A program made the position numbers and the translations under genes. A stretch of DNA of 64,000 nucleotides. Source: Modicisalibacter luteus DSM 23508. Its GTDB lineage: Bacteria > Pseudomonadota > Gammaproteobacteria > Pseudomonadales > Halomonadaceae. The stretch spans positions 1 to 64,000 of the forward strand of contig NZ_KB900006.1 in assembly GCF_000378505.1 (NCBI RefSeq), read 5' to 3'. This document shows, one piece after another, positions 1-64,000 of this stretch. Below the pieces are notes generated by a model. That model was not told where the DNA came from, searched no databases, and saw only the letters and a list, made by a program, of their open reading frames with translations. Position 1 is the stretch's first letter, and each line of letters begins with the position of its first letter.

Positions 1-12
1 AACTCTTCAGTT
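1..12 (-). rRNA. rrs: 16S rRNA gene, first ~12 bases only (partial)
   Basis: Read on the minus strand, the window edge gives AAACTGAAGAGTT, the usual 5' start of gammaproteobacterial 16S rRNA (AACTGAAGAGTTTGATC). The gene continues off the left edge. A small hairpin (GTCCG/CGGAC, 25-39) sits just upstream of the mature end. Identity rests on the match of these few bases together with the boxA and promoters upstream. Confidence 0.85.
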
Positions 13-150
13 TAAAATCATATAGTCCGTTAAGCGGACCAAACTTGGCTCAAGGTTCAAACGAATTCATCTGTTGACGAGTCGCTTGCCTTGATTTTCG
101 GTGACTGGTCACCGCATCATCGACAAGCGCCCACATGAATTACCTGATCG

Positions 151-163
151 ATTGTTAAAGAGC
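151..163 (-). promoter_or_regulatory. rRNA antitermination boxA
   Basis: The minus strand reads GCTCTTTAACAAT, matching the boxA consensus GCTCTTTAACA recognised by NusB/NusE in rRNA leaders. It lies about 140 bases before the 16S 5' end. A stem-loop made of CGGTGAC/GTCACCG at 99-114 lies between boxA and 16S and may be the boxC-like or processing element. Confidence 0.85.
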
Positions 164-234
164 GTTGCAACTGGAAGCGAGCACTGCATGCTGACTTCCT
201 CACCCCTCGGGGCTGCCTCGTTGCGAGAGGGCGT

Positions 235-262
235 ATTCTACCGATCCGGGCCGCGCTGTCAA
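235..262 (-). promoter_or_regulatory. rrn promoter, proximal
   Basis: Minus strand TTGACA, a 16-base spacer, TAGAAT, then a GC-rich discriminator (ACGCCC). The 16-base spacing and GC discriminator are typical of stable-RNA promoters under growth-rate and stringent control. It precedes the boxA leader. Confidence 0.85.
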
Positions 263-371
263 GCCGCTGTTTTCGCCGTTGGCCATCATCTCTAAAGAGC
301 GCTGGCCGAACCGAAGCACCTGAATCCCGTGCCTTCGATCCTGTCGGGCGAACCCCGATCCGTGGCGGTGC

Positions 372-399
372 ATTCTACCGAATGCGGCGTGTCTGTCAA
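372..399 (-). promoter_or_regulatory. rrn promoter, middle
   Basis: Minus strand TTGACA, 16-base spacer, TAGAAT, followed by GCACCGCC. It is nearly the same design as the proximal promoter: both have GG directly before TAGAAT. It lies 137 bases upstream of the proximal one and the two form a tandem pair. Confidence 0.85.
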
Positions 400-499
400 C
401 TGCCCTTTCTCAGCGAACCGAGAAAAACCCCAACAGAAACAGCGCCTTGCGCCACCTTCACCGCCAACCACGTATGCCCGTCGTTGGCAGCGGATGCGT

Positions 500-528
500 A
501 CTTTACGGCCCACCAAGTGACCTGGCAA
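500..528 (-). promoter_or_regulatory. Possible third, distal rrn promoter
   Basis: Minus strand TTGCCA, 17-base spacer, TAAAGT, then ACGCATCC. It is weaker than the two promoters downstream and may be a third tandem start. The remainder of 263-600 shows no coding pattern; it is rrn upstream region. Confidence 0.45.
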
Positions 529-601
529 GCCCCCAGCAGAAAAAAAGTGTAGTTCAAGCAATTACGCCCTGCCATGCGAGCTGCAAAATTAATATTGTTG
601 T

Positions 602-630
602 CACGGCGGGGGTGCCAAGCCTCCGCCGTG
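602..630 (-). terminator. Hairpin at end of prp operon
   Basis: CACGGCGG/CCGCCGTG arms flank a short loop just after the prpD stop. On the minus strand it is followed by only a scattered T-rich stretch. It probably ends the prp transcript before the rrn promoters, which read the same way. Confidence 0.5.
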
Positions 631-641
631 GTGAAGCAGGG

Positions 642-2126
642 TTAGATGACGAACATATCCATGAACTCGTTGACCGGTGTGGCTTCTAGCAATGCCTGAT
701 CCTTGCAAAGCATAAAGATGGCTTGGCTACGCCCGGCCGGGAAGCGTGTCGCCAGATTGGCCTTGAACTTGGCCTCGAGTAGAGGGATACCGTCCTGACG
801 GCGCCTACGATGGCCGATCGGATATTCGACCACGACATTCTCGGTACTCGAGCCGTCTTTGAAGAAAACTTGAATAGCGTTGGCGATCGAACGTTTATCC
901 GATTCCATGTACTCGCGGGTAAACCGTTCGTCCTCGACAACTTCCATCTTTTCGCGCAGCTCGTCGATGATCGGGTTGGCGTAGTGGAATTCATCTTCAT
1001 AGTGTTCGGCCACAAGGCTGCCGAATGCCAGGGGTACTGCCGCCATGTACTGTAGACAGTGATCCCGGTCTGCCGGGTTGGCCAGTTTGCCTGACTTCGA
1101 AATGATGCGAATCGCGGATTCATGGGTAGTAATGACGATACGGTCGATCTCGTCCAAGCGGTCCTTGACCTGCGGATGCAGTATGACCGCCGCCTCACAG
1201 GCTGTCTGGGCATGGAACTCCGCCGGGAAAGAAATCTTGAACAGCACGTGTTCCATAACGTACGTCCCGTAATTACGGGTGAACTTGAACTTGCGCTCAT
1301 TCTCATCCTTGATCTGCTGATCCTTATTGGTCTTGGAAAACAGTACATCGTAGAAGCCCCACTGCGGTGCAGTAAGCACGCCCGGGATACCCATCTCTCC
1401 ACGCATGGCGATATCGGCCAGCCGTACCCCGCGAGACGTCGCATCCCCAGCAGCCCAGGACTTACGGGACCCCGCGTTGGGCGCGTGGCGGTATGTCCGC
1501 AGGCTCTGACCATCAGCCCAGGCATGAGACAAGGCGGACAGGAGTTGCTCCCTATCGGCCCCCATCAACTTGGCGACCACAGCTGTCGAAGCCACCTTGA
1601 CGAGCACGACATGATCGAGCCCGACACGGTTGAAGGAGTTTTCCAGCGCCAGCACACCCTGAATCTCATGCGCCATGATCATGGCTTCGAGCACGTCACG
1701 CATGGTCAGCGGCGGCTTGCCCGATGCGATGCGCTTTTGTGACAGGTGATCAGCGACAGCAAGAATGCCACCCAGATTATCCGAAGGATGCCCCCACTCA
1801 GCGGCCAGCCACGTGTCGTTGTAATCCAACCAGCGGATGATGCACCCGATATCCCAGGCAGCCTTCATCGGGTCCAGCCGGAATGAAGTGCCTGGCACTC
1901 GTGCCCCATGGGGCACGACCGTGTTTTCCACCACCGGCCCCAAGTGCTTGGTACATTCCGGAAAGCGTAGCGCAAGAAGACCGCAGCCCAGCGTATCCAT
2001 CAGACAGTTACGAGCCGTATCCAGCGCTTCCTGGCTTTCTATCTTGTAGCCAAGCACATAGTCAGCGATCTTCTGCAGCTCGATGTCATAGTCTGGGCGT
2101 TGATTGATATCGACATTGGCGCTCAT
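642..2126 (-). CDS. prpD: 2-methylcitrate dehydratase PrpD
   Basis: Third enzyme of the methylcitrate route for propionyl-CoA: dehydrates 2-methylcitrate to 2-methyl-cis-aconitate in the cytosol. The 494-residue length and family blocks such as RWLDYNDTW and [12 protein letters not shown] identify the MmgE/PrpD family (E. coli PrpD is 483 residues). An in-frame ATG three codons upstream abuts the ribosome site AAGGA; the ATG at 2126 has a 9-base spacing from it and is preferred. It is last in the operon gntR-prpB-prpC-prpD. Because PrpD is present, the alternative AcnD/PrpF route is not expected here, and neither gene is in the window. Confidence 0.93.
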
Positions 2127-2194
2127 CGAAAACATTCCTTGGTATGGCGGTGTCTACCCGCCGATCAGTTGAGACAAGAATCGATGCTAGACGA

Positions 2195-2216
2195 TGGGCC
2201 CGACGTGTCGGGCCCA
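2195..2216 (-). other. Intercistronic hairpin prpC-prpD
   Basis: A 10-base perfect stem (TGGGCCCGAC/GTCGGGCCCA) separated by two bases lies in the 97-base gap between prpC and prpD. There is no T tract, so it more likely slows mRNA decay or partly attenuates prpD than terminates fully. Confidence 0.5.
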
Positions 2217-2223
2217 GGCGAAC

Positions 2224-3351
2224 TCAGTTGCGCTGCTCAATCGGCAACCAGGGTTGCTTGTCGGGGCCGGTGTAGTCGGCACTTGGCCGGATGATGCGGT
2301 TATTGGCGCGCTGCTCAAAAACATGCGCACACCAGCCAGTTAGGCGTGAACAGACAAAAATCGGTGTGAATAGCTTGGTAGGAATGCCCATGAAGTAATA
2401 GGCACTAGCATGGAAGAAGTCGGCGTTACAGAACAATTTCTTCTCGCGCCACATGACTTGCTCTACACGCTCGGAGACCGGATAGAGGCGTGCATCCCCG
2501 ACATCCTCAGCCAAATTCCGCGACCATTGCTTGATAATGGCATTGCGTGGATCGGACTCACGGTAGATAGCATGTCCGAAGCCCATGATCTTTTCCTTGC
2601 GCTCGAGCATGCCAAGAATTTCACGCTCGGCCTCATCTGGCGATTGCCAGTGCTCAATCATCGCCATCGCCGCTTCATTGGCACCACCATGTAGCGGCCC
2701 TCTCAACGACCCGATGGCACCAGTGACACAACTGTGAATGTCGGAAAGCGTCGAGGCACAGACCCGGGCCGTGAATGTCGAGGCGTTGAATTCATGTTCG
2801 GCATACAAGATCAATGAAACATTCATGACACGGGCGTGCAGCTCGGATGCCGGTTTTCCATGCAGTAGATGCAGGAAATGGCCGCCGATGGATTCATCGT
2901 CAGTTTCAGTCTCGATACGCACGCCATCGTGGGAATAGCGGTACCAGTAATTGATGATGGAAGGAAATACCGCCAGCATGCGATCGCTGCGATCCTGCTG
3001 CTCACCGAAGCTTTCCTCTGTCTCGAGATTACCCAACATCGACGCCCCGGTACGCATCACGTCCATAGGGTGGGCATCGGCAGGAATCTGTTCCAATACC
3101 GCTTTCAGCGCAGTCGGCAGGCCACGCAGCGTTTTTAGCTTGGCAACGTAATCATTCAATTCCTGACGATTGGGCAGCTTGCCCTTGAGAAGCAGGTAGG
3201 CAACCTCCTCAAAGCGGGCATGCTCTGCCAAGTCATGAATATCGTAACCGCGGTAGGTCAAGCCCGAACCACTCTTGCCGACCGTGCATAGCGCCGTGCT
3301 ACCGGCACTCTGGCCGCGCAATCCGGCTCCGTTGTTCGCTTTCTCAGACAT
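2224..3351 (-). CDS. prpC: 2-methylcitrate synthase PrpC
   Basis: Condenses propionyl-CoA with oxaloacetate to give 2-methylcitrate, the entry step of the pathway. The 375-residue protein has the citrate synthase signature GFGHAIYRESDPR and the short N-terminus typical of the 2-methylcitrate synthase branch rather than the ~430-residue GltA type. The N-terminal block LTYRGYDIHDLAEHA is also typical. It lies between prpB and prpD on the same strand, which settles the substrate as propionyl-CoA, although such enzymes often keep some citrate synthase activity. Start at ATG 3351, with GGAG a few bases upstream. Confidence 0.94.
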   Translation of the reverse strand: MSEKANNGAGLRGQSAGSTALCTVGKSGSGLTYRGYDIHDLAEHARFEEVAYLLLKGKLPNRQELNDYVAKLKTLRGLPTALKAVLEQIPADAHPMDVMRTGASMLGNLETEESFGEQQDRSDRMLAVFPSIINYWYRYSHDGVRIETETDDESIGGHFLHLLHGKPASELHARVMNVSLILYAEHEFNASTFTARVCASTLSDIHSCVTGAIGSLRGPLHGGANEAAMAMIEHWQSPDEAEREILGMLERKEKIMGFGHAIYRESDPRNAIIKQWSRNLAEDVGDARLYPVSERVEQVMWREKKLFCNADFFHASAYYFMGIPTKLFTPIFVCSRLTGWCAHVFEQRANNRIIRPSADYTGPDKQPWLPIEQRN

Positions 3352-3406
3352 GGCATGTCTCCTATGGGCGTGTTGAGCTTGTCGTTATCGTTGTTCAGCC
3401 AGACAG

Positions 3407-4297
3407 CTACTCAGTACCTTTCTCCTCGGCAAATAGAGCATCGAGTTTGCGCTCGAAGGCGTGATAATCGAGAAAGTCGTAAAGTTCGTCACGAGTCTGC
3501 ATAAGGTCCACCACCTCCCGCTGATGGCCTTTTTCATGAATACTGCGGTAAACCTGGAGAGCGGCAGCATTCATGGCCCGGAACGCTGACAGGGGATACA
3601 GCACCATACGACACCCCACCTCGCCGAGTTCTTGTTGCGAGAATAGCGGTGTAGCGCCGAACTCGGTGATGTTCGCCAGGATTGGGGCATGAACTCCTTC
3701 ACAAAACGCGCGATAGTCGTCCAGCGTGTGCACGGCCTCTGCAAAGATTGCATCGGCGCCCGCTTCGATACATGCATTGGCACGGTCGATAGCCGCATTC
3801 AGCCCCTCTTTCTGAAAGGCATCGGTGCGCGCGATCAGATAAAAGTCAGGATCAAGCTTGGCATCGGCAGCCGCCTTGATGCGGTCGACCATTTCCTGCT
3901 TGGACACGATAGCCTTGTTAGGGCGATGCCCGCATCGCTTCTGCGCTACCTGATCTTCGACATGTACGGCCGCGACGCCGGCACGCCCCATCTCCTTGAT
4001 GGTGCGTGCGATATTGAAGGCACCACCCCAGCCGGTATCGATGTCCACCAACAGCGGCAGCTCGCTGGCTCCGGTAATGCGGCGAGCATCCTCCACGACA
4101 TCGTTCATGGTGGTCATCCCCAGGTCGGGCATGCCAAACGAGGCATTGGCGACCCCTCCCCCCGAAAGATAGATGGCCCGATGGCCTACCTGTTCAGCCA
4201 TCAGGGCCGAGTAGGCGTTGATCGTACCTACGATGGGTAATGGGCGATGAGCATCGAGAGCGGCACGAAAACGTGCCCCAGGCGTGGGCTGGTTCAT
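3407..4297 (-). CDS. prpB: 2-methylisocitrate lyase PrpB
   Basis: Cleaves 2-methylisocitrate to pyruvate and succinate, the last step of propionate oxidation. The protein has 296 residues, with the catalytic loop KRCGHR (Cys about 122) and the Mg-binding block DIDTGWGG (about 85-92), both diagnostic of the PEP mutase/isocitrate lyase superfamily. Its start overlaps the 3' end of the upstream regulator gene by 4 bases, so the two are translationally coupled. It is the first enzyme gene of the operon. Confidence 0.95.
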
Positions 4298-5025
4298 GAG
4301 GTTGTCCTTTGGATGGGAGAGATCGTGGCTTCTTCCTGCTTGAGCACCTCGGCATAGCGCTCTGCCACATTCTCTCGAGAGGCGCTTACGTGCCGACGCA
4401 TCAATAGTTCGGCGAGCTCTTCATCTCCGGCTTCGATGGCATCGACGATACGATGGTGCTCGACAAAGGCGCGCTGCGGGCGTGAGCCGCTGGCACTGAA
4501 CTGGGTACGATACAGACGCACCAAGTAATAAAGATCGTCGCAAAGTATGGTCATCAGCATGCGATTGTGACTGCCGAGAACAATGCGATAGTGGAAGTCC
4601 AGATCCCCTTCCCGCTGATAGTAGGCTTCACCACGCTGCAGGTCGGCCTGCCGCTCATGAAATGCCAACACTTCGCGAAGTCCCGCAATTTCTTCGGAAC
4701 TCATATGACGTGCGGCCAGCCTGGCCGCCATGCTTTCCATGGCCTCCCGCACGTCGAAAAGCTCAAGTAACTCTTTCATGGACAGCTTGACGACCCGAGC
4801 TCCCACATGAGGCACGCGCTCGATCAGCCGATGTGCTTCCAGCCGTCGCATGGCCTCGCGAAGAGGACCGCGAGAAATGCCGTACGTTTTCGACAGCCCC
4901 GGCTCGGTAATCTTGGTTCCTGGTGCCAGCTCACCGCGAACGATGGCATCTTGGAGCTGATTGAAAACCCGCTCAGCCAAGGTTCGCACTTCAGGAAGCA
5001 CACCATCCTGCATATTGGAATTCAT
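4294..5025 (-). CDS. GntR-family (FCD) regulator of the prp operon
   Basis: A winged helix-turn-helix at the N-terminus (about residues 10-75, with [18 protein letters not shown]) is followed by an all-helical FCD ligand domain containing DLDFH and a later MRRHV histidine typical of the metal/ligand site. It is the first gene of the operon and overlaps prpB by 4 bases. An open frame extends upstream to a TTG at 5085, but a sigma70-type promoter (5057-5085) and an operator-like palindrome (5032-5041) lie inside that extension, so translation should begin at ATG 5025 (243 residues) or ATG 5013. Likely ligand: a methylcitrate-cycle intermediate (inference). Expected to repress its own operon. 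Confidence 0.88.
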
Positions 5026-5031
5026 GATTGA

Positions 5032-5041
5032 TTGTCGACAA
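5032..5041. promoter_or_regulatory. Operator-like palindrome, promoter-proximal
   Basis: TTGTCGACAA, a perfect 10-base palindrome (flanked A/T to give ATTGTCGACAAT), lies just downstream of the -10 element of the gntR-prp promoter. Its GT-N-AC core matches the kind of site bound by FadR/FCD-type GntR proteins. The position, over the expected transcription start, suits repression. Confidence 0.65.
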
Positions 5042-5056
5042 TAAGTGATTGAGGGA

Positions 5057-5085
5057 ACTCTAGCCAGCACTAGCTGACCGGTCAA
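5057..5085 (-). promoter_or_regulatory. Promoter of gntR-prpBCD
   Basis: Minus strand TTGACC, 17-base spacer, TAGAGT. It lies between the two TTGTCGACAA palindromes, 32 bases upstream of the chosen gntR start. Confidence 0.65.
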
Positions 5086-5103
5086 TAGCGCTTGGCTCCC
5101 GAT

Positions 5104-5127
5104 CTTCTACACCTTTCGGCGTAGAAG
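5104..5127 (-). terminator. Hairpin downstream of the hydrolase gene
   Basis: Minus strand CTTCTACGCC/GGTGTAGAAG with a GAAA tetraloop. It lies between the hydrolase stop and the gntR promoter. No T tract follows, so it may be a weak terminator that separates the two transcripts. Confidence 0.4.
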
Positions 5128-5148
5128 CAAGTGGCAACCACCAAGCTG

Positions 5149-5158
5149 TTGTCGACAA
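5149..5158. promoter_or_regulatory. Operator-like palindrome, distal copy
   Basis: A second exact TTGTCGACAA, 117 bases upstream of the first and upstream of the -35 element. Two identical palindromes bracketing one promoter suggest cooperative or looping repression by the GntR protein. Confidence 0.6.
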
Positions 5159-5163
5159 TCCTT

Positions 5164-6024
5164 TTACGTTAGCGTCAAATGCGCCATGAGCAGTGAGGCG
5201 ATGCGTCGCGGCTTTTGGAAAGGTAGGGAATGATCTGTGCCAGGCAGCTCCCGATATACCCAGTCGGAACGTGAGTTAGCCAATAGCGCATGATAATTTT
5301 TCATGGCTTCTGGACTCTTGCCACCAACGATGCTGATAACGGCCTCCTGATTTTTAAGGAGCGCCTCGCGATCCATGTGCCGTACAGCTTGTGTCACGCA
5401 GTCCAGGGCATTGGCAAACCCCAGCGGCCGGTGGGCCAAGCGCGCAATCGACATTCGCTCGGCCCGGGGATTACGCGAGCGGTTGGGAGCAATAAGATCG
5501 AGAAAGGCAACGATGCCGGCTTCAGGCGTCTCAGCTTGCCGGATCCGCTCCGCCGCCTCAGCGTAAGCTTCACGTACTTGGATCATCTTGGCACGGTCTT
5601 CACGCTCGAGCAGAGCCGGTTCGATAAGGCACATGCGTGCAATCCGTCTTCCCATCCGCTGTTTCAAACGCATGGCGACCAGCCCCCCAAATGAATAACC
5701 AACGACGGTATCCAGCCGCTCACAGCCTCGAGCGTGCAGCACTGCTTCGATGTCGGTCGCGACATCTTCTAAAGTGAAACCACGCTCCTGACCGTCAGAG
5801 TCTTGGGTCAACCCCATCCCTCGTAAGTCAGGCACGATAATGTCTCGCCATGACTCGAGATGGCCAATCATGGGCTGCCATGTCAATTCACCGGCGACTC
5901 CCGCGCCGTGAAGTAGAAGCAATGTTCCCTGGCCACCTCCATTACTACGATGCAGGTGACGCCAGGCCACATACTGGCCCTGGCGCTCGAGTCTTCCACG
6001 TTCGAGGCGATAGTCGGCATGCAT
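5164..6024 (-). CDS. Alpha/beta-fold hydrolase
   Basis: Cytosolic serine hydrolase of unknown substrate, 286 residues. Visible fold elements are the oxyanion block LLLLHGAG (about 35-42), the nucleophile elbow GYSFGG (Ser near 110) and the terminal catalytic histidine in TDHSLPF near 267. The expected acidic residue after strand 7 is not obvious: the segment IVGGKSPEAM offers a Glu rather than the usual Asp. It is upstream of, and reads the same way as, the gntR-prp operon, but a separate promoter and hairpin lie between, so a role in propionate use is only possible. It is divergent from pabB. Confidence 0.8.
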   Translation of the reverse strand: MHADYRLERGRLERQGQYVAWRHLHRSNGGGQGTLLLLHGAGVAGELTWQPMIGHLESWRDIIVPDLRGMGLTQDSDGQERGFTLEDVATDIEAVLHARGCERLDTVVGYSFGGLVAMRLKQRMGRRIARMCLIEPALLEREDRAKMIQVREAYAEAAERIRQAETPEAGIVAFLDLIAPNRSRNPRAERMSIARLAHRPLGFANALDCVTQAVRHMDREALLKNQEAVISIVGGKSPEAMKNYHALLANSRSDWVYRELPGTDHSLPFQKPRRIASLLMAHLTLT

Positions 6025-6142
6025 CTAAAGGTTCCATCGATCAATCGGCAAATAAAGTTAGGCATTATCCCGTTCACCTGCGGGGCGGACAAATTCTTCC
6101 TGGACCCCTAGAATGTTCCGCTTGCTGAAGGAAACGCTTTGC

Positions 6143-7492
6143 ATGACCTCAAAACTAGTTATCGCTTCCCTGCCATACCATGCCGACCCTTTGGAACGCT
6201 TTTCCCGCCTGCGGCACCGAGAAGGCGCCGTCCTCCTCGATAGCGGCCGTCCGGAGGGGCCCGGCGGGCGTTACGACATCCTGACGAGTGACCCTCTCGC
6301 CACGCTCGAAGTCGACACTAACGGCAAGGTTCATTGCGATAAAGACCTGTGCTTGCCGCAGGAGCCGTTCAAGGCTCAGCAGGCACTACTTGAAAGTCTT
6401 GATGTCGATCTGCCTGATAGCGATCTTCCCTTTCTTGGCGGGCTGATCGGCTACTGGAGCTATGATCTTGGTAGAGTCCTGGAAACTTTGCCGGACCGTA
6501 CCCAAGTGACGACCTCGCTTCCCTGGAGCCGGCTGGGTCTCTACGACTGGGCCTTGATCCAGGATCATGTCCGTCGGGAAGCGTGGCTGGTCGCCACGCC
6601 GGAACGCAGGCGGCAAGTCGATGCCTGGCTGGCTCGCACACCACTCACGTTACCCGCCTTCTCCGTTACAGCGCCATTTCGCGCGGAAATGGATCAAGCG
6701 AGTTACGGCGAGCGCTTCCGATCAGTACAACGCTATATTCAGGCGGGAGATTGTTATCAGATCAACTTGGCTCAGCGCTTCAGCGCACCTTACCAAGGTG
6801 ATGTCTGGGAAGGTTATCTGGCCTTGAGGCGCGCCACCCCAACTCCCTTTGCCGGTTTCATGGCCTGGGATGACAAGGCGATCCTCTCCCTATCTCCAGA
6901 GCGGTTCCTGCAAACCCGACAAGGCCAAGTGGAAACTCGTCCCATCAAGGGAACCCGCCCGCGCGGCAAGACACCGGAAGAAGACGCCCGGCTCGCTACA
7001 GAACTGTCGACTAGCACTAAGGACCGGGCCGAGAATGTAATGATCGTAGACCTGCTGCGTAACGATCTAGGCCGCGTATGTCGTGCAGGCAGTGTCAGGG
7101 TACCGCAGCTTTGTGGGCTTGAAAGTTACGCCAATGTGCATCATCTGGTAAGCGTGATCACGGGGGAACTGAAATCATCGTCCTCACCGGTCGACCTGCT
7201 GGCAGCCGCATTTCCCGGCGGCTCTATCACCGGCGCTCCCAAAGTGCGTGCCATGCAGATTATTGATGAGCTAGAACCCAGCCGACGCAGCGCTTACTGC
7301 GGCAGCCTTGGCTACATCGATCGGCGGGGAACGATGGATACCTCAATCGCGATTCGAACCATCATTGCGGATGGCGGGGAGCTCCATGTCTGGGGCGGCG
7401 GAGGCGTGGTCAGCGATTCCGATGAAGAAGAGGAATACCAGGAAAGCTTGGCCAAGATTGCACGCCTGATGGACGCTCTCTCAGATGTGTAG
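6143..7492 (+). CDS. pabB: Aminodeoxychorismate synthase component I PabB
   Basis: With PabA glutaminase, converts chorismate to 4-amino-4-deoxychorismate for folate. The chorismate-binding domain (C-terminal ~260 residues) carries PIKGTRPRG; the Lys in this motif distinguishes PabB from anthranilate synthase TrpE, which has Ala there. GSITGAPK and GRVCRAGSV blocks are also present. An upstream ATG at 6113 is in frame, but GAAGGA (6127-6132) lies 10 bases before ATG 6143, which gives a 449-residue protein matching E. coli PabB length. It is a single gene, divergent from the hydrolase; pabA is not in the window. Confidence 0.92.
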   Translation: MTSKLVIASLPYHADPLERFSRLRHREGAVLLDSGRPEGPGGRYDILTSDPLATLEVDTNGKVHCDKDLCLPQEPFKAQQALLESLDVDLPDSDLPFLGGLIGYWSYDLGRVLETLPDRTQVTTSLPWSRLGLYDWALIQDHVRREAWLVATPERRRQVDAWLARTPLTLPAFSVTAPFRAEMDQASYGERFRSVQRYIQAGDCYQINLAQRFSAPYQGDVWEGYLALRRATPTPFAGFMAWDDKAILSLSPERFLQTRQGQVETRPIKGTRPRGKTPEEDARLATELSTSTKDRAENVMIVDLLRNDLGRVCRAGSVRVPQLCGLESYANVHHLVSVITGELKSSSSPVDLLAAAFPGGSITGAPKVRAMQIIDELEPSRRSAYCGSLGYIDRRGTMDTSIAIRTIIADGGELHVWGGGGVVSDSDEEEEYQESLAKIARLMDALSDV

Positions 7493-7668
7493 CTATGGCC
7501 GAATGGGTACCGTCCGCTTTTTTATTAGATTTCTGACTAAGAACTTCTCGACACCTATATTCCAGCTATATAAGCACCGAACTAAACAGTATTGGGGCGA
7601 GAAGCACGCCCTTTGCTAGGGTAATCACATTCTGGGAAGCCTGCTTCCCTCACGCTTCTGGAGGGCTT

Positions 7669-8289
7669 ATGGACCTGAACATCGACTCAATCAATGAGCA
7701 ATACGGCAATGATCCCGAGGCTCTGACGCGCTGGGCGCTGGGGCTCGGCAAACTTGCCATCTGCACAACAAATTTTCGGCCCTTCGAGGCCGTTATTCTG
7801 CACATGGTCACCCGAGTCCAGCCCGACATTCCCATCGTCTGGATGGACTCCGGCTATAACACCGAAGCCACTTACCGGTTTGCCGATGACGTTACCAAGC
7901 GACTCTCGCTGAACCTGAGCATCTATCATCCTAGACGTTCGCGGGCCCATCGTGAGGCACTGGAGGGTTCAGCACCGACAATCGACGACCCACGTCATGC
8001 CTCGTTTACCGAGGAAGTTAAGCTCGAACCTTTCGAACGCGCCCTTCGTGAAATGGCTCCTGACGTCTGGTTTACTGCAGTTCGGGCTGAAGACACGGCG
8101 CAACGTGCTCAAATGCAGCCAGTGTCGGTCAACGATAATGGTCTGATCAAGGTGGCACCGGTGCTGCATTGGACAGCCAAGGAAATGTATCAGTATCTGC
8201 AGAAACACGACTTGCCCAACAACTTTGATTATTTCGACCCCACCAAGGTGGAAGAGAAGCGCGAGTGCGGCCTACACCTTCAGCACTAA
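7669..8289 (+). CDS. cysH: Phosphoadenylyl-sulfate (PAPS) reductase family CysH
   Basis: Reduces activated sulfate to sulfite using thioredoxin. The 206-residue protein starts with the LALGLGKL-type nucleotide-binding segment and ends with the active-site tail ECGLHLQH, as in E. coli CysH (ECGLHEG). The Cys-Cys pairs that bind the 4Fe-4S cluster of APS reductases are absent, so PAPS is the expected substrate. It is about 35 residues shorter than E. coli CysH. A clear cysB homologue follows, and a thioredoxin gene lies 1.3 kb downstream. The 176 bases upstream (7493-7668) are AT-rich and may hold CysB sites, which I cannot place precisely. Confidence 0.88.
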   Translation: MDLNIDSINEQYGNDPEALTRWALGLGKLAICTTNFRPFEAVILHMVTRVQPDIPIVWMDSGYNTEATYRFADDVTKRLSLNLSIYHPRRSRAHREALEGSAPTIDDPRHASFTEEVKLEPFERALREMAPDVWFTAVRAEDTAQRAQMQPVSVNDNGLIKVAPVLHWTAKEMYQYLQKHDLPNNFDYFDPTKVEEKRECGLHLQH

Positions 8290-8310
8290 CGCTTATATCA
8301 GCGCTTGGCC

Positions 8311-8344
8311 AAAGCCCTGCCATTAGACTATGGCAGGGCTTTTG
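8311..8344. terminator. Bidirectional terminator cysH/cysB
   Basis: AAAGCCCTGCCAT/ATGGCAGGGCTTT stem with a 6-base loop between the convergent cysH and cysB. There are A/T runs on both sides, so it can serve both strands. Confidence 0.9.
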
Positions 8345-8352
8345 GGGTGCAC

Positions 8353-9369
<1,017 letters not shown>

Positions 9370-9516
9370 TTAATTCTTAAAAGAAATAAAATACTAGAAA
9401 ATAATGACAAAATGGAATATAAAAGCATCATAGCTGCCTCGCTGGCCGACGGCAAGAGGCGCCATACAAGGCACCCGCAATAACGTCTACCTATCGGCTT
9501 TCTTGGTAGAGTCCAT

Positions 9517-9545
9517 TTGCCAGCCAGGCAGGCTAACGCTACCAT
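9517..9545 (+). promoter_or_regulatory. Candidate trxA promoter
   Basis: TTGCCA, 17-base spacer, TACCAT, about 54 bases before the thioredoxin start. Moderate match only. Confidence 0.4.
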
Positions 9546-9598
9546 CAGCCGACTACACTACTACGCTAGTGATAAGCGCAAGCAATTGGAGATTTCCC

Positions 9599-9922
9599 AT
9601 GGCCAACAATGTCGACGTCACTACTGCCAACTTCGAGCAGGAAGTACTCAAAGCTGAGAAGCCTGTTCTGCTCAAATTCTGGGCACCCTGGTGCGGTCCG
9701 TGCAAGATGATGGCGCCGGTCGTCGAAGAGGTGGCCGACGAGAAAGCTGACAACCTCAAGGTCGTCAGCATCAACGTGGACGATGCCCCGGAAATCGCAG
9801 CCGAACACGGTGTTCGCGGTGTCCCGACCGTCATGCTATTCAAGTCTGGTGCCAAGGTCGCTTCGCTGGTAGGCGCCCAGTCGAAGTCGCAGCTCAACCA
9901 GTTCATCGACCAGAACGCCTGA
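9599..9922 (+). CDS. trxA: Thioredoxin 1
   Basis: Small cytosolic dithiol reductant, 107 residues, with the active site WCGPC (Cys32 and Cys35) and the cis-Pro segment RGVPTVML. It is the standard TrxA length. The frame is open upstream, but ATG 9599 is preceded by GGAG at suitable spacing. It is a single gene with its own terminator. It is a plausible electron donor for the PAPS reductase encoded 1.3 kb upstream. Confidence 0.97.
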   Translation: MANNVDVTTANFEQEVLKAEKPVLLKFWAPWCGPCKMMAPVVEEVADEKADNLKVVSINVDDAPEIAAEHGVRGVPTVMLFKSGAKVASLVGAQSKSQLNQFIDQNA

Positions 9923-9948
9923 TCCTCTCGTTATATCCCATAAAACAA

Positions 9949-9980
9949 AGCGAACGTCCTAACACAGGACGTTCGCTTTT
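9949..9980 (+). terminator. trxA terminator
   Basis: AGCGAACGTCCT/AGGACGTTCGCT, a 12-base stem with 5-base loop followed by TTTT. Confidence 0.95.
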
Positions 9981-10383
9981 CCGTCATGAAGCTTTTGATC
10001 AAATATTAAATATTGGTTTTTACCCTGCCACATTTCTCCCTCGAAAAGCACCTAATATTAATAGCACTTTTAAACACAGCTATTCCATTTAAAACCAAAA
10101 CTCTTACAAATCCCAAAATGACTGCAAATAAATACTGAAGCGAAGTCAGCGACGAAGAACAGGCCTATTTTTGGCGGCTTGGTAACGAGCATTTAATCAA
10201 CAGCCTTTAAACATTAAACATTAGACAATAGCTCTGGAACATTATAAAAGCTCCCCGGGCAGTTCAAAGCAAAAACAATTCGAGCGTGCTTACCAGGCCA
10301 TGGGCAACACGAAAAGCCATCTATGCTTGATCTTATCCTCCTACTGCCTGTGGCTATATAACCCCGCCCATATTTAATAATCA
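9981..10383. other. AT-rich intergenic stretch without a recognisable gene
   Basis: About 400 bases between the trxA terminator and the AI-2E permease stop, clearly richer in A and T than its surroundings, with several runs of A and T. I see no convincing reading frame, tRNA, IS end or long repeat in it. Confidence 0.6.
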
Positions 10384-11466
10384 TCATTGCCGTTTGAAAA
10401 AACGAGGTTTTGCTTGGCGCTGCTCTGAACTTCCGCCTAAAAGCTGCGCCAACCACTGTGTTTCGGGATGGCTGTTGAGCGCTATTTTCAATGTCATGGT
10501 CAGTGGCACAGACAACAACATGCCTACAGGCCCTAATATCCAGCCCCATACAACCAAGGATAGGAAAGCCACCAGCGTCGAAAGACCCAATGTATGGCCC
10601 ATTACACGAGGCTCGATCAAGTTACCTATCACAAAGTTGACAACCAGGTAAGCGATTGCCAGCAAGAAGGCATCCCAAGGCCCGCCTTCCGGCATGACCA
10701 AGGTCAATAAGACAGCAGGGATCGCCGCCAAGGCTGAGCCAATGTTGGGAATGTAATTCAGGCAAAACGCCAGTGAGGCCCACAGTAGAGGGAAGCTGAC
10801 GCCGATCACAAGACAGGAAAGAAATATCAGCACCCCTGTCGCCAGGCTAATCAGCGTTTTAATGGCCAAATATCGCTTGAGATTGGCACTGAACTCATTG
10901 AACCGCATCAGGCTAGGCACTGGGTCTTCCAAGGCAAGCAGCACTTTGTCTCGGAAATGAAGGGTCTCGAACAGCATGAAGCCAACCAACAAGGTGATTA
11001 GTAAGCTCTGCGAAATAAGACTGCCCAGACTATCGAGCACGGTTGGAATAAACTGCGACAAGGTCGACATGTCGAGCCATTTGGTGATGCTATGCGGCTG
11101 AAGATATCCGCCAAGCTCTGGCGCCCAGCTTATCAAGGCGTAGTACTGAGCGAGTAACTGCTCCTCGAGTTTAGGCAGCACCTCCATGAATGTGGCAATG
11201 CTGCCTGCTAGCAACGACCCTAGCAGCACTACCCACAAGCCGAGGATGAGAAGTGTAACCAGCACCGCCATGCTGCGTCCCAAGCCCAGGCGATGCAACC
11301 ACTGTACCGGTGCCGTACAGATGACGGCGATGAATAACGACAGCACCAAGGGCACCAGAATTTCGGCCCCCAGCTTCATCCCGGCAATGATAATAACTAA
11401 CGCAGCCAGCGCCAGTAGCAGATGAAAAGGAATGGCGCGCTTTTCTTGATCGACATCATGGTCCAT
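10384..11466 (-). CDS. AI-2E family (PerM/TqsA-like) transporter
   Basis: Integral membrane protein of 360 residues with about seven or eight hydrophobic segments and the family blocks YLVVNFVIGNLIEPRVMG and NYIPNIGSALAAIP. Family members export autoinducer-2 or other small solutes, or act as ion antiporters; the substrate here cannot be told. A good ribosome site (AGGAAGG) lies 5 bases before ATG 11466. It is a single gene; the AT-rich gap follows its stop. Confidence 0.88.
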   Translation of the reverse strand: MDHDVDQEKRAIPFHLLLALAALVIIIAGMKLGAEILVPLVLSLFIAVICTAPVQWLHRLGLGRSMAVLVTLLILGLWVVLLGSLLAGSIATFMEVLPKLEEQLLAQYYALISWAPELGGYLQPHSITKWLDMSTLSQFIPTVLDSLGSLISQSLLITLLVGFMLFETLHFRDKVLLALEDPVPSLMRFNEFSANLKRYLAIKTLISLATGVLIFLSCLVIGVSFPLLWASLAFCLNYIPNIGSALAAIPAVLLTLVMPEGGPWDAFLLAIAYLVVNFVIGNLIEPRVMGHTLGLSTLVAFLSLVVWGWILGPVGMLLSVPLTMTLKIALNSHPETQWLAQLLGGSSEQRQAKPRFFKRQ

Positions 11467-11548
11467 GAAGGCCTTCCTGGCAAAATGACTCTAACCCGCA
11501 TAATGACGGCATGACGAGGTTACTACAATCGCCCCTGAACGGAGCAGT

Positions 11549-11572
11549 AAAAAAAGCGGGCCGAAGGCCCGC
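11549..11572 (-). terminator. Terminator of the acyl-CoA dehydrogenase gene
   Basis: GCGGGCC/GGCCCGC with a 3-base loop, then seven T on the minus strand. It lies about 50 bases after the dehydrogenase stop. Confidence 0.93.
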
Positions 11573-11620
11573 CGCAAGAGACTGGTCAGAGCACCTGACC
11601 CAGAGAGAACTAGATGTATT

Positions 11621-13435
11621 TCAAACCTCAAACCCCAAGCCAAACGCCCCATCTTTCATAGTCATCAGTGGCTCGGCCCCCGCCCTGATCATTTCGGCAT
11701 GGGCGCGCGTCCGCGGTAGCAGCCGCTGATAATAGAAGCGTGCCGTATCCAGCTTTGCCTGATAATAATCAGAGGATGCATCGTTACCCTCTTTCAGAGC
11801 TAGCTGTGCTGTTCGTGCAGCGCGTGCCCAGAAGTAGGCCAACGTTACATACCCTGCATATAGCAGGTAATCCACACTGGCAGCACCCACCTCTTCACGG
11901 TCACTCATGGCCCTCATGCCCACTGCCATGGTGAGGTCGCCCCACTCCCCGTTGAGGCGAGCCAATGGTTCGATGAATTCCTTGAGGGACGCGTTGCCAG
12001 CTTCGGCCTGGCAGAACTTATGTATTTCCTTGGTGAACACTTTCAATGTTTCACCTTGGTTCATCAGTATCTTGCGGCCGAGCAGATCCAACGCCTGGAT
12101 GCCGGTAGTGCCTTCATAAAGGCGAGTAATCCTGGCATCGCGGACAAACTGCTCCATGCCCCATTCCTGGATGAACCCATGCCCGCCGAAAACTTGCACG
12201 CCTTCGTTGGTCGCTTCGAACCCCAACTCTGTGAGAAAGGCCTTAACGATGGGAGTCAGCAGTCCCAGCAAGGATTCGGCCTGCTCCTTTTCGGCGCTAT
12301 CCGTGCCTTGCTCGACGATGTCGACCAGTTGCGCCGTATACAACACTAGCATGCGCCCGCCCTCGGCGAGCGCCTTCTGGGTCAGCAGCATCCGACGTAC
12401 ATCGGGATGCACAATAATCGGGTCGGCAGGCTTGTCAGTGGCCTTGGGACCGGAGAGCGAGCGCATCTGCAAGCGGTCACGTGCATAGGCCAGCGAATTT
12501 TGGAAACTCGCTTCCATCAAGCCCAGACCCTGAATACCGACACCTATACGCGCCACGTTCATCATTGTGAACATGCAGGCCAAGCCCTTGTTGGGCGGGC
12601 CCACCAAGAAGCCCTTGGCATCGTCGAAGTTCATGACACACGTGGCGTTACCGTGAATGCCCATCTTGTGCTCGAGTGAACCGCACTCCACACCATTACG
12701 CTCGCCAGGGTTGCCCTGAGCATCGGGAAGAAATTTTGGTACCACAAATAGCGAGATGCCTCGCGCCCCCTCGGGAGCATCCGGCAGTTTGGCCAACACG
12801 AGATGAACAATGTTCTCGGCAAGATCATGCTCGCCAGCCGAAATGAAAATCTTGGTTCCCGTGATGCGATAAGCCCCATCTTCATTGGGTGTAGCTCGTG
12901 TCCTTATCAACCCCAGGTCGGTACCGCAGTGCGATTCGGTCAGGCACATGGTGCCCGTCCATACCCCTTCGACCAGCTTGCCAAGATAGGCTGTCTTCAG
13001 TTCATCACTGCCATGATGCCGCAGAGCATCGGCAGCACCATGCGATAACCCTGGGTACATGCCCCAGGCAAGGTTACTGGCACAGATCATCTCAGACAGC
13101 GCCATGCCCAAAGAGGGGGGTAAACCCTGGCCACCATATGCGGGATCGGCCGCCAGGCTTGGCCATCCACCTTCGACATACTGGGCATAGGCTTGCTTGA
13201 ATCCTTTCGGTGCCTTGACTTCACCTCCTTCGAGAAGACACCCCTCACGATCCCCCACTTGGTTGAGCGGCAGGAGTACATCGTGGGCGAAGCGTCCCCC
13301 TTCCTCTAGTATTGCCGCTACTACATCAGGAGTCGCGTCTTCGCCGTTGTGCAAGCGGGCATAATGAGCGGGGTAATCGAGCATCTCGTTCATCACGAAA
13401 CGCATATCGCGCAAGGGGGCCTGATAACTCGGCAT
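11621..13435 (-). CDS. Acyl-CoA dehydrogenase, large C-terminal-domain type
   Basis: FAD enzyme that introduces the trans-2,3 double bond into acyl-CoA. The 604-residue length and blocks CLTESHCGTDLG, KIFISAGEHD and RLYEGTTGIQALDLLGRK place it in the long-form group that includes DmdC and several Pseudomonas long-chain dehydrogenases; the Glu in LYEGTTG is the expected catalytic base. Substrate chain length cannot be set from sequence. ATG 13435 is preceded by AGGAGA at 6 bases; the longer frame is rejected. Two PsrA-like sites lie directly upstream, pointing to fatty-acid induction. Confidence 0.9.
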   Translation of the reverse strand: MPSYQAPLRDMRFVMNEMLDYPAHYARLHNGEDATPDVVAAILEEGGRFAHDVLLPLNQVGDREGCLLEGGEVKAPKGFKQAYAQYVEGGWPSLAADPAYGGQGLPPSLGMALSEMICASNLAWGMYPGLSHGAADALRHHGSDELKTAYLGKLVEGVWTGTMCLTESHCGTDLGLIRTRATPNEDGAYRITGTKIFISAGEHDLAENIVHLVLAKLPDAPEGARGISLFVVPKFLPDAQGNPGERNGVECGSLEHKMGIHGNATCVMNFDDAKGFLVGPPNKGLACMFTMMNVARIGVGIQGLGLMEASFQNSLAYARDRLQMRSLSGPKATDKPADPIIVHPDVRRMLLTQKALAEGGRMLVLYTAQLVDIVEQGTDSAEKEQAESLLGLLTPIVKAFLTELGFEATNEGVQVFGGHGFIQEWGMEQFVRDARITRLYEGTTGIQALDLLGRKILMNQGETLKVFTKEIHKFCQAEAGNASLKEFIEPLARLNGEWGDLTMAVGMRAMSDREEVGAASVDYLLYAGYVTLAYFWARAARTAQLALKEGNDASSDYYQAKLDTARFYYQRLLPRTRAHAEMIRAGAEPLMTMKDGAFGLGFEV

Positions 13436-13480
13436 GTCATCTCTCCTGGCATTCGACATGGAAGGCAGCCTCGCGCGGCC

Positions 13481-13498
13481 TTCAAACATTCGTTTGAA
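13481..13498. promoter_or_regulatory. PsrA-like operator 1
   Basis: TTCAAACATTCGTTTGAA: perfect 7-base arms around 4 bases, fitting the CAAAC-N4-GTTTG pattern known for PsrA, the TetR-type regulator of fatty-acid breakdown in pseudomonads. It lies 46 bases upstream of the dehydrogenase start. Confidence 0.75.
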
Positions 13499-13520
13499 AT
13501 TAGGCCAAACGGCACCTCAG

Positions 13521-13538
13521 GTCAAGCGTTCGTTTGAA
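13521..13538. promoter_or_regulatory. PsrA-like operator 2 (imperfect)
   Basis: GTCAAGCGTTCGTTTGAA keeps one perfect arm (GTTTGAA) and one degenerate arm (GTCAAGC). It is centred 40 bases from operator 1. Confidence 0.5.
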
Positions 13539-13577
13539 ACTGCTCATCTGCTCGCCTACCTGCCCCTGGTAAGCCGG

Positions 13578-14339
13578 TTACTGCATTCGAATACCGCCGT
13601 CGAGGCGGATCACACTGCCATTGAGCATAGTGTTGGTGATGATGTGCTCTGCCAACGCTGCGAACTCGCCCGCCTTGCCCAACCGCTTGGGAAATGGCAC
13701 CAACGAGGACAGCGAGGCGACCGCGTCGTCGGGAATGCCCTGCATCATGGGCGTTTCAAAAATGCCGGGAGCAATCGTCATGACACGGATACCATGGCGT
13801 GACAGTTCCCGGGTCAACGGGAGCGTCATCCCGGCAACGCCGGCCTTGGAAGCACTATAGGCTGCCTGTCCCACCTGGCCATCGTAGGCGGCAATCGATG
13901 CCGTATTGATGATCACTCCTCGCTCACCATCGTCGTCTTCTGGCGCATTCTTTGCCATCGCCGCCGCCGCAAGCCGCAATACGTTAAAAGTGCCTATGAG
14001 ATTAATGCTGATCGTTCGTGAAAACGCCTCCAACTCGGCTGGATTGCCATCACGATCGAGTAACTTAGCGACACTGACTATGCCGGCACAATGCACTACA
14101 CCATGCAGTCCGCCCATGGCCACGGCGCGATCCACGGCCGCTTGTATGTCATCAGGGCTAACCACATCGCCGCGCATCGCCACGGCGGAACTGCCCAAGC
14201 GCCTCGCTTGATCCTCAACGGCTTCACTGAGGTCAATGAGTATGACATTGGCACCACCGGCTACCAATCGCTCTGCCGTCGCGGCGCCCAGTCCGGATGC
14301 CGCCCCCGTTACTAGAAATGTATGGTTTGCCAACTGCAT
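13578..14339 (-). CDS. 3-hydroxyacyl-CoA dehydrogenase-like short-chain dehydrogenase
   Basis: NAD-dependent short-chain dehydrogenase, 253 residues, close in organisation to type II 3-hydroxyacyl-CoA dehydrogenase (HSD10): TGAASGLG cofactor loop near residues 11-18, catalytic YSASK near 150, and an acyl-CoA-type C-terminal region ending GSVIRLDGGIRMQ. It probably oxidises 3-hydroxyacyl-CoA, next step after the dehydrogenase downstream. GAGGGGA is 6 bases before ATG 14339. A LiuR-like palindrome lies about 80 bases upstream. Same strand as the acyl-CoA dehydrogenase, but that gene seems to have its own promoter. Confidence 0.87.
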   Translation of the reverse strand: MQLANHTFLVTGAASGLGAATAERLVAGGANVILIDLSEAVEDQARRLGSSAVAMRGDVVSPDDIQAAVDRAVAMGGLHGVVHCAGIVSVAKLLDRDGNPAELEAFSRTISINLIGTFNVLRLAAAAMAKNAPEDDDGERGVIINTASIAAYDGQVGQAAYSASKAGVAGMTLPLTRELSRHGIRVMTIAPGIFETPMMQGIPDDAVASLSSLVPFPKRLGKAGEFAALAEHIITNTMLNGSVIRLDGGIRMQ

Positions 14340-14417
14340 TTCCATTCCCCTCTTGTCTGCGGTCTGTGCCACTCACCTTTAGCCGTGAGAAGCAGATATC
14401 GCTTGGCCAAGCTATCG

Positions 14418-14433
14418 TTTACGTTAACGTAAA
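14418..14433. promoter_or_regulatory. LiuR-like 16-base palindrome
   Basis: TTTACGTTAACGTAAA, a perfect palindrome, 79 bases before the short-chain dehydrogenase start. On the minus strand it falls between TTTACT and TAGCTT (about 18 bases apart), the over-long spacer typical of MerR-family control. The sequence resembles predicted LiuR sites for branched-chain amino acid and fatty acid breakdown (recalled, not searched). Confidence 0.65.
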
Positions 14434-14509
14434 GTAAATGCTAGCCTTCTTTCCAGCATCCTCTCGCTATCTCATCTTCAGGATGGAACGCGAAAGGCAT
14501 CTCTTCAGC

Positions 14510-15097
14510 TCAGGCCGGCGATGCAGGAGAGTGGGTTATCATCGTGACCAGCTCTTGGGCCAGTGATTCCGGAGAGCGCGGTCCCTCAGGATCATACCAA
14601 CGTACCGTCCAGTTGAGCGCCCCAAGAACGAAACGGCGTGCCGATAACGGATCACCATAAACCAAGCCGGCTTCCGAGGCGTCTTCAATTACCTCTTTCC
14701 ATAACGCTTCGTAAGCATCGCGCAAGTGAACGAGATGGGATCGTGACTCATCATCGAGACGCCGCCATTCATAAAGAGCCACGACATGGGCGTTGCGATC
14801 CGTGAGCAGGGTTTCCAGATGCGCACGCACCATGGCATCGAGCCTTCCCCGAGGGGTGTCGTGGGCTTCGCTCAACGCATGATTCGCCAGTGCCAAGGCG
14901 TTATGCATACCCTCTTCAATGACTGCACAGAGTATTTCCTGCTTGTCTCGGAAATGGTGAAACAGGCTTCCCGACTTGATTCCCATGTCTTTCGCCATCA
15001 TTCGCACCGTCGTCCGGTCGAAGCCCTCTACGACGAAAAGACGAGCAGCGATCCGGATCAGTTCCTTGCGACGGCTGGAGGCGTTCACTAAAGTCAT
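14510..15097 (-). CDS. TetR-family regulator
   Basis: 195 residues with an N-terminal helix-turn-helix (FDRTTVRMMAKDMGIKSGSL, about residues 26-45) and a long helical ligand domain. It sits between the dehydrogenase genes and the divergent thiolase gene, so it likely controls this fatty-acid cluster in response to an acyl-CoA. The frame is open to a TTG at 15136; no start has a good ribosome site. ATG 15097 is chosen because it is the first ATG. The short intergenic region with the thiolase gene could contain its operator, but I see only weak inverted repeats. Confidence 0.85.
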   Translation of the reverse strand: MTLVNASSRRKELIRIAARLFVVEGFDRTTVRMMAKDMGIKSGSLFHHFRDKQEILCAVIEEGMHNALALANHALSEAHDTPRGRLDAMVRAHLETLLTDRNAHVVALYEWRRLDDESRSHLVHLRDAYEALWKEVIEDASEAGLVYGDPLSARRFVLGALNWTVRWYDPEGPRSPESLAQELVTMITHSPASPA

Positions 15098-15228
15098 CGA
15101 ATTAACACTAGCGCTTGCTTGGTTAGCCCTGAGCAAACCATAGCCCTACGCCGTGGTCAATCGAGCGTGCTCCCTCCCCCGCGCTTGGAAAGGTCTCGCT
15201 CTATCAAGAACAATGACCGGAGAAAGTC

Positions 15229-16422
15229 ATGACTAATACTAATGCTTCCAATGTCGTCATCCTTTCCGGGTCTCGCACGCCAATGGGCGGAATGTTGGGT
15301 AACCTTTCGAGCCTGACCGCCCCCGAGCTGGGCGCAATCGCTATACGTAGCGCCATCGCACGCGCCGGTATCGCGGCCGATGCCATAGATGAGGGTATCC
15401 TGGGCTGTGTCCTTCCCGCTGGCGTTAAGCAAGGCCCCGCCCGCCAGGCCATGCGGCAAGCTGGAATTCCGGATAGCATCGGTGCCACCACGATCAACAA
15501 GCTGTGCGGCTCGGGCATGAAGGCCACCATGCTCGCCCACGACCTGATCCGCGCCGGTAGCGGTAGTATCCTTCTTGCAGGGGGCATGGAGTCGATGTCC
15601 AACGCCCCGCATGTACTAACAAAGGCCCGCAGCGGTTACCGACTGGGGCATGGCGAGCTCAAGGATCATATGTTCCTCGACGGCCTGGAAGATGCCGAGA
15701 CTGGTCGCTTGATGGGTTCTTTCGCCCAGTATATTGCCGACGAGCGCGGCTACACCCGGGATCGTATGGATGATTTCGCCATCGCCTCGCTGGAACGCGC
15801 CATGACTGCACAGGAAAAGGGATTACTCGAAGCGGAAATGAGCCCGGCCGCGGTGACCACGCGCGCGGGTGAGAATGTGGTCGACCATGACGAACAGCCT
15901 TTCTCCGCCCGTCTGGACAAGATTCGAACACTGCGCCCGGCTTTTGCCAAGGACGGCACGATCACGGCGGCCAACGCCAGTTCAATATCTGACGGCGCCT
16001 CGGCCCTGATCCTGGCCAGTCAGGCCGCCGCCGAGACCCAAGGCGCCACGCCATTGGCCCGCATTCTCGGCCATGCCACGCACTCCCGGCACCCCAACGA
16101 GTTTACCATCGCCCCGGTCGATGCCATTGGCAAGCTAATGACGCGCCTCGGCTGGCACGTGGATGACGTCGACCTGTTCGAAATCAACGAAGCCTTTGCC
16201 GTCGTGACATTAATGGCCATAGATGATCTCCGTATCCCTCATGACAAGGTCAATGTCTTTGGTGGCGCCTGCGCCCAAGGGCATCCGATCGGCTCGACGG
16301 GTTCAAGAATCATTGTCACCCTGCTCAATGCGCTTCGCCAGCGTGGCGGTAAGCGTGGTATCGCCAGCCTGTGTATTGGCGGTGGCGAAGCAACAGCCGT
16401 GGCGATTGAATTGCTTGAGTGA
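15229..16422 (+). CDS. Acetyl-CoA C-acyltransferase (thiolase)
   Basis: Thiolase of 397 residues with all three catalytic blocks: NKLCGSGMK (nucleophile Cys93), GGACAQGHPIG (His) and CIGGGEAT (second Cys). EINEAFA is also present. It could cleave 3-ketoacyl-CoA in beta-oxidation or condense acetyl-CoA; its neighbours (acyl-CoA and hydroxyacyl-CoA dehydrogenases) favour degradation. GGAG lies about 8 bases before ATG 15229. It is divergent from the TetR regulator. Confidence 0.93.
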   Translation: MTNTNASNVVILSGSRTPMGGMLGNLSSLTAPELGAIAIRSAIARAGIAADAIDEGILGCVLPAGVKQGPARQAMRQAGIPDSIGATTINKLCGSGMKATMLAHDLIRAGSGSILLAGGMESMSNAPHVLTKARSGYRLGHGELKDHMFLDGLEDAETGRLMGSFAQYIADERGYTRDRMDDFAIASLERAMTAQEKGLLEAEMSPAAVTTRAGENVVDHDEQPFSARLDKIRTLRPAFAKDGTITAANASSISDGASALILASQAAAETQGATPLARILGHATHSRHPNEFTIAPVDAIGKLMTRLGWHVDDVDLFEINEAFAVVTLMAIDDLRIPHDKVNVFGGACAQGHPIGSTGSRIIVTLLNALRQRGGKRGIASLCIGGGEATAVAIELLE

Positions 16423-16477
16423 CCGAATCCTGGATGTTCATCTTCGCATCACAAGCGTCACGCAAGGCAACAATAAC

Positions 16478-16503
16478 AAGGCCGGCATATTGCCGGCCTT
16501 TCT
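16478..16503. terminator. Terminator between thiolase and pstB
   Basis: AAGGCCGGCA/TGCCGGCCTT with a 3-base loop between the convergent genes. The T run is short on both sides. Confidence 0.8.
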
Positions 16504-16508
16504 GCACC

Positions 16509-17360
16509 TCAACCGTATCGGCCAGTGATGTAATCCTCGGCCTTCTTGGTGTGGGGGTTGGAGAACATCATTCGCGTGTCGTTGTACTCGATCATTTCGC
16601 CAAGATGGAAAAATGCCGTGTAGTCTGCGACCCGCGCCGCCTGCTGCATATTGTGGGTCACCGTAATAATGGTGAACTGTTTCTTGAGCTTGTCCATCAA
16701 ATCTTCAATGGTCGCCGTAGAGATCGGATCGAGCGCCGATGTCGGTTCGTCCATTAGAATCACATCGGGCTTCACGGCGATTGCACGTGCGATACACAGG
16801 CGCTGCTGCTGCCCACCCGACAGTGATGTGCCTGGCTCCTGCAGCTTGTCCTTGACCTCGTTCCACAGTCCGGCATCTCGCAATGCCTGCTCCACCAGCT
16901 CGTCCTGTTCCGCCTTGCGGCTCACCAGGTCATGCATGCGCGGTGCGTAAGCGATGTTCTCGTAGATAGATTTGGGAAACGGATTTGGTTTCTGAAAGAC
17001 CATTCCAACCCGCCGACGCAGCGCGACTTCGTCCATCTTTGCGTCATTGACGTCACGCCCGTCCATCTCGACCAATCCTTGAACTCTCACGCTCCTGATC
17101 AGGTCGTTCATGCGATTCAGGCAACGCAGGAAGGTAGACTTGCCACAGCCCGACGGGCCGATCAATGCCGTGACATTCTTCTGATAGATGTCAATGTTGA
17201 TGTTCTTGAGCGCCTGGTTGTTGCCATACCACAGGTTGAGATCGCGGACCCGAATGCTCAGGGCGTGGTTGGCATCCTCGTTATGGTTTACCGGCTGCCC
17301 CGGGGAGCGCTCATGGTTCGGCGCGGAGTGCGCATCGATCTGGGCGGTCTGTTGATTCAT
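16509..17360 (-). CDS. pstB: Phosphate ABC transporter ATPase PstB
   Basis: ATPase of the high-affinity phosphate importer. The 283-residue protein has Walker A GPSGCGKS, signature [10 protein letters not shown] and Walker B VILMDEP, and the PstB-specific segment [15 protein letters not shown]. The first ~35 residues are a non-conserved extension. It is the last gene of pstSCAB; phoU and phoBR are not adjacent, since a convergent thiolase follows. Confidence 0.96.
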
Positions 17361-17389
17361 CAGTATTTATCCCGTTAATGGTCGCCGGC

Positions 17390-18556
17390 TTACCAGCGAC
17401 GCTCGAATTTCTTGCGCATCCAGACGGCGCAGGCGTTCAGCGAGATCAGCACGGCCAGCAATACGAGAATGCCTCCCGCCGTCTTTTCGGTGAAAGCGCG
17501 CTCTGGTTCACCGGCCCATGTAAATATCTGGGCGGGCATGACCGTCGCTGCATTGGAGAATGACGTCGACACGTCCGGAATGAATGCCACCATACCGATA
17601 ATGATCAACGGAGCGGTCTCTCCCATCGCTTGGGCCAACCCGATGATCGAGCCGGTCATGATGCCCGGCAAGGACAACGGCAGGACGTGATCGCGCACCA
17701 CCTGCCAGCGGGAACAACCGACACCGAACGCCGCCTGACGAATGGTATCCGGCACACTACGCAGCGCGGTGCGTGTGGCAATGATAATGACCGGCAACGT
17801 CATCAGGGCCAGAGTCAGACCACCCACTAACGGTGTGGAGCGTGGCACCCCGAAGAAATTGATATAAATGGCCAAGCCCAGCAGGCCGAACAGGATCGAC
17901 GGTACGGCAGCCAGGTTGTTGATATTTATCTCGATGATTTGAGTGAGGCGGTTATCCGGGGCAAACTCCTCCAGGTAAACTGCGGTCATGACCCCGATCG
18001 GAAAACACACAGCCATGGTGACGATAAGGGTCAATACAGTCCCCACCGCGGCAGATGCAATGCCGGCCAGTTCGGGCATCTTTGAGTCACCCGAAGTGAA
18101 GAAGCGGGTATTGAACTTGAGCTCCGCCCGGCCGGCTTCCTTAAGCCGGTCCACGGCACGTTTATGGCTCTCACTCAGCCGCGTGTAATGCCCCTTGAGG
18201 TACTGATCCACCTCGGAATCCGCCAGCACCCACTCCATGCGTGTCGTCCCCATCAGCTCGGGGTTGTCACGCATCCGTCCGGGAATCAGGCGCAGATAAC
18301 CTCGGCTGACCAAGCTGCGCGCCTCGTCGCTGACTGCCGCCGGGGGGATCTGCATCGACTGCTCGGTGTAGCTGACCTCTACCTGGATCTGCGCCTGCTG
18401 AAAGGCTGGCAGTCCCTTGACCAGCATATCGCCGATGAAAACGACCAGAAACGTCGCTGCCAGGATCAGCGCTCCCATCGACATCCACTTCAAACGGGCC
18501 GACTTACGATGACGCCGCTTAAGCTGGGCTGTGATCTCGTCGAAGGATTGACTCAT
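17390..18556 (-). CDS. pstA: Phosphate ABC transporter permease PstA
   Basis: Inner-membrane permease, 388 residues. One N-terminal membrane segment (about 25-45) is followed by a ~120-residue periplasmic insertion, then about five segments with the inner-membrane component motif (about AAFGVGCSRWQVVRDHVLPL). The insertion makes it longer than enteric PstA (~296) and is typical of Pseudomonas-type proteins. It sits 21 bases after pstC and 29 before pstB. Confidence 0.94.
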   Translation of the reverse strand: MSQSFDEITAQLKRRHRKSARLKWMSMGALILAATFLVVFIGDMLVKGLPAFQQAQIQVEVSYTEQSMQIPPAAVSDEARSLVSRGYLRLIPGRMRDNPELMGTTRMEWVLADSEVDQYLKGHYTRLSESHKRAVDRLKEAGRAELKFNTRFFTSGDSKMPELAGIASAAVGTVLTLIVTMAVCFPIGVMTAVYLEEFAPDNRLTQIIEININNLAAVPSILFGLLGLAIYINFFGVPRSTPLVGGLTLALMTLPVIIIATRTALRSVPDTIRQAAFGVGCSRWQVVRDHVLPLSLPGIMTGSIIGLAQAMGETAPLIIIGMVAFIPDVSTSFSNAATVMPAQIFTWAGEPERAFTEKTAGGILVLLAVLISLNACAVWMRKKFERRW

Positions 18557-18577
18557 GCGTTTGGACCCACTCCGGTG

Positions 18578-19834
18578 TCACAGGTTATTGGAACGATACT
18601 TTTCACGGAAACGGCGAATCATGATCACCGACACCATATTCAGGGCAAGGGTCACCACGAACAGCACTAGCCCAAGCGCAAAGGCCGACAGCGTCTCGGC
18701 ACTTTCGAACTCCTGATCACCGGTAAGTGCCGCCACGATCCGCACCGTCACGGTGGTCATGTCTTCTAGCGGGTTTGCCGTCAGGTTGGGACGCATGCCC
18801 GCCGCCATGACTACAATCATGGTCTCACCCAAGGCACGGGATACGGCCAGTAGCGAGGCAGAGATGATGCCGGGCAGCGAGGCAGGCAGCACGACGCTCT
18901 TGATGGTTTCCGCCTTGGTCATACCCAGCGCTAGCGAGCCTTGGCGCATACTGTCAGGCACAGCGGTAATGACATCGTCGGACAGCGACGAGATGAACGG
19001 GATGATCATGATTCCCATGACCAGGCCGGGAGCCAGGGCATTGCTGTACGAAGCGTCCAGCCCCAGCACGCCAGCGATATCCACTACGATGGGTGCCACG
19101 GTAATTGCAGCGAAGAATCCATAAACGACCGTCGGAATGCCGGCCAGCACTTCAAGGACCGGCTTGGCCAGGGTGCGAATACGATCCGGCGCGAACTCTG
19201 CCATGTAAATCGCCGAAAAAAGCCCGACCGGTATCGCCACCATCATGGCAATCAAGGTAATGATGAAGGTACCGACAAAGAGCGGCACCGAACCGAACTG
19301 AGCCGCGCTGCCGGCCTCATCCCCACGGCCTGCCGCCGCTAGAAAGCTGGCTCCCGGGTTCCAGATCGTTCCGGTGATGAATTCCCAGAAACTCTGCATC
19401 TGAAAAAAGCGTACCGCCTCGAAGACGATCGACAGAAGGATGCCTAGCGTTGTGATGATCGACACCATGGCGGCAGCCGCCAGGATGCCCTGGATCACAC
19501 GTTCGATCGCCTGACGCGCATGGAAGTCCGGGCGAACCTGCTTCAATCCTAGCAACAGGCCGATCGCAGCGATGGCGAGACTGGACGCAAGGAGATAAAG
19601 CGTGGGAATTTCAGCACCAAGCAACAGCATGGCAAAGGCGCCTACGGCGCTAACCAACACGGCGGGGCCCGCCGTGATGAGCACCGAAAACCAAGCGTAC
19701 TGGTCAGGCTGGGCATACATTGCCGTTCCGCTGGCGCGCGTACGCGTCGCCTTGGCGCGGGCCATGAAAAAGGCGGCCAACCCCAGGGCGAGCAGCACCC
19801 CACAGAACAGCAGGAAAATCTGGTTGGTCTGCAT
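18578..19834 (-). CDS. pstC: Phosphate ABC transporter permease PstC
   Basis: Second permease of the phosphate importer, 418 residues, with about eight membrane segments and the coupling motif ALGMTKAETIKSVVLPASLP. An extended N-terminal membrane region matches pseudomonad PstC. The open frame continues 18 codons upstream; ATG 19834 is chosen since it has AGAGAG nearby and begins MQTNQIFLLFC, a normal membrane start. Confidence 0.94.
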   Translation of the reverse strand: MQTNQIFLLFCGVLLALGLAAFFMARAKATRTRASGTAMYAQPDQYAWFSVLITAGPAVLVSAVGAFAMLLLGAEIPTLYLLASSLAIAAIGLLLGLKQVRPDFHARQAIERVIQGILAAAAMVSIITTLGILLSIVFEAVRFFQMQSFWEFITGTIWNPGASFLAAAGRGDEAGSAAQFGSVPLFVGTFIITLIAMMVAIPVGLFSAIYMAEFAPDRIRTLAKPVLEVLAGIPTVVYGFFAAITVAPIVVDIAGVLGLDASYSNALAPGLVMGIMIIPFISSLSDDVITAVPDSMRQGSLALGMTKAETIKSVVLPASLPGIISASLLAVSRALGETMIVVMAAGMRPNLTANPLEDMTTVTVRIVAALTGDQEFESAETLSAFALGLVLFVVTLALNMVSVIMIRRFREKYRSNNL

Positions 19835-19903
19835 CTGAACTCTCTTGAAGTGAAGCGGCCTGCAATGAGCTGCGATAGCCGCCAACACCTAGCTACAGGT
19901 TCA

Positions 19904-19927
19904 GGCCGGCAGCGTACGCTACCGGCC
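19904..19927 (-). terminator. Hairpin between pstS and pstC
   Basis: GGCCGG/CCGGCC stem extended by AGCG/CGCT, no T tract. Position just after pstS suggests partial termination or mRNA stabilisation giving more PstS than PstCAB. Confidence 0.6.
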
Positions 19928-19947
19928 CGGTCATCACTGTTTTCCGA

Positions 19948-20961
19948 TTACTTAAGGTCGGACAGCTCTAGCTTAGCGTGACTCTCGACTTCCTGACGTG
20001 CTTCGGCACGATCCTCTTCCGGCAACGGAATCAAGCCGATGCCTTTCAGGTAGCCCATCGGACCGATCATCTGCTCGCTCATGAACAAGTTGGCGTACTC
20101 ATGCATCGGCGGCACTTCTTCGGCATGCTGGTTCTTGATATAGAAGAACATGGAGCGTGACACCGGATAGTCGCCAGAGCTGATCGCTTCAGGCTCCGGA
20201 GCAACGCCATCGACGGAAGCCCCGCTCAGGGAGTCGGCATTCTCTTCCAGGAAGGAGTAACCGAAGATACCGAAGGCATCGGTGTTTTCCGTGAGGCGCT
20301 GCACGATCAGGTTGTCGTTTTCACCGGCATCGATATAGGCACCGTCGGAACGGATATCGGTATACGCTTCGCCACCGTAAGCTTCCATATCCTCGGATGC
20401 CGCTTCCATGACCAGCTCTTCAAACGCATCACGCGTGCCGGAAGTGGTCGGCGGACCGTACACAGTGATCTTGCGGTCAGGCAGTGAGGAGTCGATATCG
20501 CTCCAGTTCTTGTAGGGATTGTCGACGAGCTGACCATCCTGCGGCACCTTCGCAGCCAAGGCCTTGAAGATCTGTTCACGAGTCAGGTTGATCTGCTCGT
20601 TGCTGTTGGACTGGGCGAAGGCGATACCGTCGTAGCCAATCTTGGCTTCGGTAATGTCGGTCACCCCATTTTCCTGACAACGCTCGAACTCGGACGTTTT
20701 CATGCGACGCGAGGCGTTGGTGATATCCGGGGTACCTTCACCGACACCGTTACAGAACAGACGCAGGCCGCCACCGGAACCGGTCGACTCGATGACCGGC
20801 GTGGGATACTGCGTGGTAGCGCCAAATTCCTCGGCAACGTAGCTGGCGAACGGATACACCGTACTGGAACCGACGATACGGACCTGCTCACGCGCTTGTG
20901 CGACCCCGATGACGCCCATCACGGCGGCAGCGACAGCGGTAGTCTTGAGGATGCGATTCAT
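19948..20961 (-). CDS. pstS: Periplasmic phosphate-binding protein PstS
   Basis: Captures phosphate for PstCAB. 337 residues with a signal peptide (about 1-23, ending AQA), then VRIVGSSTVYPFA, and phosphate-binding segments STGSGGGLRLFC and PTTSGTRDAFEEL. The form belongs to the Pseudomonas-like cluster rather than the enteric one. A Pho box lies 61 bases upstream. Confidence 0.95.
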   Translation of the reverse strand: MNRILKTTAVAAAVMGVIGVAQAREQVRIVGSSTVYPFASYVAEEFGATTQYPTPVIESTGSGGGLRLFCNGVGEGTPDITNASRRMKTSEFERCQENGVTDITEAKIGYDGIAFAQSNSNEQINLTREQIFKALAAKVPQDGQLVDNPYKNWSDIDSSLPDRKITVYGPPTTSGTRDAFEELVMEAASEDMEAYGGEAYTDIRSDGAYIDAGENDNLIVQRLTENTDAFGIFGYSFLEENADSLSGASVDGVAPEPEAISSGDYPVSRSMFFYIKNQHAEEVPPMHEYANLFMSEQMIGPMGYLKGIGLIPLPEEDRAEARQEVESHAKLELSDLK

Positions 20962-21021
20962 GCGGGTAACTCCTGTCGATGAGAGTGATCAACCTTCGCG
21001 AGACACAAGATGCCCAATGAA

Positions 21022-21040
21022 GATGACAGCTTTATGACAG
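21022..21040 (-). promoter_or_regulatory. Pho box of the pst operon
   Basis: Minus strand CTGTCATAAAGCTGTCATC: two CTGTCAT direct repeats 11 bases apart, almost exactly the PhoB consensus. It indicates induction by phosphate limitation. Confidence 0.93.
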
Positions 21041-21058
21041 CCGCTACGAACAGCCTAG

Positions 21059-21781
21059 TCAAAAGAGTAGACCCAAGGCTGCGATGATGCTCAATATTAG
21101 CGAAGACCACTGGAGGGTATTCCGATCGAGGCGATGAGCCATACGTGACGCCAGCAAGTTACCTAGCACCACAGCAGGCAAGAAGCTAGCTGCCATTCCC
21201 AAATGCCAAAGCTGAATTCTGCCGGCAAGAAGCAAGGCCAATAATGTCATCGTGGCACTTACGATGAAGAACGCCGACAGGTTTGCACGCGCCGAATCCG
21301 CAGGCAGACGATGCATAAGCAGTGCGATAGGCGGCCCGCCGATGGCCGACACGGTTCCGAAGATGCCCGAGACGATGCCAGCGACGAACAGGTTAAGCCG
21401 GTTCAAGGGCAGGCTGACATTAAGCAGACTGACTGCCACTGACGACAATACGATCAAGGCGATAAGCTTTTCCAGAACAGCCAGTGGAGCCACCAACAGC
21501 AGACAGACGCCCAGTGCGGTACCTGGCACTCGCCCCACCAATGCCATCCCCACCGCATTCAGGCGGATTTCCCGTCGATAGGCCCCGATCATCATTAGCG
21601 CTACAAGTAGACCGAACATGACGAGAACGGTCGGCACCAGGCGCGGCTCCATCATTAGAATCAAGGGAGTGCCAATAACCGCCAGGCCGAACCCGGTAGC
21701 CCGCTGAACAAAGGCCCCCAGGAACAGACTGCCTGCGCACCCGAGCCAGACCCAGCCAGACACACCTATCCACTCAGCCAC
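21059..21781 (-). CDS. TSUP (TauE/SafE) family permease
   Basis: Membrane protein with about eight hydrophobic segments and the family pattern RATGFGLAVIGTPL near the N-terminus and GTVSAIGGPPIALL after the middle. Relatives export sulfite, sulfoacetate or other organosulfonates; substrate unknown. Start is taken as GTG 21781 (240 residues), which overlaps the end of the upstream MFS gene by 8 bases; the longer frame (to 21883) lies inside that gene and encodes no membrane-like sequence. The overlap suggests coupled translation. Confidence 0.82.
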   Translation of the reverse strand: MAEWIGVSGWVWLGCAGSLFLGAFVQRATGFGLAVIGTPLILMMEPRLVPTVLVMFGLLVALMMIGAYRREIRLNAVGMALVGRVPGTALGVCLLLVAPLAVLEKLIALIVLSSVAVSLLNVSLPLNRLNLFVAGIVSGIFGTVSAIGGPPIALLMHRLPADSARANLSAFFIVSATMTLLALLLAGRIQLWHLGMAASFLPAVVLGNLLASRMAHRLDRNTLQWSSLILSIIAALGLLF

Positions 21782-22961
21782 GCAACGCCGATCCCGAAAG
21801 AACCCGGACACTAAAATTACCCAACAGGGCGGCCCCCAGCATGGTAAGTACCATTGGCCAGGCACTGGGAATCTCGAACGCACCGACCAGCACCCCAGCC
21901 AATGCGCCGCAGGAAAACTGGATACTGCCCATCAATGCAGTTGCCGTGGCGCTCATTCCAGGAAAATTATCCAGCATGGAAGACATGGCGTTCGGGCTGA
22001 TCAACCCCTGCATACCAACAAAGAGTGTCATCAGCGGTACGACAACGGCCAGCGCATCGAGTCCGGTAGCAAACACCAGTACCAGCAGAAGCCCGGTCAC
22101 CAGTTGGATGCCCAGCCCCCACAATAGGTTCTGCTGTGGGGCGCGCCGCTTGAGCAGCCGAATGTTCAGCCGGTTCGACGCAGCCATGACGATAATATTG
22201 GCACCGAAGATGAAGGGATAAACAGCCGGCGATACCCCGTAGTAGTCCATGTAGAGAAACGGCGACCCGGTAATGAAGGCAAACATTCCGGCAAACGACA
22301 TGGCCACGGCACTGATGTAACCCATTGCTTCACGGTGGCGAAGTACGGCGAGATAATTGGCCAATATCTGCCTTGGCCCGGCGACCTCGGCATCGGCGCT
22401 ACGCGTTTCGGGAAGATAGCGGCTAAGCAGCCACAGTACGAATGCAGCATATGCACTAAGAAAGGCAAAGATCAGCCACCAATCGGCCAGATACAGCAGC
22501 GCGCTGCCCAAGGCTGGGGCCACCAGAGGCGCCAGCAACATGATCATTACCATGGTCGAGAAGACCTTGGCAGCCTCGCGCCCACTAAAGCAGTCACGCA
22601 CGATAGCCGAGGAGTTGACCACCGAGGCCCCTCCCCCCAAGGCCTGAATGAAACGTAACGCCCAAAGCATTTCCAGCGACTCGACCTGGGTGATGGCCAG
22701 GCTGGCAAGCATGAACGTCAGAATGCCTCCAAAAAGAACCGGCCGTCGTCCTACCCGGTCGGACAAAGGCCCGAAGACAAGTTGACCCAATGCGAAACCG
22801 AACAGGAAGACACTGACCGATAACTCGGTAAGGTGAACACTGGCACCTACGCTTTCGGCGAGCGCCGGAATTGCCGGAAGATAGGCATCGATAGCCAGCG
22901 GCGCGAGAGCCGTGTTTGCCGCGACCAGTAATGCGATGCGTCGAGAATCAAACTGATGCAT
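21774..22961 (-). CDS. Bcr/CflA-type MFS multidrug efflux pump
   Basis: Twelve-segment drug:proton antiporter of 395 residues. The motif-A loop GPLSDRVGRRPVLFGG (between segments 2 and 3) and the ALGGGASVVNSSAIVRD segment are typical of the Bcr/CflA group. AAGGAGG lies 5 bases before ATG 22961; the upstream open frame is not coding. About 85 bases upstream on its strand is a run of nine G (C9 at 23046-23054). Confidence 0.88.
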   Translation of the reverse strand: MHQFDSRRIALLVAANTALAPLAIDAYLPAIPALAESVGASVHLTELSVSVFLFGFALGQLVFGPLSDRVGRRPVLFGGILTFMLASLAITQVESLEMLWALRFIQALGGGASVVNSSAIVRDCFSGREAAKVFSTMVMIMLLAPLVAPALGSALLYLADWWLIFAFLSAYAAFVLWLLSRYLPETRSADAEVAGPRQILANYLAVLRHREAMGYISAVAMSFAGMFAFITGSPFLYMDYYGVSPAVYPFIFGANIIVMAASNRLNIRLLKRRAPQQNLLWGLGIQLVTGLLLVLVFATGLDALAVVVPLMTLFVGMQGLISPNAMSSMLDNFPGMSATATALMGSIQFSCGALAGVLVGAFEIPSAWPMVLTMLGAALLGNFSVRVLSGSALRG

Positions 22962-23151
22962 AAGCCTCCTTGCTGGTCCAGCGACAGGAACCAAGACCAT
23001 AAGGGGGCTAATCATAACAGCGAAGATGTCAGGGCGCGCGTACCACCCCCCCCCTTGCACACGGCAAACAGGAAGAAACCCAAGGCAACGGGGCTTCAAA
23101 AAAGGACTAGGGCCATGAAAGCACGTAGAGAACGCGAAGCGACCCCTGGGG

Positions 23152-23544
23152 CTAACGCTGTAGCTCTTGGCTGACGAACGCTTCGCCAGCGAGTATCTGC
23201 TGGATTGCCAGCGGCAGTTCATCCGGCTCCCCCTTGAGAATGTAGCCGCTGGCACCGGCATCGAACGCCTGCTCGACGTAGTGTTTTTCTCCATGTCCCG
23301 ACAGCATGGCGCAAGGCAAGCCAGGCTGCTGCTCATGAAGTTTTCTGATCAACTCCATGCCGCTCATGCCTGGCAGTGACATGTCAATGAGCACCAGGTC
23401 CGGTGAAGGGACAGGAAATCGCTCGAGGGCAGCTTCTGCGCTTTCAACAACACCCACCACCTCAAGAGACGCCTCCAGCGCGAGGAATTCGGTCAACATA
23501 TCCCGCATCAGCGGATTGTCTTCAACCACGAAAATCCGAGCCAT
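23152..23544 (-). CDS. Receiver-only response regulator
   Basis: Single phosphoreceiver domain, 130 residues, with acidic pair ED (8-9), phosphorylation Asp54 in LVLIDMSLPG and conserved Lys in GYILKGEPDEL. No DNA-binding domain follows, unlike the LuxR-type regulators usually paired with this kinase class. AAGGAG, formed by the last codons of the kinase gene, sits 5 bases before ATG 23544, so translation is coupled. It may work by a protein contact or pass the phosphate on. Confidence 0.88.
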   Translation of the reverse strand: MARIFVVEDNPLMRDMLTEFLALEASLEVVGVVESAEAALERFPVPSPDLVLIDMSLPGMSGMELIRKLHEQQPGLPCAMLSGHGEKHYVEQAFDAGASGYILKGEPDELPLAIQQILAGEAFVSQELQR

Positions 23545-23546
23545 AA

Positions 23547-26294
23547 TCACTCCTTGATGTTGCCGACACTTAGCGTGTTACAGGGCACGCGAATGATCAC
23601 CTGCATCCCCCTGCCTAAAGAGGACTCGATGTACATACGCCCCCCGACCTGACGTAGCCGCTCCCGCACGCTCGACAATCCGAAGCCGGTTCCCTGACGT
23701 TCAGCCCCCGTTGCTTTGTGCATCCCCAGCCCTTGATCTTCGACACGGATGATCAGGTCCTGCTGAGTCTGTTTCAGCTCAACGGTAGCGCGATCAACAC
23801 CGGCATGCTTTTTTACGTTGAACAGTAACTCTCGCACGACCTGGAAGAGCAGCACGCGAAGATCCTCGTCGAGAGCGGGCATGGTACGCCCGGTTATCAG
23901 TTCAACGTCGAGGCCGTGCAACTCAAGCATCTGTCGTTGCAGCCACTCCAGAGCATCGGCCAAGCCTTCTGTCTTGAGAATCGGGGGGCTGAGGTCCACG
24001 GTCAACTGACGCGTGGTACCAATCGCCTGCTTGATGAGTTCCCGCGTTTCCTCAACCATGTCTGCAAACGCCATCTGCCGGTCAAGGGTCAGCCGGTTGC
24101 TGACCATACGCAACTTCATCTGCAAGGCATACAGTAATTGTTGCAGGTCGTCGTGGAGAATCTGCGATACCCGGCGACGCTCCTCCTGCTCAGCCATCGT
24201 TAGGCTGTATGCCATACGACGTACTTCTTCTTCCGCCCGCTTGCGTTCGTCGATATCAGTATTCGTGCCAAACCAACCCACGATCTTGCCTACACCGTCA
24301 CGAAGGGGAATACCACGGGCCGCAACCCAGCGCCAATTGTCGCTGCGCGCATGCCAAAGGCGATACTCCACTAAGTAGGGCTGTCCAGAGCGGGTGGAAC
24401 GCTGCCAAGCTCGTTCAATCGATGCCACATCGTCCGGGTGAACTACACGCTTCCAGTCCCCCTTCAGCCAGCTCTCAGCATCTTGTCCAGTAAAAGCTCG
24501 CCAGGAAGGCGAGTCCTCGGCCTTGCGTCCCGTGGCATCGGTACTCCAGATGATTTGTGCAGAGGTAGTCACCAGCAGACGGAAACGTTCTTCACTTTCG
24601 GCAAGGGACTGCGTTCTTTCGGCAACCAGCTCCTCAAGCCGGTCCATCGTCATGCGCTGGTCATGAATATCGTTGGCCGATCCGAACCAGTGGGTAATAT
24701 CGCCATCGTCGTTGCATATCGGCACAGCCTCGACCAGAAACCACCCGTAGCTGCCATCGGAACGACGCATACGATGTTCATCGCGAAAGCGCATGCCAGT
24801 CTCTACCGCATGCCGATACTTATCCAGAACAGCGTTCCGATCATACGGATGGATAGCCTCCATCCAGCCATAACCATTCGCCTCCTGGGATGACTGGCCG
24901 GTATATTCCGTCCAGCGACGATTGACCCACACTCGTTGCCCACCGGGATCAGCCTGCCAGAGCATATCGGGGGCCAGATCGGCAATGGCATGAAAGCGGG
25001 TTTCGCTTTCATAGCGTGCCTGTTCGGCGTGCTTGTGCGCCGTGATATCGATCACGAACTCTACGCACTCGTTCTCGCTGAGCTGTGCCCCTGCAAACAA
25101 GCCCCACCAGCGCGTTCCATCAGGGCGCACCAGCTCTTTTTCATAGGGTGTAAAACGACCATTGGCCTTCAGTTCTTTGAAGGCCTGCAAAGTTCGAGGC
25201 ATCCATTCAGGTAAGGTGATAAGTTCTGAGCTCAATTCGCCACGTTGCAAGGCCTCACGTCGCAGCCCGGTCATACGCAGAAACGTGTCATTGGCTTCGA
25301 GGAAGGTGCTTTGCATATCGAAGAACAGCACACCGACCGTCTCGATTTTTAGCACACGCGCAATTCGCCGTTCACTGTCACGCAACGCTTCTTCCATTCG
25401 GCGTCGCTCGGTGAGGTCAAGCATGGAGCCGATCATGCGATAGGCGTGGCCGGCACTGTTCCGGGCGATGTAGCCGCGATCAAGAAATGCCCCGTACGTG
25501 CCGTCCTGGTTTCGAAAGCGATATTCGTCGCTCCAAGTTTCCATGCCACCGTCGATGGCGGCATGGATACCCCGTAAGACTTGGCTGCGATCCTCAGGAT
25601 GAATGTTTTCGTACCACCACTCGATGGTCGACCCAAGCTCCGCCTTTGAATAACCAAGCCGGGAAACGATGGCCTCGTTCCATTCGAGGCTGTCATCCTT
25701 CAGGTTCCAGTCCCAGATAATATCGTTGGTTGCGCGCCCAACAAGGCGATAGCGCTCGTCGCTTTCACGTAGCGCTTCCTCCACCCTTGCACGTTTCATC
25801 TGGGCGGTTGTCTCAAGTACCGTGGCCAATACCCCACCAATATCGCCGTTATCATCAAGAACAGGACTGAACGACAGCGTAAAGTACGCTTCTTCAGGAG
25901 TGTCGTTTCGCTCAAGCACCAATCGTTGATTCTCGAACGTGAGCGACTCCCCACGCTCAAACACTTTTTCGAAAATAGGGGCATTGAATTCCCATATCTC
26001 GGGCCAGCACTCCCGTCTTGGCTGCCCCAGCCCCCGTGGATGCTTGTTGCCCATGACCTCGCGATAGCCATCGTTATAAATCTGCACGAGCTGCGAACCC
26101 CAGAGCAGGATCATGGGCGTTGGCGATGCGACGACAAGCCCGGCAGTGGTACGCAAACTCATCGACCAGTTTTCTACTGGGCCCAGAAGTGTCTGCGTCC
26201 ATGATTTTTCGCGACAACATTGCGCGAGCTCGCCCTCATTACAGAAAAGCCTCGCTGACAAGTTCTGTCGGACGTCGTGATCGGTTGACGACAC
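23547..26294 (-). CDS. Multi-PAS sensor histidine kinase (HisKA_3 class)
   Basis: A 915-residue cytosolic kinase with no membrane segment. About five PAS/PAC units fill residues ~50-690 (seen from repeated blocks such as YRLVGRATNDIIWDWN, FHAIADLAPDMLWQ and FRLLVTTSAQIIWS, each followed by DITHW/D-ITERK-like ends). The phosphoacceptor is His714 in QILHDDLQQ, as in NarX-like kinases, with Asn near 826 and GLGM/GFGLSSV nucleotide boxes. Start is GTG 26294; no good ATG exists before the first PAS. It is coupled to the receiver-only protein. The signal is unknown; PAS blocks may bind haem, flavin or small ligands. Confidence 0.88.
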   Translation of the reverse strand: MSSTDHDVRQNLSARLFCNEGELAQCCREKSWTQTLLGPVENWSMSLRTTAGLVVASPTPMILLWGSQLVQIYNDGYREVMGNKHPRGLGQPRRECWPEIWEFNAPIFEKVFERGESLTFENQRLVLERNDTPEEAYFTLSFSPVLDDNGDIGGVLATVLETTAQMKRARVEEALRESDERYRLVGRATNDIIWDWNLKDDSLEWNEAIVSRLGYSKAELGSTIEWWYENIHPEDRSQVLRGIHAAIDGGMETWSDEYRFRNQDGTYGAFLDRGYIARNSAGHAYRMIGSMLDLTERRRMEEALRDSERRIARVLKIETVGVLFFDMQSTFLEANDTFLRMTGLRREALQRGELSSELITLPEWMPRTLQAFKELKANGRFTPYEKELVRPDGTRWWGLFAGAQLSENECVEFVIDITAHKHAEQARYESETRFHAIADLAPDMLWQADPGGQRVWVNRRWTEYTGQSSQEANGYGWMEAIHPYDRNAVLDKYRHAVETGMRFRDEHRMRRSDGSYGWFLVEAVPICNDDGDITHWFGSANDIHDQRMTMDRLEELVAERTQSLAESEERFRLLVTTSAQIIWSTDATGRKAEDSPSWRAFTGQDAESWLKGDWKRVVHPDDVASIERAWQRSTRSGQPYLVEYRLWHARSDNWRWVAARGIPLRDGVGKIVGWFGTNTDIDERKRAEEEVRRMAYSLTMAEQEERRRVSQILHDDLQQLLYALQMKLRMVSNRLTLDRQMAFADMVEETRELIKQAIGTTRQLTVDLSPPILKTEGLADALEWLQRQMLELHGLDVELITGRTMPALDEDLRVLLFQVVRELLFNVKKHAGVDRATVELKQTQQDLIIRVEDQGLGMHKATGAERQGTGFGLSSVRERLRQVGGRMYIESSLGRGMQVIIRVPCNTLSVGNIKE

Positions 26295-26491
26295 GGGTTG
26301 ATTACCTACTTATCTGAGCAGTCGTGTCCGGCATTGTGACATACCGGCAACACATCCAAACGATATTGGCTCCATTTGGACTCCGTGGGTTTCCTCAAAG
26401 TGCAATAAACCTTTGCTAGACATGAAAAACACATGTCTCAACCATGACAACCATGCCATGGCAGACAATAAGAAACCACGCGGGGAATATA

Positions 26492-28165
26492 ATGAAAGCA
26501 CTCGACAACATGTCTGTTCGTTTCAGTTGGACACTGATTCTGGCAACGTTCAGCTTGCTATTGATTATTGTCGGCGCTATGGGCCTCTACTCGAATCACT
26601 TCAGTCGCCAGGCGTTCGGCACACTGAACCAGCTCAATGTCGAGCAGACCACAGCGCTCAATCACGCCTACATCGACATGCTCCGCGCCCGAGTGGAGAT
26701 GGATCGTGCTGCCGAGCTGATTCGCGTACCTTCGTTCGACCAACCCGGGCCGGTTATCAAACACGCCGAGTCGTTAATGCAAAGTGCCGATGCCGCTTTC
26801 GAGCGATTCTTGTCCGTACCAGCTCAACAAAGCCAGCTAGAGGCCATCGACACACTGACCCAACGCTTCCAGTCACTGCTGAATACTGGCCTTTCTCTAC
26901 AACTCATGGTCCTCGAGGACGGTGACTTCTCCGGGTATCGCTCAGGACAATCCCGAGTCAGCGAGATGAGCCAGGCCTTTATGGAAAGTGCCGACGAGTT
27001 CGTTCTTGCTTCTCAACTCAGTGGCAATGCGCTGGTTGATCAATTCCATCAATCCAGTGGCTGGATGGATCGCGCCATTGCCGTTGCCGTTGCTCTCGCT
27101 CTCGCACTGATGGGCTTGGTGCTCTGGGGCGTAACCAGTAACGTAATCCGCCCCCTGCGCCGGGTCGGAGACCATTTCGAGCGTATGGCAAACGGCGATC
27201 TGTCCGAGGTGGTGGAGCACCGAGGCCACAACGAGATCGGCAAGCTCTATCAGGGCCTCAGCGCCATGCAGCATAGCCTGGCCGAGACGGTGGCCCATAT
27301 ACGCCATAGCAGCCAGGAGGTGCATGACGGTGCCTACCACATCGCTAGCGGCAACAACGATCTCTCGTCGCGCACCGAACAGCAGTCGGCCGCCCTGGTG
27401 GAGACGGCCAGCAGCATGGACGAGCTGACCTCAACGGTAACTCAGAATGCCGAGAACGCACGCCAGGCCAGCCGGCTGGCCGCCAATGCCGCTCATACAG
27501 CGCGACAAGGCGGTAACGTCATGAGCAACGTCGTCGATACCATGCGAGACATCAACCACAGCGCACGGCAAGTGGCCGAGATCATTGGCGTCATCGACGA
27601 AATTGCCTTCCACACCAATATTCTGGCACTCAATGCCTCTGTCGAGGCAGCCCGCGCCGGGGAACAAGGACGTGGATTTGCCGTCGTCGCCGGTGAGGTG
27701 CGTGAATTGGCTGGACGCAGCGCCACTGCGGCCAGCCAGGTTCGCGAACTGATTCAAGCTTCCTCCGAAAAGGTGGCAAATGGTACAGCCTTGGTGGATC
27801 GGGCCGGGAATACCATGGAAGACATCGTGGCCGAGATCCAGCGCGTCAACGACATCATGGAAGAAATCGCCAACGCATCATCCGAACAGAGTCACGGCAT
27901 CGCTCAGGTCAACCAGGCCATCGATCAGATGGAGCGTGTCACCCAGCAGAATACCCGATTGGTGCTGGAAGCCGCCGAAGCATCACAGGCCCTGGAGCAA
28001 TCTGCCATCGCAATGCGAGATAGTGTGGCCCACTTCCGGCTGGCCGAGCGAAGCGCCGATAGCGAGGGTACATCCCGTAACGAGCTGGCTTCGCCGAGCC
28101 AAAGGCTACTTGGCAGTACCGACGAACCCCGAGACTCGGAATCGCCGATGTTGACCTACGCCTGA
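26492..28165 (+). CDS. Methyl-accepting chemotaxis protein
   Basis: Membrane chemoreceptor, 557 residues. Membrane segment one about 12-32, a Tar-type four-helix periplasmic domain about 35-190, segment two about 195-215, HAMP ([20 protein letters not shown]), then the signalling hairpin with the tip block [20 protein letters not shown]. No C-terminal NWETF-like pentapeptide. GGGGA precedes ATG 26492. The ligand is unknown. A kinase/receiver pair is divergent upstream, which does not prove a link. Confidence 0.92.
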
Positions 28166-28231
28166 CTGCTAGGCGCACCGTGACACGCTTGATAAAGTGA
28201 GTGACCGTCACGAACCAAGGAACTGCAAGAC

Positions 28232-29167
28232 ATGGCAAAGGACAAGCTGAGCCAACTCAAATCGATGACTACAGTCGTCGCAGACACCGGCGATCTGGAC
28301 GCCATTCGGCGCTTCTCACCCACCGACGCCACAACCAACCCGTCGCTGATTCTGCAGGCCGCTCAGCATGAGAGCCGGCGCGCAAGGATGGCCGAGCTGG
28401 CACGCGAAAGCACCGATATCGACGATGCCGTCGATGCCGTGGCCGTCGAGGTCGGGGCCGAGATCAGCGAGCTGGTGCCAGGCTACGTCTCGACGGAAGT
28501 GAGTGCCCGACTCTCCTTCGATACCCAGGCTACCTTGGCTCGTGCCCACTCGCTGATCGAGCGTTATGAACGACGCGACATCTCGCGGGATCGTATCCTG
28601 ATCAAGGTCGCTTCCACTTGGGAAGGCATCCGAGCCGCCGAGCAACTTGAGCGCGAAGGCATTCACACCAACCTTACTCTCCTGTTCAGCTTTGCTCAGG
28701 CCCAAGCTTGCGCCGACGCGGGCGTTACTCTGATCTCGCCGTTCGTTGGGCGCATTCTCGACTGGTATAAGGTAAAGGAGCCCAACGCCGATTTCACCGG
28801 CCAGTACGATCCAGGTGTCCAGTCGGTCAAGCGCATTTATGAGCACTACAAGGGGCATGGCTACAAGACAGTGGTCATGGGAGCAAGCTTCCGCAACAGC
28901 GGAGAGATCGAAGCACTGGCAGGCTGCGACCGACTGACCATCTCGCCGCAACTGCTCGAGGAATTAGCCACGAGTGAGGGAACACTGGAACGGCAGCTCA
29001 CGGCACTGGAAGCCGAGACCTCTCCCCCCGAACCCTTCGTTGAAAGTGAATTTCGCTGGGAAATGAACGAGGACGCCATGGCCACGGAGAAACTGGCCGA
29101 AGGCATACGCAAGTTCATGGGCGATCAGCGCAAGCTCGAAGAGTTGCTGGCCGAGCTACGCCGCTAG
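28232..29167 (+). CDS. tal: Transaldolase
   Basis: Pentose-phosphate enzyme transferring dihydroxyacetone units between sugar phosphates. The protein has 311 residues, [16 protein letters not shown] at the start, TTNPSLIL, and the Schiff-base Lys125 in [11 protein letters not shown]; this is the TalB class. AAGGA precedes ATG 28232. It is followed by a strong terminator and is convergent with the STAS gene. The order transaldolase, STAS protein, PPM regulator, MlaA is also found in Pseudomonas aeruginosa. Confidence 0.95.
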
Positions 29168-29199
29168 CCAGGCAAGGCTTATTCTTGCCCTGCCAAACC

Positions 29200-29231
29200 A
29201 AAAAACGCCCGGCTTCAGCCGGGCGTTTTTT
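29200..29231. terminator. Bidirectional terminator tal / STAS gene
   Basis: AAAAAACGCCCGGC/GCCGGGCGTTTTTT with a TTCA loop; runs of six A and six T make it work on both strands. Confidence 0.97.
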
Positions 29232-29248
29232 GCGCGTCTTGCGCTGCT

Positions 29249-29755
29249 TCAGTGCGTCGGTTTGCTTTCCTGAGCCTCGAGCAGTTCCACCAATGGCTGA
29301 AACTGTTCGCGATTATGTTCGTTCATGCGCATCAGAATCCGGTGCGCCTCAAGTATGCGTTGCTGCATCCCCGTTTCGTCAGCTTGTACCCGAGGTAGTT
29401 CATCCAGTTCGGATGGCTCGACGAGCGGGGCACGTACCAGCGTAAAGTAGCGTGAGAAGCCCATGACATCCAACATACGGCGAACATCGGGATGGTCGGC
29501 CACTATGGTCGGAGGGTGAGATAGGCGACCCTGGACTGCCATGGCTACCTTGGCAAGAAAGCCCAGCGCGGTGGAATCGACGTTGGTGGCTTCACGCAGA
29601 TCAACGATTACCGCTTTCAAGCCAGGCATATCGGCCAAACGCTGCGCCTCGTTGTCCAGCGTTGCGCATAGCGTGAGTCGTACGTCACCGCACAGCTTGA
29701 GCACGAACACACCGGCTTCGTACGCCGCCTTGATTCGTCCCTCACCGCTCGTCAT
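29249..29755 (-). CDS. STAS-domain anti-sigma factor antagonist
   Basis: 168 residues. The N-terminal STAS domain carries the phosphorylatable serine in VDSTALGFLAK (near 61); a C-terminal helical tail of ~60 residues follows. It resembles the antagonist paired with RssB in pseudomonads. When unphosphorylated, such proteins bind an anti-sigma factor or kinase. The frame starts with a TTG at 29761, but ATG 29755 has GAGCGGA at about 7 bases. It overlaps the phosphatase gene by 14 bases, a sign of coupled synthesis. Confidence 0.87.
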   Translation of the reverse strand: MTSGEGRIKAAYEAGVFVLKLCGDVRLTLCATLDNEAQRLADMPGLKAVIVDLREATNVDSTALGFLAKVAMAVQGRLSHPPTIVADHPDVRRMLDVMGFSRYFTLVRAPLVEPSELDELPRVQADETGMQQRILEAHRILMRMNEHNREQFQPLVELLEAQESKPTH

Positions 29756-30917
29756 GGTCAAATCCGCTCAATAACATGATGGTCAAATCATCCGGCAGTT
29801 CTTGACGTTCCGTATCTTCATCGTCCACCGAGCGGTCCACGGCCAGGCTGGTCCGCAAGGCCGCAACATCCTGGCACTGGGCTACGCGCTGTCGCAGCTC
29901 AACGAGTCGCTCATCCAACGTGCCACCCGGCAGACATTCCAATACCCCGTCCGAACACAGCCAAAGCCGGAAGTTCTCTGGCAGCGTAACATCATAGGCA
30001 GGATAAGTAACTTTAGGAAACAAACCGACCGGCATTCCTTCCCCTTCGATTACCTGGAAGCTATCGCCAGACATCAAGAGGGGCATGGGCATCTGCGCGC
30101 CCAAGGAGTAATACATATGCTGGCATTCACGGTCGATGACTCCCACGAACAGGGTGGCGTGCTTGCCAATACTAGTCTCGATAAGCTCATTATTGAGCTG
30201 GGCCAACCAACGTGAGGCCAGTGTTTCGGGCGACATCCCATCCCACTCGCTCAACCATCGATTACTCAGGTATTTCAGCAGAACCGTCACGAAGGCCGAC
30301 GAGGCGCCATGGCCCGACACATCCGCGAAGTAAAACACGCTATACCGGTCATCGAAGCGTTGATAATCGAGAAAATCGCCCGACAAATACAACGATGGCG
30401 CCAGCCAGTACTCACATTCGACACCATTGATCTTTAACGGCTGCGGCGGGAGCAATCGGCGCTGGATCTGACTACCGCCCTGCTGGTCGAGCCGCAGCAT
30501 GGCCAGATGCGTCTCCAGATTCTCGTTGAGTTCGGCGAGCCTAGCTCGGTCACGAGCATGCTCTTCCGCCAACTGGTGATGCTCCAGAGTACGCATAATG
30601 AGCCGACGCAGCACGTCACTATGTTGCAGAGGGTGGACCAGATAATCCACCAACCCCGCATCCACTGCCGTAAGCAAATCCCCGTCGAGACGCATCTCAC
30701 TGACCACGACCGTGGGCAGGCGCCGGGACAATGTCGGCCAGTCCTGTGCGGGTACCGCACGCACATGCGCCACGATCAACGTAGTCTCGGCCGGCAATGC
30801 GTCGACACGATCGGCGACAGCAACCGAGAGTCCCCCCTTGGCAATGGCCTCGGCCAAGGCATCTCGCTCTTCGCCGGGCAAGTCAAGCAAGCCGATCAGG
30901 GTGCGCGAACTGGCCAT
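29742..30917 (-). CDS. RssB-like regulator with PPM (SpoIIE-type) phosphatase domain
   Basis: 391 residues: degenerate receiver (about 1-115; no acceptor Asp at the expected strand-3 end, which reads TLIVAHVRA), a coiled-coil linker (about 118-150) and a PP2C/SpoIIE phosphatase domain (about 165-385). Metal-binding residues look intact: SGDFLD, ADVSGHG, LCSDGVLE and LPDDLTIML. It should dephosphorylate the STAS partner encoded next. It is similar in layout to Pseudomonas RssB; a role in RpoS stability or the general stress response is inference. No cognate anti-sigma kinase gene is adjacent. Confidence 0.88.
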   Translation of the reverse strand: MASSRTLIGLLDLPGEERDALAEAIAKGGLSVAVADRVDALPAETTLIVAHVRAVPAQDWPTLSRRLPTVVVSEMRLDGDLLTAVDAGLVDYLVHPLQHSDVLRRLIMRTLEHHQLAEEHARDRARLAELNENLETHLAMLRLDQQGGSQIQRRLLPPQPLKINGVECEYWLAPSLYLSGDFLDYQRFDDRYSVFYFADVSGHGASSAFVTVLLKYLSNRWLSEWDGMSPETLASRWLAQLNNELIETSIGKHATLFVGVIDRECQHMYYSLGAQMPMPLLMSGDSFQVIEGEGMPVGLFPKVTYPAYDVTLPENFRLWLCSDGVLECLPGGTLDERLVELRQRVAQCQDVAALRTSLAVDRSVDDEDTERQELPDDLTIMLLSGFDHDER

Positions 30918-30929
30918 GTCGGCAGGCCT

Positions 30930-31664
30930 CTATTCGGCGAAGTCGCTGTCATCGAATTCGAAATCGTCACTCGCGAACGGATCCGCTCCCATTTCGCCAT
31001 CGTTGACCTCAAAGCGACGTGTCTGCAAGTAAGTATCGCGCAGGAAGCTGTAACGATCCCCGCGAATCAATGCCTCTTCGTCCAGGACGCTGGCTCGGTA
31101 GTTGATCAGTTCAAGCCCGCGCGCACCATAACGTACAGCATCCTCTTCGACATAGGTCACCGGATCGGCATACCAGTCGGCCGGCAGGCCACCGGCATGA
31201 CGCAGGGTACGCCCACCCAGGATCGGCAGCACGACAAAGGGACCTTCGCCCACCCCCCAGGTTGCGAGAGTCTGGCCGAAATCCTCCTCTCGCGCCGTCC
31301 AGCCCAGTTCCGTGGCAGGATCCAGCAACCCGCCAAGTCCTAACGTCGTATTAAGCACGAAGCGCTTCGAGGCCACCCCCGCATTCGCCCATTTCCACTG
31401 CAGTACGCTGTTGGCAATGGTGCGTATCTCGCCAAGATTCGTAAAAAAATTGCCGACGCCGGTCTGCACCGGCTCGGGGGTGATCGTGTCATAGCCCTGT
31501 GCCACCGGCTTGAGCGCATAGCGATCTAGCGCATCATTGAACGCAAACACCTGCCGATTGAAGGGCTCCCAGGGATCGATGGGGTTGGCGGCGGTCTGTT
31601 GGGCCTGGCCGGCGCAGCCGCCCAGCATCAAGCCGGCCGCGACGGCCACTGCTAACGTTTTCAT
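30930..31664 (-). CDS. mlaA: Outer-membrane lipoprotein MlaA (VacJ)
   Basis: Part of the Mla system that removes phospholipids from the outer leaflet of the outer membrane. The protein has 244 residues with lipobox LGGCAG (Cys17 after cleavage), then NPIDPWEPFNRQVFAFND and VGEGPFVVLPILGGRT, the family signature. ATG 31664 overlaps the upstream gene stop (ATGA). The mlaFEDCB genes are not in the window. An acidic C-terminal tail (FASDDFEFDDSDFAE) is present. Confidence 0.94.
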   Translation of the reverse strand: MKTLAVAVAAGLMLGGCAGQAQQTAANPIDPWEPFNRQVFAFNDALDRYALKPVAQGYDTITPEPVQTGVGNFFTNLGEIRTIANSVLQWKWANAGVASKRFVLNTTLGLGGLLDPATELGWTAREEDFGQTLATWGVGEGPFVVLPILGGRTLRHAGGLPADWYADPVTYVEEDAVRYGARGLELINYRASVLDEEALIRGDRYSFLRDTYLQTRRFEVNDGEMGADPFASDDFEFDDSDFAE

Positions 31665-32788
31665 TCGTTCATCCTGCGTACGATCACATTGCCGGCACTG
31701 TAGCCGGCACCAAATGAGCAAATCACGCCCAACGCGCCCGGCGGGAGATCATCACGGTGTAAATGGAAGGCTATAATCGAGCCCGCCGAACTGGTATTGG
31801 CGTACCGGTCGAGAATGACCGGCGCCTGTGACTCCGAGGGGCCAAAGCCCAGCACCTTGCGGGCGATCAGATCGTTCATGTGCCGGTTTGCCTGATGCAG
31901 CCACAACCTATCCAGATCATTACCTGATAGCCGCAGGGTTTCCAGATGCTCCGTAATGAGCTGCGCTACCAAAGGACAGACTTCCTTGAAGACCCGGCGG
32001 CCTTCTTGCACGAATAGCTTGTCCTGCGCTAGCGGATCGCTGTCGGTAACACGATTGAGAAAACCAGCGTTGTTGCGAATGGCGTTGGAAAAGCGGGTCA
32101 ACAAGCGGGTGCCCAGAATTTCATAACCGATGTCGGCCCTGACCTGGTCACGTGCTTCGATGACCATGGCGGTGCATGCATCACCGAAGATGAAATGGCT
32201 ATCGCGATCGCGAAAGTTGAGATGCGCAGAACAGACTTCCGGGCTGACGATCAATGCACGCTGTATGCTACCGCTGGCAATAGCATTGTTGGCAGCTTCG
32301 ATGGCAAACGTAGCAGAACTGCAGGCAACGTTCATGTCGAAAGCATAGCCCCCCGTTCCCAGGGCCGCCTGCAATTCTACTGCCATGGCGGGGTAAGGCC
32401 GCTCGAGATTGGAGCATGCGACAATCAGCATGTCGATCTCGGCAGGATCCACCCGGGCACGATCCAGTGCCGCCCGGGCGGCGGCAACTCCCATCTCGCC
32501 CTGGATCGACATTTCATCGTTGCGGCGCTGAGGCAGACACGGCCGCATTCTTTCTGGATCGAGGATACCCTTGGCGTCGAGCACATACCGGCTATGGATA
32601 CCCGAAGCCTTGACGATGAACTCACTGCTGGAATAAGCCAGCGGTTCTCTGTCTCCCCGCGCGATAGCATCGGCGTGATGGGTATTTTCCCGGTCCACCC
32701 AGGCATTGAACGCCGCCACCAGGGTATCGTTATCGATAGCGTGCTCCGGCGTGTAAAGGCCCGTGCCGGTAATCACAGCGTTTGTCAT
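31661..32788 (-). CDS. Beta-ketoacyl-ACP synthase III-like (PA3286-type)
   Basis: Thiolase-fold condensing enzyme of 375 residues with the FabH triad: Cys156 (NVACSSATF), His in LWLHQANRHMN and Asn in YANTSSAGS. The long version and blocks such as HLNFRDRDSHFIFGDA match the Pseudomonas PA3286 protein, which diverts medium-chain acyl-CoA into fatty acid synthesis; so here too it may link beta-oxidation with synthesis (inference). AGGAG is 6 bases from ATG 32788. First gene of the operon with mlaA, phosphatase and STAS genes. Confidence 0.9.
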   Translation of the reverse strand: MTNAVITGTGLYTPEHAIDNDTLVAAFNAWVDRENTHHADAIARGDREPLAYSSSEFIVKASGIHSRYVLDAKGILDPERMRPCLPQRRNDEMSIQGEMGVAAARAALDRARVDPAEIDMLIVACSNLERPYPAMAVELQAALGTGGYAFDMNVACSSATFAIEAANNAIASGSIQRALIVSPEVCSAHLNFRDRDSHFIFGDACTAMVIEARDQVRADIGYEILGTRLLTRFSNAIRNNAGFLNRVTDSDPLAQDKLFVQEGRRVFKEVCPLVAQLITEHLETLRLSGNDLDRLWLHQANRHMNDLIARKVLGFGPSESQAPVILDRYANTSSAGSIIAFHLHRDDLPPGALGVICSFGAGYSAGNVIVRRMNE

Positions 32789-32837
32789 GGTTATCTCCTC
32801 GCGGTGGTTGTTGCCACCCGCCACGTCTTACCAGACG

Positions 32838-35800
32838 TCATTCGCTGCGTCGCCCGGCAATCTCCGCCCAACGCCGTTCCAGGCGCTTGGCGGACACGGG
32901 AAAACGCGTTCCCAGCTGCTGTGCGAATAGCGATACGCGAAACTCTTCCAGCCACCAGCCGAATTCAACCAGTGCCGGATCCTCCCAGCCGCTGCGTTGC
33001 TCGCTTTGCCGGCGGTCATTCCAGCGCGTCTCGAAACCGTGGATTTCCTGCATTAGCATCTGGTCGCGCATGCGCTCACGCGGCGCCTTATCCAGTCGAA
33101 TCTTTGCCGCTTCCATGTAGCGTGGGTATTCCTTGAGCCATTCCCCGGCTTCACTGATGAAGCCAGGATGAACCAGGCGCTGCATCTGGGCCTTCAAATC
33201 ACTGTATACCAAGGCCAGTGCAAGATTCAGATTACCTTTCAACGCCTGTGTCACTGCCAAGTGCCCTTCCAGCGCCTTGAGCAGCGTCTCGACCAGCGTC
33301 TCGGCATAAGGCACCAAGTCAGCGCGCCGTTCATCCAGCCGCTGAATGAAGTCATCGCGCGAACGCGGTAGCGGATCGAAAGCGATCTCATGCAGGAACG
33401 CCGCTGAGACCAGATCGTCGAGCAATTGTGTCTTGCTGCCTACCTTGGTGAACAACAGTGCGCAGCGGTCCACGCCCTTAAGTTGCCTGATCGCCTTGGC
33501 CTGACCCGGCAGGCGCTGTATCGCTAAACACTTGATGCCCTGTCGATGCATCTCGCGTGCCTTGTCGGGATGATCGAACAGGCGTATCGACAAGCTCGCG
33601 CCCTTGTCATGCTTCACCAAGGCAGGGTACGCCTTGACACGAATGCCGGCCTGGCTGGTAGTGCTGGATTCGGCCAAGGGCGTTTCAGGCAGATCATCGA
33701 CATCCTGACGGGCATCCACAGTCTCGCCCAACGCCTGCGCGCCGGCACTCGCCTCGGCGCTGAAACGCCGCTCCAGCGCAGCCGGATCGCGCCCTTGACC
33801 GAGCACCTTGCCGGTATGATATACCACGCGCAGGTTCATGCGCAGATGCGGCTCGAGGTGTTCGGTTCGCCAATCGTCACCCGATAGGCGTAACCCCGTC
33901 TTGATACGCAGGAACTCTCCCAGCGCCTCGGTCAGGGGCACATTGCCAGGAGACAGCGCTTCCAGCGCCGCATCGACCCAGTCGGGAATCGGCACCACCT
34001 GGCGCCGCACCGACTTGGGCAACGACTTGAGCAGCGCTATGCACTTTTCACGCAACAGCCCCGGCACCAGCCACTCGAGACGGTAGCGTGGCAGCTGCGG
34101 CAGCATGGCAGCCGGCACGGTCATCGTCACCCCATCGTCTTCAGCCCCTGGCGCAAAGTGATAACTCAAGGGATAGCGAACGCCACTCAGCACCAGCTCG
34201 TCAGGATACTGGACGGCACTGATATCTTCGGCGCTACGCGCCATCAGCGCCGCCTTGTCGAACTTCAATATATCCGGGTCATCACGCTCGGCCTGCTGAC
34301 GCCAATGCTCGAACCCCTTGCCGTTGATGATGTCTTCGGGCAAGCGCTGGTCATAGAAATCGAACAGCGTTTCCTCATCAACTAGAATATCGCGCTTGCG
34401 GGCTCGATCTTCAAGGTTTTCCACCTCATCGATCAGGTCCCGGTTGTGGGAGAAGAACTGGGCATTGGTGCGGTACTCCCCTTCCACCAGTGCCCGTCGG
34501 ATGAAAATTGTCCGTGCCTCACTGGGTGCCACCGGCCCGTAATGGATCTTTCGCCGCGCCACGATCGGCAGGCCGAACAAGGTGACCTGTTCATAGGCGA
34601 CGACCTGGGCACGCTTCATTTCCCAGTGTGGCTCACTGTAGGATCGTTTGGTCAGGTGGGTGGCCAATGGCTCGATCCACTCCGGTTGGATACGTGCCAC
34701 TTCACGGGCAAACAGCCGGGTGGTTTCCACGAGCTCCCCCGCCATGAGCCACTTAGGTGTCTTTTTGGCCAGCCCGGAGCCCGGGTGAATCATGAAGCGC
34801 CGGTTACGTGCTCCAAGGTATTCACGATTCTCGATGAACTGGCCAATATTCGATAATAGGCCTGTCAGCAAGGCCTGGTGTAGCTGACCATAATGATGAC
34901 GCCGTTGATCGGGAGAAACCGCTTCGTCAGGTTCGGCCCGCTCATTCGCTGGCGGTGCCGAAGGCACCTCGATGTCCATGTCACGCAAAAGCTGGCGCAA
35001 CTGCCGGTAGGTGTCGTGCCATTCACGAACACGTAGATAATTGATGTAATTATCACGACACCACCGGCGCAGCTGGTTACCTGACAACTCGTCCCGGGCC
35101 AATTCAAAGCCTATCCAGAGATTGAGCCAGGCGACAAAATCCGAGTCGACATCATCCCAGCGCTTGTGAGCTTGGTCGGCTGCCTGTCGCTTCTCAGCTG
35201 GACGCTCACGCGGGTCCTGTACCGACAAGGCACTGACGATGATCAGGACATCACGCAGGCAGTCACGCTCGGCCCCGGCCAGCACCATCCGCGCCAGCCG
35301 AGGATCGATGGGTAGCCGTGCCAACCGACGCCCGGTGGTTGTCAGCCGGTTACCCTCGTCTACGGCACCAAGCTCGAACAGCAGACGAAAACCATCCTTG
35401 ATGAACCGAGAGTCCGGCGCATCGACGAACGGGAATTCCTCAATGTCCCCCAGCTTGAGCGAGAGCATGGACAAAATGACCGAGGCCAGGTTGGTACGCT
35501 GTATCTCAGGTTCGGTGAATTCGGGACGGGAGAGAAAATCCTCTTCGCTGTAAAGACGAATACACAACCCTTCGGCGACGCGACCGCAGCGCCCCTTACG
35601 CTGATCGGCACTGGCCTGACTCACCGGCTCGATGGGCAGACGCTGGACCTTGGCCCGGTAGCTATAGCGGCTGATGCGAACCAGGCCAGGATCGATGACA
35701 TAGCGGATGCCCGGCACCGTCAGCGAGGTTTCGGCGACGTTGGTCGACAGCACGATGCGGCGTCCGCTATGTGTCTGGAACACGCGATTCTGCTCGGCGT

Positions 35801-36857
35801 TGGAGAGCCGCGCATACAGCGGGAGGATTTCGGTGTGCTTCAGGTCGGCCCGCCGCAAGGTATCGGCCGTCTCGCGAATCTCGCGCTCACCCGGCAGGAA
35901 CACCAGCACGTCGCGAGGCCCACTGAACCAGCGCTTCTCGCGCTCGATGGCCTCGATTTCCTCCATGGCGTGAAGGATCCCTTCCTGCAGGGTACGGTCT
36001 TCCTCGTCGTCCACCTCGCGCACCAGTGGCCGGTAGCGCACCTCGACGGGATAGGTTCGTCCCGAAACCTGAATCACAGGAGCCGGGCGGCGTTCGCCTT
36101 CTCCGTCTGACATGGCGAAATGCGCCGCGAAACGCTCCACATCGATGGTCGCCGATGTGATGATGATCTTGAGGTCGGGACGACGCTCGATGAGGCGCTT
36201 GAGATAACCCAACAGAAAATCGATGTTGAGGCTACGTTCGTGGGCCTCGTCGATGATGATTGCCTCGTAGCGTTCAAGATCAGGGTCGTGCTGTGTCTCG
36301 GCTAGCAGGATACCGTCAGTCATCAGCTTGACCAGCGTGCGCTCGTTGGTCTGATCGGTAAAGCGAACCTGATAGCCGACCTGACCACCCAGCGGCACTT
36401 CGAGCTCCTCGGCCAGGCGGGTGGCTACCGAGCGTGCCGCCAGACGGCGCGGCTGGGTATGGCCGATCAGGCCACGCCGGCCCAATCCGAGTTCCAGACA
36501 GAGTTTAGGTAACTGAGTCGTCTTTCCCGATCCGGTCTCGCCGGCTACCACCACGACCTGATGCTCGCGGAGCGCAGCGAGAATGTCCTCGCGTTTTTCC
36601 GCGACCGGCAGCGATTCGGGATAGCGCAGGGTCACTGGCAATTGCCGACGAGCTTCCAATGCTGCCTGTGAAGACGACACTCGTGCATCGATATCGCGTA
36701 GTGCCCGATCGATCGGCTTGCCGGCACGCGCTCGCTGCCGCAGGCGTGCAATGCGACGAGCCTGATCGTGGGCATCGCGAAGCAGGCACGCATCGAGGCG
36801 CGAGCGACGCTGTTCAAGTTCCTTCAGGACTTGGGTCGGGGGTGAGGTCGGGCTCAA
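32838..36857 (-). CDS. hrpA: ATP-dependent RNA helicase HrpA
   Basis: DEAH-box helicase of 1339 residues, implicated in rescue of stalled ribosomes and mRNA processing in E. coli. Walker A GETGSGKTTQ (about 105), DEAH in DEAHERS (about 203), SAT motif TSATID, helicase C-terminal RKGRCGRVAEG, then HA2/OB and a long DUF3418 tail. The only start before Walker A is TTG 36857, with GAGG five bases upstream; an overlapping ATG runs directly into a stop. The start is therefore probably TTG. Confidence 0.95.
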   Translation of the reverse strand: MSPTSPPTQVLKELEQRRSRLDACLLRDAHDQARRIARLRQRARAGKPIDRALRDIDARVSSSQAALEARRQLPVTLRYPESLPVAEKREDILAALREHQVVVVAGETGSGKTTQLPKLCLELGLGRRGLIGHTQPRRLAARSVATRLAEELEVPLGGQVGYQVRFTDQTNERTLVKLMTDGILLAETQHDPDLERYEAIIIDEAHERSLNIDFLLGYLKRLIERRPDLKIIITSATIDVERFAAHFAMSDGEGERRPAPVIQVSGRTYPVEVRYRPLVREVDDEEDRTLQEGILHAMEEIEAIEREKRWFSGPRDVLVFLPGEREIRETADTLRRADLKHTEILPLYARLSNAEQNRVFQTHSGRRIVLSTNVAETSLTVPGIRYVIDPGLVRISRYSYRAKVQRLPIEPVSQASADQRKGRCGRVAEGLCIRLYSEEDFLSRPEFTEPEIQRTNLASVILSMLSLKLGDIEEFPFVDAPDSRFIKDGFRLLFELGAVDEGNRLTTTGRRLARLPIDPRLARMVLAGAERDCLRDVLIIVSALSVQDPRERPAEKRQAADQAHKRWDDVDSDFVAWLNLWIGFELARDELSGNQLRRWCRDNYINYLRVREWHDTYRQLRQLLRDMDIEVPSAPPANERAEPDEAVSPDQRRHHYGQLHQALLTGLLSNIGQFIENREYLGARNRRFMIHPGSGLAKKTPKWLMAGELVETTRLFAREVARIQPEWIEPLATHLTKRSYSEPHWEMKRAQVVAYEQVTLFGLPIVARRKIHYGPVAPSEARTIFIRRALVEGEYRTNAQFFSHNRDLIDEVENLEDRARKRDILVDEETLFDFYDQRLPEDIINGKGFEHWRQQAERDDPDILKFDKAALMARSAEDISAVQYPDELVLSGVRYPLSYHFAPGAEDDGVTMTVPAAMLPQLPRYRLEWLVPGLLREKCIALLKSLPKSVRRQVVPIPDWVDAALEALSPGNVPLTEALGEFLRIKTGLRLSGDDWRTEHLEPHLRMNLRVVYHTGKVLGQGRDPAALERRFSAEASAGAQALGETVDARQDVDDLPETPLAESSTTSQAGIRVKAYPALVKHDKGASLSIRLFDHPDKAREMHRQGIKCLAIQRLPGQAKAIRQLKGVDRCALLFTKVGSKTQLLDDLVSAAFLHEIAFDPLPRSRDDFIQRLDERRADLVPYAETLVETLLKALEGHLAVTQALKGNLNLALALVYSDLKAQMQRLVHPGFISEAGEWLKEYPRYMEAAKIRLDKAPRERMRDQMLMQEIHGFETRWNDRRQSEQRSGWEDPALVEFGWWLEEFRVSLFAQQLGTRFPVSAKRLERRWAEIAGRRSE

Positions 36858-36871
36858 TTCATCCTCGCATC

Positions 36872-36918
36872 GTAAAAATAGCCTGTCCGCCCCGGGTCAC
36901 CGGGGCGGACAGGCTATT
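36872..36918 (-). terminator. Terminator of fadD
   Basis: A 19-base perfect stem, AATAGCCTGTCCGCCCCGG with its complement around a 4-base loop, then TTTTTA on the minus strand. It is unusually long and GC-rich. Confidence 0.95.
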
Positions 36919-36953
36919 GTACCGCCATCGCCGCGCTCGCGGCCAATCGACGC

Positions 36954-38609
36954 TCAGCTGTCGCGAAGCTCGCGGCGCAGAACCTTGCCGACATTGGTCT
37001 TGGGCAACTCGTCACGGAACTCGATCAACTTGGGCACCTTGTAGGCGGTCAGTTGCTTGCGACACCATTGGCGCAGCGTTTCGGCATCCAGTGCTTCATT
37101 GCGCGACACGACAAAGAGCTTGATCGCTTCGCCATTGGTTTCGTCGGGCACGCCGACGGCGCAGGCTTCGATCACGTCGGGGTGGCCAGCCATCACATCC
37201 TCGATCTCGTTGGGGTAAACATTAAACCCCGAAACGATGATCATATCCTTCTTGCGATCCACAATACGTATGTAGCCATCTTCCTGCAGCACAGCAATAT
37301 CACCGGTCCGTATCCAGCCCTCGGCATCAAGGGTCACCGCCGTATCCTCGGGGCGGTTCCAGTAGCCCTTCATGACCTGCGGGCCTTTGACGCACAGCTC
37401 TCCGGGCTCACCGTAAGGCAACGCTTCACCATCACTATCGACAACCTTTACCGAGGTGCCTGGCACCGGTTTGCCGATAGTGCCCAACTGGATCGCACGT
37501 GGTGGATTGAACGACACCACCGGTGAGGTTTCAGTCATGCCATAGCCTTCAGCCACCGGGCATCCGGTCACCTCCTCCCAGCGCTTGGCCACGGGCTTGG
37601 TCAGAGCCATACCTCCCGAAATCGTCAACTTTAGCGAGGAGAAATCCAGGGCGCGAAAGTCTTCGCGATTGCATAATGCGTTAAAGAGCGTATTGAGACC
37701 CACGAAACCGGTATATTTCACGGTCTTCAACGTTTTGATGAAGCCATCGATGTCGCGCGGATTAGGTATAAGGATCGTGTGGTTGCCGGTTTCCATCATG
37801 AACAGGCAATTCACGGTAAAGGTGTAGATATGGTAAACCGGCAACGGCGCAACTACCGTCTCGCAGCCTTCACCCAGTACATCGGAGATTACCGCACGCG
37901 ACTGCAGCATGTTAGCGACAAGATTGCAGTGAGTGAGCATCGTTCCCTTGGCCAGACCGGTCGTCCCCCCGGTATATTGCAACGCGGCTACATCGCCCTG
38001 CTGTCGAACGGTCTCCCGGTGGTCCAGGCCGTGCCCTTTGGCTAGCGCCTGTCGAAAGTCGACCGCGCCCGGTATCGAATAGCGTGGCACCATCTTCTTT
38101 ATGTACTTGACCGCCGCATTGATCACCAGGCGCTTGGGAAAGCCATGAATATCGCCAATTTGCGTCACTAGCACATGGCGTATGTCGGTGCGCGCGATGA
38201 TTCGCTCCAGCTTATCGGCCATGTTGGCCAGGATCACGATGGCCTTGGCCCCCGAATCCTTGAACTGATGCTGCATCTCTCGCTCGGTATAGAGCGGGTT
38301 GGTATTGACGATTACCAGGCCGGCCCGCAGGGCGCCGAAAACGGCAATCGGAAACTGCAGCAGGTTGGGTAATTGTATGGCGATACGATCGCCGGGCTCG
38401 AGGTCGGTCTCGTGCTGTAGCCACGCAGCGAAATCAGCGGACAGTCGATCCAGCTCGGCATAGGTCAGCGTACGCCCCATGCAGCTAAAGGCCGGCTTGT
38501 CGGCGAAACGCCTGACCGAGGCATGGAACACATCCATGACCGAGGCGTAATCCTCCAGCCCGGCGAGGGCGGGTCCAGAAAGGATGGGAGCAGTGGCGTG
38601 CTGGCTCAT
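36954..38609 (-). CDS. fadD: Long-chain fatty acid-CoA ligase FadD
   Basis: Activates fatty acids to acyl-CoA at the inner membrane. 551 residues with the AMP-binding P-loop YTGGTTGLAKGT (about 205-216), YGMTETSP, GWIRTGDIA and the C-terminal catalytic Lys in KTNVGKVLRREL. Pseudomonas FadD1/2-like N-terminus. GGAG lies 10 bases before ATG 38609. Single gene with a strong terminator and palindromes in its promoter region. Confidence 0.94.
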   Translation of the reverse strand: MSQHATAPILSGPALAGLEDYASVMDVFHASVRRFADKPAFSCMGRTLTYAELDRLSADFAAWLQHETDLEPGDRIAIQLPNLLQFPIAVFGALRAGLVIVNTNPLYTEREMQHQFKDSGAKAIVILANMADKLERIIARTDIRHVLVTQIGDIHGFPKRLVINAAVKYIKKMVPRYSIPGAVDFRQALAKGHGLDHRETVRQQGDVAALQYTGGTTGLAKGTMLTHCNLVANMLQSRAVISDVLGEGCETVVAPLPVYHIYTFTVNCLFMMETGNHTILIPNPRDIDGFIKTLKTVKYTGFVGLNTLFNALCNREDFRALDFSSLKLTISGGMALTKPVAKRWEEVTGCPVAEGYGMTETSPVVSFNPPRAIQLGTIGKPVPGTSVKVVDSDGEALPYGEPGELCVKGPQVMKGYWNRPEDTAVTLDAEGWIRTGDIAVLQEDGYIRIVDRKKDMIIVSGFNVYPNEIEDVMAGHPDVIEACAVGVPDETNGEAIKLFVVSRNEALDAETLRQWCRKQLTAYKVPKLIEFRDELPKTNVGKVLRRELRDS

Positions 38610-38683
38610 GGACTTTTATCTCCGCAGTGAACCGATCGGTACCGGTTTCTTGTTATCTTGAGCGTCAGTGTCTGACAGCGCTG

Positions 38684-38699
38684 TTCGCTTGAAAGCGAA
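38684..38699. promoter_or_regulatory. Palindrome in fadD promoter region
   Basis: TTCGCTTGAAAGCGAA: 7-base arms around two bases. About 75 bases upstream of fadD. A second palindrome, ACCGATCGGT, is at 38630-38639. Both could be operators of a TetR-type fatty-acid regulator; no exact known consensus match. Confidence 0.4.
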
Positions 38700-38766
38700 T
38701 CCAAAGTGCTGATCGCACCTTATAACAGGGCCGACCCGCTGTAAAACAAACGATTGAAACGCCCGT

Positions 38767-39576
38767 TCACCTGGCAACCAAGGGAGAATCCTCCACACGG
38801 GTTGTCAAGCGTGCCTGGATCTCACCATGCCTCCATACCAGCATCTCGCCAGGCTCCATACGGGTCCAACGCTCATTATCGGTCAGCGGCTCGGTGGCAA
38901 TCACCGAAACGACATCATGGCAGCTGGTATGTTCGATGAAATCGACCACCAACTCGGTATCACTGAGTTGCGCCTTGCCGAATGGGGCTCGCCGCGTGAT
39001 ATGGGCCAGTTTTGTCGAGCAGTAGCAATACAGGTAATGCCCATCCGACAGCAGCAGATTGAAGACGCCTAATGTCCGCAGATATTCACAAAGCTCATGC
39101 AGCGCCTCCCAGAGCCGCTCGGGTTGCTCCGGCGGCGAGGGAAAGCGCTGCCTCAATTCACCCATCAACCAGCAGAATGCATGTTCGCTATCAGTCGTGC
39201 CAACCGGAGCATAGAACGGCAGGCCAAGCGTTTCCCAGCCATTTAGCTGGCCATTGTGCGCATAGCACCACTGCCGCCCCCACATTTCGCGTGTAAAAGG
39301 ATGCGTATTGGCCAGGCGCACTCCGCCCACGTTGGCCTGCCGAATATGGCTGATTACGACATGGGACTTGATGGGGTAATCACGAATCAAGCGGGCAATC
39401 GGCGAGTCGACCGACGGGTGCGGATCGCGAAAATCACGGTAGCCGCCTTCTTCGTAAAAGGCGATTCCCCATCCGTCACGATGCGGGCCGGTGCCACCCC
39501 CACGATGCAGGAAGCCGGTCAGACTGAAGCAGATATCGGTGGGCACATTGGCGCTCATGCCCAGCAGCTCACACAT
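38767..39576 (-). CDS. Class II glutamine amidotransferase, YafJ-like
   Basis: 269 residues starting MCELLGMSAN: Cys2, exposed by Met removal, is the expected nucleophile of the Ntn glutaminase fold. RGGGTGPHRDGWG, HIRQANVG and YAHNGQL are the family's active-site blocks. There is no synthase domain; its ammonia acceptor or partner is unknown. Its start overlaps the upstream VWA gene by 8 bases, the strongest hint about function: both are products of one operon. Confidence 0.88.
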   Translation of the reverse strand: MCELLGMSANVPTDICFSLTGFLHRGGGTGPHRDGWGIAFYEEGGYRDFRDPHPSVDSPIARLIRDYPIKSHVVISHIRQANVGGVRLANTHPFTREMWGRQWCYAHNGQLNGWETLGLPFYAPVGTTDSEHAFCWLMGELRQRFPSPPEQPERLWEALHELCEYLRTLGVFNLLLSDGHYLYCYCSTKLAHITRRAPFGKAQLSDTELVVDFIEHTSCHDVVSVIATEPLTDNERWTRMEPGEMLVWRHGEIQARLTTRVEDSPLVAR

Positions 39577-41371
39577 GCGGCTCCTCCCGATGAGTGGTCC
39601 GGCGCCGCTGGGACACGCGCCGACGCCGAACGATCAGCAGCACTATGACAACGATCACGGCCAGTAGCCAGAACCAAGGGGCCAGACGGTGTTCCTGAAA
39701 GTATTGTTGTAACCTGGGATTCTCTTCCCAGAAATCCTGCGCCTGTTGTGGCAACGCATTGGCCGCCCGACTCAGCAGCGTATTGAAGCGGTCCGCCAAT
39801 GATGGCTGCTCGGGAGCCAGCGCCTCCTCCCCCGGCAGCGCTTGGCCATTCAGGCCATTGTCGAAACCGACGCTTTCCAGGCCGGTACTGGCATCGGCGT
39901 TGAGCTGTAAGTTGGGCAACGTCAGGATACGCGTTTCTCCGTCGAGCTCTACGCGGGCCGAGAGCGTGACTGGAACGCTGACATTGGGATCGATCTGAGG
40001 CAGATCGATACGCCAGCGCTTGTCGCCGACCGGAGCGACTTCGAGCAACTCTCCCTGAAGCTGCGCCTCGATCTGAGTATTATCCACTCCGATACGTGGG
40101 TGTTCGGAGCGCAGGCTGATACGTCCGACGTCTTCATCAAGCTGGGCATCGATGGCCGGTAGAATATTGACCGCTTGATGCATCTGCCGGACGTACCCGC
40201 GCCCCTGGGCAGTTACCGATAGACGTGCATTGCCCAAGGTTTCCAATGCAGGCAGCGAACCTTGGTAATGGCTACCTTCCCGCTCCAGCGGCACCGACTC
40301 GATGACCTTATCTTCTGTTGTGCGCAACTCGGCAGTGATATCGAGACCGTCAGCTTCCTCCTCAGTCAGCGGGGCACCCCGAGATTCCATCCAGGCTTCG
40401 ATCGGCGTTTGAAAGCCCTGGTAGAGGGTGGTCGGCATTTCGCTCGTACGCAGCGTCAGGGATGAGTCGATATTGATGCGACTGTCACCTCCGATATTGC
40501 CTTCGATGCGCCACTCGCCCGCGCCGGGAGAAGGCACGGTAATCACGTCAAAACGATCCTGAGCCTGCCACTGGATCGTATCGGGATGATCCTTGGCGGT
40601 ATATCGCTGGCCGTCTGGTCCGATTAGCGTTAACGCAGGCGCGTCAGGCTCATGAAATAGCAAGGCGGAAAAGGAGTCGACCTTATCGTCGATGGTGAAG
40701 CGACCTTCCTGCAACGGCACTTGGTCGACCGGAAAGATGCGGTCGAGTACATCGAGAAAAGCACGCAACAGGGCTTCGGGATTTTCCGCCACGGTGGCAA
40801 GTCCACTGGTCATGGTAGCCAGTTGCTCGACCAGCGACATGTCGACACCCGGAGAGAAGGCGATCGTATGTATCACTACGCCCCGATTGGCCAGTTCAGG
40901 CGCTAGCTCTTCAAGCAAGCGCCGCCGTGAGGCGGCATCAGCCGCTTGCTTGTCGCCTCGTGGCGCGGGAACATCGACCACGCCATCGGTCAACAGGATC
41001 AGATGCCTTTCCCCCGACGCAGGATCGGCTTGGGCGGCCGTGCGGATAGCTTGCTCGATATCCGTATACTGCTGGTAGTCGACCAGCGCCGGCTTCAACG
41101 CCAAGGCTCGCCGACGCCAGCTTTCGTCGACCCTGGATGTAGGCAGGATATTGGACACATCGCTGCCGAAGGTCCACAGACCGCTACTCGCTCCCGACGG
41201 CATCAAGGAAACCAGCAACTCCAGTGCGCTGCCGCTCAGACGGTTGGGATCGTTCTGTTTCATGCTACCCGAGACATCCACCACCAAGCGGACATCTGGT
41301 CGTTCCTGAGCCCACCCCTGGCCGGCCCAAGCCAGCAACGAGATGACTATCGCAGCGATCAATCTTCGCAT
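39569..41371 (-). CDS. VWA-domain periplasmic protein with C-terminal anchor (TIGR03503-like)
   Basis: 600 residues: signal peptide (about 1-21, ending AWAQ), von Willebrand A domain with metal site DVSGSM (32-37), TDGVVD later in it, a large beta-rich middle region (about 220-490), one membrane segment near 568-585, and an arginine-rich cytosolic tail. So the VWA and beta domains face the periplasm. Architecture resembles the uncharacterised TIGR03503 family of gammaproteobacteria. AAGGA precedes ATG 41371. It lies 9 bases after the small membrane protein gene and overlaps the amidotransferase gene. Confidence 0.82.
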   Translation of the reverse strand: MRRLIAAIVISLLAWAGQGWAQERPDVRLVVDVSGSMKQNDPNRLSGSALELLVSLMPSGASSGLWTFGSDVSNILPTSRVDESWRRRALALKPALVDYQQYTDIEQAIRTAAQADPASGERHLILLTDGVVDVPAPRGDKQAADAASRRRLLEELAPELANRGVVIHTIAFSPGVDMSLVEQLATMTSGLATVAENPEALLRAFLDVLDRIFPVDQVPLQEGRFTIDDKVDSFSALLFHEPDAPALTLIGPDGQRYTAKDHPDTIQWQAQDRFDVITVPSPGAGEWRIEGNIGGDSRINIDSSLTLRTSEMPTTLYQGFQTPIEAWMESRGAPLTEEEADGLDITAELRTTEDKVIESVPLEREGSHYQGSLPALETLGNARLSVTAQGRGYVRQMHQAVNILPAIDAQLDEDVGRISLRSEHPRIGVDNTQIEAQLQGELLEVAPVGDKRWRIDLPQIDPNVSVPVTLSARVELDGETRILTLPNLQLNADASTGLESVGFDNGLNGQALPGEEALAPEQPSLADRFNTLLSRAANALPQQAQDFWEENPRLQQYFQEHRLAPWFWLLAVIVVIVLLIVRRRRVSQRRRTTHREEPHV

Positions 41372-41380
41372 CGAATATCC

Positions 41381-41809
41381 TTACCTTATCACCGGCTCTC
41401 GGCGATCCTGAACGGCCCCCACCGGATCTTCGCTATCCCCTGCGGCATCATTAGCGACGGCATCGCGACGTCTCAGCCATACCCACAGCATCGCGCCTAA
41501 CGCGGCACCGATACCGGCACCCAGTAGCAAAAAAGCCAGCGCATTACGTACGGCCTCGCCGTCATGCTGCAGGAATGCCACACTGGCCACTACGATGGCT
41601 GGTGCAAGCCCGTTGTAGGAGGAATCTCCCTCCAACCGGGTCAACGTGAAACCGGCAGGCATCCACACCAGACCAGCCACCACTCCGGTAATGATAAATT
41701 TCGGCAATCGAGGTAACCAGCGAATGGCAAGGTAGCCAGTCCCCAGGACGACGAGCGACAATGCCACATAGCACAGCCATAGTAATGGTATGGAATCGGA
41801 TATCAGCAT
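41381..41809 (-). CDS. Small inner-membrane protein, function unknown
   Basis: 142 residues with four likely membrane segments (about 9-29, 38-55, 66-82, 92-112) and a charged cytosolic tail. Not recognised as a known family. It heads the three-gene operon with the VWA protein and the class II amidotransferase, so it may help place the VWA protein in the membrane. Confidence 0.75.
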   Translation of the reverse strand: MLISDSIPLLWLCYVALSLVVLGTGYLAIRWLPRLPKFIITGVVAGLVWMPAGFTLTRLEGDSSYNGLAPAIVVASVAFLQHDGEAVRNALAFLLLGAGIGAALGAMLWVWLRRRDAVANDAAGDSEDPVGAVQDRREPVIR

Positions 41810-41856
41810 TTGCTTATTTCCTTAACTCATTTGCCCATCATGGTACACCGCACCCA

Positions 41857-43917
41857 ATGAAAGCACAGCCGCCGATCATTTCGTCGAATCACGAATCTCC
41901 TGTAGCTCGCTTCGCGCGTGCCGACGATCCCGACTGGCACTGGCTGGAAAACAGGGACGATCCCGAAGTCAGACGTTTTCTAGAAGCCGCCAACGTAGAG
42001 AGCGATCAGGCGCTGAGGCCACTCGAGCCCCTGATGGAAGCGCTTTACCAAGGCCATCTGGCACGTCGCGAACTGGCCGTCGAAGGATTGCGGACGCCAC
42101 TGGAGCGCTACACCTACTGGAGCGAGACTGCGGCGGATGCCGACTATCCGATCTGGTGGCGTCACCCCAACCAGTCCCCTGACCAGAGGGAGTGCCTGCT
42201 CGATCTCGAGCAGCGCTCCAGCGAGCATCACTATCTGGAGCTCGGCGACCTGGCCATTTCACCGGATGAAGGCTGGCTGGCGTGGACCGAAGATCGCCGA
42301 GGCGACGAATACTTCGAACTCTATCTGCGTCGTCTGCCCGAGGGCGAGCCGCAGCGAATAATGACCGACATCGGCCCCGATCTGACGTGGGCCGAGGATA
42401 ACCGCACCCTATTCTTCACGCGTTACGATGCCACACAGCGCCCCTCGAGTGTCTGGCGTTTGACACGAGACGACAGGGATCCCGTGTGTATTTTTGAAGA
42501 GGCCGACCCGGAGTTCTGGGTCGGGCTGGGCAAGACTCGCTCGAAAGCCTGGCTGGTTCTCGAGACTGCGTCCAAAGACACCTCGGAATGTCACCTGATC
42601 CCAGCGCGTTCGCCAGCCACTTCTCCTCGCTGCATTCGCCCCCGCGAAAGTGGCGTGGAATACAGCATCGAGCACCGGCCTGGGTATTTTTACGTCATCC
42701 ACAACCGCGCCGCTCCACATTTTCAGCTCGACATCGCCGACGAAGATACGCCCGGTCACTGGCAGCCCTTAATCGATCATCGACACGATCACACCCTGGA
42801 GGGCATTGATGCCTTCGACTGGGGCCTGGTCCTCACCGAGCGCGACCACGAACAGGCTCAGGTACTGCTGCGTGTCATCGAGATCGACGACCAGCATGGC
42901 ATACACGGAGATCGCTATTTGCCGTTGGCCGATACACCGTGCAGCCTGATGCTGGGCGACACACCCGACTTTTCGTCTCGGCGACTGCGTCTTCGCGAAG
43001 AGTCATTCACTCTCCCGGTACGCTGGGTCGAACATGACCTGAATAGCGATACACGCAAAGTACTGAAGCGCATGCCGATCCATGGCGACCTCCTTCCCGA
43101 AGCACTCGTCTGTCAGCGCATCTGGGCGACATCGCACGATGGCGAGCGCATCCCGGTCTCGGTCGTGGCCCGCGCCGATTTACTAGGCAAGCACCCCTTG
43201 CCCACGCTGCTTTACGGTTATGGCGCCTATGGCGAGGTTCTTGACCCCTGGTTTTCAGTGGCGCGTCTCGAGCTACTCAAGCGCGGCATCGCATTTGCCG
43301 TCGCCCATGTCCGCGGTGGCGGCGATCGTGGCGAACCTTGGTACCTAGCGGGAAAACTCGAGCACAAGGAGAACAGTTTTCGCGACTTTCTTTCCGCTCG
43401 TGACGCCCTGGTCGATACCGGCCTAGCCGACGATCAACGCATTGCTGCTTACGGTGCCAGTGCCGGCGGGCTACTGGTCGGCGCCAGCCTCAACCTCGAT
43501 CCCCAAGCCTTCTGCGCTGCGATACTTGACGTTCCTTTCGTCGATGTTCTGCGCACCATGGAGAATCCTGACCTGCCGCTGACCACTGCGGAATACACCG
43601 AATGGGGCAATCCCGACGAGCCTGCTGCACGTCGCCGCATTCGTGACTATTCCCCACTCGACAACCTGGCAGCCCGCCCCTACCCCAGTGTCTTCCTACA
43701 AGGAAGTTGGCATGACTCTCGAGTACCCTACTGGGAGCCCGCCAAGCTTTATGCCCGTCTGACCGAACTAGGAACGGCAAGAGGGCCGGTTCTGCTGCAC
43801 ACTGATATGGCCGCCGGACACGGTGGTGCGTCGGGGCGCTTCAAGGCATGGCGCGATGTCGCCCGTCAGGACGCCTTCGTGCTATGGGCTCTGGGAAAGG
43901 CTGAACAGGCACTTTAA
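41857..43917 (+). CDS. ptrB: Oligopeptidase B
   Basis: Prolyl oligopeptidase family serine peptidase cutting short peptides after Lys/Arg. The protein has 686 residues, the same as E. coli PtrB. N-terminal beta-propeller, then hydrolase domain with Ser in YGASAGGLLVG, Asp in SWHDSRVPYWEP and His in AGHGGASGR. The frame is open 32 codons upstream; ATG 41857 is chosen by length and homologous start, although its ribosome site is weak. Divergent from the membrane-protein operon. Confidence 0.93.
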   Translation: MKAQPPIISSNHESPVARFARADDPDWHWLENRDDPEVRRFLEAANVESDQALRPLEPLMEALYQGHLARRELAVEGLRTPLERYTYWSETAADADYPIWWRHPNQSPDQRECLLDLEQRSSEHHYLELGDLAISPDEGWLAWTEDRRGDEYFELYLRRLPEGEPQRIMTDIGPDLTWAEDNRTLFFTRYDATQRPSSVWRLTRDDRDPVCIFEEADPEFWVGLGKTRSKAWLVLETASKDTSECHLIPARSPATSPRCIRPRESGVEYSIEHRPGYFYVIHNRAAPHFQLDIADEDTPGHWQPLIDHRHDHTLEGIDAFDWGLVLTERDHEQAQVLLRVIEIDDQHGIHGDRYLPLADTPCSLMLGDTPDFSSRRLRLREESFTLPVRWVEHDLNSDTRKVLKRMPIHGDLLPEALVCQRIWATSHDGERIPVSVVARADLLGKHPLPTLLYGYGAYGEVLDPWFSVARLELLKRGIAFAVAHVRGGGDRGEPWYLAGKLEHKENSFRDFLSARDALVDTGLADDQRIAAYGASAGGLLVGASLNLDPQAFCAAILDVPFVDVLRTMENPDLPLTTAEYTEWGNPDEPAARRRIRDYSPLDNLAARPYPSVFLQGSWHDSRVPYWEPAKLYARLTELGTARGPVLLHTDMAAGHGGASGRFKAWRDVARQDAFVLWALGKAEQAL

Positions 43918-43934
43918 AAGTATCGTGAACCACT

Positions 43935-43961
43935 GGCTCACCCATGCTGAATGGGTGAGCC
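43935..43961. terminator. Hairpin between ptrB and ycgN
   Basis: GGCTCACCCAT/ATGGGTGAGCC with a 5-base loop in the 59-base gap between convergent genes; followed by C-rich sequence, not T. Confidence 0.6.
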
Positions 43962-43976
43962 CCCTCGTGGACTCAG

Positions 43977-44426
43977 TCAGTCGCCAATAGGCAAGACAGC
44001 GATGATATGGTCTTCGAGTTCTTCATCGGGCACGCTTTCTTCGGGAATGGCGAAGCGTGCCACACCGACGCCCGCACGCTGTACGCTACCTGAATCACCT
44101 GAAACCAGAGGATGCCAATCCGCCAGCCCACGCCCTTCATGCAGCCGTCGGTAAGCACAGGTCTCAGGGAGCCAGCGAAAGGCCGGCAAATTGTCCAGAC
44201 TGAGCTTGGTACAGCCCGGTACACGTGCGAAACGGTTTGAATAATCGCTACAGCGACATTGCCGTATATCAAGTAGCCGACACGCCAAGTCAAGGGTTAC
44301 GATTTCACCGCTATCCTCATCCTCGAGCTTGAGTAGACAGCACTGACCGCAGCCATCACATAGCGCCTCCCACTCACTATCGCTCAGTTCCGTTAAAGAA
44401 TAACGTTCCCAGAATCGCTCACGCAT
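43977..44426 (-). CDS. ycgN: YcgN family cysteine-cluster protein (UPF0260)
   Basis: 149 residues with a conserved cysteine cluster: CDGCGQCC near the start, CRLLDIRQCRC and later single cysteines, typical of YkgJ/YcgN proteins thought to bind zinc or an iron-sulfur centre. Function unknown. ATG 44426 shares its A with the upstream stop (TGATG). Third gene of rnd-ycgL-ycgN, a common gammaproteobacterial order. Confidence 0.9.
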   Translation of the reverse strand: MRERFWERYSLTELSDSEWEALCDGCGQCCLLKLEDEDSGEIVTLDLACRLLDIRQCRCSDYSNRFARVPGCTKLSLDNLPAFRWLPETCAYRRLHEGRGLADWHPLVSGDSGSVQRAGVGVARFAIPEESVPDEELEDHIIAVLPIGD

Positions 44427-44716
44427 CAATACTTGGCCTGCGTCGGAGTGCGATACAGATCCAGCAGATAGTCTTCCTTGGCTGGCGGCATTTGCAGGTA
44501 AAATCCTTGCTCATCGATTGCTGCAATGACTTTTCTCGCGTCGGCACGTGCCAGCGCCTTATCTTCGGTCAGGATCATGGTCACTACTGACACTGGCCGG
44601 CCAAATCGCTCGAGCAACGCCTCCGGCACGTCTTCCAGACCGCGTCGCTTGTCAATGTACAGATACATCTCGTCCTTCAAGGGACTCTTGAAGATTTCAC
44701 ACAGCATCTTGCGCAT
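44426..44716 (-). CDS. ycgL: YcgL domain protein
   Basis: 96 residues, starting MRKMLCEIFKSPLKDEMYLY, the conserved YcgL front; small alpha/beta protein of unknown function. A much longer frame continues into the rnd gene but ATG 44716, one base after the rnd stop with AAGGA at 7 bases, is the evident start. Confidence 0.92.
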   Translation of the reverse strand: MRKMLCEIFKSPLKDEMYLYIDKRRGLEDVPEALLERFGRPVSVVTMILTEDKALARADARKVIAAIDEQGFYLQMPPAKEDYLLDLYRTPTQAKY

Positions 44717-44717
44717 G

Positions 44718-45863
44718 TCAGTTCCTTTCGGCCTCAGTGGCCAAGGCGCCCAGCGCCTTCTCGAACGGTTCAACAAGCAGATCGCCCCGCCATCCGTCAG
44801 GTAACGGCAGCGGCAGTTGCTCCAGATCAGCCACGACCAAGGCTTCCAGGTCGCGTCGACGCGCCAATAGCTCCGGCGCAACCCCCAGCCGTTCCGCCGC
44901 CTCACTGACACAACCCTTGAGCGCCTTGAGACGACGCTTGAACGCTCCCGACATCGGCGAGGGCAAGGCCGCCGGTAACTGTTCCGGCTCGAGATGGATC
45001 ACATCACGTAAAATGGCCAGCAGCGCGTCACCCTCGCGCTTGATCAGGCTGGGCTTGACGCCTTCGACCTGCGATAACTCATAGCGATTGGCCGGCAAGG
45101 CCTCGGCGATGGAAAACAGCACCTTGTCGCTGACCAGCCAGTTGCGGGGCATATCGCGGTGGCGCACTTCCCCCTCTCGCCAGGCCGTCAGCCGCTGATA
45201 GGCAGCAATCGAGCGAGGGTCCAGCCGCCACAACTGACGGTGTCGGCGATACCATTCACCGTCGTTCTCGGCGCTACGCTGAGCCTGGCTCACGAGTTCA
45301 TCGCAATCGGCCTGTAGCCATGCCAGGCGGCCCTTGGTTTCCAACGCCTGACGCTGCAACTGCCAGATCGGCAACAGGTAAACGACATCCAAAGCCGCAT
45401 AGCGGCATTGGGCCTCGCTCAATGGCCGCTCCAGCCAGTCGGAACGGGTCTCATCCTTCGGCAGCACGTCCCCTGTCCAGTGCTCAACCAAGCGCTGGTA
45501 TCCCATGGACGGCGTTTCACCCAGCATGCCTTGGGCAAGCTGGGTATCGATTATCGGCTGCACGATGACACCGGACCACTTGGACAGGACTTCCAGATCC
45601 TCGCTACAAGCATGCAATAACTTAACCGGCCCTTCCTGACCCAACAGGTGGCGCACGGCATCGCTCGCTTCCAGTGCCTGAGGATCGATCAGGTAGACCT
45701 TGCCGCCCCCCGTCAGTTGGATCAGGGCAGGAATTGGATGGAAACTCGACTCGCGAATGAACTCCGTGTCCATGGCCAAGTACGATGCCTTCGCTAGCTC
45801 GTCGCAGGCATGGCTCAAGGTGTCGGGGGTATCCACCCACTGTATTTCGGGTTCAACAGGCAT
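44718..45863 (-). CDS. rnd: Ribonuclease D
   Basis: 3'-5' exoribonuclease that matures tRNA ends. 381 residues: DEDDy exonuclease domain with MDTEFIRE (31-38) and YAALDVVYLL carrying the last Asp, then one or two HRDC-type helical domains (about 210-370). Heads rnd-ycgL-ycgN. Confidence 0.95.
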   Translation of the reverse strand: MPVEPEIQWVDTPDTLSHACDELAKASYLAMDTEFIRESSFHPIPALIQLTGGGKVYLIDPQALEASDAVRHLLGQEGPVKLLHACSEDLEVLSKWSGVIVQPIIDTQLAQGMLGETPSMGYQRLVEHWTGDVLPKDETRSDWLERPLSEAQCRYAALDVVYLLPIWQLQRQALETKGRLAWLQADCDELVSQAQRSAENDGEWYRRHRQLWRLDPRSIAAYQRLTAWREGEVRHRDMPRNWLVSDKVLFSIAEALPANRYELSQVEGVKPSLIKREGDALLAILRDVIHLEPEQLPAALPSPMSGAFKRRLKALKGCVSEAAERLGVAPELLARRRDLEALVVADLEQLPLPLPDGWRGDLLVEPFEKALGALATEAERN

Positions 45864-45899
45864 CGCGTCATCGTCTGGTTCGGTTCTTGTTGCAGCGCA

Positions 45900-46505
45900 T
45901 CAGTCGCCAAGAAACGGCTGGCGCCCATTGAAGGCCCGGCTCAGCGTACCGCCATCGACATACTCCAGCTCACCCCCCATGGGCAAGCCATAGGCCAGTC
46001 GTGACAGCCGCAAGCCACGCTCGCGTATCTGCTCAGCAATATAGTGTGCCGTCGCTTCACCTTCGACAGTCGGGTTGGTGGCGAGTATCACTTCTTCGAT
46101 GCCTCCTTCGTCGAGGCGGGCATCGAGCTGATCGAGCCCGATATCCTCGGGCCCGATTCCATCCAGGGGAGACAAGTGGCCATGCAGAACATAATAGTAA
46201 CCGCGATACCCACCGGCATCTTCGATGGCCAGCAAGTCGGCTGGCGACTCGACTATACACAGCAACGAGGCGTCACGCCGGGAGCTGCTGCAGATTGAGC
46301 ACAGCGCTTCCTCGGTCAAGGTGCGGCAACGGCGGCAATAGCCGACACGCTCCAATGCTTGTTCAAGCACGCTGGCTAGCCGGCGCCCACCTTCCCTGTC
46401 CCGCTCGAGGAGATGCAGGGCCATACGCTGGGCGGTCTTAGGCCCAACTCCCGGCAACACCCGCAACGATTCGAGCAATCGGTCGACAAGAGGTGAAAAG
46501 CTCAT
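45900..46505 (-). CDS. recR: Recombination protein RecR
   Basis: 201 residues: helix-hairpin-helix ([20 protein letters not shown]), a four-Cys zinc module (CRRC...CSIC) and a Toprim domain ([13 protein letters not shown]). It loads RecA at gaps with RecFO. Overlaps ybaB end by one base; last gene of dnaX-ybaB-recR. Confidence 0.96.
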
Positions 46506-46831
46506 TAGAACGGCATCTTGAAACCAGGCGGCAGATTGAGCCCGGCCGTGGCCTCTTCCATCTTGGCCCGTGAACTGGTCTCCACCTTACGCACCGCGTC
46601 GTTGACTGCTGCCGCCAGCAGGTCTTCTAGCATTTCCTTGTCTTCGTCCATGATACCAGGGTCGATCTCGACCTTGCTGACATCGTGACGGCCATTCATT
46701 ACCACCTTGATCATGCCGGCTCCGGCCTCACCCGTCACTTCGGACTGGGCGATCTCCTCCTGCACTTTCTGCATCTTTTCCTGCATTTCCTGGGCCTGCT
46801 TCATCAGATTGCCCATTCCGCCCTTGAACAT
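46505..46831 (-). CDS. ybaB: Nucleoid-associated protein YbaB/EbfC
   Basis: 108 residues with a central methionine/glutamine coiled-coil start ([20 protein letters not shown]) and [14 protein letters not shown]. Dimeric DNA-binding protein. It lies between dnaX and recR, the classical order. Confidence 0.96.
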
Positions 46832-46856
46832 GCTGTCACCTCGTTAGTGTCATGGA

Positions 46857-48878
46857 TCACTCCGCTTGCCCTTGGGGCGAAACGGTCTGTACGAGCAGGC
46901 GCGCACCGAAAGCCTGTTCCAGCTGCTGGATATGCGGGTCATCACGCAACGCTTCAACCGCTGCAGCATGACGCTCGGTAGCCTCTCGATCACTGCGCGC
47001 CTTGGGGGTCTCGATGCCCTCGGGAAGCTCGGCGGGCTCAATGAGCACGCGTCGCTCCAGACCAGCATTGGCCAGAGCCTGTCGAACCCGCTCGACATGT
47101 ACCTCGGCATTCATCGCCGCCTGACTCGGCGCCAGGCGCAACTGCAAGACCTGGCCGTCATCATGGTCGACAATGCAGTGCGCTGCCAGATTGCGGGTCA
47201 GCCCGGCCAGGCTCAGACGCGGAAACAGGTCGAGCCAAGCGGCATGATCGAGCAACCCCGGTCCGGATAGCTGGGTGACTCCCTGCGGCTTAGAAGCTGT
47301 GGACGAAGCAGGTGCGGTGGCCATCGTCGCGGCTTCCGATGAGCCTAATGCCACTTCCGCCGGCGGGGGTGACGGCACAGCTTCCTCGGGAACCGGCGTT
47401 ACTGGAACCGGTGTTTCTGCGACAGGCGCCGCCTCGGCTACGGCAACCGCTGACTGATCTTCGGCGCTGGGATTGCTCCATTCATGTGATGGAGGGTCTG
47501 TTTCGACCTCTTCAGCGTATTCCCACGGTGGAGGTTCCTCAGCACGGCCATCGGACAACTCATCACTCGCAACTGGCTTGCTCTCAGGCACGGGCTGGCG
47601 CACTTCCCGAACGCTAGTCTGCGTTGACTCCGATACCGGCGCATCCGGTGTAGCCTGCGAAGGGTCCGGGGCTGCCTGAGCAGGCTGAGAACCCTGGACA
47701 GACGGGCGCTCCGCAACGCTGGCACCATCGCGCGGCGGCGTTTCCTGCGGCTGCCCTCGCAGAGGCAATGGCGTCTGGGCTGGCTTGGGTACGCCTTGTG
47801 GGCGAAAGGCCAGCATGCGCAGCAACGTCATTTCCAATGCCGTACGCGCATCAGGGGCACTCTCCATATCGGCGCGCCCTTGCAACCCAATCTGGTAGTA
47901 TAGCTGCACATCCTCGGCCGTGAAACGGGTTGCCAGCGCCAACAACTCGTCCCGGTCACCGTGACCGTTATCGAGAGCCTCTGGCACCATCTGAGCTATG
48001 GCCAGACGATGAAATACGCCAGTCAAGTCATCGAGCACGCCGGCAAAGTCCGGCCCTTGCTCGGCCAGGCTCGCGATTTCCGACAACACACGTGCCGCAT
48101 CGACCTCGGCCAACGCCTCGACCAATGCCAGCATATGGCGATGGTCAAGCGTGCCAAGCATGGCAGCGACGTCGGCGCGTGCAATTTCCCCCTGGCCAAA
48201 GGCAATCGCCTGATCGGTGAGACTCATGGCGTCACGCATGGAACCGTCAGCGGCCTTGCCGAGCAACCACAGGGCACTCTCATCGAACGGCACCCCTTCC
48301 ACCTGGAGCACCTTGGCCAGATGCTCCACGATTCGCTCGGGCGGCATGTTCTTGAGCGTGAACTGCAGACAACGCGACAGCACCGTGACCGGCAGCTTCT
48401 GCGGATCGGTGGTCGCCAGCAGGAACTTGACGTGGGGTGGCGGCTCCTCAAGCGTCTTCAGCAGCGCGTTGAAACTATGGGTCGAAAGCATGTGTACCTC
48501 ATCGATGAGGTACACCTTGTAGCGACCGTGCGTTGGCGCGTACTGCACGTTATCGAGCAGCTCTCGGGTATCTTCGACTTTGGTGCGTGATGCCGCATCG
48601 ACTTCGATCAGATCGACGAAACGGCCATCGTCGATTTCACGACAGGTGCTGCATTGGCCGCAAGGTGAAGAGGTGACGCCGCTTTCACAGTTGAGGCACT
48701 TGGCGAGGATACGCGCCAACGTAGTTTTGCCCACCCCCCGCGTGCCGGTGAACAGATAGGCGTGATGCAACCGCCCCTGGTCAAGCGCATTGACCAGCGC
48801 ACGTTGTACATGCTCCTGACCGACTAGTTCGTGAAAGGTGCGCGGGCGCCACTTGCGGGCCAGTACCTGATAGCTCAT
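46857..48878 (-). CDS. dnaX: DNA polymerase III subunit tau/gamma
   Basis: Clamp-loader ATPase and replisome organiser, 673 residues. Walker A TRGVGKTTLARIL (about 45-55), zinc site cysteines after it, SRC box, then a Pro/Glu-rich linker (about 365-530) and the C-terminal polymerase-binding domain. The frame runs upstream of ATG 48878, but homologues begin MSYQVLARKWRP. I see no A AAA AAG slippage heptamer, so a shorter gamma form by the E. coli mechanism is not supported. Confidence 0.95.
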   Translation of the reverse strand: MSYQVLARKWRPRTFHELVGQEHVQRALVNALDQGRLHHAYLFTGTRGVGKTTLARILAKCLNCESGVTSSPCGQCSTCREIDDGRFVDLIEVDAASRTKVEDTRELLDNVQYAPTHGRYKVYLIDEVHMLSTHSFNALLKTLEEPPPHVKFLLATTDPQKLPVTVLSRCLQFTLKNMPPERIVEHLAKVLQVEGVPFDESALWLLGKAADGSMRDAMSLTDQAIAFGQGEIARADVAAMLGTLDHRHMLALVEALAEVDAARVLSEIASLAEQGPDFAGVLDDLTGVFHRLAIAQMVPEALDNGHGDRDELLALATRFTAEDVQLYYQIGLQGRADMESAPDARTALEMTLLRMLAFRPQGVPKPAQTPLPLRGQPQETPPRDGASVAERPSVQGSQPAQAAPDPSQATPDAPVSESTQTSVREVRQPVPESKPVASDELSDGRAEEPPPWEYAEEVETDPPSHEWSNPSAEDQSAVAVAEAAPVAETPVPVTPVPEEAVPSPPPAEVALGSSEAATMATAPASSTASKPQGVTQLSGPGLLDHAAWLDLFPRLSLAGLTRNLAAHCIVDHDDGQVLQLRLAPSQAAMNAEVHVERVRQALANAGLERRVLIEPAELPEGIETPKARSDREATERHAAAVEALRDDPHIQQLEQAFGARLLVQTVSPQGQAE

Positions 48879-49012
48879 GCGGCAGGAATGTCCTCGGCTC
48901 TTGGACCAGGCATGCCAACGGCAGCCCATCAATGATAGTGAACGAAACGCACTATTCTAAACGGCTTGGGGAGAGGCGAAAAGCATGGCCAGGTAGGAAG
49001 CGGCCAGAAATG

Positions 49013-49123
49013 GAGGCGGCCCACCAGCCACATCCCGGCACACGCAGCCACCACTACCGTTGCTCCCTTCCGGGCCTGGCGGGGTTCGCGGTTTAGCGTT
49101 GCGGGAGGACCGATGGGCCACCA
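49013..49123 (-). ncRNA. ffs: Signal recognition particle RNA (4.5S)
   Basis: Minus strand contains the conserved SRP core, with CAGGCCCGGAAGGGAGCA as the apical loop region and GCGTGTGCCGGGATGT in the 3' arm. The ends pair (GGTGGCCCA with TGGGCCGCC), giving about 111 bases. It is placed just upstream of dnaX, as in many gammaproteobacteria. Confidence 0.95.
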
Positions 49124-49207
49124 CAAACATGCCTGCACGAAAACGCGTTTCGGCGAGACAAGCCCCACAAGCGCTTGTGCATCAATGCGTTGTGGAACGA
49201 GGCAGCA

Positions 49208-49236
49208 CTATACCAGTACAGAGGAGGCGCATCAAG
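49208..49236 (-). promoter_or_regulatory. Candidate ffs promoter
   Basis: Minus strand TTGATG, 17-base spacer, TATAGT, with TGG in front of the -10. Transcription would start near 49201, about 78 bases before the mature SRP RNA. The leader contains CACAAGCGCTTGTG, a 14-base palindrome (49166-49179). Confidence 0.6.
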
Positions 49237-49366
49237 CATCCCTCCCCCCTTCTCGATAAGACAGGCTGTATCCTCGGTAAACATACGAAAAACTGATATT
49301 AGATATAAATAACTATAAGTTTGACACTTTATTCATCTTCGCGACTGCTACCCTTATCTTATTATT

Positions 49367-49393
49367 AAAAAGCACGGAATATTTCTGCTTTTT
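49367..49393 (+). promoter_or_regulatory. Leader hairpin before the ATP-grasp gene
   Basis: AAAAAGCA/TGCTTTTT with an 11-base loop, ending in a T run, 28 bases before the start codon. It lies in an AT-rich leader (about 49265-49410). It could be a weak attenuator. TATAAT at 49393-49398 overlaps its end, but no fitting -35 is seen. Confidence 0.4.
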
Positions 49394-49421
49394 ATAATAT
49401 TAACTAAACAGGAGCGAACTG

Positions 49422-50645
49422 ATGGACAAGGATCCGAACAAAGGCTACATCGCTATGCTCGGCTGGAGTCTCAACGCCATTGAGGCTCTAGAAAGGTTTG
49501 ATCGTCGCTACGTCATCGTGGCCCCCGACTGGGCACAGGAATATTGCGAACAACATAATATTCCTTATATTCCTTGGAATTTTGAGCGTCTCAATGACCG
49601 TTCAATGGAAATTGCCGAGACGCTAAAGGATATGCAAGTCGACGTTGCCATTCCGCTATTCGAGGAGACCGTAGAGTGGGCCGGCGCCATTAACTCGGTA
49701 CTCATGGACAATCCACGCCTGTATGGTCAGTCCATCCTGTTCCGCGACAAGGCATTGATGAAACGTCGTGCCCAGTTGGGCGGCATTCGTGTCGGCATCT
49801 TTGAGGAAGCTCATGATCGTGAGGATGTGGTGCGTTTCCTCAAACGCGTCAACCAGACCCTGCTCAAACTCGACGGCGATCCTAACGACCCGATTCACCT
49901 TAAAGCCTTCGACAAGGCGGGCTGTCTGGGACACCGTGTCATTCGCACCCCCGACGAGATCGACATGATTCCCGAGGAAGAGTTTCCTGTCTTGATGGAG
50001 AGTCACCTGGATGGGTGGGAATTCGCCGTCGAGGCTTGGATTCATGACGGCAAGATTCGCTTCCTCAACATTTCCGAGTACGTGACGCTGGGCTATTCGG
50101 TATTCGTTCCCGCCACCCCGGAGCTAGAGAAGTACCGTCCGCAGATCACGGCTCAGATCGAAAAGCTGATCAAGACGTTCGATATTCAGTTCGGCTTCAT
50201 CCATCCTGAATACTTCGTCACTAGCGATGGCGAAATGTACTTCGGCGAAGTCGCCTACCGGCCACCTGGATTCAAGGTCTTCGAACTCCTCGAGCGTGCC
50301 TATGGCTTCAACGCCTACCAGGCGATGGTATTGATGTTCGATCCCAAGACTACCGAGGAGGAGATCACCGCCTTCTTCCCGCGCGAAGTGGTCGATGCCA
50401 AGGGCTATGCAGGATGCTTCGGGGTCTACCCTCGGCGGCGTGTCGTCAGCCGACTGGAAATTCCCGAGGAAACCGAGCAGCACGAGTATTTCGAATCCCA
50501 CGAACTCACCACCCCCCTCGAGGAAACCGTCACCAAACGTACGGCCTTCGGAACACACTGGGGTCTGATATATTTCTTCGGTGACGAGCCGCACAAGATG
50601 CGCGATCTCCTCAAGCGTCAGGAAGAACTTGATTTCTATGTCTGA
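49422..50645 (+). CDS. ATP-grasp ligase, unknown substrate
   Basis: 407-residue cytosolic protein. N-terminal Rossmann-like pre-ATP-grasp region (1-100), then DKALMKRRAQLGGIRVG (109-125), the second ATP-binding Lys in HLKAFDKAGCLG (Lys161), a hinge-acid segment (Glu193, Glu204) and the metal site GFIHPEYF...EVAYRPPG (Glu263, Glu276, Arg280). This is the carboxylate-amine/peptide ligase pattern; the usual metal-ligand Asn two residues after Glu276 is Ala278. AGGAG is 7 bases before ATG 49422. It is followed after 24 bases by the papain-like protein gene. It probably forms an amide, but substrates are not known. Confidence 0.8.
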   Translation: MDKDPNKGYIAMLGWSLNAIEALERFDRRYVIVAPDWAQEYCEQHNIPYIPWNFERLNDRSMEIAETLKDMQVDVAIPLFEETVEWAGAINSVLMDNPRLYGQSILFRDKALMKRRAQLGGIRVGIFEEAHDREDVVRFLKRVNQTLLKLDGDPNDPIHLKAFDKAGCLGHRVIRTPDEIDMIPEEEFPVLMESHLDGWEFAVEAWIHDGKIRFLNISEYVTLGYSVFVPATPELEKYRPQITAQIEKLIKTFDIQFGFIHPEYFVTSDGEMYFGEVAYRPPGFKVFELLERAYGFNAYQAMVLMFDPKTTEEEITAFFPREVVDAKGYAGCFGVYPRRRVVSRLEIPEETEQHEYFESHELTTPLEETVTKRTAFGTHWGLIYFFGDEPHKMRDLLKRQEELDFYV

Positions 50646-50669
50646 CCATTGGTGAAAAAAGGAACCTGT

Positions 50670-52688
50670 TTGACTACCGAAGACCGTACCGACAGTGGGG
50701 GCGAGCTGCCCCCACTACTGGCCAAGCTGGACGATGCTGCACAAGCCCTGGCCCAGACCAGCTCATTCGCCAAGTCGCTCAAGAGCGGGCGTGTCCTGCA
50801 CGCAGCAAGGCGTGTGGTTATGGTCGAAGGTGGCTGCGAGGCTCTAGAAAGCCGCATGCCCTCGCTGGAAAGCGCCGGAATTTTCGAAGGTTCGGATTGG
50901 TCGCAGCCGCAAATTCTTTTGCCTGCCTTGGCCAAATACTCCCTTACAGCACCTGCGACCGAAACTGTCATGCTGGAAGCCTTGAGCGAACTGCGAATGC
51001 TGGCTGTCGCTCGGGGCAACTACATTCACCCCTCGATTTCACAACAGCAGGCCCACCATCACCTGACCCAGGTTCTTGCGCTTAACCTGGACCTTCTTTT
51101 CATGCCGCCCAGCGAGGCTGAGCGGACGCGCCAGGGCAGCCTGGCACTGCTGACTCGACGCTTGTTCCAGTATCTAGCCGATGGCATCGGCTACGAACAC
51201 ATCGTCGACAAGCTGATCGACGAGATCTGGCGCATCCTTGAGCAGCGTCCCATCCAGGTGGATGCCGTAAAGCAAATGATCCTGCAAATTGCCGCCTGCC
51301 AGGCTAACCCTGCCATCGAACTGGGTAGCAGTGGACAAGGAGCGGATCGCTTAATCAGCAGCCTGTTCGGGACAACCAACGGCTGTCGGGAGGATCCGGG
51401 GCTCGATACCTACCAGCAACGCCTCGAATCGATGGACAACGCGGCCCTGCAATACGAGGCCACCGGCTTTGCCCGGGCAATGCATGATACCGGCCTGGTC
51501 TCCCCCTATCACTCGCAGTTGATGCGTTTCTTGCTTGAACGGGGCGATCATTTGTTGAGCGAGGCCATGGGGCTCTCCAGCACCGGACGCGACTGCCTGC
51601 TGTGCTACCGGGAACTGGTACATGCCATGATCGACCTTGCCGTGCACCCACAGTCGCCACAGGCCATCTATGGCCTCGCTCTGTTGCTTGAGCGAGGCAT
51701 TCTCTACCAGCCTCCGGTCGCTCCCGCTCTGTGGCGCCAAGTCGCTCTGCCGCTATCCCCTTATTCGCAGCAACGCCTACATATCGCGTTCGGTGATACG
51801 CTCTCCCCTGCCGCTCGCCTCATGGAAGGCGTTCTGTGCATGCTCGGCCAGCCATTGGGTGTCGGCCAAGGCAACAACCCAACCTGCCAGTCAGCACGTG
51901 CATTGTCGATGTGGGCCTACAACGACCCCGACTATCTGCTGCAGATGGTGGCCTGGGCTGCACGAGACGATGAAATCATCATGCATTTCGAAGGTCAGCC
52001 AGTCTCATCACGGGAAAACCCCGATGGTGTCGCCAAGCAGCTACCTATCGATCTGGACCCAGTATCCCTGTTGGTGGTGCCACACCTAGATCGCATCTAT
52101 GCGGAAATGGGCCGGCGCTGTATCGGACGGGACGAGGATCCCCATCGCTGGATCAACCCGGAGTTCCATGGCTGGTGGGCCGGGCGCGGCTTCCGCATCG
52201 CCGTTGATATCGCCACCGGGCAATTGCATGGCCTCGATGACTTCCTGCGCTACTTTTATGCCAGTTATCATCCTTTCTATAACGGCAATCAGCCGTTGAT
52301 TCACCCACAACCGGCGGGCATCGCCATCACCGACAGCGCCGCCCGCTTTATCGGCTGGCATGCCATCACGCTGCTACGAGTCAGCCTTGACCCCCAGCAG
52401 GTCATGCGGATGTATTTCTTCAACCCCAATAACGACAGCGGTCAGGATTGGGGGGATGGGGTCGTCGTCAGCACCTCAGGCAATGGAGAACGTTTCGGCG
52501 AAGCTTCACTCCCCTTTGAGGACTTCGCTTCGCGCCTGTACATTTTCCACTATGATCCACTCGAACCCGGTACGCCCACGAACATCGACCCCCAAAGCAT
52601 CGAGACCGTAATTGGCAAGATCCAGCGAAGCTGGGGCGCCGACCGTCAACCACCCGGTGGATTGCAGGCAAGCACAGGCGAGACTTGA
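50670..52688 (+). CDS. Large protein with papain/calpain-like catalytic pattern
   Basis: 672 residues, no signal peptide or membrane segment. Residues ~1-380 are mostly helical, with no family recognised. From ~395 a papain-fold pattern appears: QGNNPTCQSARALS with Gln400 and Cys406 six residues apart (papain: Gln19, Cys25), GWHAITLLRV with His564, and YFFNPNN with Asn585, followed by DWGDG. Cys-His spacing of 158 is close to calpain (Cys105-His262). The frame opens at 50649, but TTG 50670 is chosen because AAGGA lies 6 bases ahead. Role unknown: peptidase, amidase or transferase acting with the ATP-grasp enzyme is inference. Confidence 0.7.
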   Translation: MTTEDRTDSGGELPPLLAKLDDAAQALAQTSSFAKSLKSGRVLHAARRVVMVEGGCEALESRMPSLESAGIFEGSDWSQPQILLPALAKYSLTAPATETVMLEALSELRMLAVARGNYIHPSISQQQAHHHLTQVLALNLDLLFMPPSEAERTRQGSLALLTRRLFQYLADGIGYEHIVDKLIDEIWRILEQRPIQVDAVKQMILQIAACQANPAIELGSSGQGADRLISSLFGTTNGCREDPGLDTYQQRLESMDNAALQYEATGFARAMHDTGLVSPYHSQLMRFLLERGDHLLSEAMGLSSTGRDCLLCYRELVHAMIDLAVHPQSPQAIYGLALLLERGILYQPPVAPALWRQVALPLSPYSQQRLHIAFGDTLSPAARLMEGVLCMLGQPLGVGQGNNPTCQSARALSMWAYNDPDYLLQMVAWAARDDEIIMHFEGQPVSSRENPDGVAKQLPIDLDPVSLLVVPHLDRIYAEMGRRCIGRDEDPHRWINPEFHGWWAGRGFRIAVDIATGQLHGLDDFLRYFYASYHPFYNGNQPLIHPQPAGIAITDSAARFIGWHAITLLRVSLDPQQVMRMYFFNPNNDSGQDWGDGVVVSTSGNGERFGEASLPFEDFASRLYIFHYDPLEPGTPTNIDPQSIETVIGKIQRSWGADRQPPGGLQASTGET

Positions 52689-52700
52689 GTCCCTAAACGT

Positions 52701-52734
52701 GAATCCCCCGATAGCTTGCGCTACCGGGGGATTC
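52701..52734. terminator. Hairpin between papain-like gene and tctA
   Basis: GAATCCCCCGATAGC/GCTACCGGGGGATTC with one mismatch and a 4-base loop, in the gap between convergent genes. Little T follows. Confidence 0.7.
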
Positions 52735-52770
52735 GCCTCGCAGGCCAGGCTAGCCGGCTCGACTACCGAC

Positions 52771-54294
52771 TCAGTCTGTCTGGTTGCCGTGCCCGGCCGC
52801 CGCCTGCATGCGACGACGCAGGATCGGCCCGACGATGACCGGCAGGATCAATCCGACGATCGCCACGACCCACAGCCCGATGGCCAGACCGCTGTCCCAC
52901 AGCGCCGTCCAGTCGCCATCGGCGATGTCCAGCGTGTGACGCAGGTTCTTCTCCATCTCCGGCCCCAGCAGCAACCCGAGGATGATCGGCACCAGCGGAA
53001 TCTCCAGCTTGCGCAGGAAGTAGCCGAGTACCCCGAAGGCCACCATGAAGTACAGGTCGAACGCCGAGTTGCTGATCGAGTAGATGCCCACGAAGGCCAC
53101 CATGGTCACGATCGGCAGCAGGTACATCGGCGGTACCGACAGCAGCTTGACGAAGATGCCCACCATCGGAATGTTGAGCAACAGCAGCAGGAAGTTGCCG
53201 ATCAGCAGCGCCGCGATCACGCCCCAGACGATGTCGGCGTTCTGGGTGAACATCAACGGCCCGGGGGTAATGTTCATCGAGATCAGCAGTGCCAGCAGGA
53301 CGGCAGTGGTGCCACTACCCGGCACGCCGAGGGTCAGCATGGGCACCAATGCCCCGGAAGACGCCCCGTTGTTACCGGCCTCGGGCGCCGCCACGCCGCG
53401 CGGGTCGCCTTCACCGAAGCTGCCCTTCTTGCCGAGGATCTTCTTCTCCAGCGTGTAGCTGATGAAGCTGCCCAGCGAGGCCCCGGCCCCCGGCAGCACC
53501 CCGGCGATGAAGCCGAGAACCCCACCACGGATGCTGGTCGGCATGATCGCGAGGACCTCCCGCCAGGAGAGCTTGAGCTTGTTGACGATCATCGGGCCCT
53601 TGCCGCCGCCAGCGCGGTCCTCGATGAAGAACAGCAGCTCGGAGATCGCGAACAGACCGACGATGGCGATAATGAAATCGATGCCTTCGTAGAGATGCAG
53701 CGAGCCGAAGGTGTAGCGCTGCGTGCCGGTGGAATCGATGCCCACAGTGGCGATCATCAGGCCAATCGCGGCGGCCAGAATGGTCTTGACCGGGTTCTTG
53801 CCAGTGATGCCGCCCAGCGTGGCAAAGGCCAGCACAAACAGCGCGAAATACTCCGCCGCCCCGAAGGTCAGCGCGAACCTGGCCAGCAGCGGCGCCAGCA
53901 TGATCAGGCCGACCGTGGCGATCAGGCTGCCCATGAACGAAGCGATCGCCGAAATCGCCAGCGCTTCGGCCGCCTTGCCCTTCTGGGCCATCGGGTAGCC
54001 GTCGAGGCAGGTCATCATCGCCGGCTCGTCACCGGGGATATTCAGAAGAATCGAGGAGATACGCCCGCCGTACATCGCCCCGGCGTATACCGCCGTGAGC
54101 ATGATCAGCGCCGTTTCCGGCTTCAGCCCCAGGGTGAAGGCCAGCGGAATCAGAATGGCGACCCCGTTGGCCGGCCCGAGACCGGGCAATGCGCCGATCA
54201 GGGTACCCAGGAAGGCCCCCATCAGCGCGAACATCAGGTTGTGCGGCTGCAGGGCAACGCCGAACCCGTCCATCAGATACCCGAGGGTTTCCAT
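52771..54294 (-). CDS. tctA: Tripartite tricarboxylate transporter large subunit TctA
   Basis: Main membrane subunit of a TTT carrier, about 507 residues with about 11-12 segments; ALPGLGPANGVAILIP and GVLPGAGASLGSFISY are the two inverted family motifs. The start ATG overlaps the tctB stop (TGATG). The antisense strand is open for 579 codons, an artefact of GC codon bias. Substrate (citrate or other carboxylate) is set by TctC. Confidence 0.94.
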   Translation of the reverse strand: METLGYLMDGFGVALQPHNLMFALMGAFLGTLIGALPGLGPANGVAILIPLAFTLGLKPETALIMLTAVYAGAMYGGRISSILLNIPGDEPAMMTCLDGYPMAQKGKAAEALAISAIASFMGSLIATVGLIMLAPLLARFALTFGAAEYFALFVLAFATLGGITGKNPVKTILAAAIGLMIATVGIDSTGTQRYTFGSLHLYEGIDFIIAIVGLFAISELLFFIEDRAGGGKGPMIVNKLKLSWREVLAIMPTSIRGGVLGFIAGVLPGAGASLGSFISYTLEKKILGKKGSFGEGDPRGVAAPEAGNNGASSGALVPMLTLGVPGSGTTAVLLALLISMNITPGPLMFTQNADIVWGVIAALLIGNFLLLLLNIPMVGIFVKLLSVPPMYLLPIVTMVAFVGIYSISNSAFDLYFMVAFGVLGYFLRKLEIPLVPIILGLLLGPEMEKNLRHTLDIADGDWTALWDSGLAIGLWVVAIVGLILPVIVGPILRRRMQAAAGHGNQTD

Positions 54295-54746
54295 CAACTT
54301 CCCTCCAGCACGCTAAGCACACCCAGTGGCAACGCCAGATCGAGTGCGTAGGTAAACAGTAGAAAGACCACGACACCCGCCACGCCCCCGGTGACAAACG
54401 CACGCACCGGTGCGGCGCCCATGCGCCAGCACAGCGTCCCCACCGCCAGCAGGGTGGACACGATGAAGCCGAGCGGCTCCAGCAGCAGCGTGTAGGCAAT
54501 CAGCACCAGCACGGCGATGACCAGTTCCAGGACGATGCGCCCCTTGGGCCAGGCATTGTCGGGGTCCGGCTTGACGATCAGGTAGAGGCTGGACAGCGCC
54601 AGCACTACCGCGATTACCTTGGGAAAGGTTTCGGGGCCGACCGACTCGGCCCCACCGAATGGCTCCGGGAACTGCGTGGCGCCCCAGCCGTACGCGACGG
54701 CCAGGACGAGCATCAGTATTCCGAAGATGCGGTCGTTAAGTGTCAT
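54294..54746 (-). CDS. tctB: Tripartite tricarboxylate transporter small subunit TctB
   Basis: 150 residues with four membrane segments; the PFGGAESVGPETFPKVIAVV loop is typical of TctB. Overlaps both neighbours (TAATG with tctC, TGATG with tctA), so TctC, B and A are made together. Confidence 0.9.
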   Translation of the reverse strand: MTLNDRIFGILMLVLAVAYGWGATQFPEPFGGAESVGPETFPKVIAVVLALSSLYLIVKPDPDNAWPKGRIVLELVIAVLVLIAYTLLLEPLGFIVSTLLAVGTLCWRMGAAPVRAFVTGGVAGVVVFLLFTYALDLALPLGVLSVLEGS

Positions 54747-55732
54747 TACTTGATCAACCCGATTTCTTTGGAAAGCGACTCAATATCGTTGATCTGATTC
54801 TTGACGAAATCTTCGAACTCGGCACCGGTAGCGTGGAACGGCATCAGGCCATTGTTCTGCATGACGTTCTTCCACTCTTCGCTCTGGTAGACGGTGTCCA
54901 TCGCGTTGATCCAGTACTGCTTGGCATCATCCGAGATATCCGCCGGCATGTAGAAGCCGCGCCAGTTCGGACCGACAGCATCGATCCCCTGCTCCTTGGC
55001 AGTCGGGATATCACTGAAGTCGCCAGGCAGGCGCTCATCGGCGAGGACGGCCAGGACGCGCAGGTCACCGGACTCCATGAAACCCTGGGCTTCCGTGATG
55101 TCGCCAGTGAAAGCATCGACGTGACCGCCGACCACCTGAGTCATGGCCTCACCGCCGTTGTTGTACGACAGGTAGGGAATGCGCGGCAGACTATCGACAC
55201 CAGCGGACTTGGCAGCAATCAATACTTTCAGGTGATCCCAGCCACCCTTGGCGCTACCCCCGGCGAACTTGACGCTACGCGGGTCTTCCTTCAGCGCGTT
55301 CATCAGCGACGGTAGATCCTGGTACTTGGAATCCTTGGATACGGCAATGACGCCATAATCTGCACCCAGCGCACCGATCCAGTTGACCATGTCGGCATCC
55401 AGGCCCTGGAACTGACCCTGGGCAAGGCGTGTAGTGGTCGCGGTAGACGCTGCGACCAGCAACTTCTCGTTACCGGCTCGCTTGCTGACGGTGTGAGCGT
55501 AGGCAACACCGCCACCGGCACCGGCCATGTTGATGGTCTGGACACTGGCCGGTACCAGGTCGAGCTCTTCCAGTACATTACCCACACTCCGGCAGGTGAA
55601 GTCCCAACCGCCGCCTGGATCTGACGGAGCGATACATTCCACCTTGCCTGTTGGCTCGAAAGCCATGGCCATGCTGGTGCCGAGCGTTAAGGTCGCTGCG
55701 GCCAAAAATTTGAGTGGCGTTTTCATTGACAT
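54746..55732 (-). CDS. tctC: Tricarboxylate-binding protein TctC
   Basis: Periplasmic receptor of the TTT carrier, 328 residues. Signal peptide about 1-24 (ending AMA), then VECIAPSDPGGGWDFTCR, the binding loop of the Bug/TctC family, and VGGHVDAFTGD. Binds a dicarboxylate or tricarboxylate; exact ligand unknown. The frame continues upstream; ATG 55732 is preceded by GGGGA. A second in-frame Met follows two codons later. It is divergent from the IclR gene. Confidence 0.93.
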   Translation of the reverse strand: MSMKTPLKFLAAATLTLGTSMAMAFEPTGKVECIAPSDPGGGWDFTCRSVGNVLEELDLVPASVQTINMAGAGGGVAYAHTVSKRAGNEKLLVAASTATTTRLAQGQFQGLDADMVNWIGALGADYGVIAVSKDSKYQDLPSLMNALKEDPRSVKFAGGSAKGGWDHLKVLIAAKSAGVDSLPRIPYLSYNNGGEAMTQVVGGHVDAFTGDITEAQGFMESGDLRVLAVLADERLPGDFSDIPTAKEQGIDAVGPNWRGFYMPADISDDAKQYWINAMDTVYQSEEWKNVMQNNGLMPFHATGAEFEDFVKNQINDIESLSKEIGLIK

Positions 55733-55952
55733 TGTCGTTCCCCAATCTGCGAAGTGTGTTGCAACGAACGATGACAAGACGCTTGGCTTGCCAGGAACTG
55801 ACAGCAACCTTACAATTCTGTAAGGCAGAACTCCGTTCCCTGGAGTGGAAAGCTAGGGACATTGCCTACCGGCGTCAACGCTTAACAGGCCTGCTTAGAC
55901 CAAAGTTGAACAAGGTTATCGTTCCGTCTTTTTTGTCACTGAGGCCCTAAAA

Positions 55953-56549
55953 ATGGCACAGGATCGCGTGGAATCCGTAGAGCGCGCCCTAACCGTTCTC
56001 GATGTCTTCGACTCGACTCAGGATCGCTTCACGCTTGCTGAACTGGCCAGTGCGACGGGCTACTACAAGAGCACCTTGCTGCGTTTGCTGAGTTCGCTGG
56101 AGCGCTTCGATTATGTGCAACGTGGCCAGGACGGCTGCTATCGGCTGGGACACGCTCCGGTGCGACTGGCTCGCCGCCACCTGCCCACTCGTCAACTCGA
56201 GGCCTGGATACAGCCGATACTCGAGTCGCTCGCACAGGCCAGCGGAGAAACCGCTGCGCTCGTCGAGGTCACAGGCAGCCATGCCGAATGCCGGCTAGCC
56301 TCGGTTTCCGACAGCCCGCTGCGTCATGAATTGCGCCCCGGCCAACGTTGGCGTGTTGAGCATGAGGTCTCTCCTGCCTGGGACTTCCCGGGTGGTATCA
56401 TGGTTTGTCGTCAAATAACCCATGCCGAAGAGATGCCGCCGCTCTGGCTGACCCTCTCGGGGCCGAGCAGCCGGCTCACGCCCGCCCTGGCCGACAGGCA
56501 CCTGAATGTTGCCCTGGCCGAGTTGAAACGGCGCCCGGCCGAGCGCTAA
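55953..56549 (+). CDS. Short IclR-type regulator
   Basis: 198 residues: winged helix-turn-helix (about 5-70; LAELASATGYYKSTLLRLLSSLERFDYV) and a shortened effector domain. Normal IclR proteins are about 250 residues and continue past the part ending here; a region of about 50 residues is lacking. GAGG precedes ATG 55953. It lies between divergent tctC and the tctD-like gene, so it may control either. Either a reduced functional form or a gene decayed at the 3' end. Confidence 0.8.
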   Translation: MAQDRVESVERALTVLDVFDSTQDRFTLAELASATGYYKSTLLRLLSSLERFDYVQRGQDGCYRLGHAPVRLARRHLPTRQLEAWIQPILESLAQASGETAALVEVTGSHAECRLASVSDSPLRHELRPGQRWRVEHEVSPAWDFPGGIMVCRQITHAEEMPPLWLTLSGPSSRLTPALADRHLNVALAELKRRPAER

Positions 56550-56560
56550 GCGAGGTTCCC

Positions 56561-57223
56561 ATGCAACTGCTACTCGTCGAGGACGATGCACTGCTTGCCG
56601 AAACGCTATCCGACGTCCTGCGACTGGATAGTCATCACGTCACGGCGATCGCCGAGGGCAACGAGGCACGCCGCCTATTGTCCTTTCCGGGTCATGGCCA
56701 GGATCTCGTTCTGCTCGACCTCAATCTACCGGGGTGCAACGGCCTAGAGGTTCTCGCGGCTCTACGCCAGCACGACAAGGAAACGCCTGTACTGATTCTG
56801 ACCGCCCGTGGCGCTATAGAGGACCGGGTCCATGGCCTAGATCTCGGCGCAGACGACTATCTGGCCAAACCGTTTGCGCTGGACGAACTCGAAGCACGCG
56901 TGCGGGCCCTGCTCCGTCGCCATGCCCGAAGTACGGCCCTGCAAGTCGGTAGTCTCGATTTCGATAGCTTGACCCAATGCTTTACCCTGAATGGCGAGAG
57001 GCTCAATCTGCCGCCCCGAGAACAGCGACTGCTCGGCTACCTGATGCGCCACGCTGGCGAGCCCGTCGACAAGGCACGTCTCGCGGAGGAGGCCTTTGCC
57101 GGCGAAGCCATGGGCGGCAACGCCATCGAGGTTTACGTACACCGGCTACGCCGCCGCCTTAGCGGCAGTGGCGTCGAAGTGCGCACGATTCGTGGCTTGG
57201 GTTATTTGCTGGAGTCGGTGTGA
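56561..57223 (+). CDS. tctD: OmpR-family response regulator (TctD-like)
   Basis: 220 residues: receiver domain with Asp53 (LLDLNLPG) and Lys near 102 (LAKPFALDELEARV), and a winged helix for DNA binding (about 125-218). GAGG precedes ATG 56561, 11 bases after the IclR stop. It overlaps the kinase gene by 4 bases (GTGA). Placed next to tctCBA, it should induce the transporter in response to its substrate. Confidence 0.9.
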   Translation: MQLLLVEDDALLAETLSDVLRLDSHHVTAIAEGNEARRLLSFPGHGQDLVLLDLNLPGCNGLEVLAALRQHDKETPVLILTARGAIEDRVHGLDLGADDYLAKPFALDELEARVRALLRRHARSTALQVGSLDFDSLTQCFTLNGERLNLPPREQRLLGYLMRHAGEPVDKARLAEEAFAGEAMGGNAIEVYVHRLRRRLSGSGVEVRTIRGLGYLLESV

Positions 57224-58584
57224 GCGCCCAGGACAGTCTCTATCGACGCTTGTTGGTGTGGTTGCTCCTGCCATTGCTAGGCTTGGGCGCCTTGATGTTG
57301 TTTCAAGCTTACTTGGGCGCCCGCGATACCGCCGACCGTGCGTTCGATCGACTGTTGGAAGCCTCGTCGCTAGCGATCGCGGAACAGGTCAAATGGCAGG
57401 ACGAAAGCCTATGGCTCGACCTAGCACCTGCCGCACTGGAAATGCTGGCAACCGACGCTGAAGAGCGAGTCTTCTACGCACTCTACAACGCCCAAGGTGA
57501 GTTCATTACCGGTAACGCCAACCTACCCGGCCTGAGCGCCAGCGACGAGCAATCGCTGTATTACGACAACGTGACCTGGAATGGCCAGCACTTGCGCGTA
57601 GGGGTTCGGGAAGCCCGCCTAGAAGACTGGAGCCAGCGGGAGCGCTTCGAGGTTCGCGTCGCACACACCCGTGAAGGCCGCGAACGCCTCACTCAAGACC
57701 TCTTTCAAGGCAGCCTGGTACGGGTTGCAATCATGGCGCTGCTGGCCGCATGCACACTCGTGCTGACCATTCGCTTTGCCTTGTCGCCCCTGACCCGGCT
57801 GCGTCGCGCCATTCGCGAGCGTGACCCTCGCACACTGGCACCGCTGGAACTCGACCTGCCTCGTGAACTCGCCGAGCTGCGCGAGACGCTGAACGAGCTC
57901 CTGGCGCGCATGCGCCGAGTGCGTGCCAACCAGGAGCGGTTCATCGGGGATGCCTCGCACCAGTTGCGCACACCGCTAGCCGGCCTTTCGGCTCGCGCCG
58001 AACTCGCCTTGCGCCAGGAAAATCCCTCCCTCTGGCGCGATGCTCTGAAGGCCATGCAGGCCACCAGCGCCAGCACGGCTCGCCTGGCAGTACAGCTGCT
58101 ATCGATGACACGACTCAACAATCCCGAGACCAGCCCCGAGCTTGTCCCGCTGGACCTGAACCAAGTGGCCCGTACCGCTACGCTTGGGGCTCTGGGCGCC
58201 TGCCACCGCGACGGCATCGACCTCGGCGTGGAAGCGCCCGAAGAGGAAACCCTGATCCATGGTGTTAGCTGGCAACTGGAAGAGTGCCTGGTCAATTTGA
58301 TCGACAATGCACGCCGCTATGGTGCCCGCCGAATCACCGTGCGCGTGCTGACCGAACCTCCCACGCTGGAAGTGGAGGATGATGGACCCGGTATTCCTGC
58401 CGAGTTACGGTTAATGGTGCTTCGGCCTTTTTTCCGCGGTAGCGACACGGGCGAAGGTTCTGGTCTCGGCCTGGCCATCGTCGACAGCATCGCCCGTGCT
58501 CACCATGCCCGTCTGACCCTGCACGATGCCAGTGACGGCCACGGACTGCGCGTGTCAATGCGCTTCACGGGGGATCGTTCATGA
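57220..58584 (+). CDS. tctE: Sensor histidine kinase (TctE-like)
   Basis: 454 residues: membrane segments near 10-30 and 167-187, a ~135-residue periplasmic sensor domain of the TctE-type N-terminal fold, HisKA with His247 in GDASHQLRTPLAGL, then ATPase boxes NLIDNARRYG and GEGSGLGLAIV. Start is GTG 57220, coupled to the regulator. It overlaps the binding-protein gene by 4 bases, so the periplasmic protein may be part of the sensor. Confidence 0.92.
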   Translation: MSAQDSLYRRLLVWLLLPLLGLGALMLFQAYLGARDTADRAFDRLLEASSLAIAEQVKWQDESLWLDLAPAALEMLATDAEERVFYALYNAQGEFITGNANLPGLSASDEQSLYYDNVTWNGQHLRVGVREARLEDWSQRERFEVRVAHTREGRERLTQDLFQGSLVRVAIMALLAACTLVLTIRFALSPLTRLRRAIRERDPRTLAPLELDLPRELAELRETLNELLARMRRVRANQERFIGDASHQLRTPLAGLSARAELALRQENPSLWRDALKAMQATSASTARLAVQLLSMTRLNNPETSPELVPLDLNQVARTATLGALGACHRDGIDLGVEAPEEETLIHGVSWQLEECLVNLIDNARRYGARRITVRVLTEPPTLEVEDDGPGIPAELRLMVLRPFFRGSDTGEGSGLGLAIVDSIARAHHARLTLHDASDGHGLRVSMRFTGDRS

Positions 58585-59705
58585 TGCTACGACTCCTGCT
58601 TGCACTGAGCGTCATGCTGGGACTCGAGCTCTCCCCCCTTCATGCGGCCCAGGCGGCTCAACTGCTGCACTACCCCGCCCAGCAAGGTACCGTCGACAAC
58701 TCCCAGCTGGATATCTCGGGAGCGGTGGATACGCCGCTCATCGCGCCCGTACTGGAAGACTTCCATCGATTGAATCCAGACATTGCCCTTACCTACCGCA
58801 ACCTCACCACCTTGGAGGTCTATCGGACCTTTATCGACGGCAACGAAAACCCCCAGTCCGACGTTGTCATGTCGTCTGCCATGCCTTGGCAATACCAACT
58901 GGCCAACAACGGTTACGCTCGCCCTCTCGAACTGGACAACGCCGAACGCTGGCCGACCTGGGCCCGCTGGCGTCAGGAATTGTTCGGCATCACCTTCGAG
59001 CCGGTGGTCATCGTCTATCGCAAGGCGTTGGCCGACCACTATGGAAAAATCAATAGCCATGCCGAGCTGTTGTCGCTGCTCGAGCGCGAACGCGAGGCTC
59101 TGAGAGGCCGCGTAGTGACCTATGATCCGGCCCGTAGCGGCGCCGGCTACACCTATGCGGTCGAAGAAGCACGCCTGTCACCCCGTTACTGGGAGCTGGT
59201 TGCCGCCCTGGGCGGCGTCGAAGCCGACCTGGTGGGAACAACGCAGGAGATGCTCGATGGCCTGGCCGAGGGCCGCTACCTGATCGGCTACAACCTGCTG
59301 GGCAGCTACGCTCACGGCTTCGCCGAGGAACACCCGGAACTGGAAATCGTCATACCGAGCGATTACGCCCTGGTCATGCAGCGTCTGGCGTTCCTGCCAC
59401 GCTCGGCAGACAACCCCGAGGCAGCACGGCGTTTCTTCGACTACCTGCTAAGTGAACATGGCCAGCGCGTAATCAGCGAACAGACACCGCTCGGTGCCGT
59501 TCACCCGGCCCTGGAGGGGCCCGGCAGTGCCAGCGCGCTGCGTGCTCAGCTAGGTGAGGCGCTACGCCCGATACGCCTTGGGCCAGGATTACTGGCGACA
59601 CTCGATAAGCTCAAGCGAGAAGCGCTACTGGCCCGCTGGAACCGCGAGTTCCACCGCCCCTCGACACCAGCCGATACACCCCTATCAGAAGAGACAGCGC
59701 CATGA
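58581..59705 (+). CDS. Periplasmic substrate-binding protein co-encoded with kinase
   Basis: 374 residues with signal peptide (about 1-24, ending HAAQA) and a type II binding fold close to iron-binding/2-aminoethylphosphonate receptors: QLDISGAVDTPLIAPVLEDF, VVMSSAMPWQYQLANNG and YDPARSGAGYTYA. No permease or ATPase gene is adjacent, so it probably acts as a ligand sensor for the overlapping kinase rather than for transport (compare PgtC). Ligand unknown. Confidence 0.85.
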   Translation: MMLRLLLALSVMLGLELSPLHAAQAAQLLHYPAQQGTVDNSQLDISGAVDTPLIAPVLEDFHRLNPDIALTYRNLTTLEVYRTFIDGNENPQSDVVMSSAMPWQYQLANNGYARPLELDNAERWPTWARWRQELFGITFEPVVIVYRKALADHYGKINSHAELLSLLEREREALRGRVVTYDPARSGAGYTYAVEEARLSPRYWELVAALGGVEADLVGTTQEMLDGLAEGRYLIGYNLLGSYAHGFAEEHPELEIVIPSDYALVMQRLAFLPRSADNPEAARRFFDYLLSEHGQRVISEQTPLGAVHPALEGPGSASALRAQLGEALRPIRLGPGLLATLDKLKREALLARWNREFHRPSTPADTPLSEETAP

Positions 59706-60478
59706 TGCGACTCGACCAGTTGCTGGTCGCGCAGGGCCTGGTGCGTTCACGCACCCGAGCCCAGCGTCTCATCCGCCATGGCCGGGTTAGCCTGGCCGAT
59801 GCCCCCACCCGCAAGCTGACCAAGCCAGGAGAAAAAGTGCCCGATGATGCGCTGCTTATCGTCGCCGACGATGCCGAGGAGCGCTACGTATCGCGGGCAG
59901 GCCTCAAGCTGGAAGCGTTGCTCGAGTCCCTCCAGTTGCGGCTGGACAACCGGTTGGTCCTCGACGTCGGGCAGTCTACCGGGGGCTTCACCGATTGTGC
60001 TCTACGTTACGGCGCCGTCCATGTCATCGGCGTCGAAGTCGGCCATGGCCAACTGGATGCCGAGCTTCGCCAGGACCCGCGCGTTACCTGCCTGGAAGGG
60101 CTCAATGCGCGCGCCATGGCCGATGATCCGCATCTGCAGGCCGCGCTCGGCGCCCAGAAGCCAAACCAGATCTCGGTCGCCGTCATGGACGTCTCGTTCA
60201 TTTCCCAAACCCTGATCCTGCCCGAACTGGGCCGCCTGCTAATGCCCGGTACCGAGCTGCTAACCCTGGTCAAGCCCCAGTTCGAGGTGGGGCCTGGCAA
60301 GGTGGACCCGCGAGGGATCGTCAGCGACCCAACGCTTTACAGCGAGGTGGAGCGGCGTATACGCGCATGCTGTGCCGAGCATGGCTTCGAGATTCTAGCC
60401 TGGCGAGACAGTCCAATCCTGGGCGGCGATGGTAACCGCGAATTCCTGCTCTATGCGCGAAAGGGTCCGGGCGGCTAG
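59702..60478 (+). CDS. tlyA: TlyA-type rRNA methyltransferase/S4 protein
   Basis: 258 residues. N-terminal S4 RNA-binding domain (MRLDQLLVAQGLVRSRTRAQ) and an FtsJ-like methyltransferase domain with SAM motif DVGQSTGGFTDCAL (about 88-101) and MDVSFISQTLILPEL. Family members 2'-O-methylate 16S and 23S rRNA. The start overlaps the upstream stop. Convergent with the mscK gene, overlapping by 4 bases. Confidence 0.9.
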   Translation: MMRLDQLLVAQGLVRSRTRAQRLIRHGRVSLADAPTRKLTKPGEKVPDDALLIVADDAEERYVSRAGLKLEALLESLQLRLDNRLVLDVGQSTGGFTDCALRYGAVHVIGVEVGHGQLDAELRQDPRVTCLEGLNARAMADDPHLQAALGAQKPNQISVAVMDVSFISQTLILPELGRLLMPGTELLTLVKPQFEVGPGKVDPRGIVSDPTLYSEVERRIRACCAEHGFEILAWRDSPILGGDGNREFLLYARKGPGG

Positions 60479-63400
60479 CTAGCGCCGCCCATCGGTTTCC
60501 CCTCGGGCTGCGACAGTACCTTCGCCGCCTGGCCATCGGCATTGTGTAGCCAGACATCCATCTGATTGAAGGCAATGCGAATGCCGTGTTCGCGAAACAG
60601 CACATCGAGCCGCCGGTTGATTTCATCAGCGGCATACAACCGGTCGAGCAAATCGTTGACGAAGATGCGCAGCTCGAAGTTGAAGGCGGTCGCCCCATAG
60701 CTAGTGCAGAAAACCTGTGGCTCAGGATCCTTGAGCACCCGCGGGTTATTCACCGCCGCATCACGCAACAATCGATGCACGGTATCCAGATCGGAGCCAT
60801 GGGCCACACCGTAATTGAGTACGACGCGAGTGATATTGTCAGATAGCGACCAGTTGATGAGCTGATCCGTCACAAAGGTTTTATTGGGGATGATGATTTC
60901 CTTGCGATCGAAGTCGGTCACGGTCGTGGCACGAATGCGGATACGGCTGACAGTACCGTGCAGATTGCCTAGCGTGATGGTGTCACCAATGCGTATCGGA
61001 CGCTCGAACAGGATAATCAGGCCAGAAATGAAATTGGCAAAAATTTCCTGCAGGCCGAACCCCAGCCCCACCCCCAGAGCCGCGACGAGCCATTGCAACT
61101 TGCCCCACGACACCCCCATCGTGCCCAGCGACACCACGATGCCAACGCCCACGATGGTGTACGACAGCAACGAGGAAATAGCATAGGCACTGCCCTGCTT
61201 GAGCGACAGCCTTGACAGGACCATGACCTCGAGTAGCCCCGGCAGGTTGCGAGCCATGACGAACGTCAGCACCACAATGGCCAACCCCGTCATGAGATCA
61301 GCAACAGTAATCGGTGCCTGGGTCAGGCTCTCGCCCTCACCCCGCGTGATCGACCATACCCTCACGTTATCGAGGTAAGACAGTACCGCCAGCAAGTCTG
61401 CCCATACCAGGTACAGAACCAGCGAGAACCCCAGAAACAGGATCAACTTGGACAGGCGCAGCGATTGCTGGTTGACCTGATCGAGGTCCAGCGGAGGTTC
61501 TTCTACAACTTCAAGCCCGCCTTCCGCGCCCTCCTGCACCTGCGCTCGGCGTCGTGCCACAGCACGCCGATAGGCCAGGCGCCGCGCCGCCACTGCCAGG
61601 CCGCGCACGACCGCGGCCTCGATAAGTATCCAAGAGCCAAAAATATAGAGGCTGATCACGAAACGGTTGATCAGTTGCAAGGCGGTATATTCATAGCCCA
61701 TCACAATCAGCACACACAGCGTGAGCGTCGCAGCCGATAAGGTCAGTCCCAGGGCCAGGCGGAAGGGATTGGTTCCGAAATGCGGAATATGCGCCATGAT
61801 CAAGCGAGCAATAAGCACACTCATCGCCAGCAGGCCACCCAGCAACAGCAGTAGCGAAAGCGGGCGCTCAGCCAGAGAGGCCTCGTCTCCACGCGCGATG
61901 GTGCCGATCAGGAGGATAGGTATCAGTGCGACCCCCAGCCACCAAAGCAGGTGACGTAACCGCGATGCGTAGGCTGTCGGCCAATGGAAATGGCGGATTG
62001 CCACACCATCAGGTACCAACAGGCGCCGGGCCAACGCCACCACGCCCCAGGCGAGCGCCAGCTGAAGCAGTGCCCCGCCGAAGGTGGCCACGAGCCCCTG
62101 CCACCCTGTAGACAAGGCCACTCCCACCGCCGCTAGCGTCAATGGCCCGGGCGCTGCCAGTAGCGCATTGAGCAGGATGGCACGAGGGGTATGCATCTGG
62201 GTATCGCGCTTGAGCCGCCCGATCTGTTCATGAAGAGTGAGCAAATGCGCCTTGATGCGCCAGCGTCGTAATAGCAACAACGCAGCCAGCAACAACGGCA
62301 CCAGCGCCCAGAGTGCTGCAGGTCGTGGTGTCTGACCCAGCCCCGTGACGATTCGCCGCCATTCACCCTCGGCAAGTTGTGCCATGGTCAACGCGGGCAA
62401 TTGGCGTAACCACGTCAGGTCCAGCAAACGCCGGTTGGCGACCCAGAACAGTTGCTCTTCAATCGTGGCGCGCAGGCTCTTGCTGATATCCAGAAGTTGC
62501 TGCTGGTTGAGCTGAAGATCGATGGCGGTCGTGAGAAGCTCACCATACTCCTGCTCAAGCTGATCCACCTGCTCACGACGTGAACGGTACAGGCGGGTTA
62601 GCGAATCGACCAATGCCGGCGTCGCTTCGACACCAGCCTCGGCAAGCCGGGCTTGGGCCAATTGCTCGATATCGCGCAGGTCTTCCCGCTGACGCCCCAG
62701 ATCGAACTGCTTGAGGCGAATATCGGCAATTTCTTCCTGCAACCCTTTGACAGCATCGACCTTGGGCAAGGCACTGCGCTGCTCGCGAAGTATCCGCGAC
62801 AGCAACAAACTGCCACGTATCGCCTCGATTTGCTCGTTGAGAGTACGCTGGACCTGGCGCACCCGATCCAACTGCGTGCGCACCTTGATCCCCTCGCGCT
62901 CCAAGGTGTTGTTACGATCAATGATCCGTAACAGCTCCGAGTTCAGGTCGCGATTGAGGGTTTGTGCACGAGCCACCACCGGATGACCAGCCGCCACGGG
63001 ATCATGGCGCGCCGAGTCATTGACGGCATTTTCGAGTTTTTCGCGACGTTTCTGATCGAGCACCGCCTGCATCAGGGTCAAACGATCCTGGACATTATCG
63101 ATCCGGCTGTTCAGGACGTCGCGTTCCAGCTTCGCCAGCTCGTACAAACGGGTATTGGTCGCCAACTGGCGGCGTTTCAGGGCCAGCCGGCTCTCGGCCA
63201 GTTGCAGTTCGCTGAGCAACTTCCAATACGCCGGATCATCCTTGGCGCCTGTATGATCGTCCAGACTTGAGCGCAGTGCCTCGATGCGCTTCAGCGCTTC
63301 CGTAATATCCGCCTGAGCCCGCTCGGGCAACGTTTGCGCTTCGATCAATTGCGAGTTGGTCGCTGCCAGGCGGTCTTGAAGCGACTTCAACTCGTTGAGG

Positions 63401-63798
63401 GCTTCGGTCACCCGCTCCTCGAGTTCATCCTGGCCGATTTTCTCAAGCGTCGTTGCGCTGGGGATCTCGTCGCGTTCAACATACTGGCGAGCCTGACGTT
63501 CAAGGCGCTGCATTTCCTCGGGGGCTTGTTCGAGTCGCTTTTCCAACTCGCTACGCTGTTTTTCGATCGTGGCCAGATTCCCGACCGCCTCGAGAGTGGC
63601 CCGTAACGCATCGATTTCCTCTTTCTGGCTAGTATCGGGCTTCTCGATAGACGTCAACGTTTCCAGGCGCTGACTGAGCACGTCCTTTTCAGGCAACGAT
63701 TCCTGTGCCAAGGTGGGCATAGCGACTGCCATTAGCCACAGCCACACCAACGTTATTACCAACCACCCGGTATTCCCTGTTCGCGCCACTACCACCAT
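60475..63798 (-). CDS. MscK/KefA-type mechanosensitive channel
   Basis: 1107 residues: signal peptide (about 1-31, ending TLAQ), long periplasmic coiled-coil (about 35-460), about 11 membrane segments (about 490-890) and a C-terminal MscS domain (about 905-1080), with LGVGLGFGLQEIFANFISG as pore-lining helix. It opens under membrane tension after hypo-osmotic shock; fitting for a salt-tolerant organism. ATG 63798 lies directly beside GAGG, so GTG 63789 is an alternative start. Confidence 0.92.
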   Translation of the reverse strand: MVVVARTGNTGWLVITLVWLWLMAVAMPTLAQESLPEKDVLSQRLETLTSIEKPDTSQKEEIDALRATLEAVGNLATIEKQRSELEKRLEQAPEEMQRLERQARQYVERDEIPSATTLEKIGQDELEERVTEALNELKSLQDRLAATNSQLIEAQTLPERAQADITEALKRIEALRSSLDDHTGAKDDPAYWKLLSELQLAESRLALKRRQLATNTRLYELAKLERDVLNSRIDNVQDRLTLMQAVLDQKRREKLENAVNDSARHDPVAAGHPVVARAQTLNRDLNSELLRIIDRNNTLEREGIKVRTQLDRVRQVQRTLNEQIEAIRGSLLLSRILREQRSALPKVDAVKGLQEEIADIRLKQFDLGRQREDLRDIEQLAQARLAEAGVEATPALVDSLTRLYRSRREQVDQLEQEYGELLTTAIDLQLNQQQLLDISKSLRATIEEQLFWVANRRLLDLTWLRQLPALTMAQLAEGEWRRIVTGLGQTPRPAALWALVPLLLAALLLLRRWRIKAHLLTLHEQIGRLKRDTQMHTPRAILLNALLAAPGPLTLAAVGVALSTGWQGLVATFGGALLQLALAWGVVALARRLLVPDGVAIRHFHWPTAYASRLRHLLWWLGVALIPILLIGTIARGDEASLAERPLSLLLLLGGLLAMSVLIARLIMAHIPHFGTNPFRLALGLTLSAATLTLCVLIVMGYEYTALQLINRFVISLYIFGSWILIEAAVVRGLAVAARRLAYRRAVARRRAQVQEGAEGGLEVVEEPPLDLDQVNQQSLRLSKLILFLGFSLVLYLVWADLLAVLSYLDNVRVWSITRGEGESLTQAPITVADLMTGLAIVVLTFVMARNLPGLLEVMVLSRLSLKQGSAYAISSLLSYTIVGVGIVVSLGTMGVSWGKLQWLVAALGVGLGFGLQEIFANFISGLIILFERPIRIGDTITLGNLHGTVSRIRIRATTVTDFDRKEIIIPNKTFVTDQLINWSLSDNITRVVLNYGVAHGSDLDTVHRLLRDAAVNNPRVLKDPEPQVFCTSYGATAFNFELRIFVNDLLDRLYAADEINRRLDVLFREHGIRIAFNQMDVWLHNADGQAAKVLSQPEGKPMGGAS

Positions 63799-63884
63799 CC
63801 TCGTATCGATCGCTTACCCAGCGCCATTTCGTCGCGCATTGTGTGCCCGACCCGGCGCGTTGGCAATCTTCCCCCTGAGACGAT

Positions 63885-63912
63885 TTGACTTAGCTGGACG
63901 GCATGGTAGAAA
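63885..63912 (+). promoter_or_regulatory. Promoter of the 3'-edge gene
   Basis: TTGACT, 16-base spacer, TAGAAA, 33 bases before the start codon of the truncated gene. Confidence 0.55.
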
Positions 63913-63944
63913 GACACGTTTGCTGCCTTCTATAGGATACTGAT

Positions 63945-64000
63945 ATGGCATGGCCCGCCCCCTTGCGTGTGATGCGTCTAAGTCTCTGCTCATTGGCGCT
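63945..64000 (+). CDS. Start of an exported or membrane protein gene (partial)
   Basis: ATG 63945 with AGGA 7 bases upstream and a promoter behind it. The 18 readable codons encode MAWPAPLRVMRLSLCSLA, which looks like the front of a signal peptide. The gene continues beyond the right edge, so nothing more can be said about function. Confidence 0.55.
   Translation, partial: MAWPAPLRVMRLSLCSLA

Follow-up and report, generated by a model that had tools for sequence, protein, structure and literature searches.

The window, that is, the whole 64,000-nucleotide stretch of Modicisalibacter luteus DSM 23508 analysed here, holds two genes on the plus strand, p1 and p2, which form an isolated two-gene unit with an intergenic gap of 24 bases (Table 1). 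Upstream of p1 lies a minus-strand gene that we take, from its sequence, to be dnaX, with an SRP RNA gene in between, and downstream of p2 a minus-strand gene, presumably tctA-like on the same grounds, converges on the pair. The first-pass annotation had described a co-directional, isolated pair 24 bases apart, and this is borne out by the open reading frames and by the minus-strand flanking genes. The mechanically derived reading frame of p2 begins at 50649 and is seven residues longer than one beginning at the TTG codon at 50670; relatives of p2 begin near the TTG. Residues of p2 are numbered here from 50649, so that positions 400, 406, 564 and 585 of the first-pass annotation become 407, 413, 571 and 592. 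The near-perfect hairpin 3' of p2 is strong (the stretch 52685–52760 folds at −35.4 kcal/mol, z −3.4), and since it has no T-run and no terminator-like match, it is not a textbook terminator.

Table 1. Features of the p1/p2 locus, in window coordinates.
Feature	Position	Strand	Basis
Small bacterial SRP RNA gene, between dnaX and p1	49019–49115	−	RF00169, 74 bits
p1, ATP-grasp ligase, 407 aa	49422–50645	+	ORF; PF13535, PRK07206 and L-amino acid ligase matches; invariant residues
AAAAAGGA, ribosome-binding-like stretch before TTG start 50670	50655–50662	+	Sequence reading
p2, 672 aa (679 aa from upstream start 50649)	50670–52688	+	ORF; starts of relatives
p2 N-terminal helical region, residues 18–383 (679 numbering)	50700–51797	+	Model; identities; weak ARM/HEAT-like rows
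p2 C-terminal probable cysteine-enzyme domain, residues 384–655	51798–52613	+	Alignment A4; models; papain-like rows
Gln407 codon, presumed oxyanion-hole Gln, Cys −6	51867–51869	+	130/130
Cys413 codon, presumed nucleophile	51885–51887	+	130/130
His571 codon	52359–52361	+	130/130
Asn592 codon, motif N-P-N-N	52422–52424	+	130/130
Strong near-perfect hairpin 3' of p2, between converging p2 and tctA-like genes	52699–52736		RNA folding

There is good support, from family matches together with invariant residues, for reading p1 as an ATP-grasp ligase whose active site appears to be kept. In Pfam, p1 matches PF13535 (ATP-grasp_4) over residues 190–278 (E 2.5e-5) at 24.4 bits, just under the cut-off of 27, the only further match being at chance level. 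In NCBIfam, it matches PRK07206, which is described as a hypothetical protein and which we take to be an ATP-grasp family, over residues 59–319 (E 5e-7), scoring 28.7 bits, far under the cut-off of 302. Solved L-amino acid ligases were found both with the protein as query (4wd3, E 0.002; 3vot, E 0.04) and with the p1 profile (4wd3, E 0.003; 3vot, E 0.011). The nucleotide-binding Lys and the Mg-binding Glu residues of the ATP-grasp signature are present, and all 118 distinct p1 sequences, that of the window among them, keep Lys110, Lys149, Lys161, Glu263, Glu276, Ala278 and Arg280. The pattern first noticed in the single sequence (Lys161, Glu263, Glu276 and Arg280) extends to all of them, as does the replacement of the usual Asn by Ala278, which, being invariant, is a family trait and not a sign of decay; PurK-type ATP-grasp enzymes likewise carry E-x-A-P-R. 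Like the L-amino acid ligases (4wd3; BL00235, 3vot), p1 has a predicted ATP-grasp core, with a weak sequence match over about residues 182–304. However, it differs from them and from PF13535 in falling under the Pfam cut-off, in the Ala at the usual Asn site, in its conserved C-terminal part and in being found with p2.

Two kinds of variants were seen among p1 genes. Ten loci carry a second p1 type that is 79–82% identical to that of the window and has a similar N-terminal extension of roughly at least 30 residues ending in ...GTETPKDPNKGYIAL. In addition, p1 and p2 are each read as two overlapping pieces on one contig (G004:C41), and p1 as two pieces with a stop on another (G022:C10), through either assembly error or decay.

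For p2, all 130 distinct sequences, including that of the window, carry Gln407, Cys413, His571 and Asn592. These are the four residues picked out in the first-pass annotation, which held that a lack of conservation among homologues would count against a papain- or calpain-like site; they are present and fully conserved. Their order (Gln, Cys, His, Asn), with the Gln at Cys −6, is that of papain-like (clan CA) enzymes. When residue identities were shuffled 200,000 times among the 131 columns conserved at 98%, a Gln at Cys −6 arose in 1.3% of shuffles, and the Gln/Cys pair with a His and an Asn or Asp at papain-like spacing in 0.3% (p about 0.003), with spacing limits that were chosen with the earlier claim known. 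In the structural model, a predicted helix starts at the Cys, the His lies in a strand and the Asn just past the next strand, at low local confidence, and calpain and C1 (papain-like) rows recur in the structural listings for both p2 models, which are poor. The C-terminal domain modelled alone gave a worse mean confidence. Upstream of these residues, the N-terminal ~380 residues are predicted to be all-helical, as had been proposed, with weak ARM/HEAT-like structural rows.

Profile and structure searches with p2 gave no significant match. Foldseek with the p2 models returned nothing at E <= 0.001, families missing from its listings not being thereby excluded, and a PDB sequence search returned nothing significant. 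The window's p2 has no match in Pfam, NCBIfam, PHROG or PADLOC, and across p2 members Pfam gave only weak matches, most commonly DUF2891 (14 of 68, best E 0.066). The calpain C2 model PF00648 was not listed for 68 and 37 p2 members at E <= 10, a search in which HMMER filters drop most weak matches, and it had no match in the window's genome. An hhalign comparison of the p2 profile with a calpain C2 profile built from six bacterial domains was not significant (P 0.11). One alternative is that p2 is not papain-like at all: the spacing of the four residues would be coincidental, and p2 a helical scaffold or another enzyme that needs the product of p1. The low-confidence models and the missing matches fit this explanation, but the invariance of the four residues, their spacing, their secondary-structure placement and the papain/calpain rows recurring in both models speak against it, and we consider it unlikely. 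The first-pass suggestion of a papain/calpain fold thus gains from conservation, spacing and secondary structure and finds no backing in the Foldseek, Pfam and profile searches; on moderate support from sequence and models, the C-terminal domain of p2 likely has a papain-like fold and active site. Inspected by eye, p2 shows no signal peptide and is therefore probably cytoplasmic.

The functional pairing of p1 and p2 is strongly supported by their distribution. In an order-level draw of 390 genomes (the window's own included), p1 was found in 59 and p2 in the same 59, with none discordant, which puts the pair in about 15% of this sample. A phylum-wide draw of 398 genomes had p1 and p2 each in the same 11, and 30 of 58 near genomes held both, two more having only a weak p1 match (E about 1e-5). 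A p2 without p1 was not seen among the genomes searched for both. Of at least 585 confirmed loci, the best 80 were named; p1 adjoins p2 in 78 of these, and both exceptions have another p1 elsewhere in the genome that is 80–81% identical to the window's. The expectation that the pair would stay adjacent across genomes agrees with the named loci. A further 53 stretches were fetched for holding paralogues or distant members and are thus not a random sample. Of these, 51 hold p2, which by tblastn adjoins p1 in 27 and does not in 24; the adjoining cases comprise 15 with p1 then p2, five with p2 then p1 and seven divergent pairs, that is, three orientations.

Halomonas and its relatives make up most of the named carriers (again the best 80 of at least 585 loci); others belong to Marinobacter, Alcanivorax, Saccharospirillum, Oceanimonas and further groups, and one comes from a sheep-gut assembly. 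Most of these groups are halophilic or marine, which would suit p1 and p2 acting in the same stress or osmolyte pathway on different bonds, and co-occurring because of a common niche. Upstream of p1, a CTA[CTG][AG]CT box, which we presume to resemble a stationary-phase −10 element, occurs in 33 of 135 stretches (mean 10.4 and highest 21 in 100 single-base shuffles). This would point the same way, but the motif is weak, its count includes orthologues and duplicate loci that are not independent, and it is absent upstream of the window's p1. As a niche alone does not readily yield 59 of 59 genomes without discordance, nor adjacency in three orientations, we regard a merely shared route as very unlikely.

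The surroundings of the pair offered no informative third gene. In surveys that took in reading frames of at least 80 or at least 100 residues, the commonest third family occurred in 11 of the 53 fetched stretches and is by eye a mixed ABC-transporter-like cluster. Reading frames in these stretches were picked greedily, which sometimes took antisense frames (and at one locus hid p1), and adjacency was for this reason counted by tblastn. A gene that we take to be TlyA-like accompanies 52 of the 80 named loci (best 80 of at least 585) but none of the 53 other stretches, and was set aside as local synteny. A viral or mobile origin was likewise rejected, with no relative in viral_contigs (by protein or by profile A4) or phages and, among plasmids, one large Halomonas replicon, as was anti-phage defence, with no PADLOC match at E <= 10. 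In Halomonas sp. PA16-9, the pair sits on a 1.83 Mb replicon that was deposited as a plasmid and may be a second replicon of chromosome size.

The two genes change at different rates. Median identity to the window is 86.7% for p1 (77 loci) and 72.2% for p2 (80 loci), and within p2 the C-terminal part stands at 81.6% and the N-terminal part at 66.6% (80 loci each), all drawn from the best 80 of at least 585. At loci that also hold dnaX, p1 reaches 87.6% (16 loci) and the N-terminal 360 residues of DnaX 89.2% (17 loci), the tctA-like neighbour being higher still at 90.6% (15 loci); p1 is therefore close to the DnaX core in conservation, well conserved but not uniquely so. Some genomes hold several p2 paralogues, many of them not beside p1 and with the four residues intact. 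Paralogues without p1 alongside were 51–57% identical at 21 loci, and fetched solo p2 copies as a whole have diverged to 51–61% identity, whereas p1 stays at 76% or above. One genome has five full-length p2 genes and one 59-residue fragment.

These rates bear on a scheme in which p1 acts on p2 itself, adding a residue to it, or in which p2 cuts p1, so that one switches or matures its partner. Co-occurrence and frequent adjacency would be expected from it, but p1 is the more conserved of the two, and its constancy next to such diverged solo p2 copies fits a conserved common substrate better; we hold this scheme to be highly improbable. A slowly changing p1, beside a p2 whose catalytic half is conserved and whose helical half varies more freely, fits a single conserved product or target; the p2 copies would then differ in docking.

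We propose, at a probability of about 0.42, that p1 and p2 form a dedicated cytoplasmic two-enzyme amide module that makes and then cuts one bond. In this model, p1 would use ATP to convert a carboxylate to an acyl-phosphate and join it to an amine, giving one conserved amide-linked product, either a small metabolite resembling a dipeptide or a protein with an added amino acid. The putative papain-like Cys413-His571-Asn592 site of p2, with Gln407 in the oxyanion hole, would attack the same amide, forming an acyl-enzyme, and hydrolyse it, while the long helical N-terminal region may dock the substrate or a partner. That p2 acts on the product of p1, and that the reaction is cutting, we infer from their linkage only.

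Instead of cutting, p2 could transfer. Here the product of p1 would be a donor, either activated or amide-linked, and p2, as a papain-fold transpeptidase or acyltransferase, would hand its acyl part on to small amines or proteins, different acceptors of one p1 product being served by several p2 paralogues. The slower p1, the faster p2 with its N-terminal part fastest of all, the intact paralogues away from p1 and the joint occurrence of the two families would all suit this variant. However, the sequence does not tell a hydrolase from a transferase, and no recurring acceptor gene was found beside solo p2 in the 53 fetched stretches, so that we consider transfer somewhat unlikely.

Known enzymes offer partial parallels to the make-and-cut module. 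Calpain (C2, PF00648) and papain/C1 peptidases share with p2 the Q-x5-C, H-A and N-P motifs, their order and the structural rows, but p2 differs in its 380-residue helical N-terminal part, its probable cytoplasmic site and its want of a significant profile, Pfam or Foldseek match. Glutathionylspermidine synthetase/amidase combines an ATP-grasp-type ligase and a cysteine amidase for one product. The p1/p2 pair is alike in joining a ligase and a cysteine enzyme; it differs in having two separate genes and another cysteine domain, and a Pfam scan with a limit of E <= 10 listed neither GSP_synth nor CHAP for p1 or p2. Tubulin tyrosine ligase (TTL) is an ATP-grasp enzyme. On tubulin, a papain/transglutaminase-like cysteine enzyme, vasohibin (VASH), removes the single amino acid that a ligase adds, and VASH is reported to have a Cys-His-Ser triad (PMC4866520). 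The scheme of a ligase with a papain-like cysteine enzyme is the same, but the TTL/vasohibin system is eukaryotic, with Cys-His-Ser, and p1/p2 is bacterial, with a presumed Cys-His-Asn, the sequences having been compared by Pfam scan only. By analogy, p1 and p2 appear to work like known ligase/cysteine-amidase pairs, but they match no tested family profile beyond ATP-grasp. Among the open-licence papers listed by literature searches for such a ligase/papain-like pair, none names it in its title or the start of its abstract.

The tubulin analogy can be taken further, to a bacterial reversible tagging cycle, which we think distinctly unlikely. In such a cycle, p1 would attach a single amino acid or a short peptide to a cellular target that is conserved and widely shared, and the DnaX-like level of conservation of p1 would follow from this. 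The p2 enzymes, a small papain-like family steered by their variable helical halves, would remove the tag or pass it to different acceptors.

Under the make-and-cut reading or its relatives, the pair in Halomonas-like bacteria may form an amide-linked product that is then cut or passed on. Two families, one of them (p2) with no matching Pfam model, are strictly paired in the sampled genomes, and p1 is conserved like a core protein, which points to a fixed, useful chemistry outside these annotation libraries. Among the matches listed in genome_contigs, the closest relatives of p2 are from Halomonas sp. McH1-25 (95%) and Modicisalibacter xianhensis (90%).
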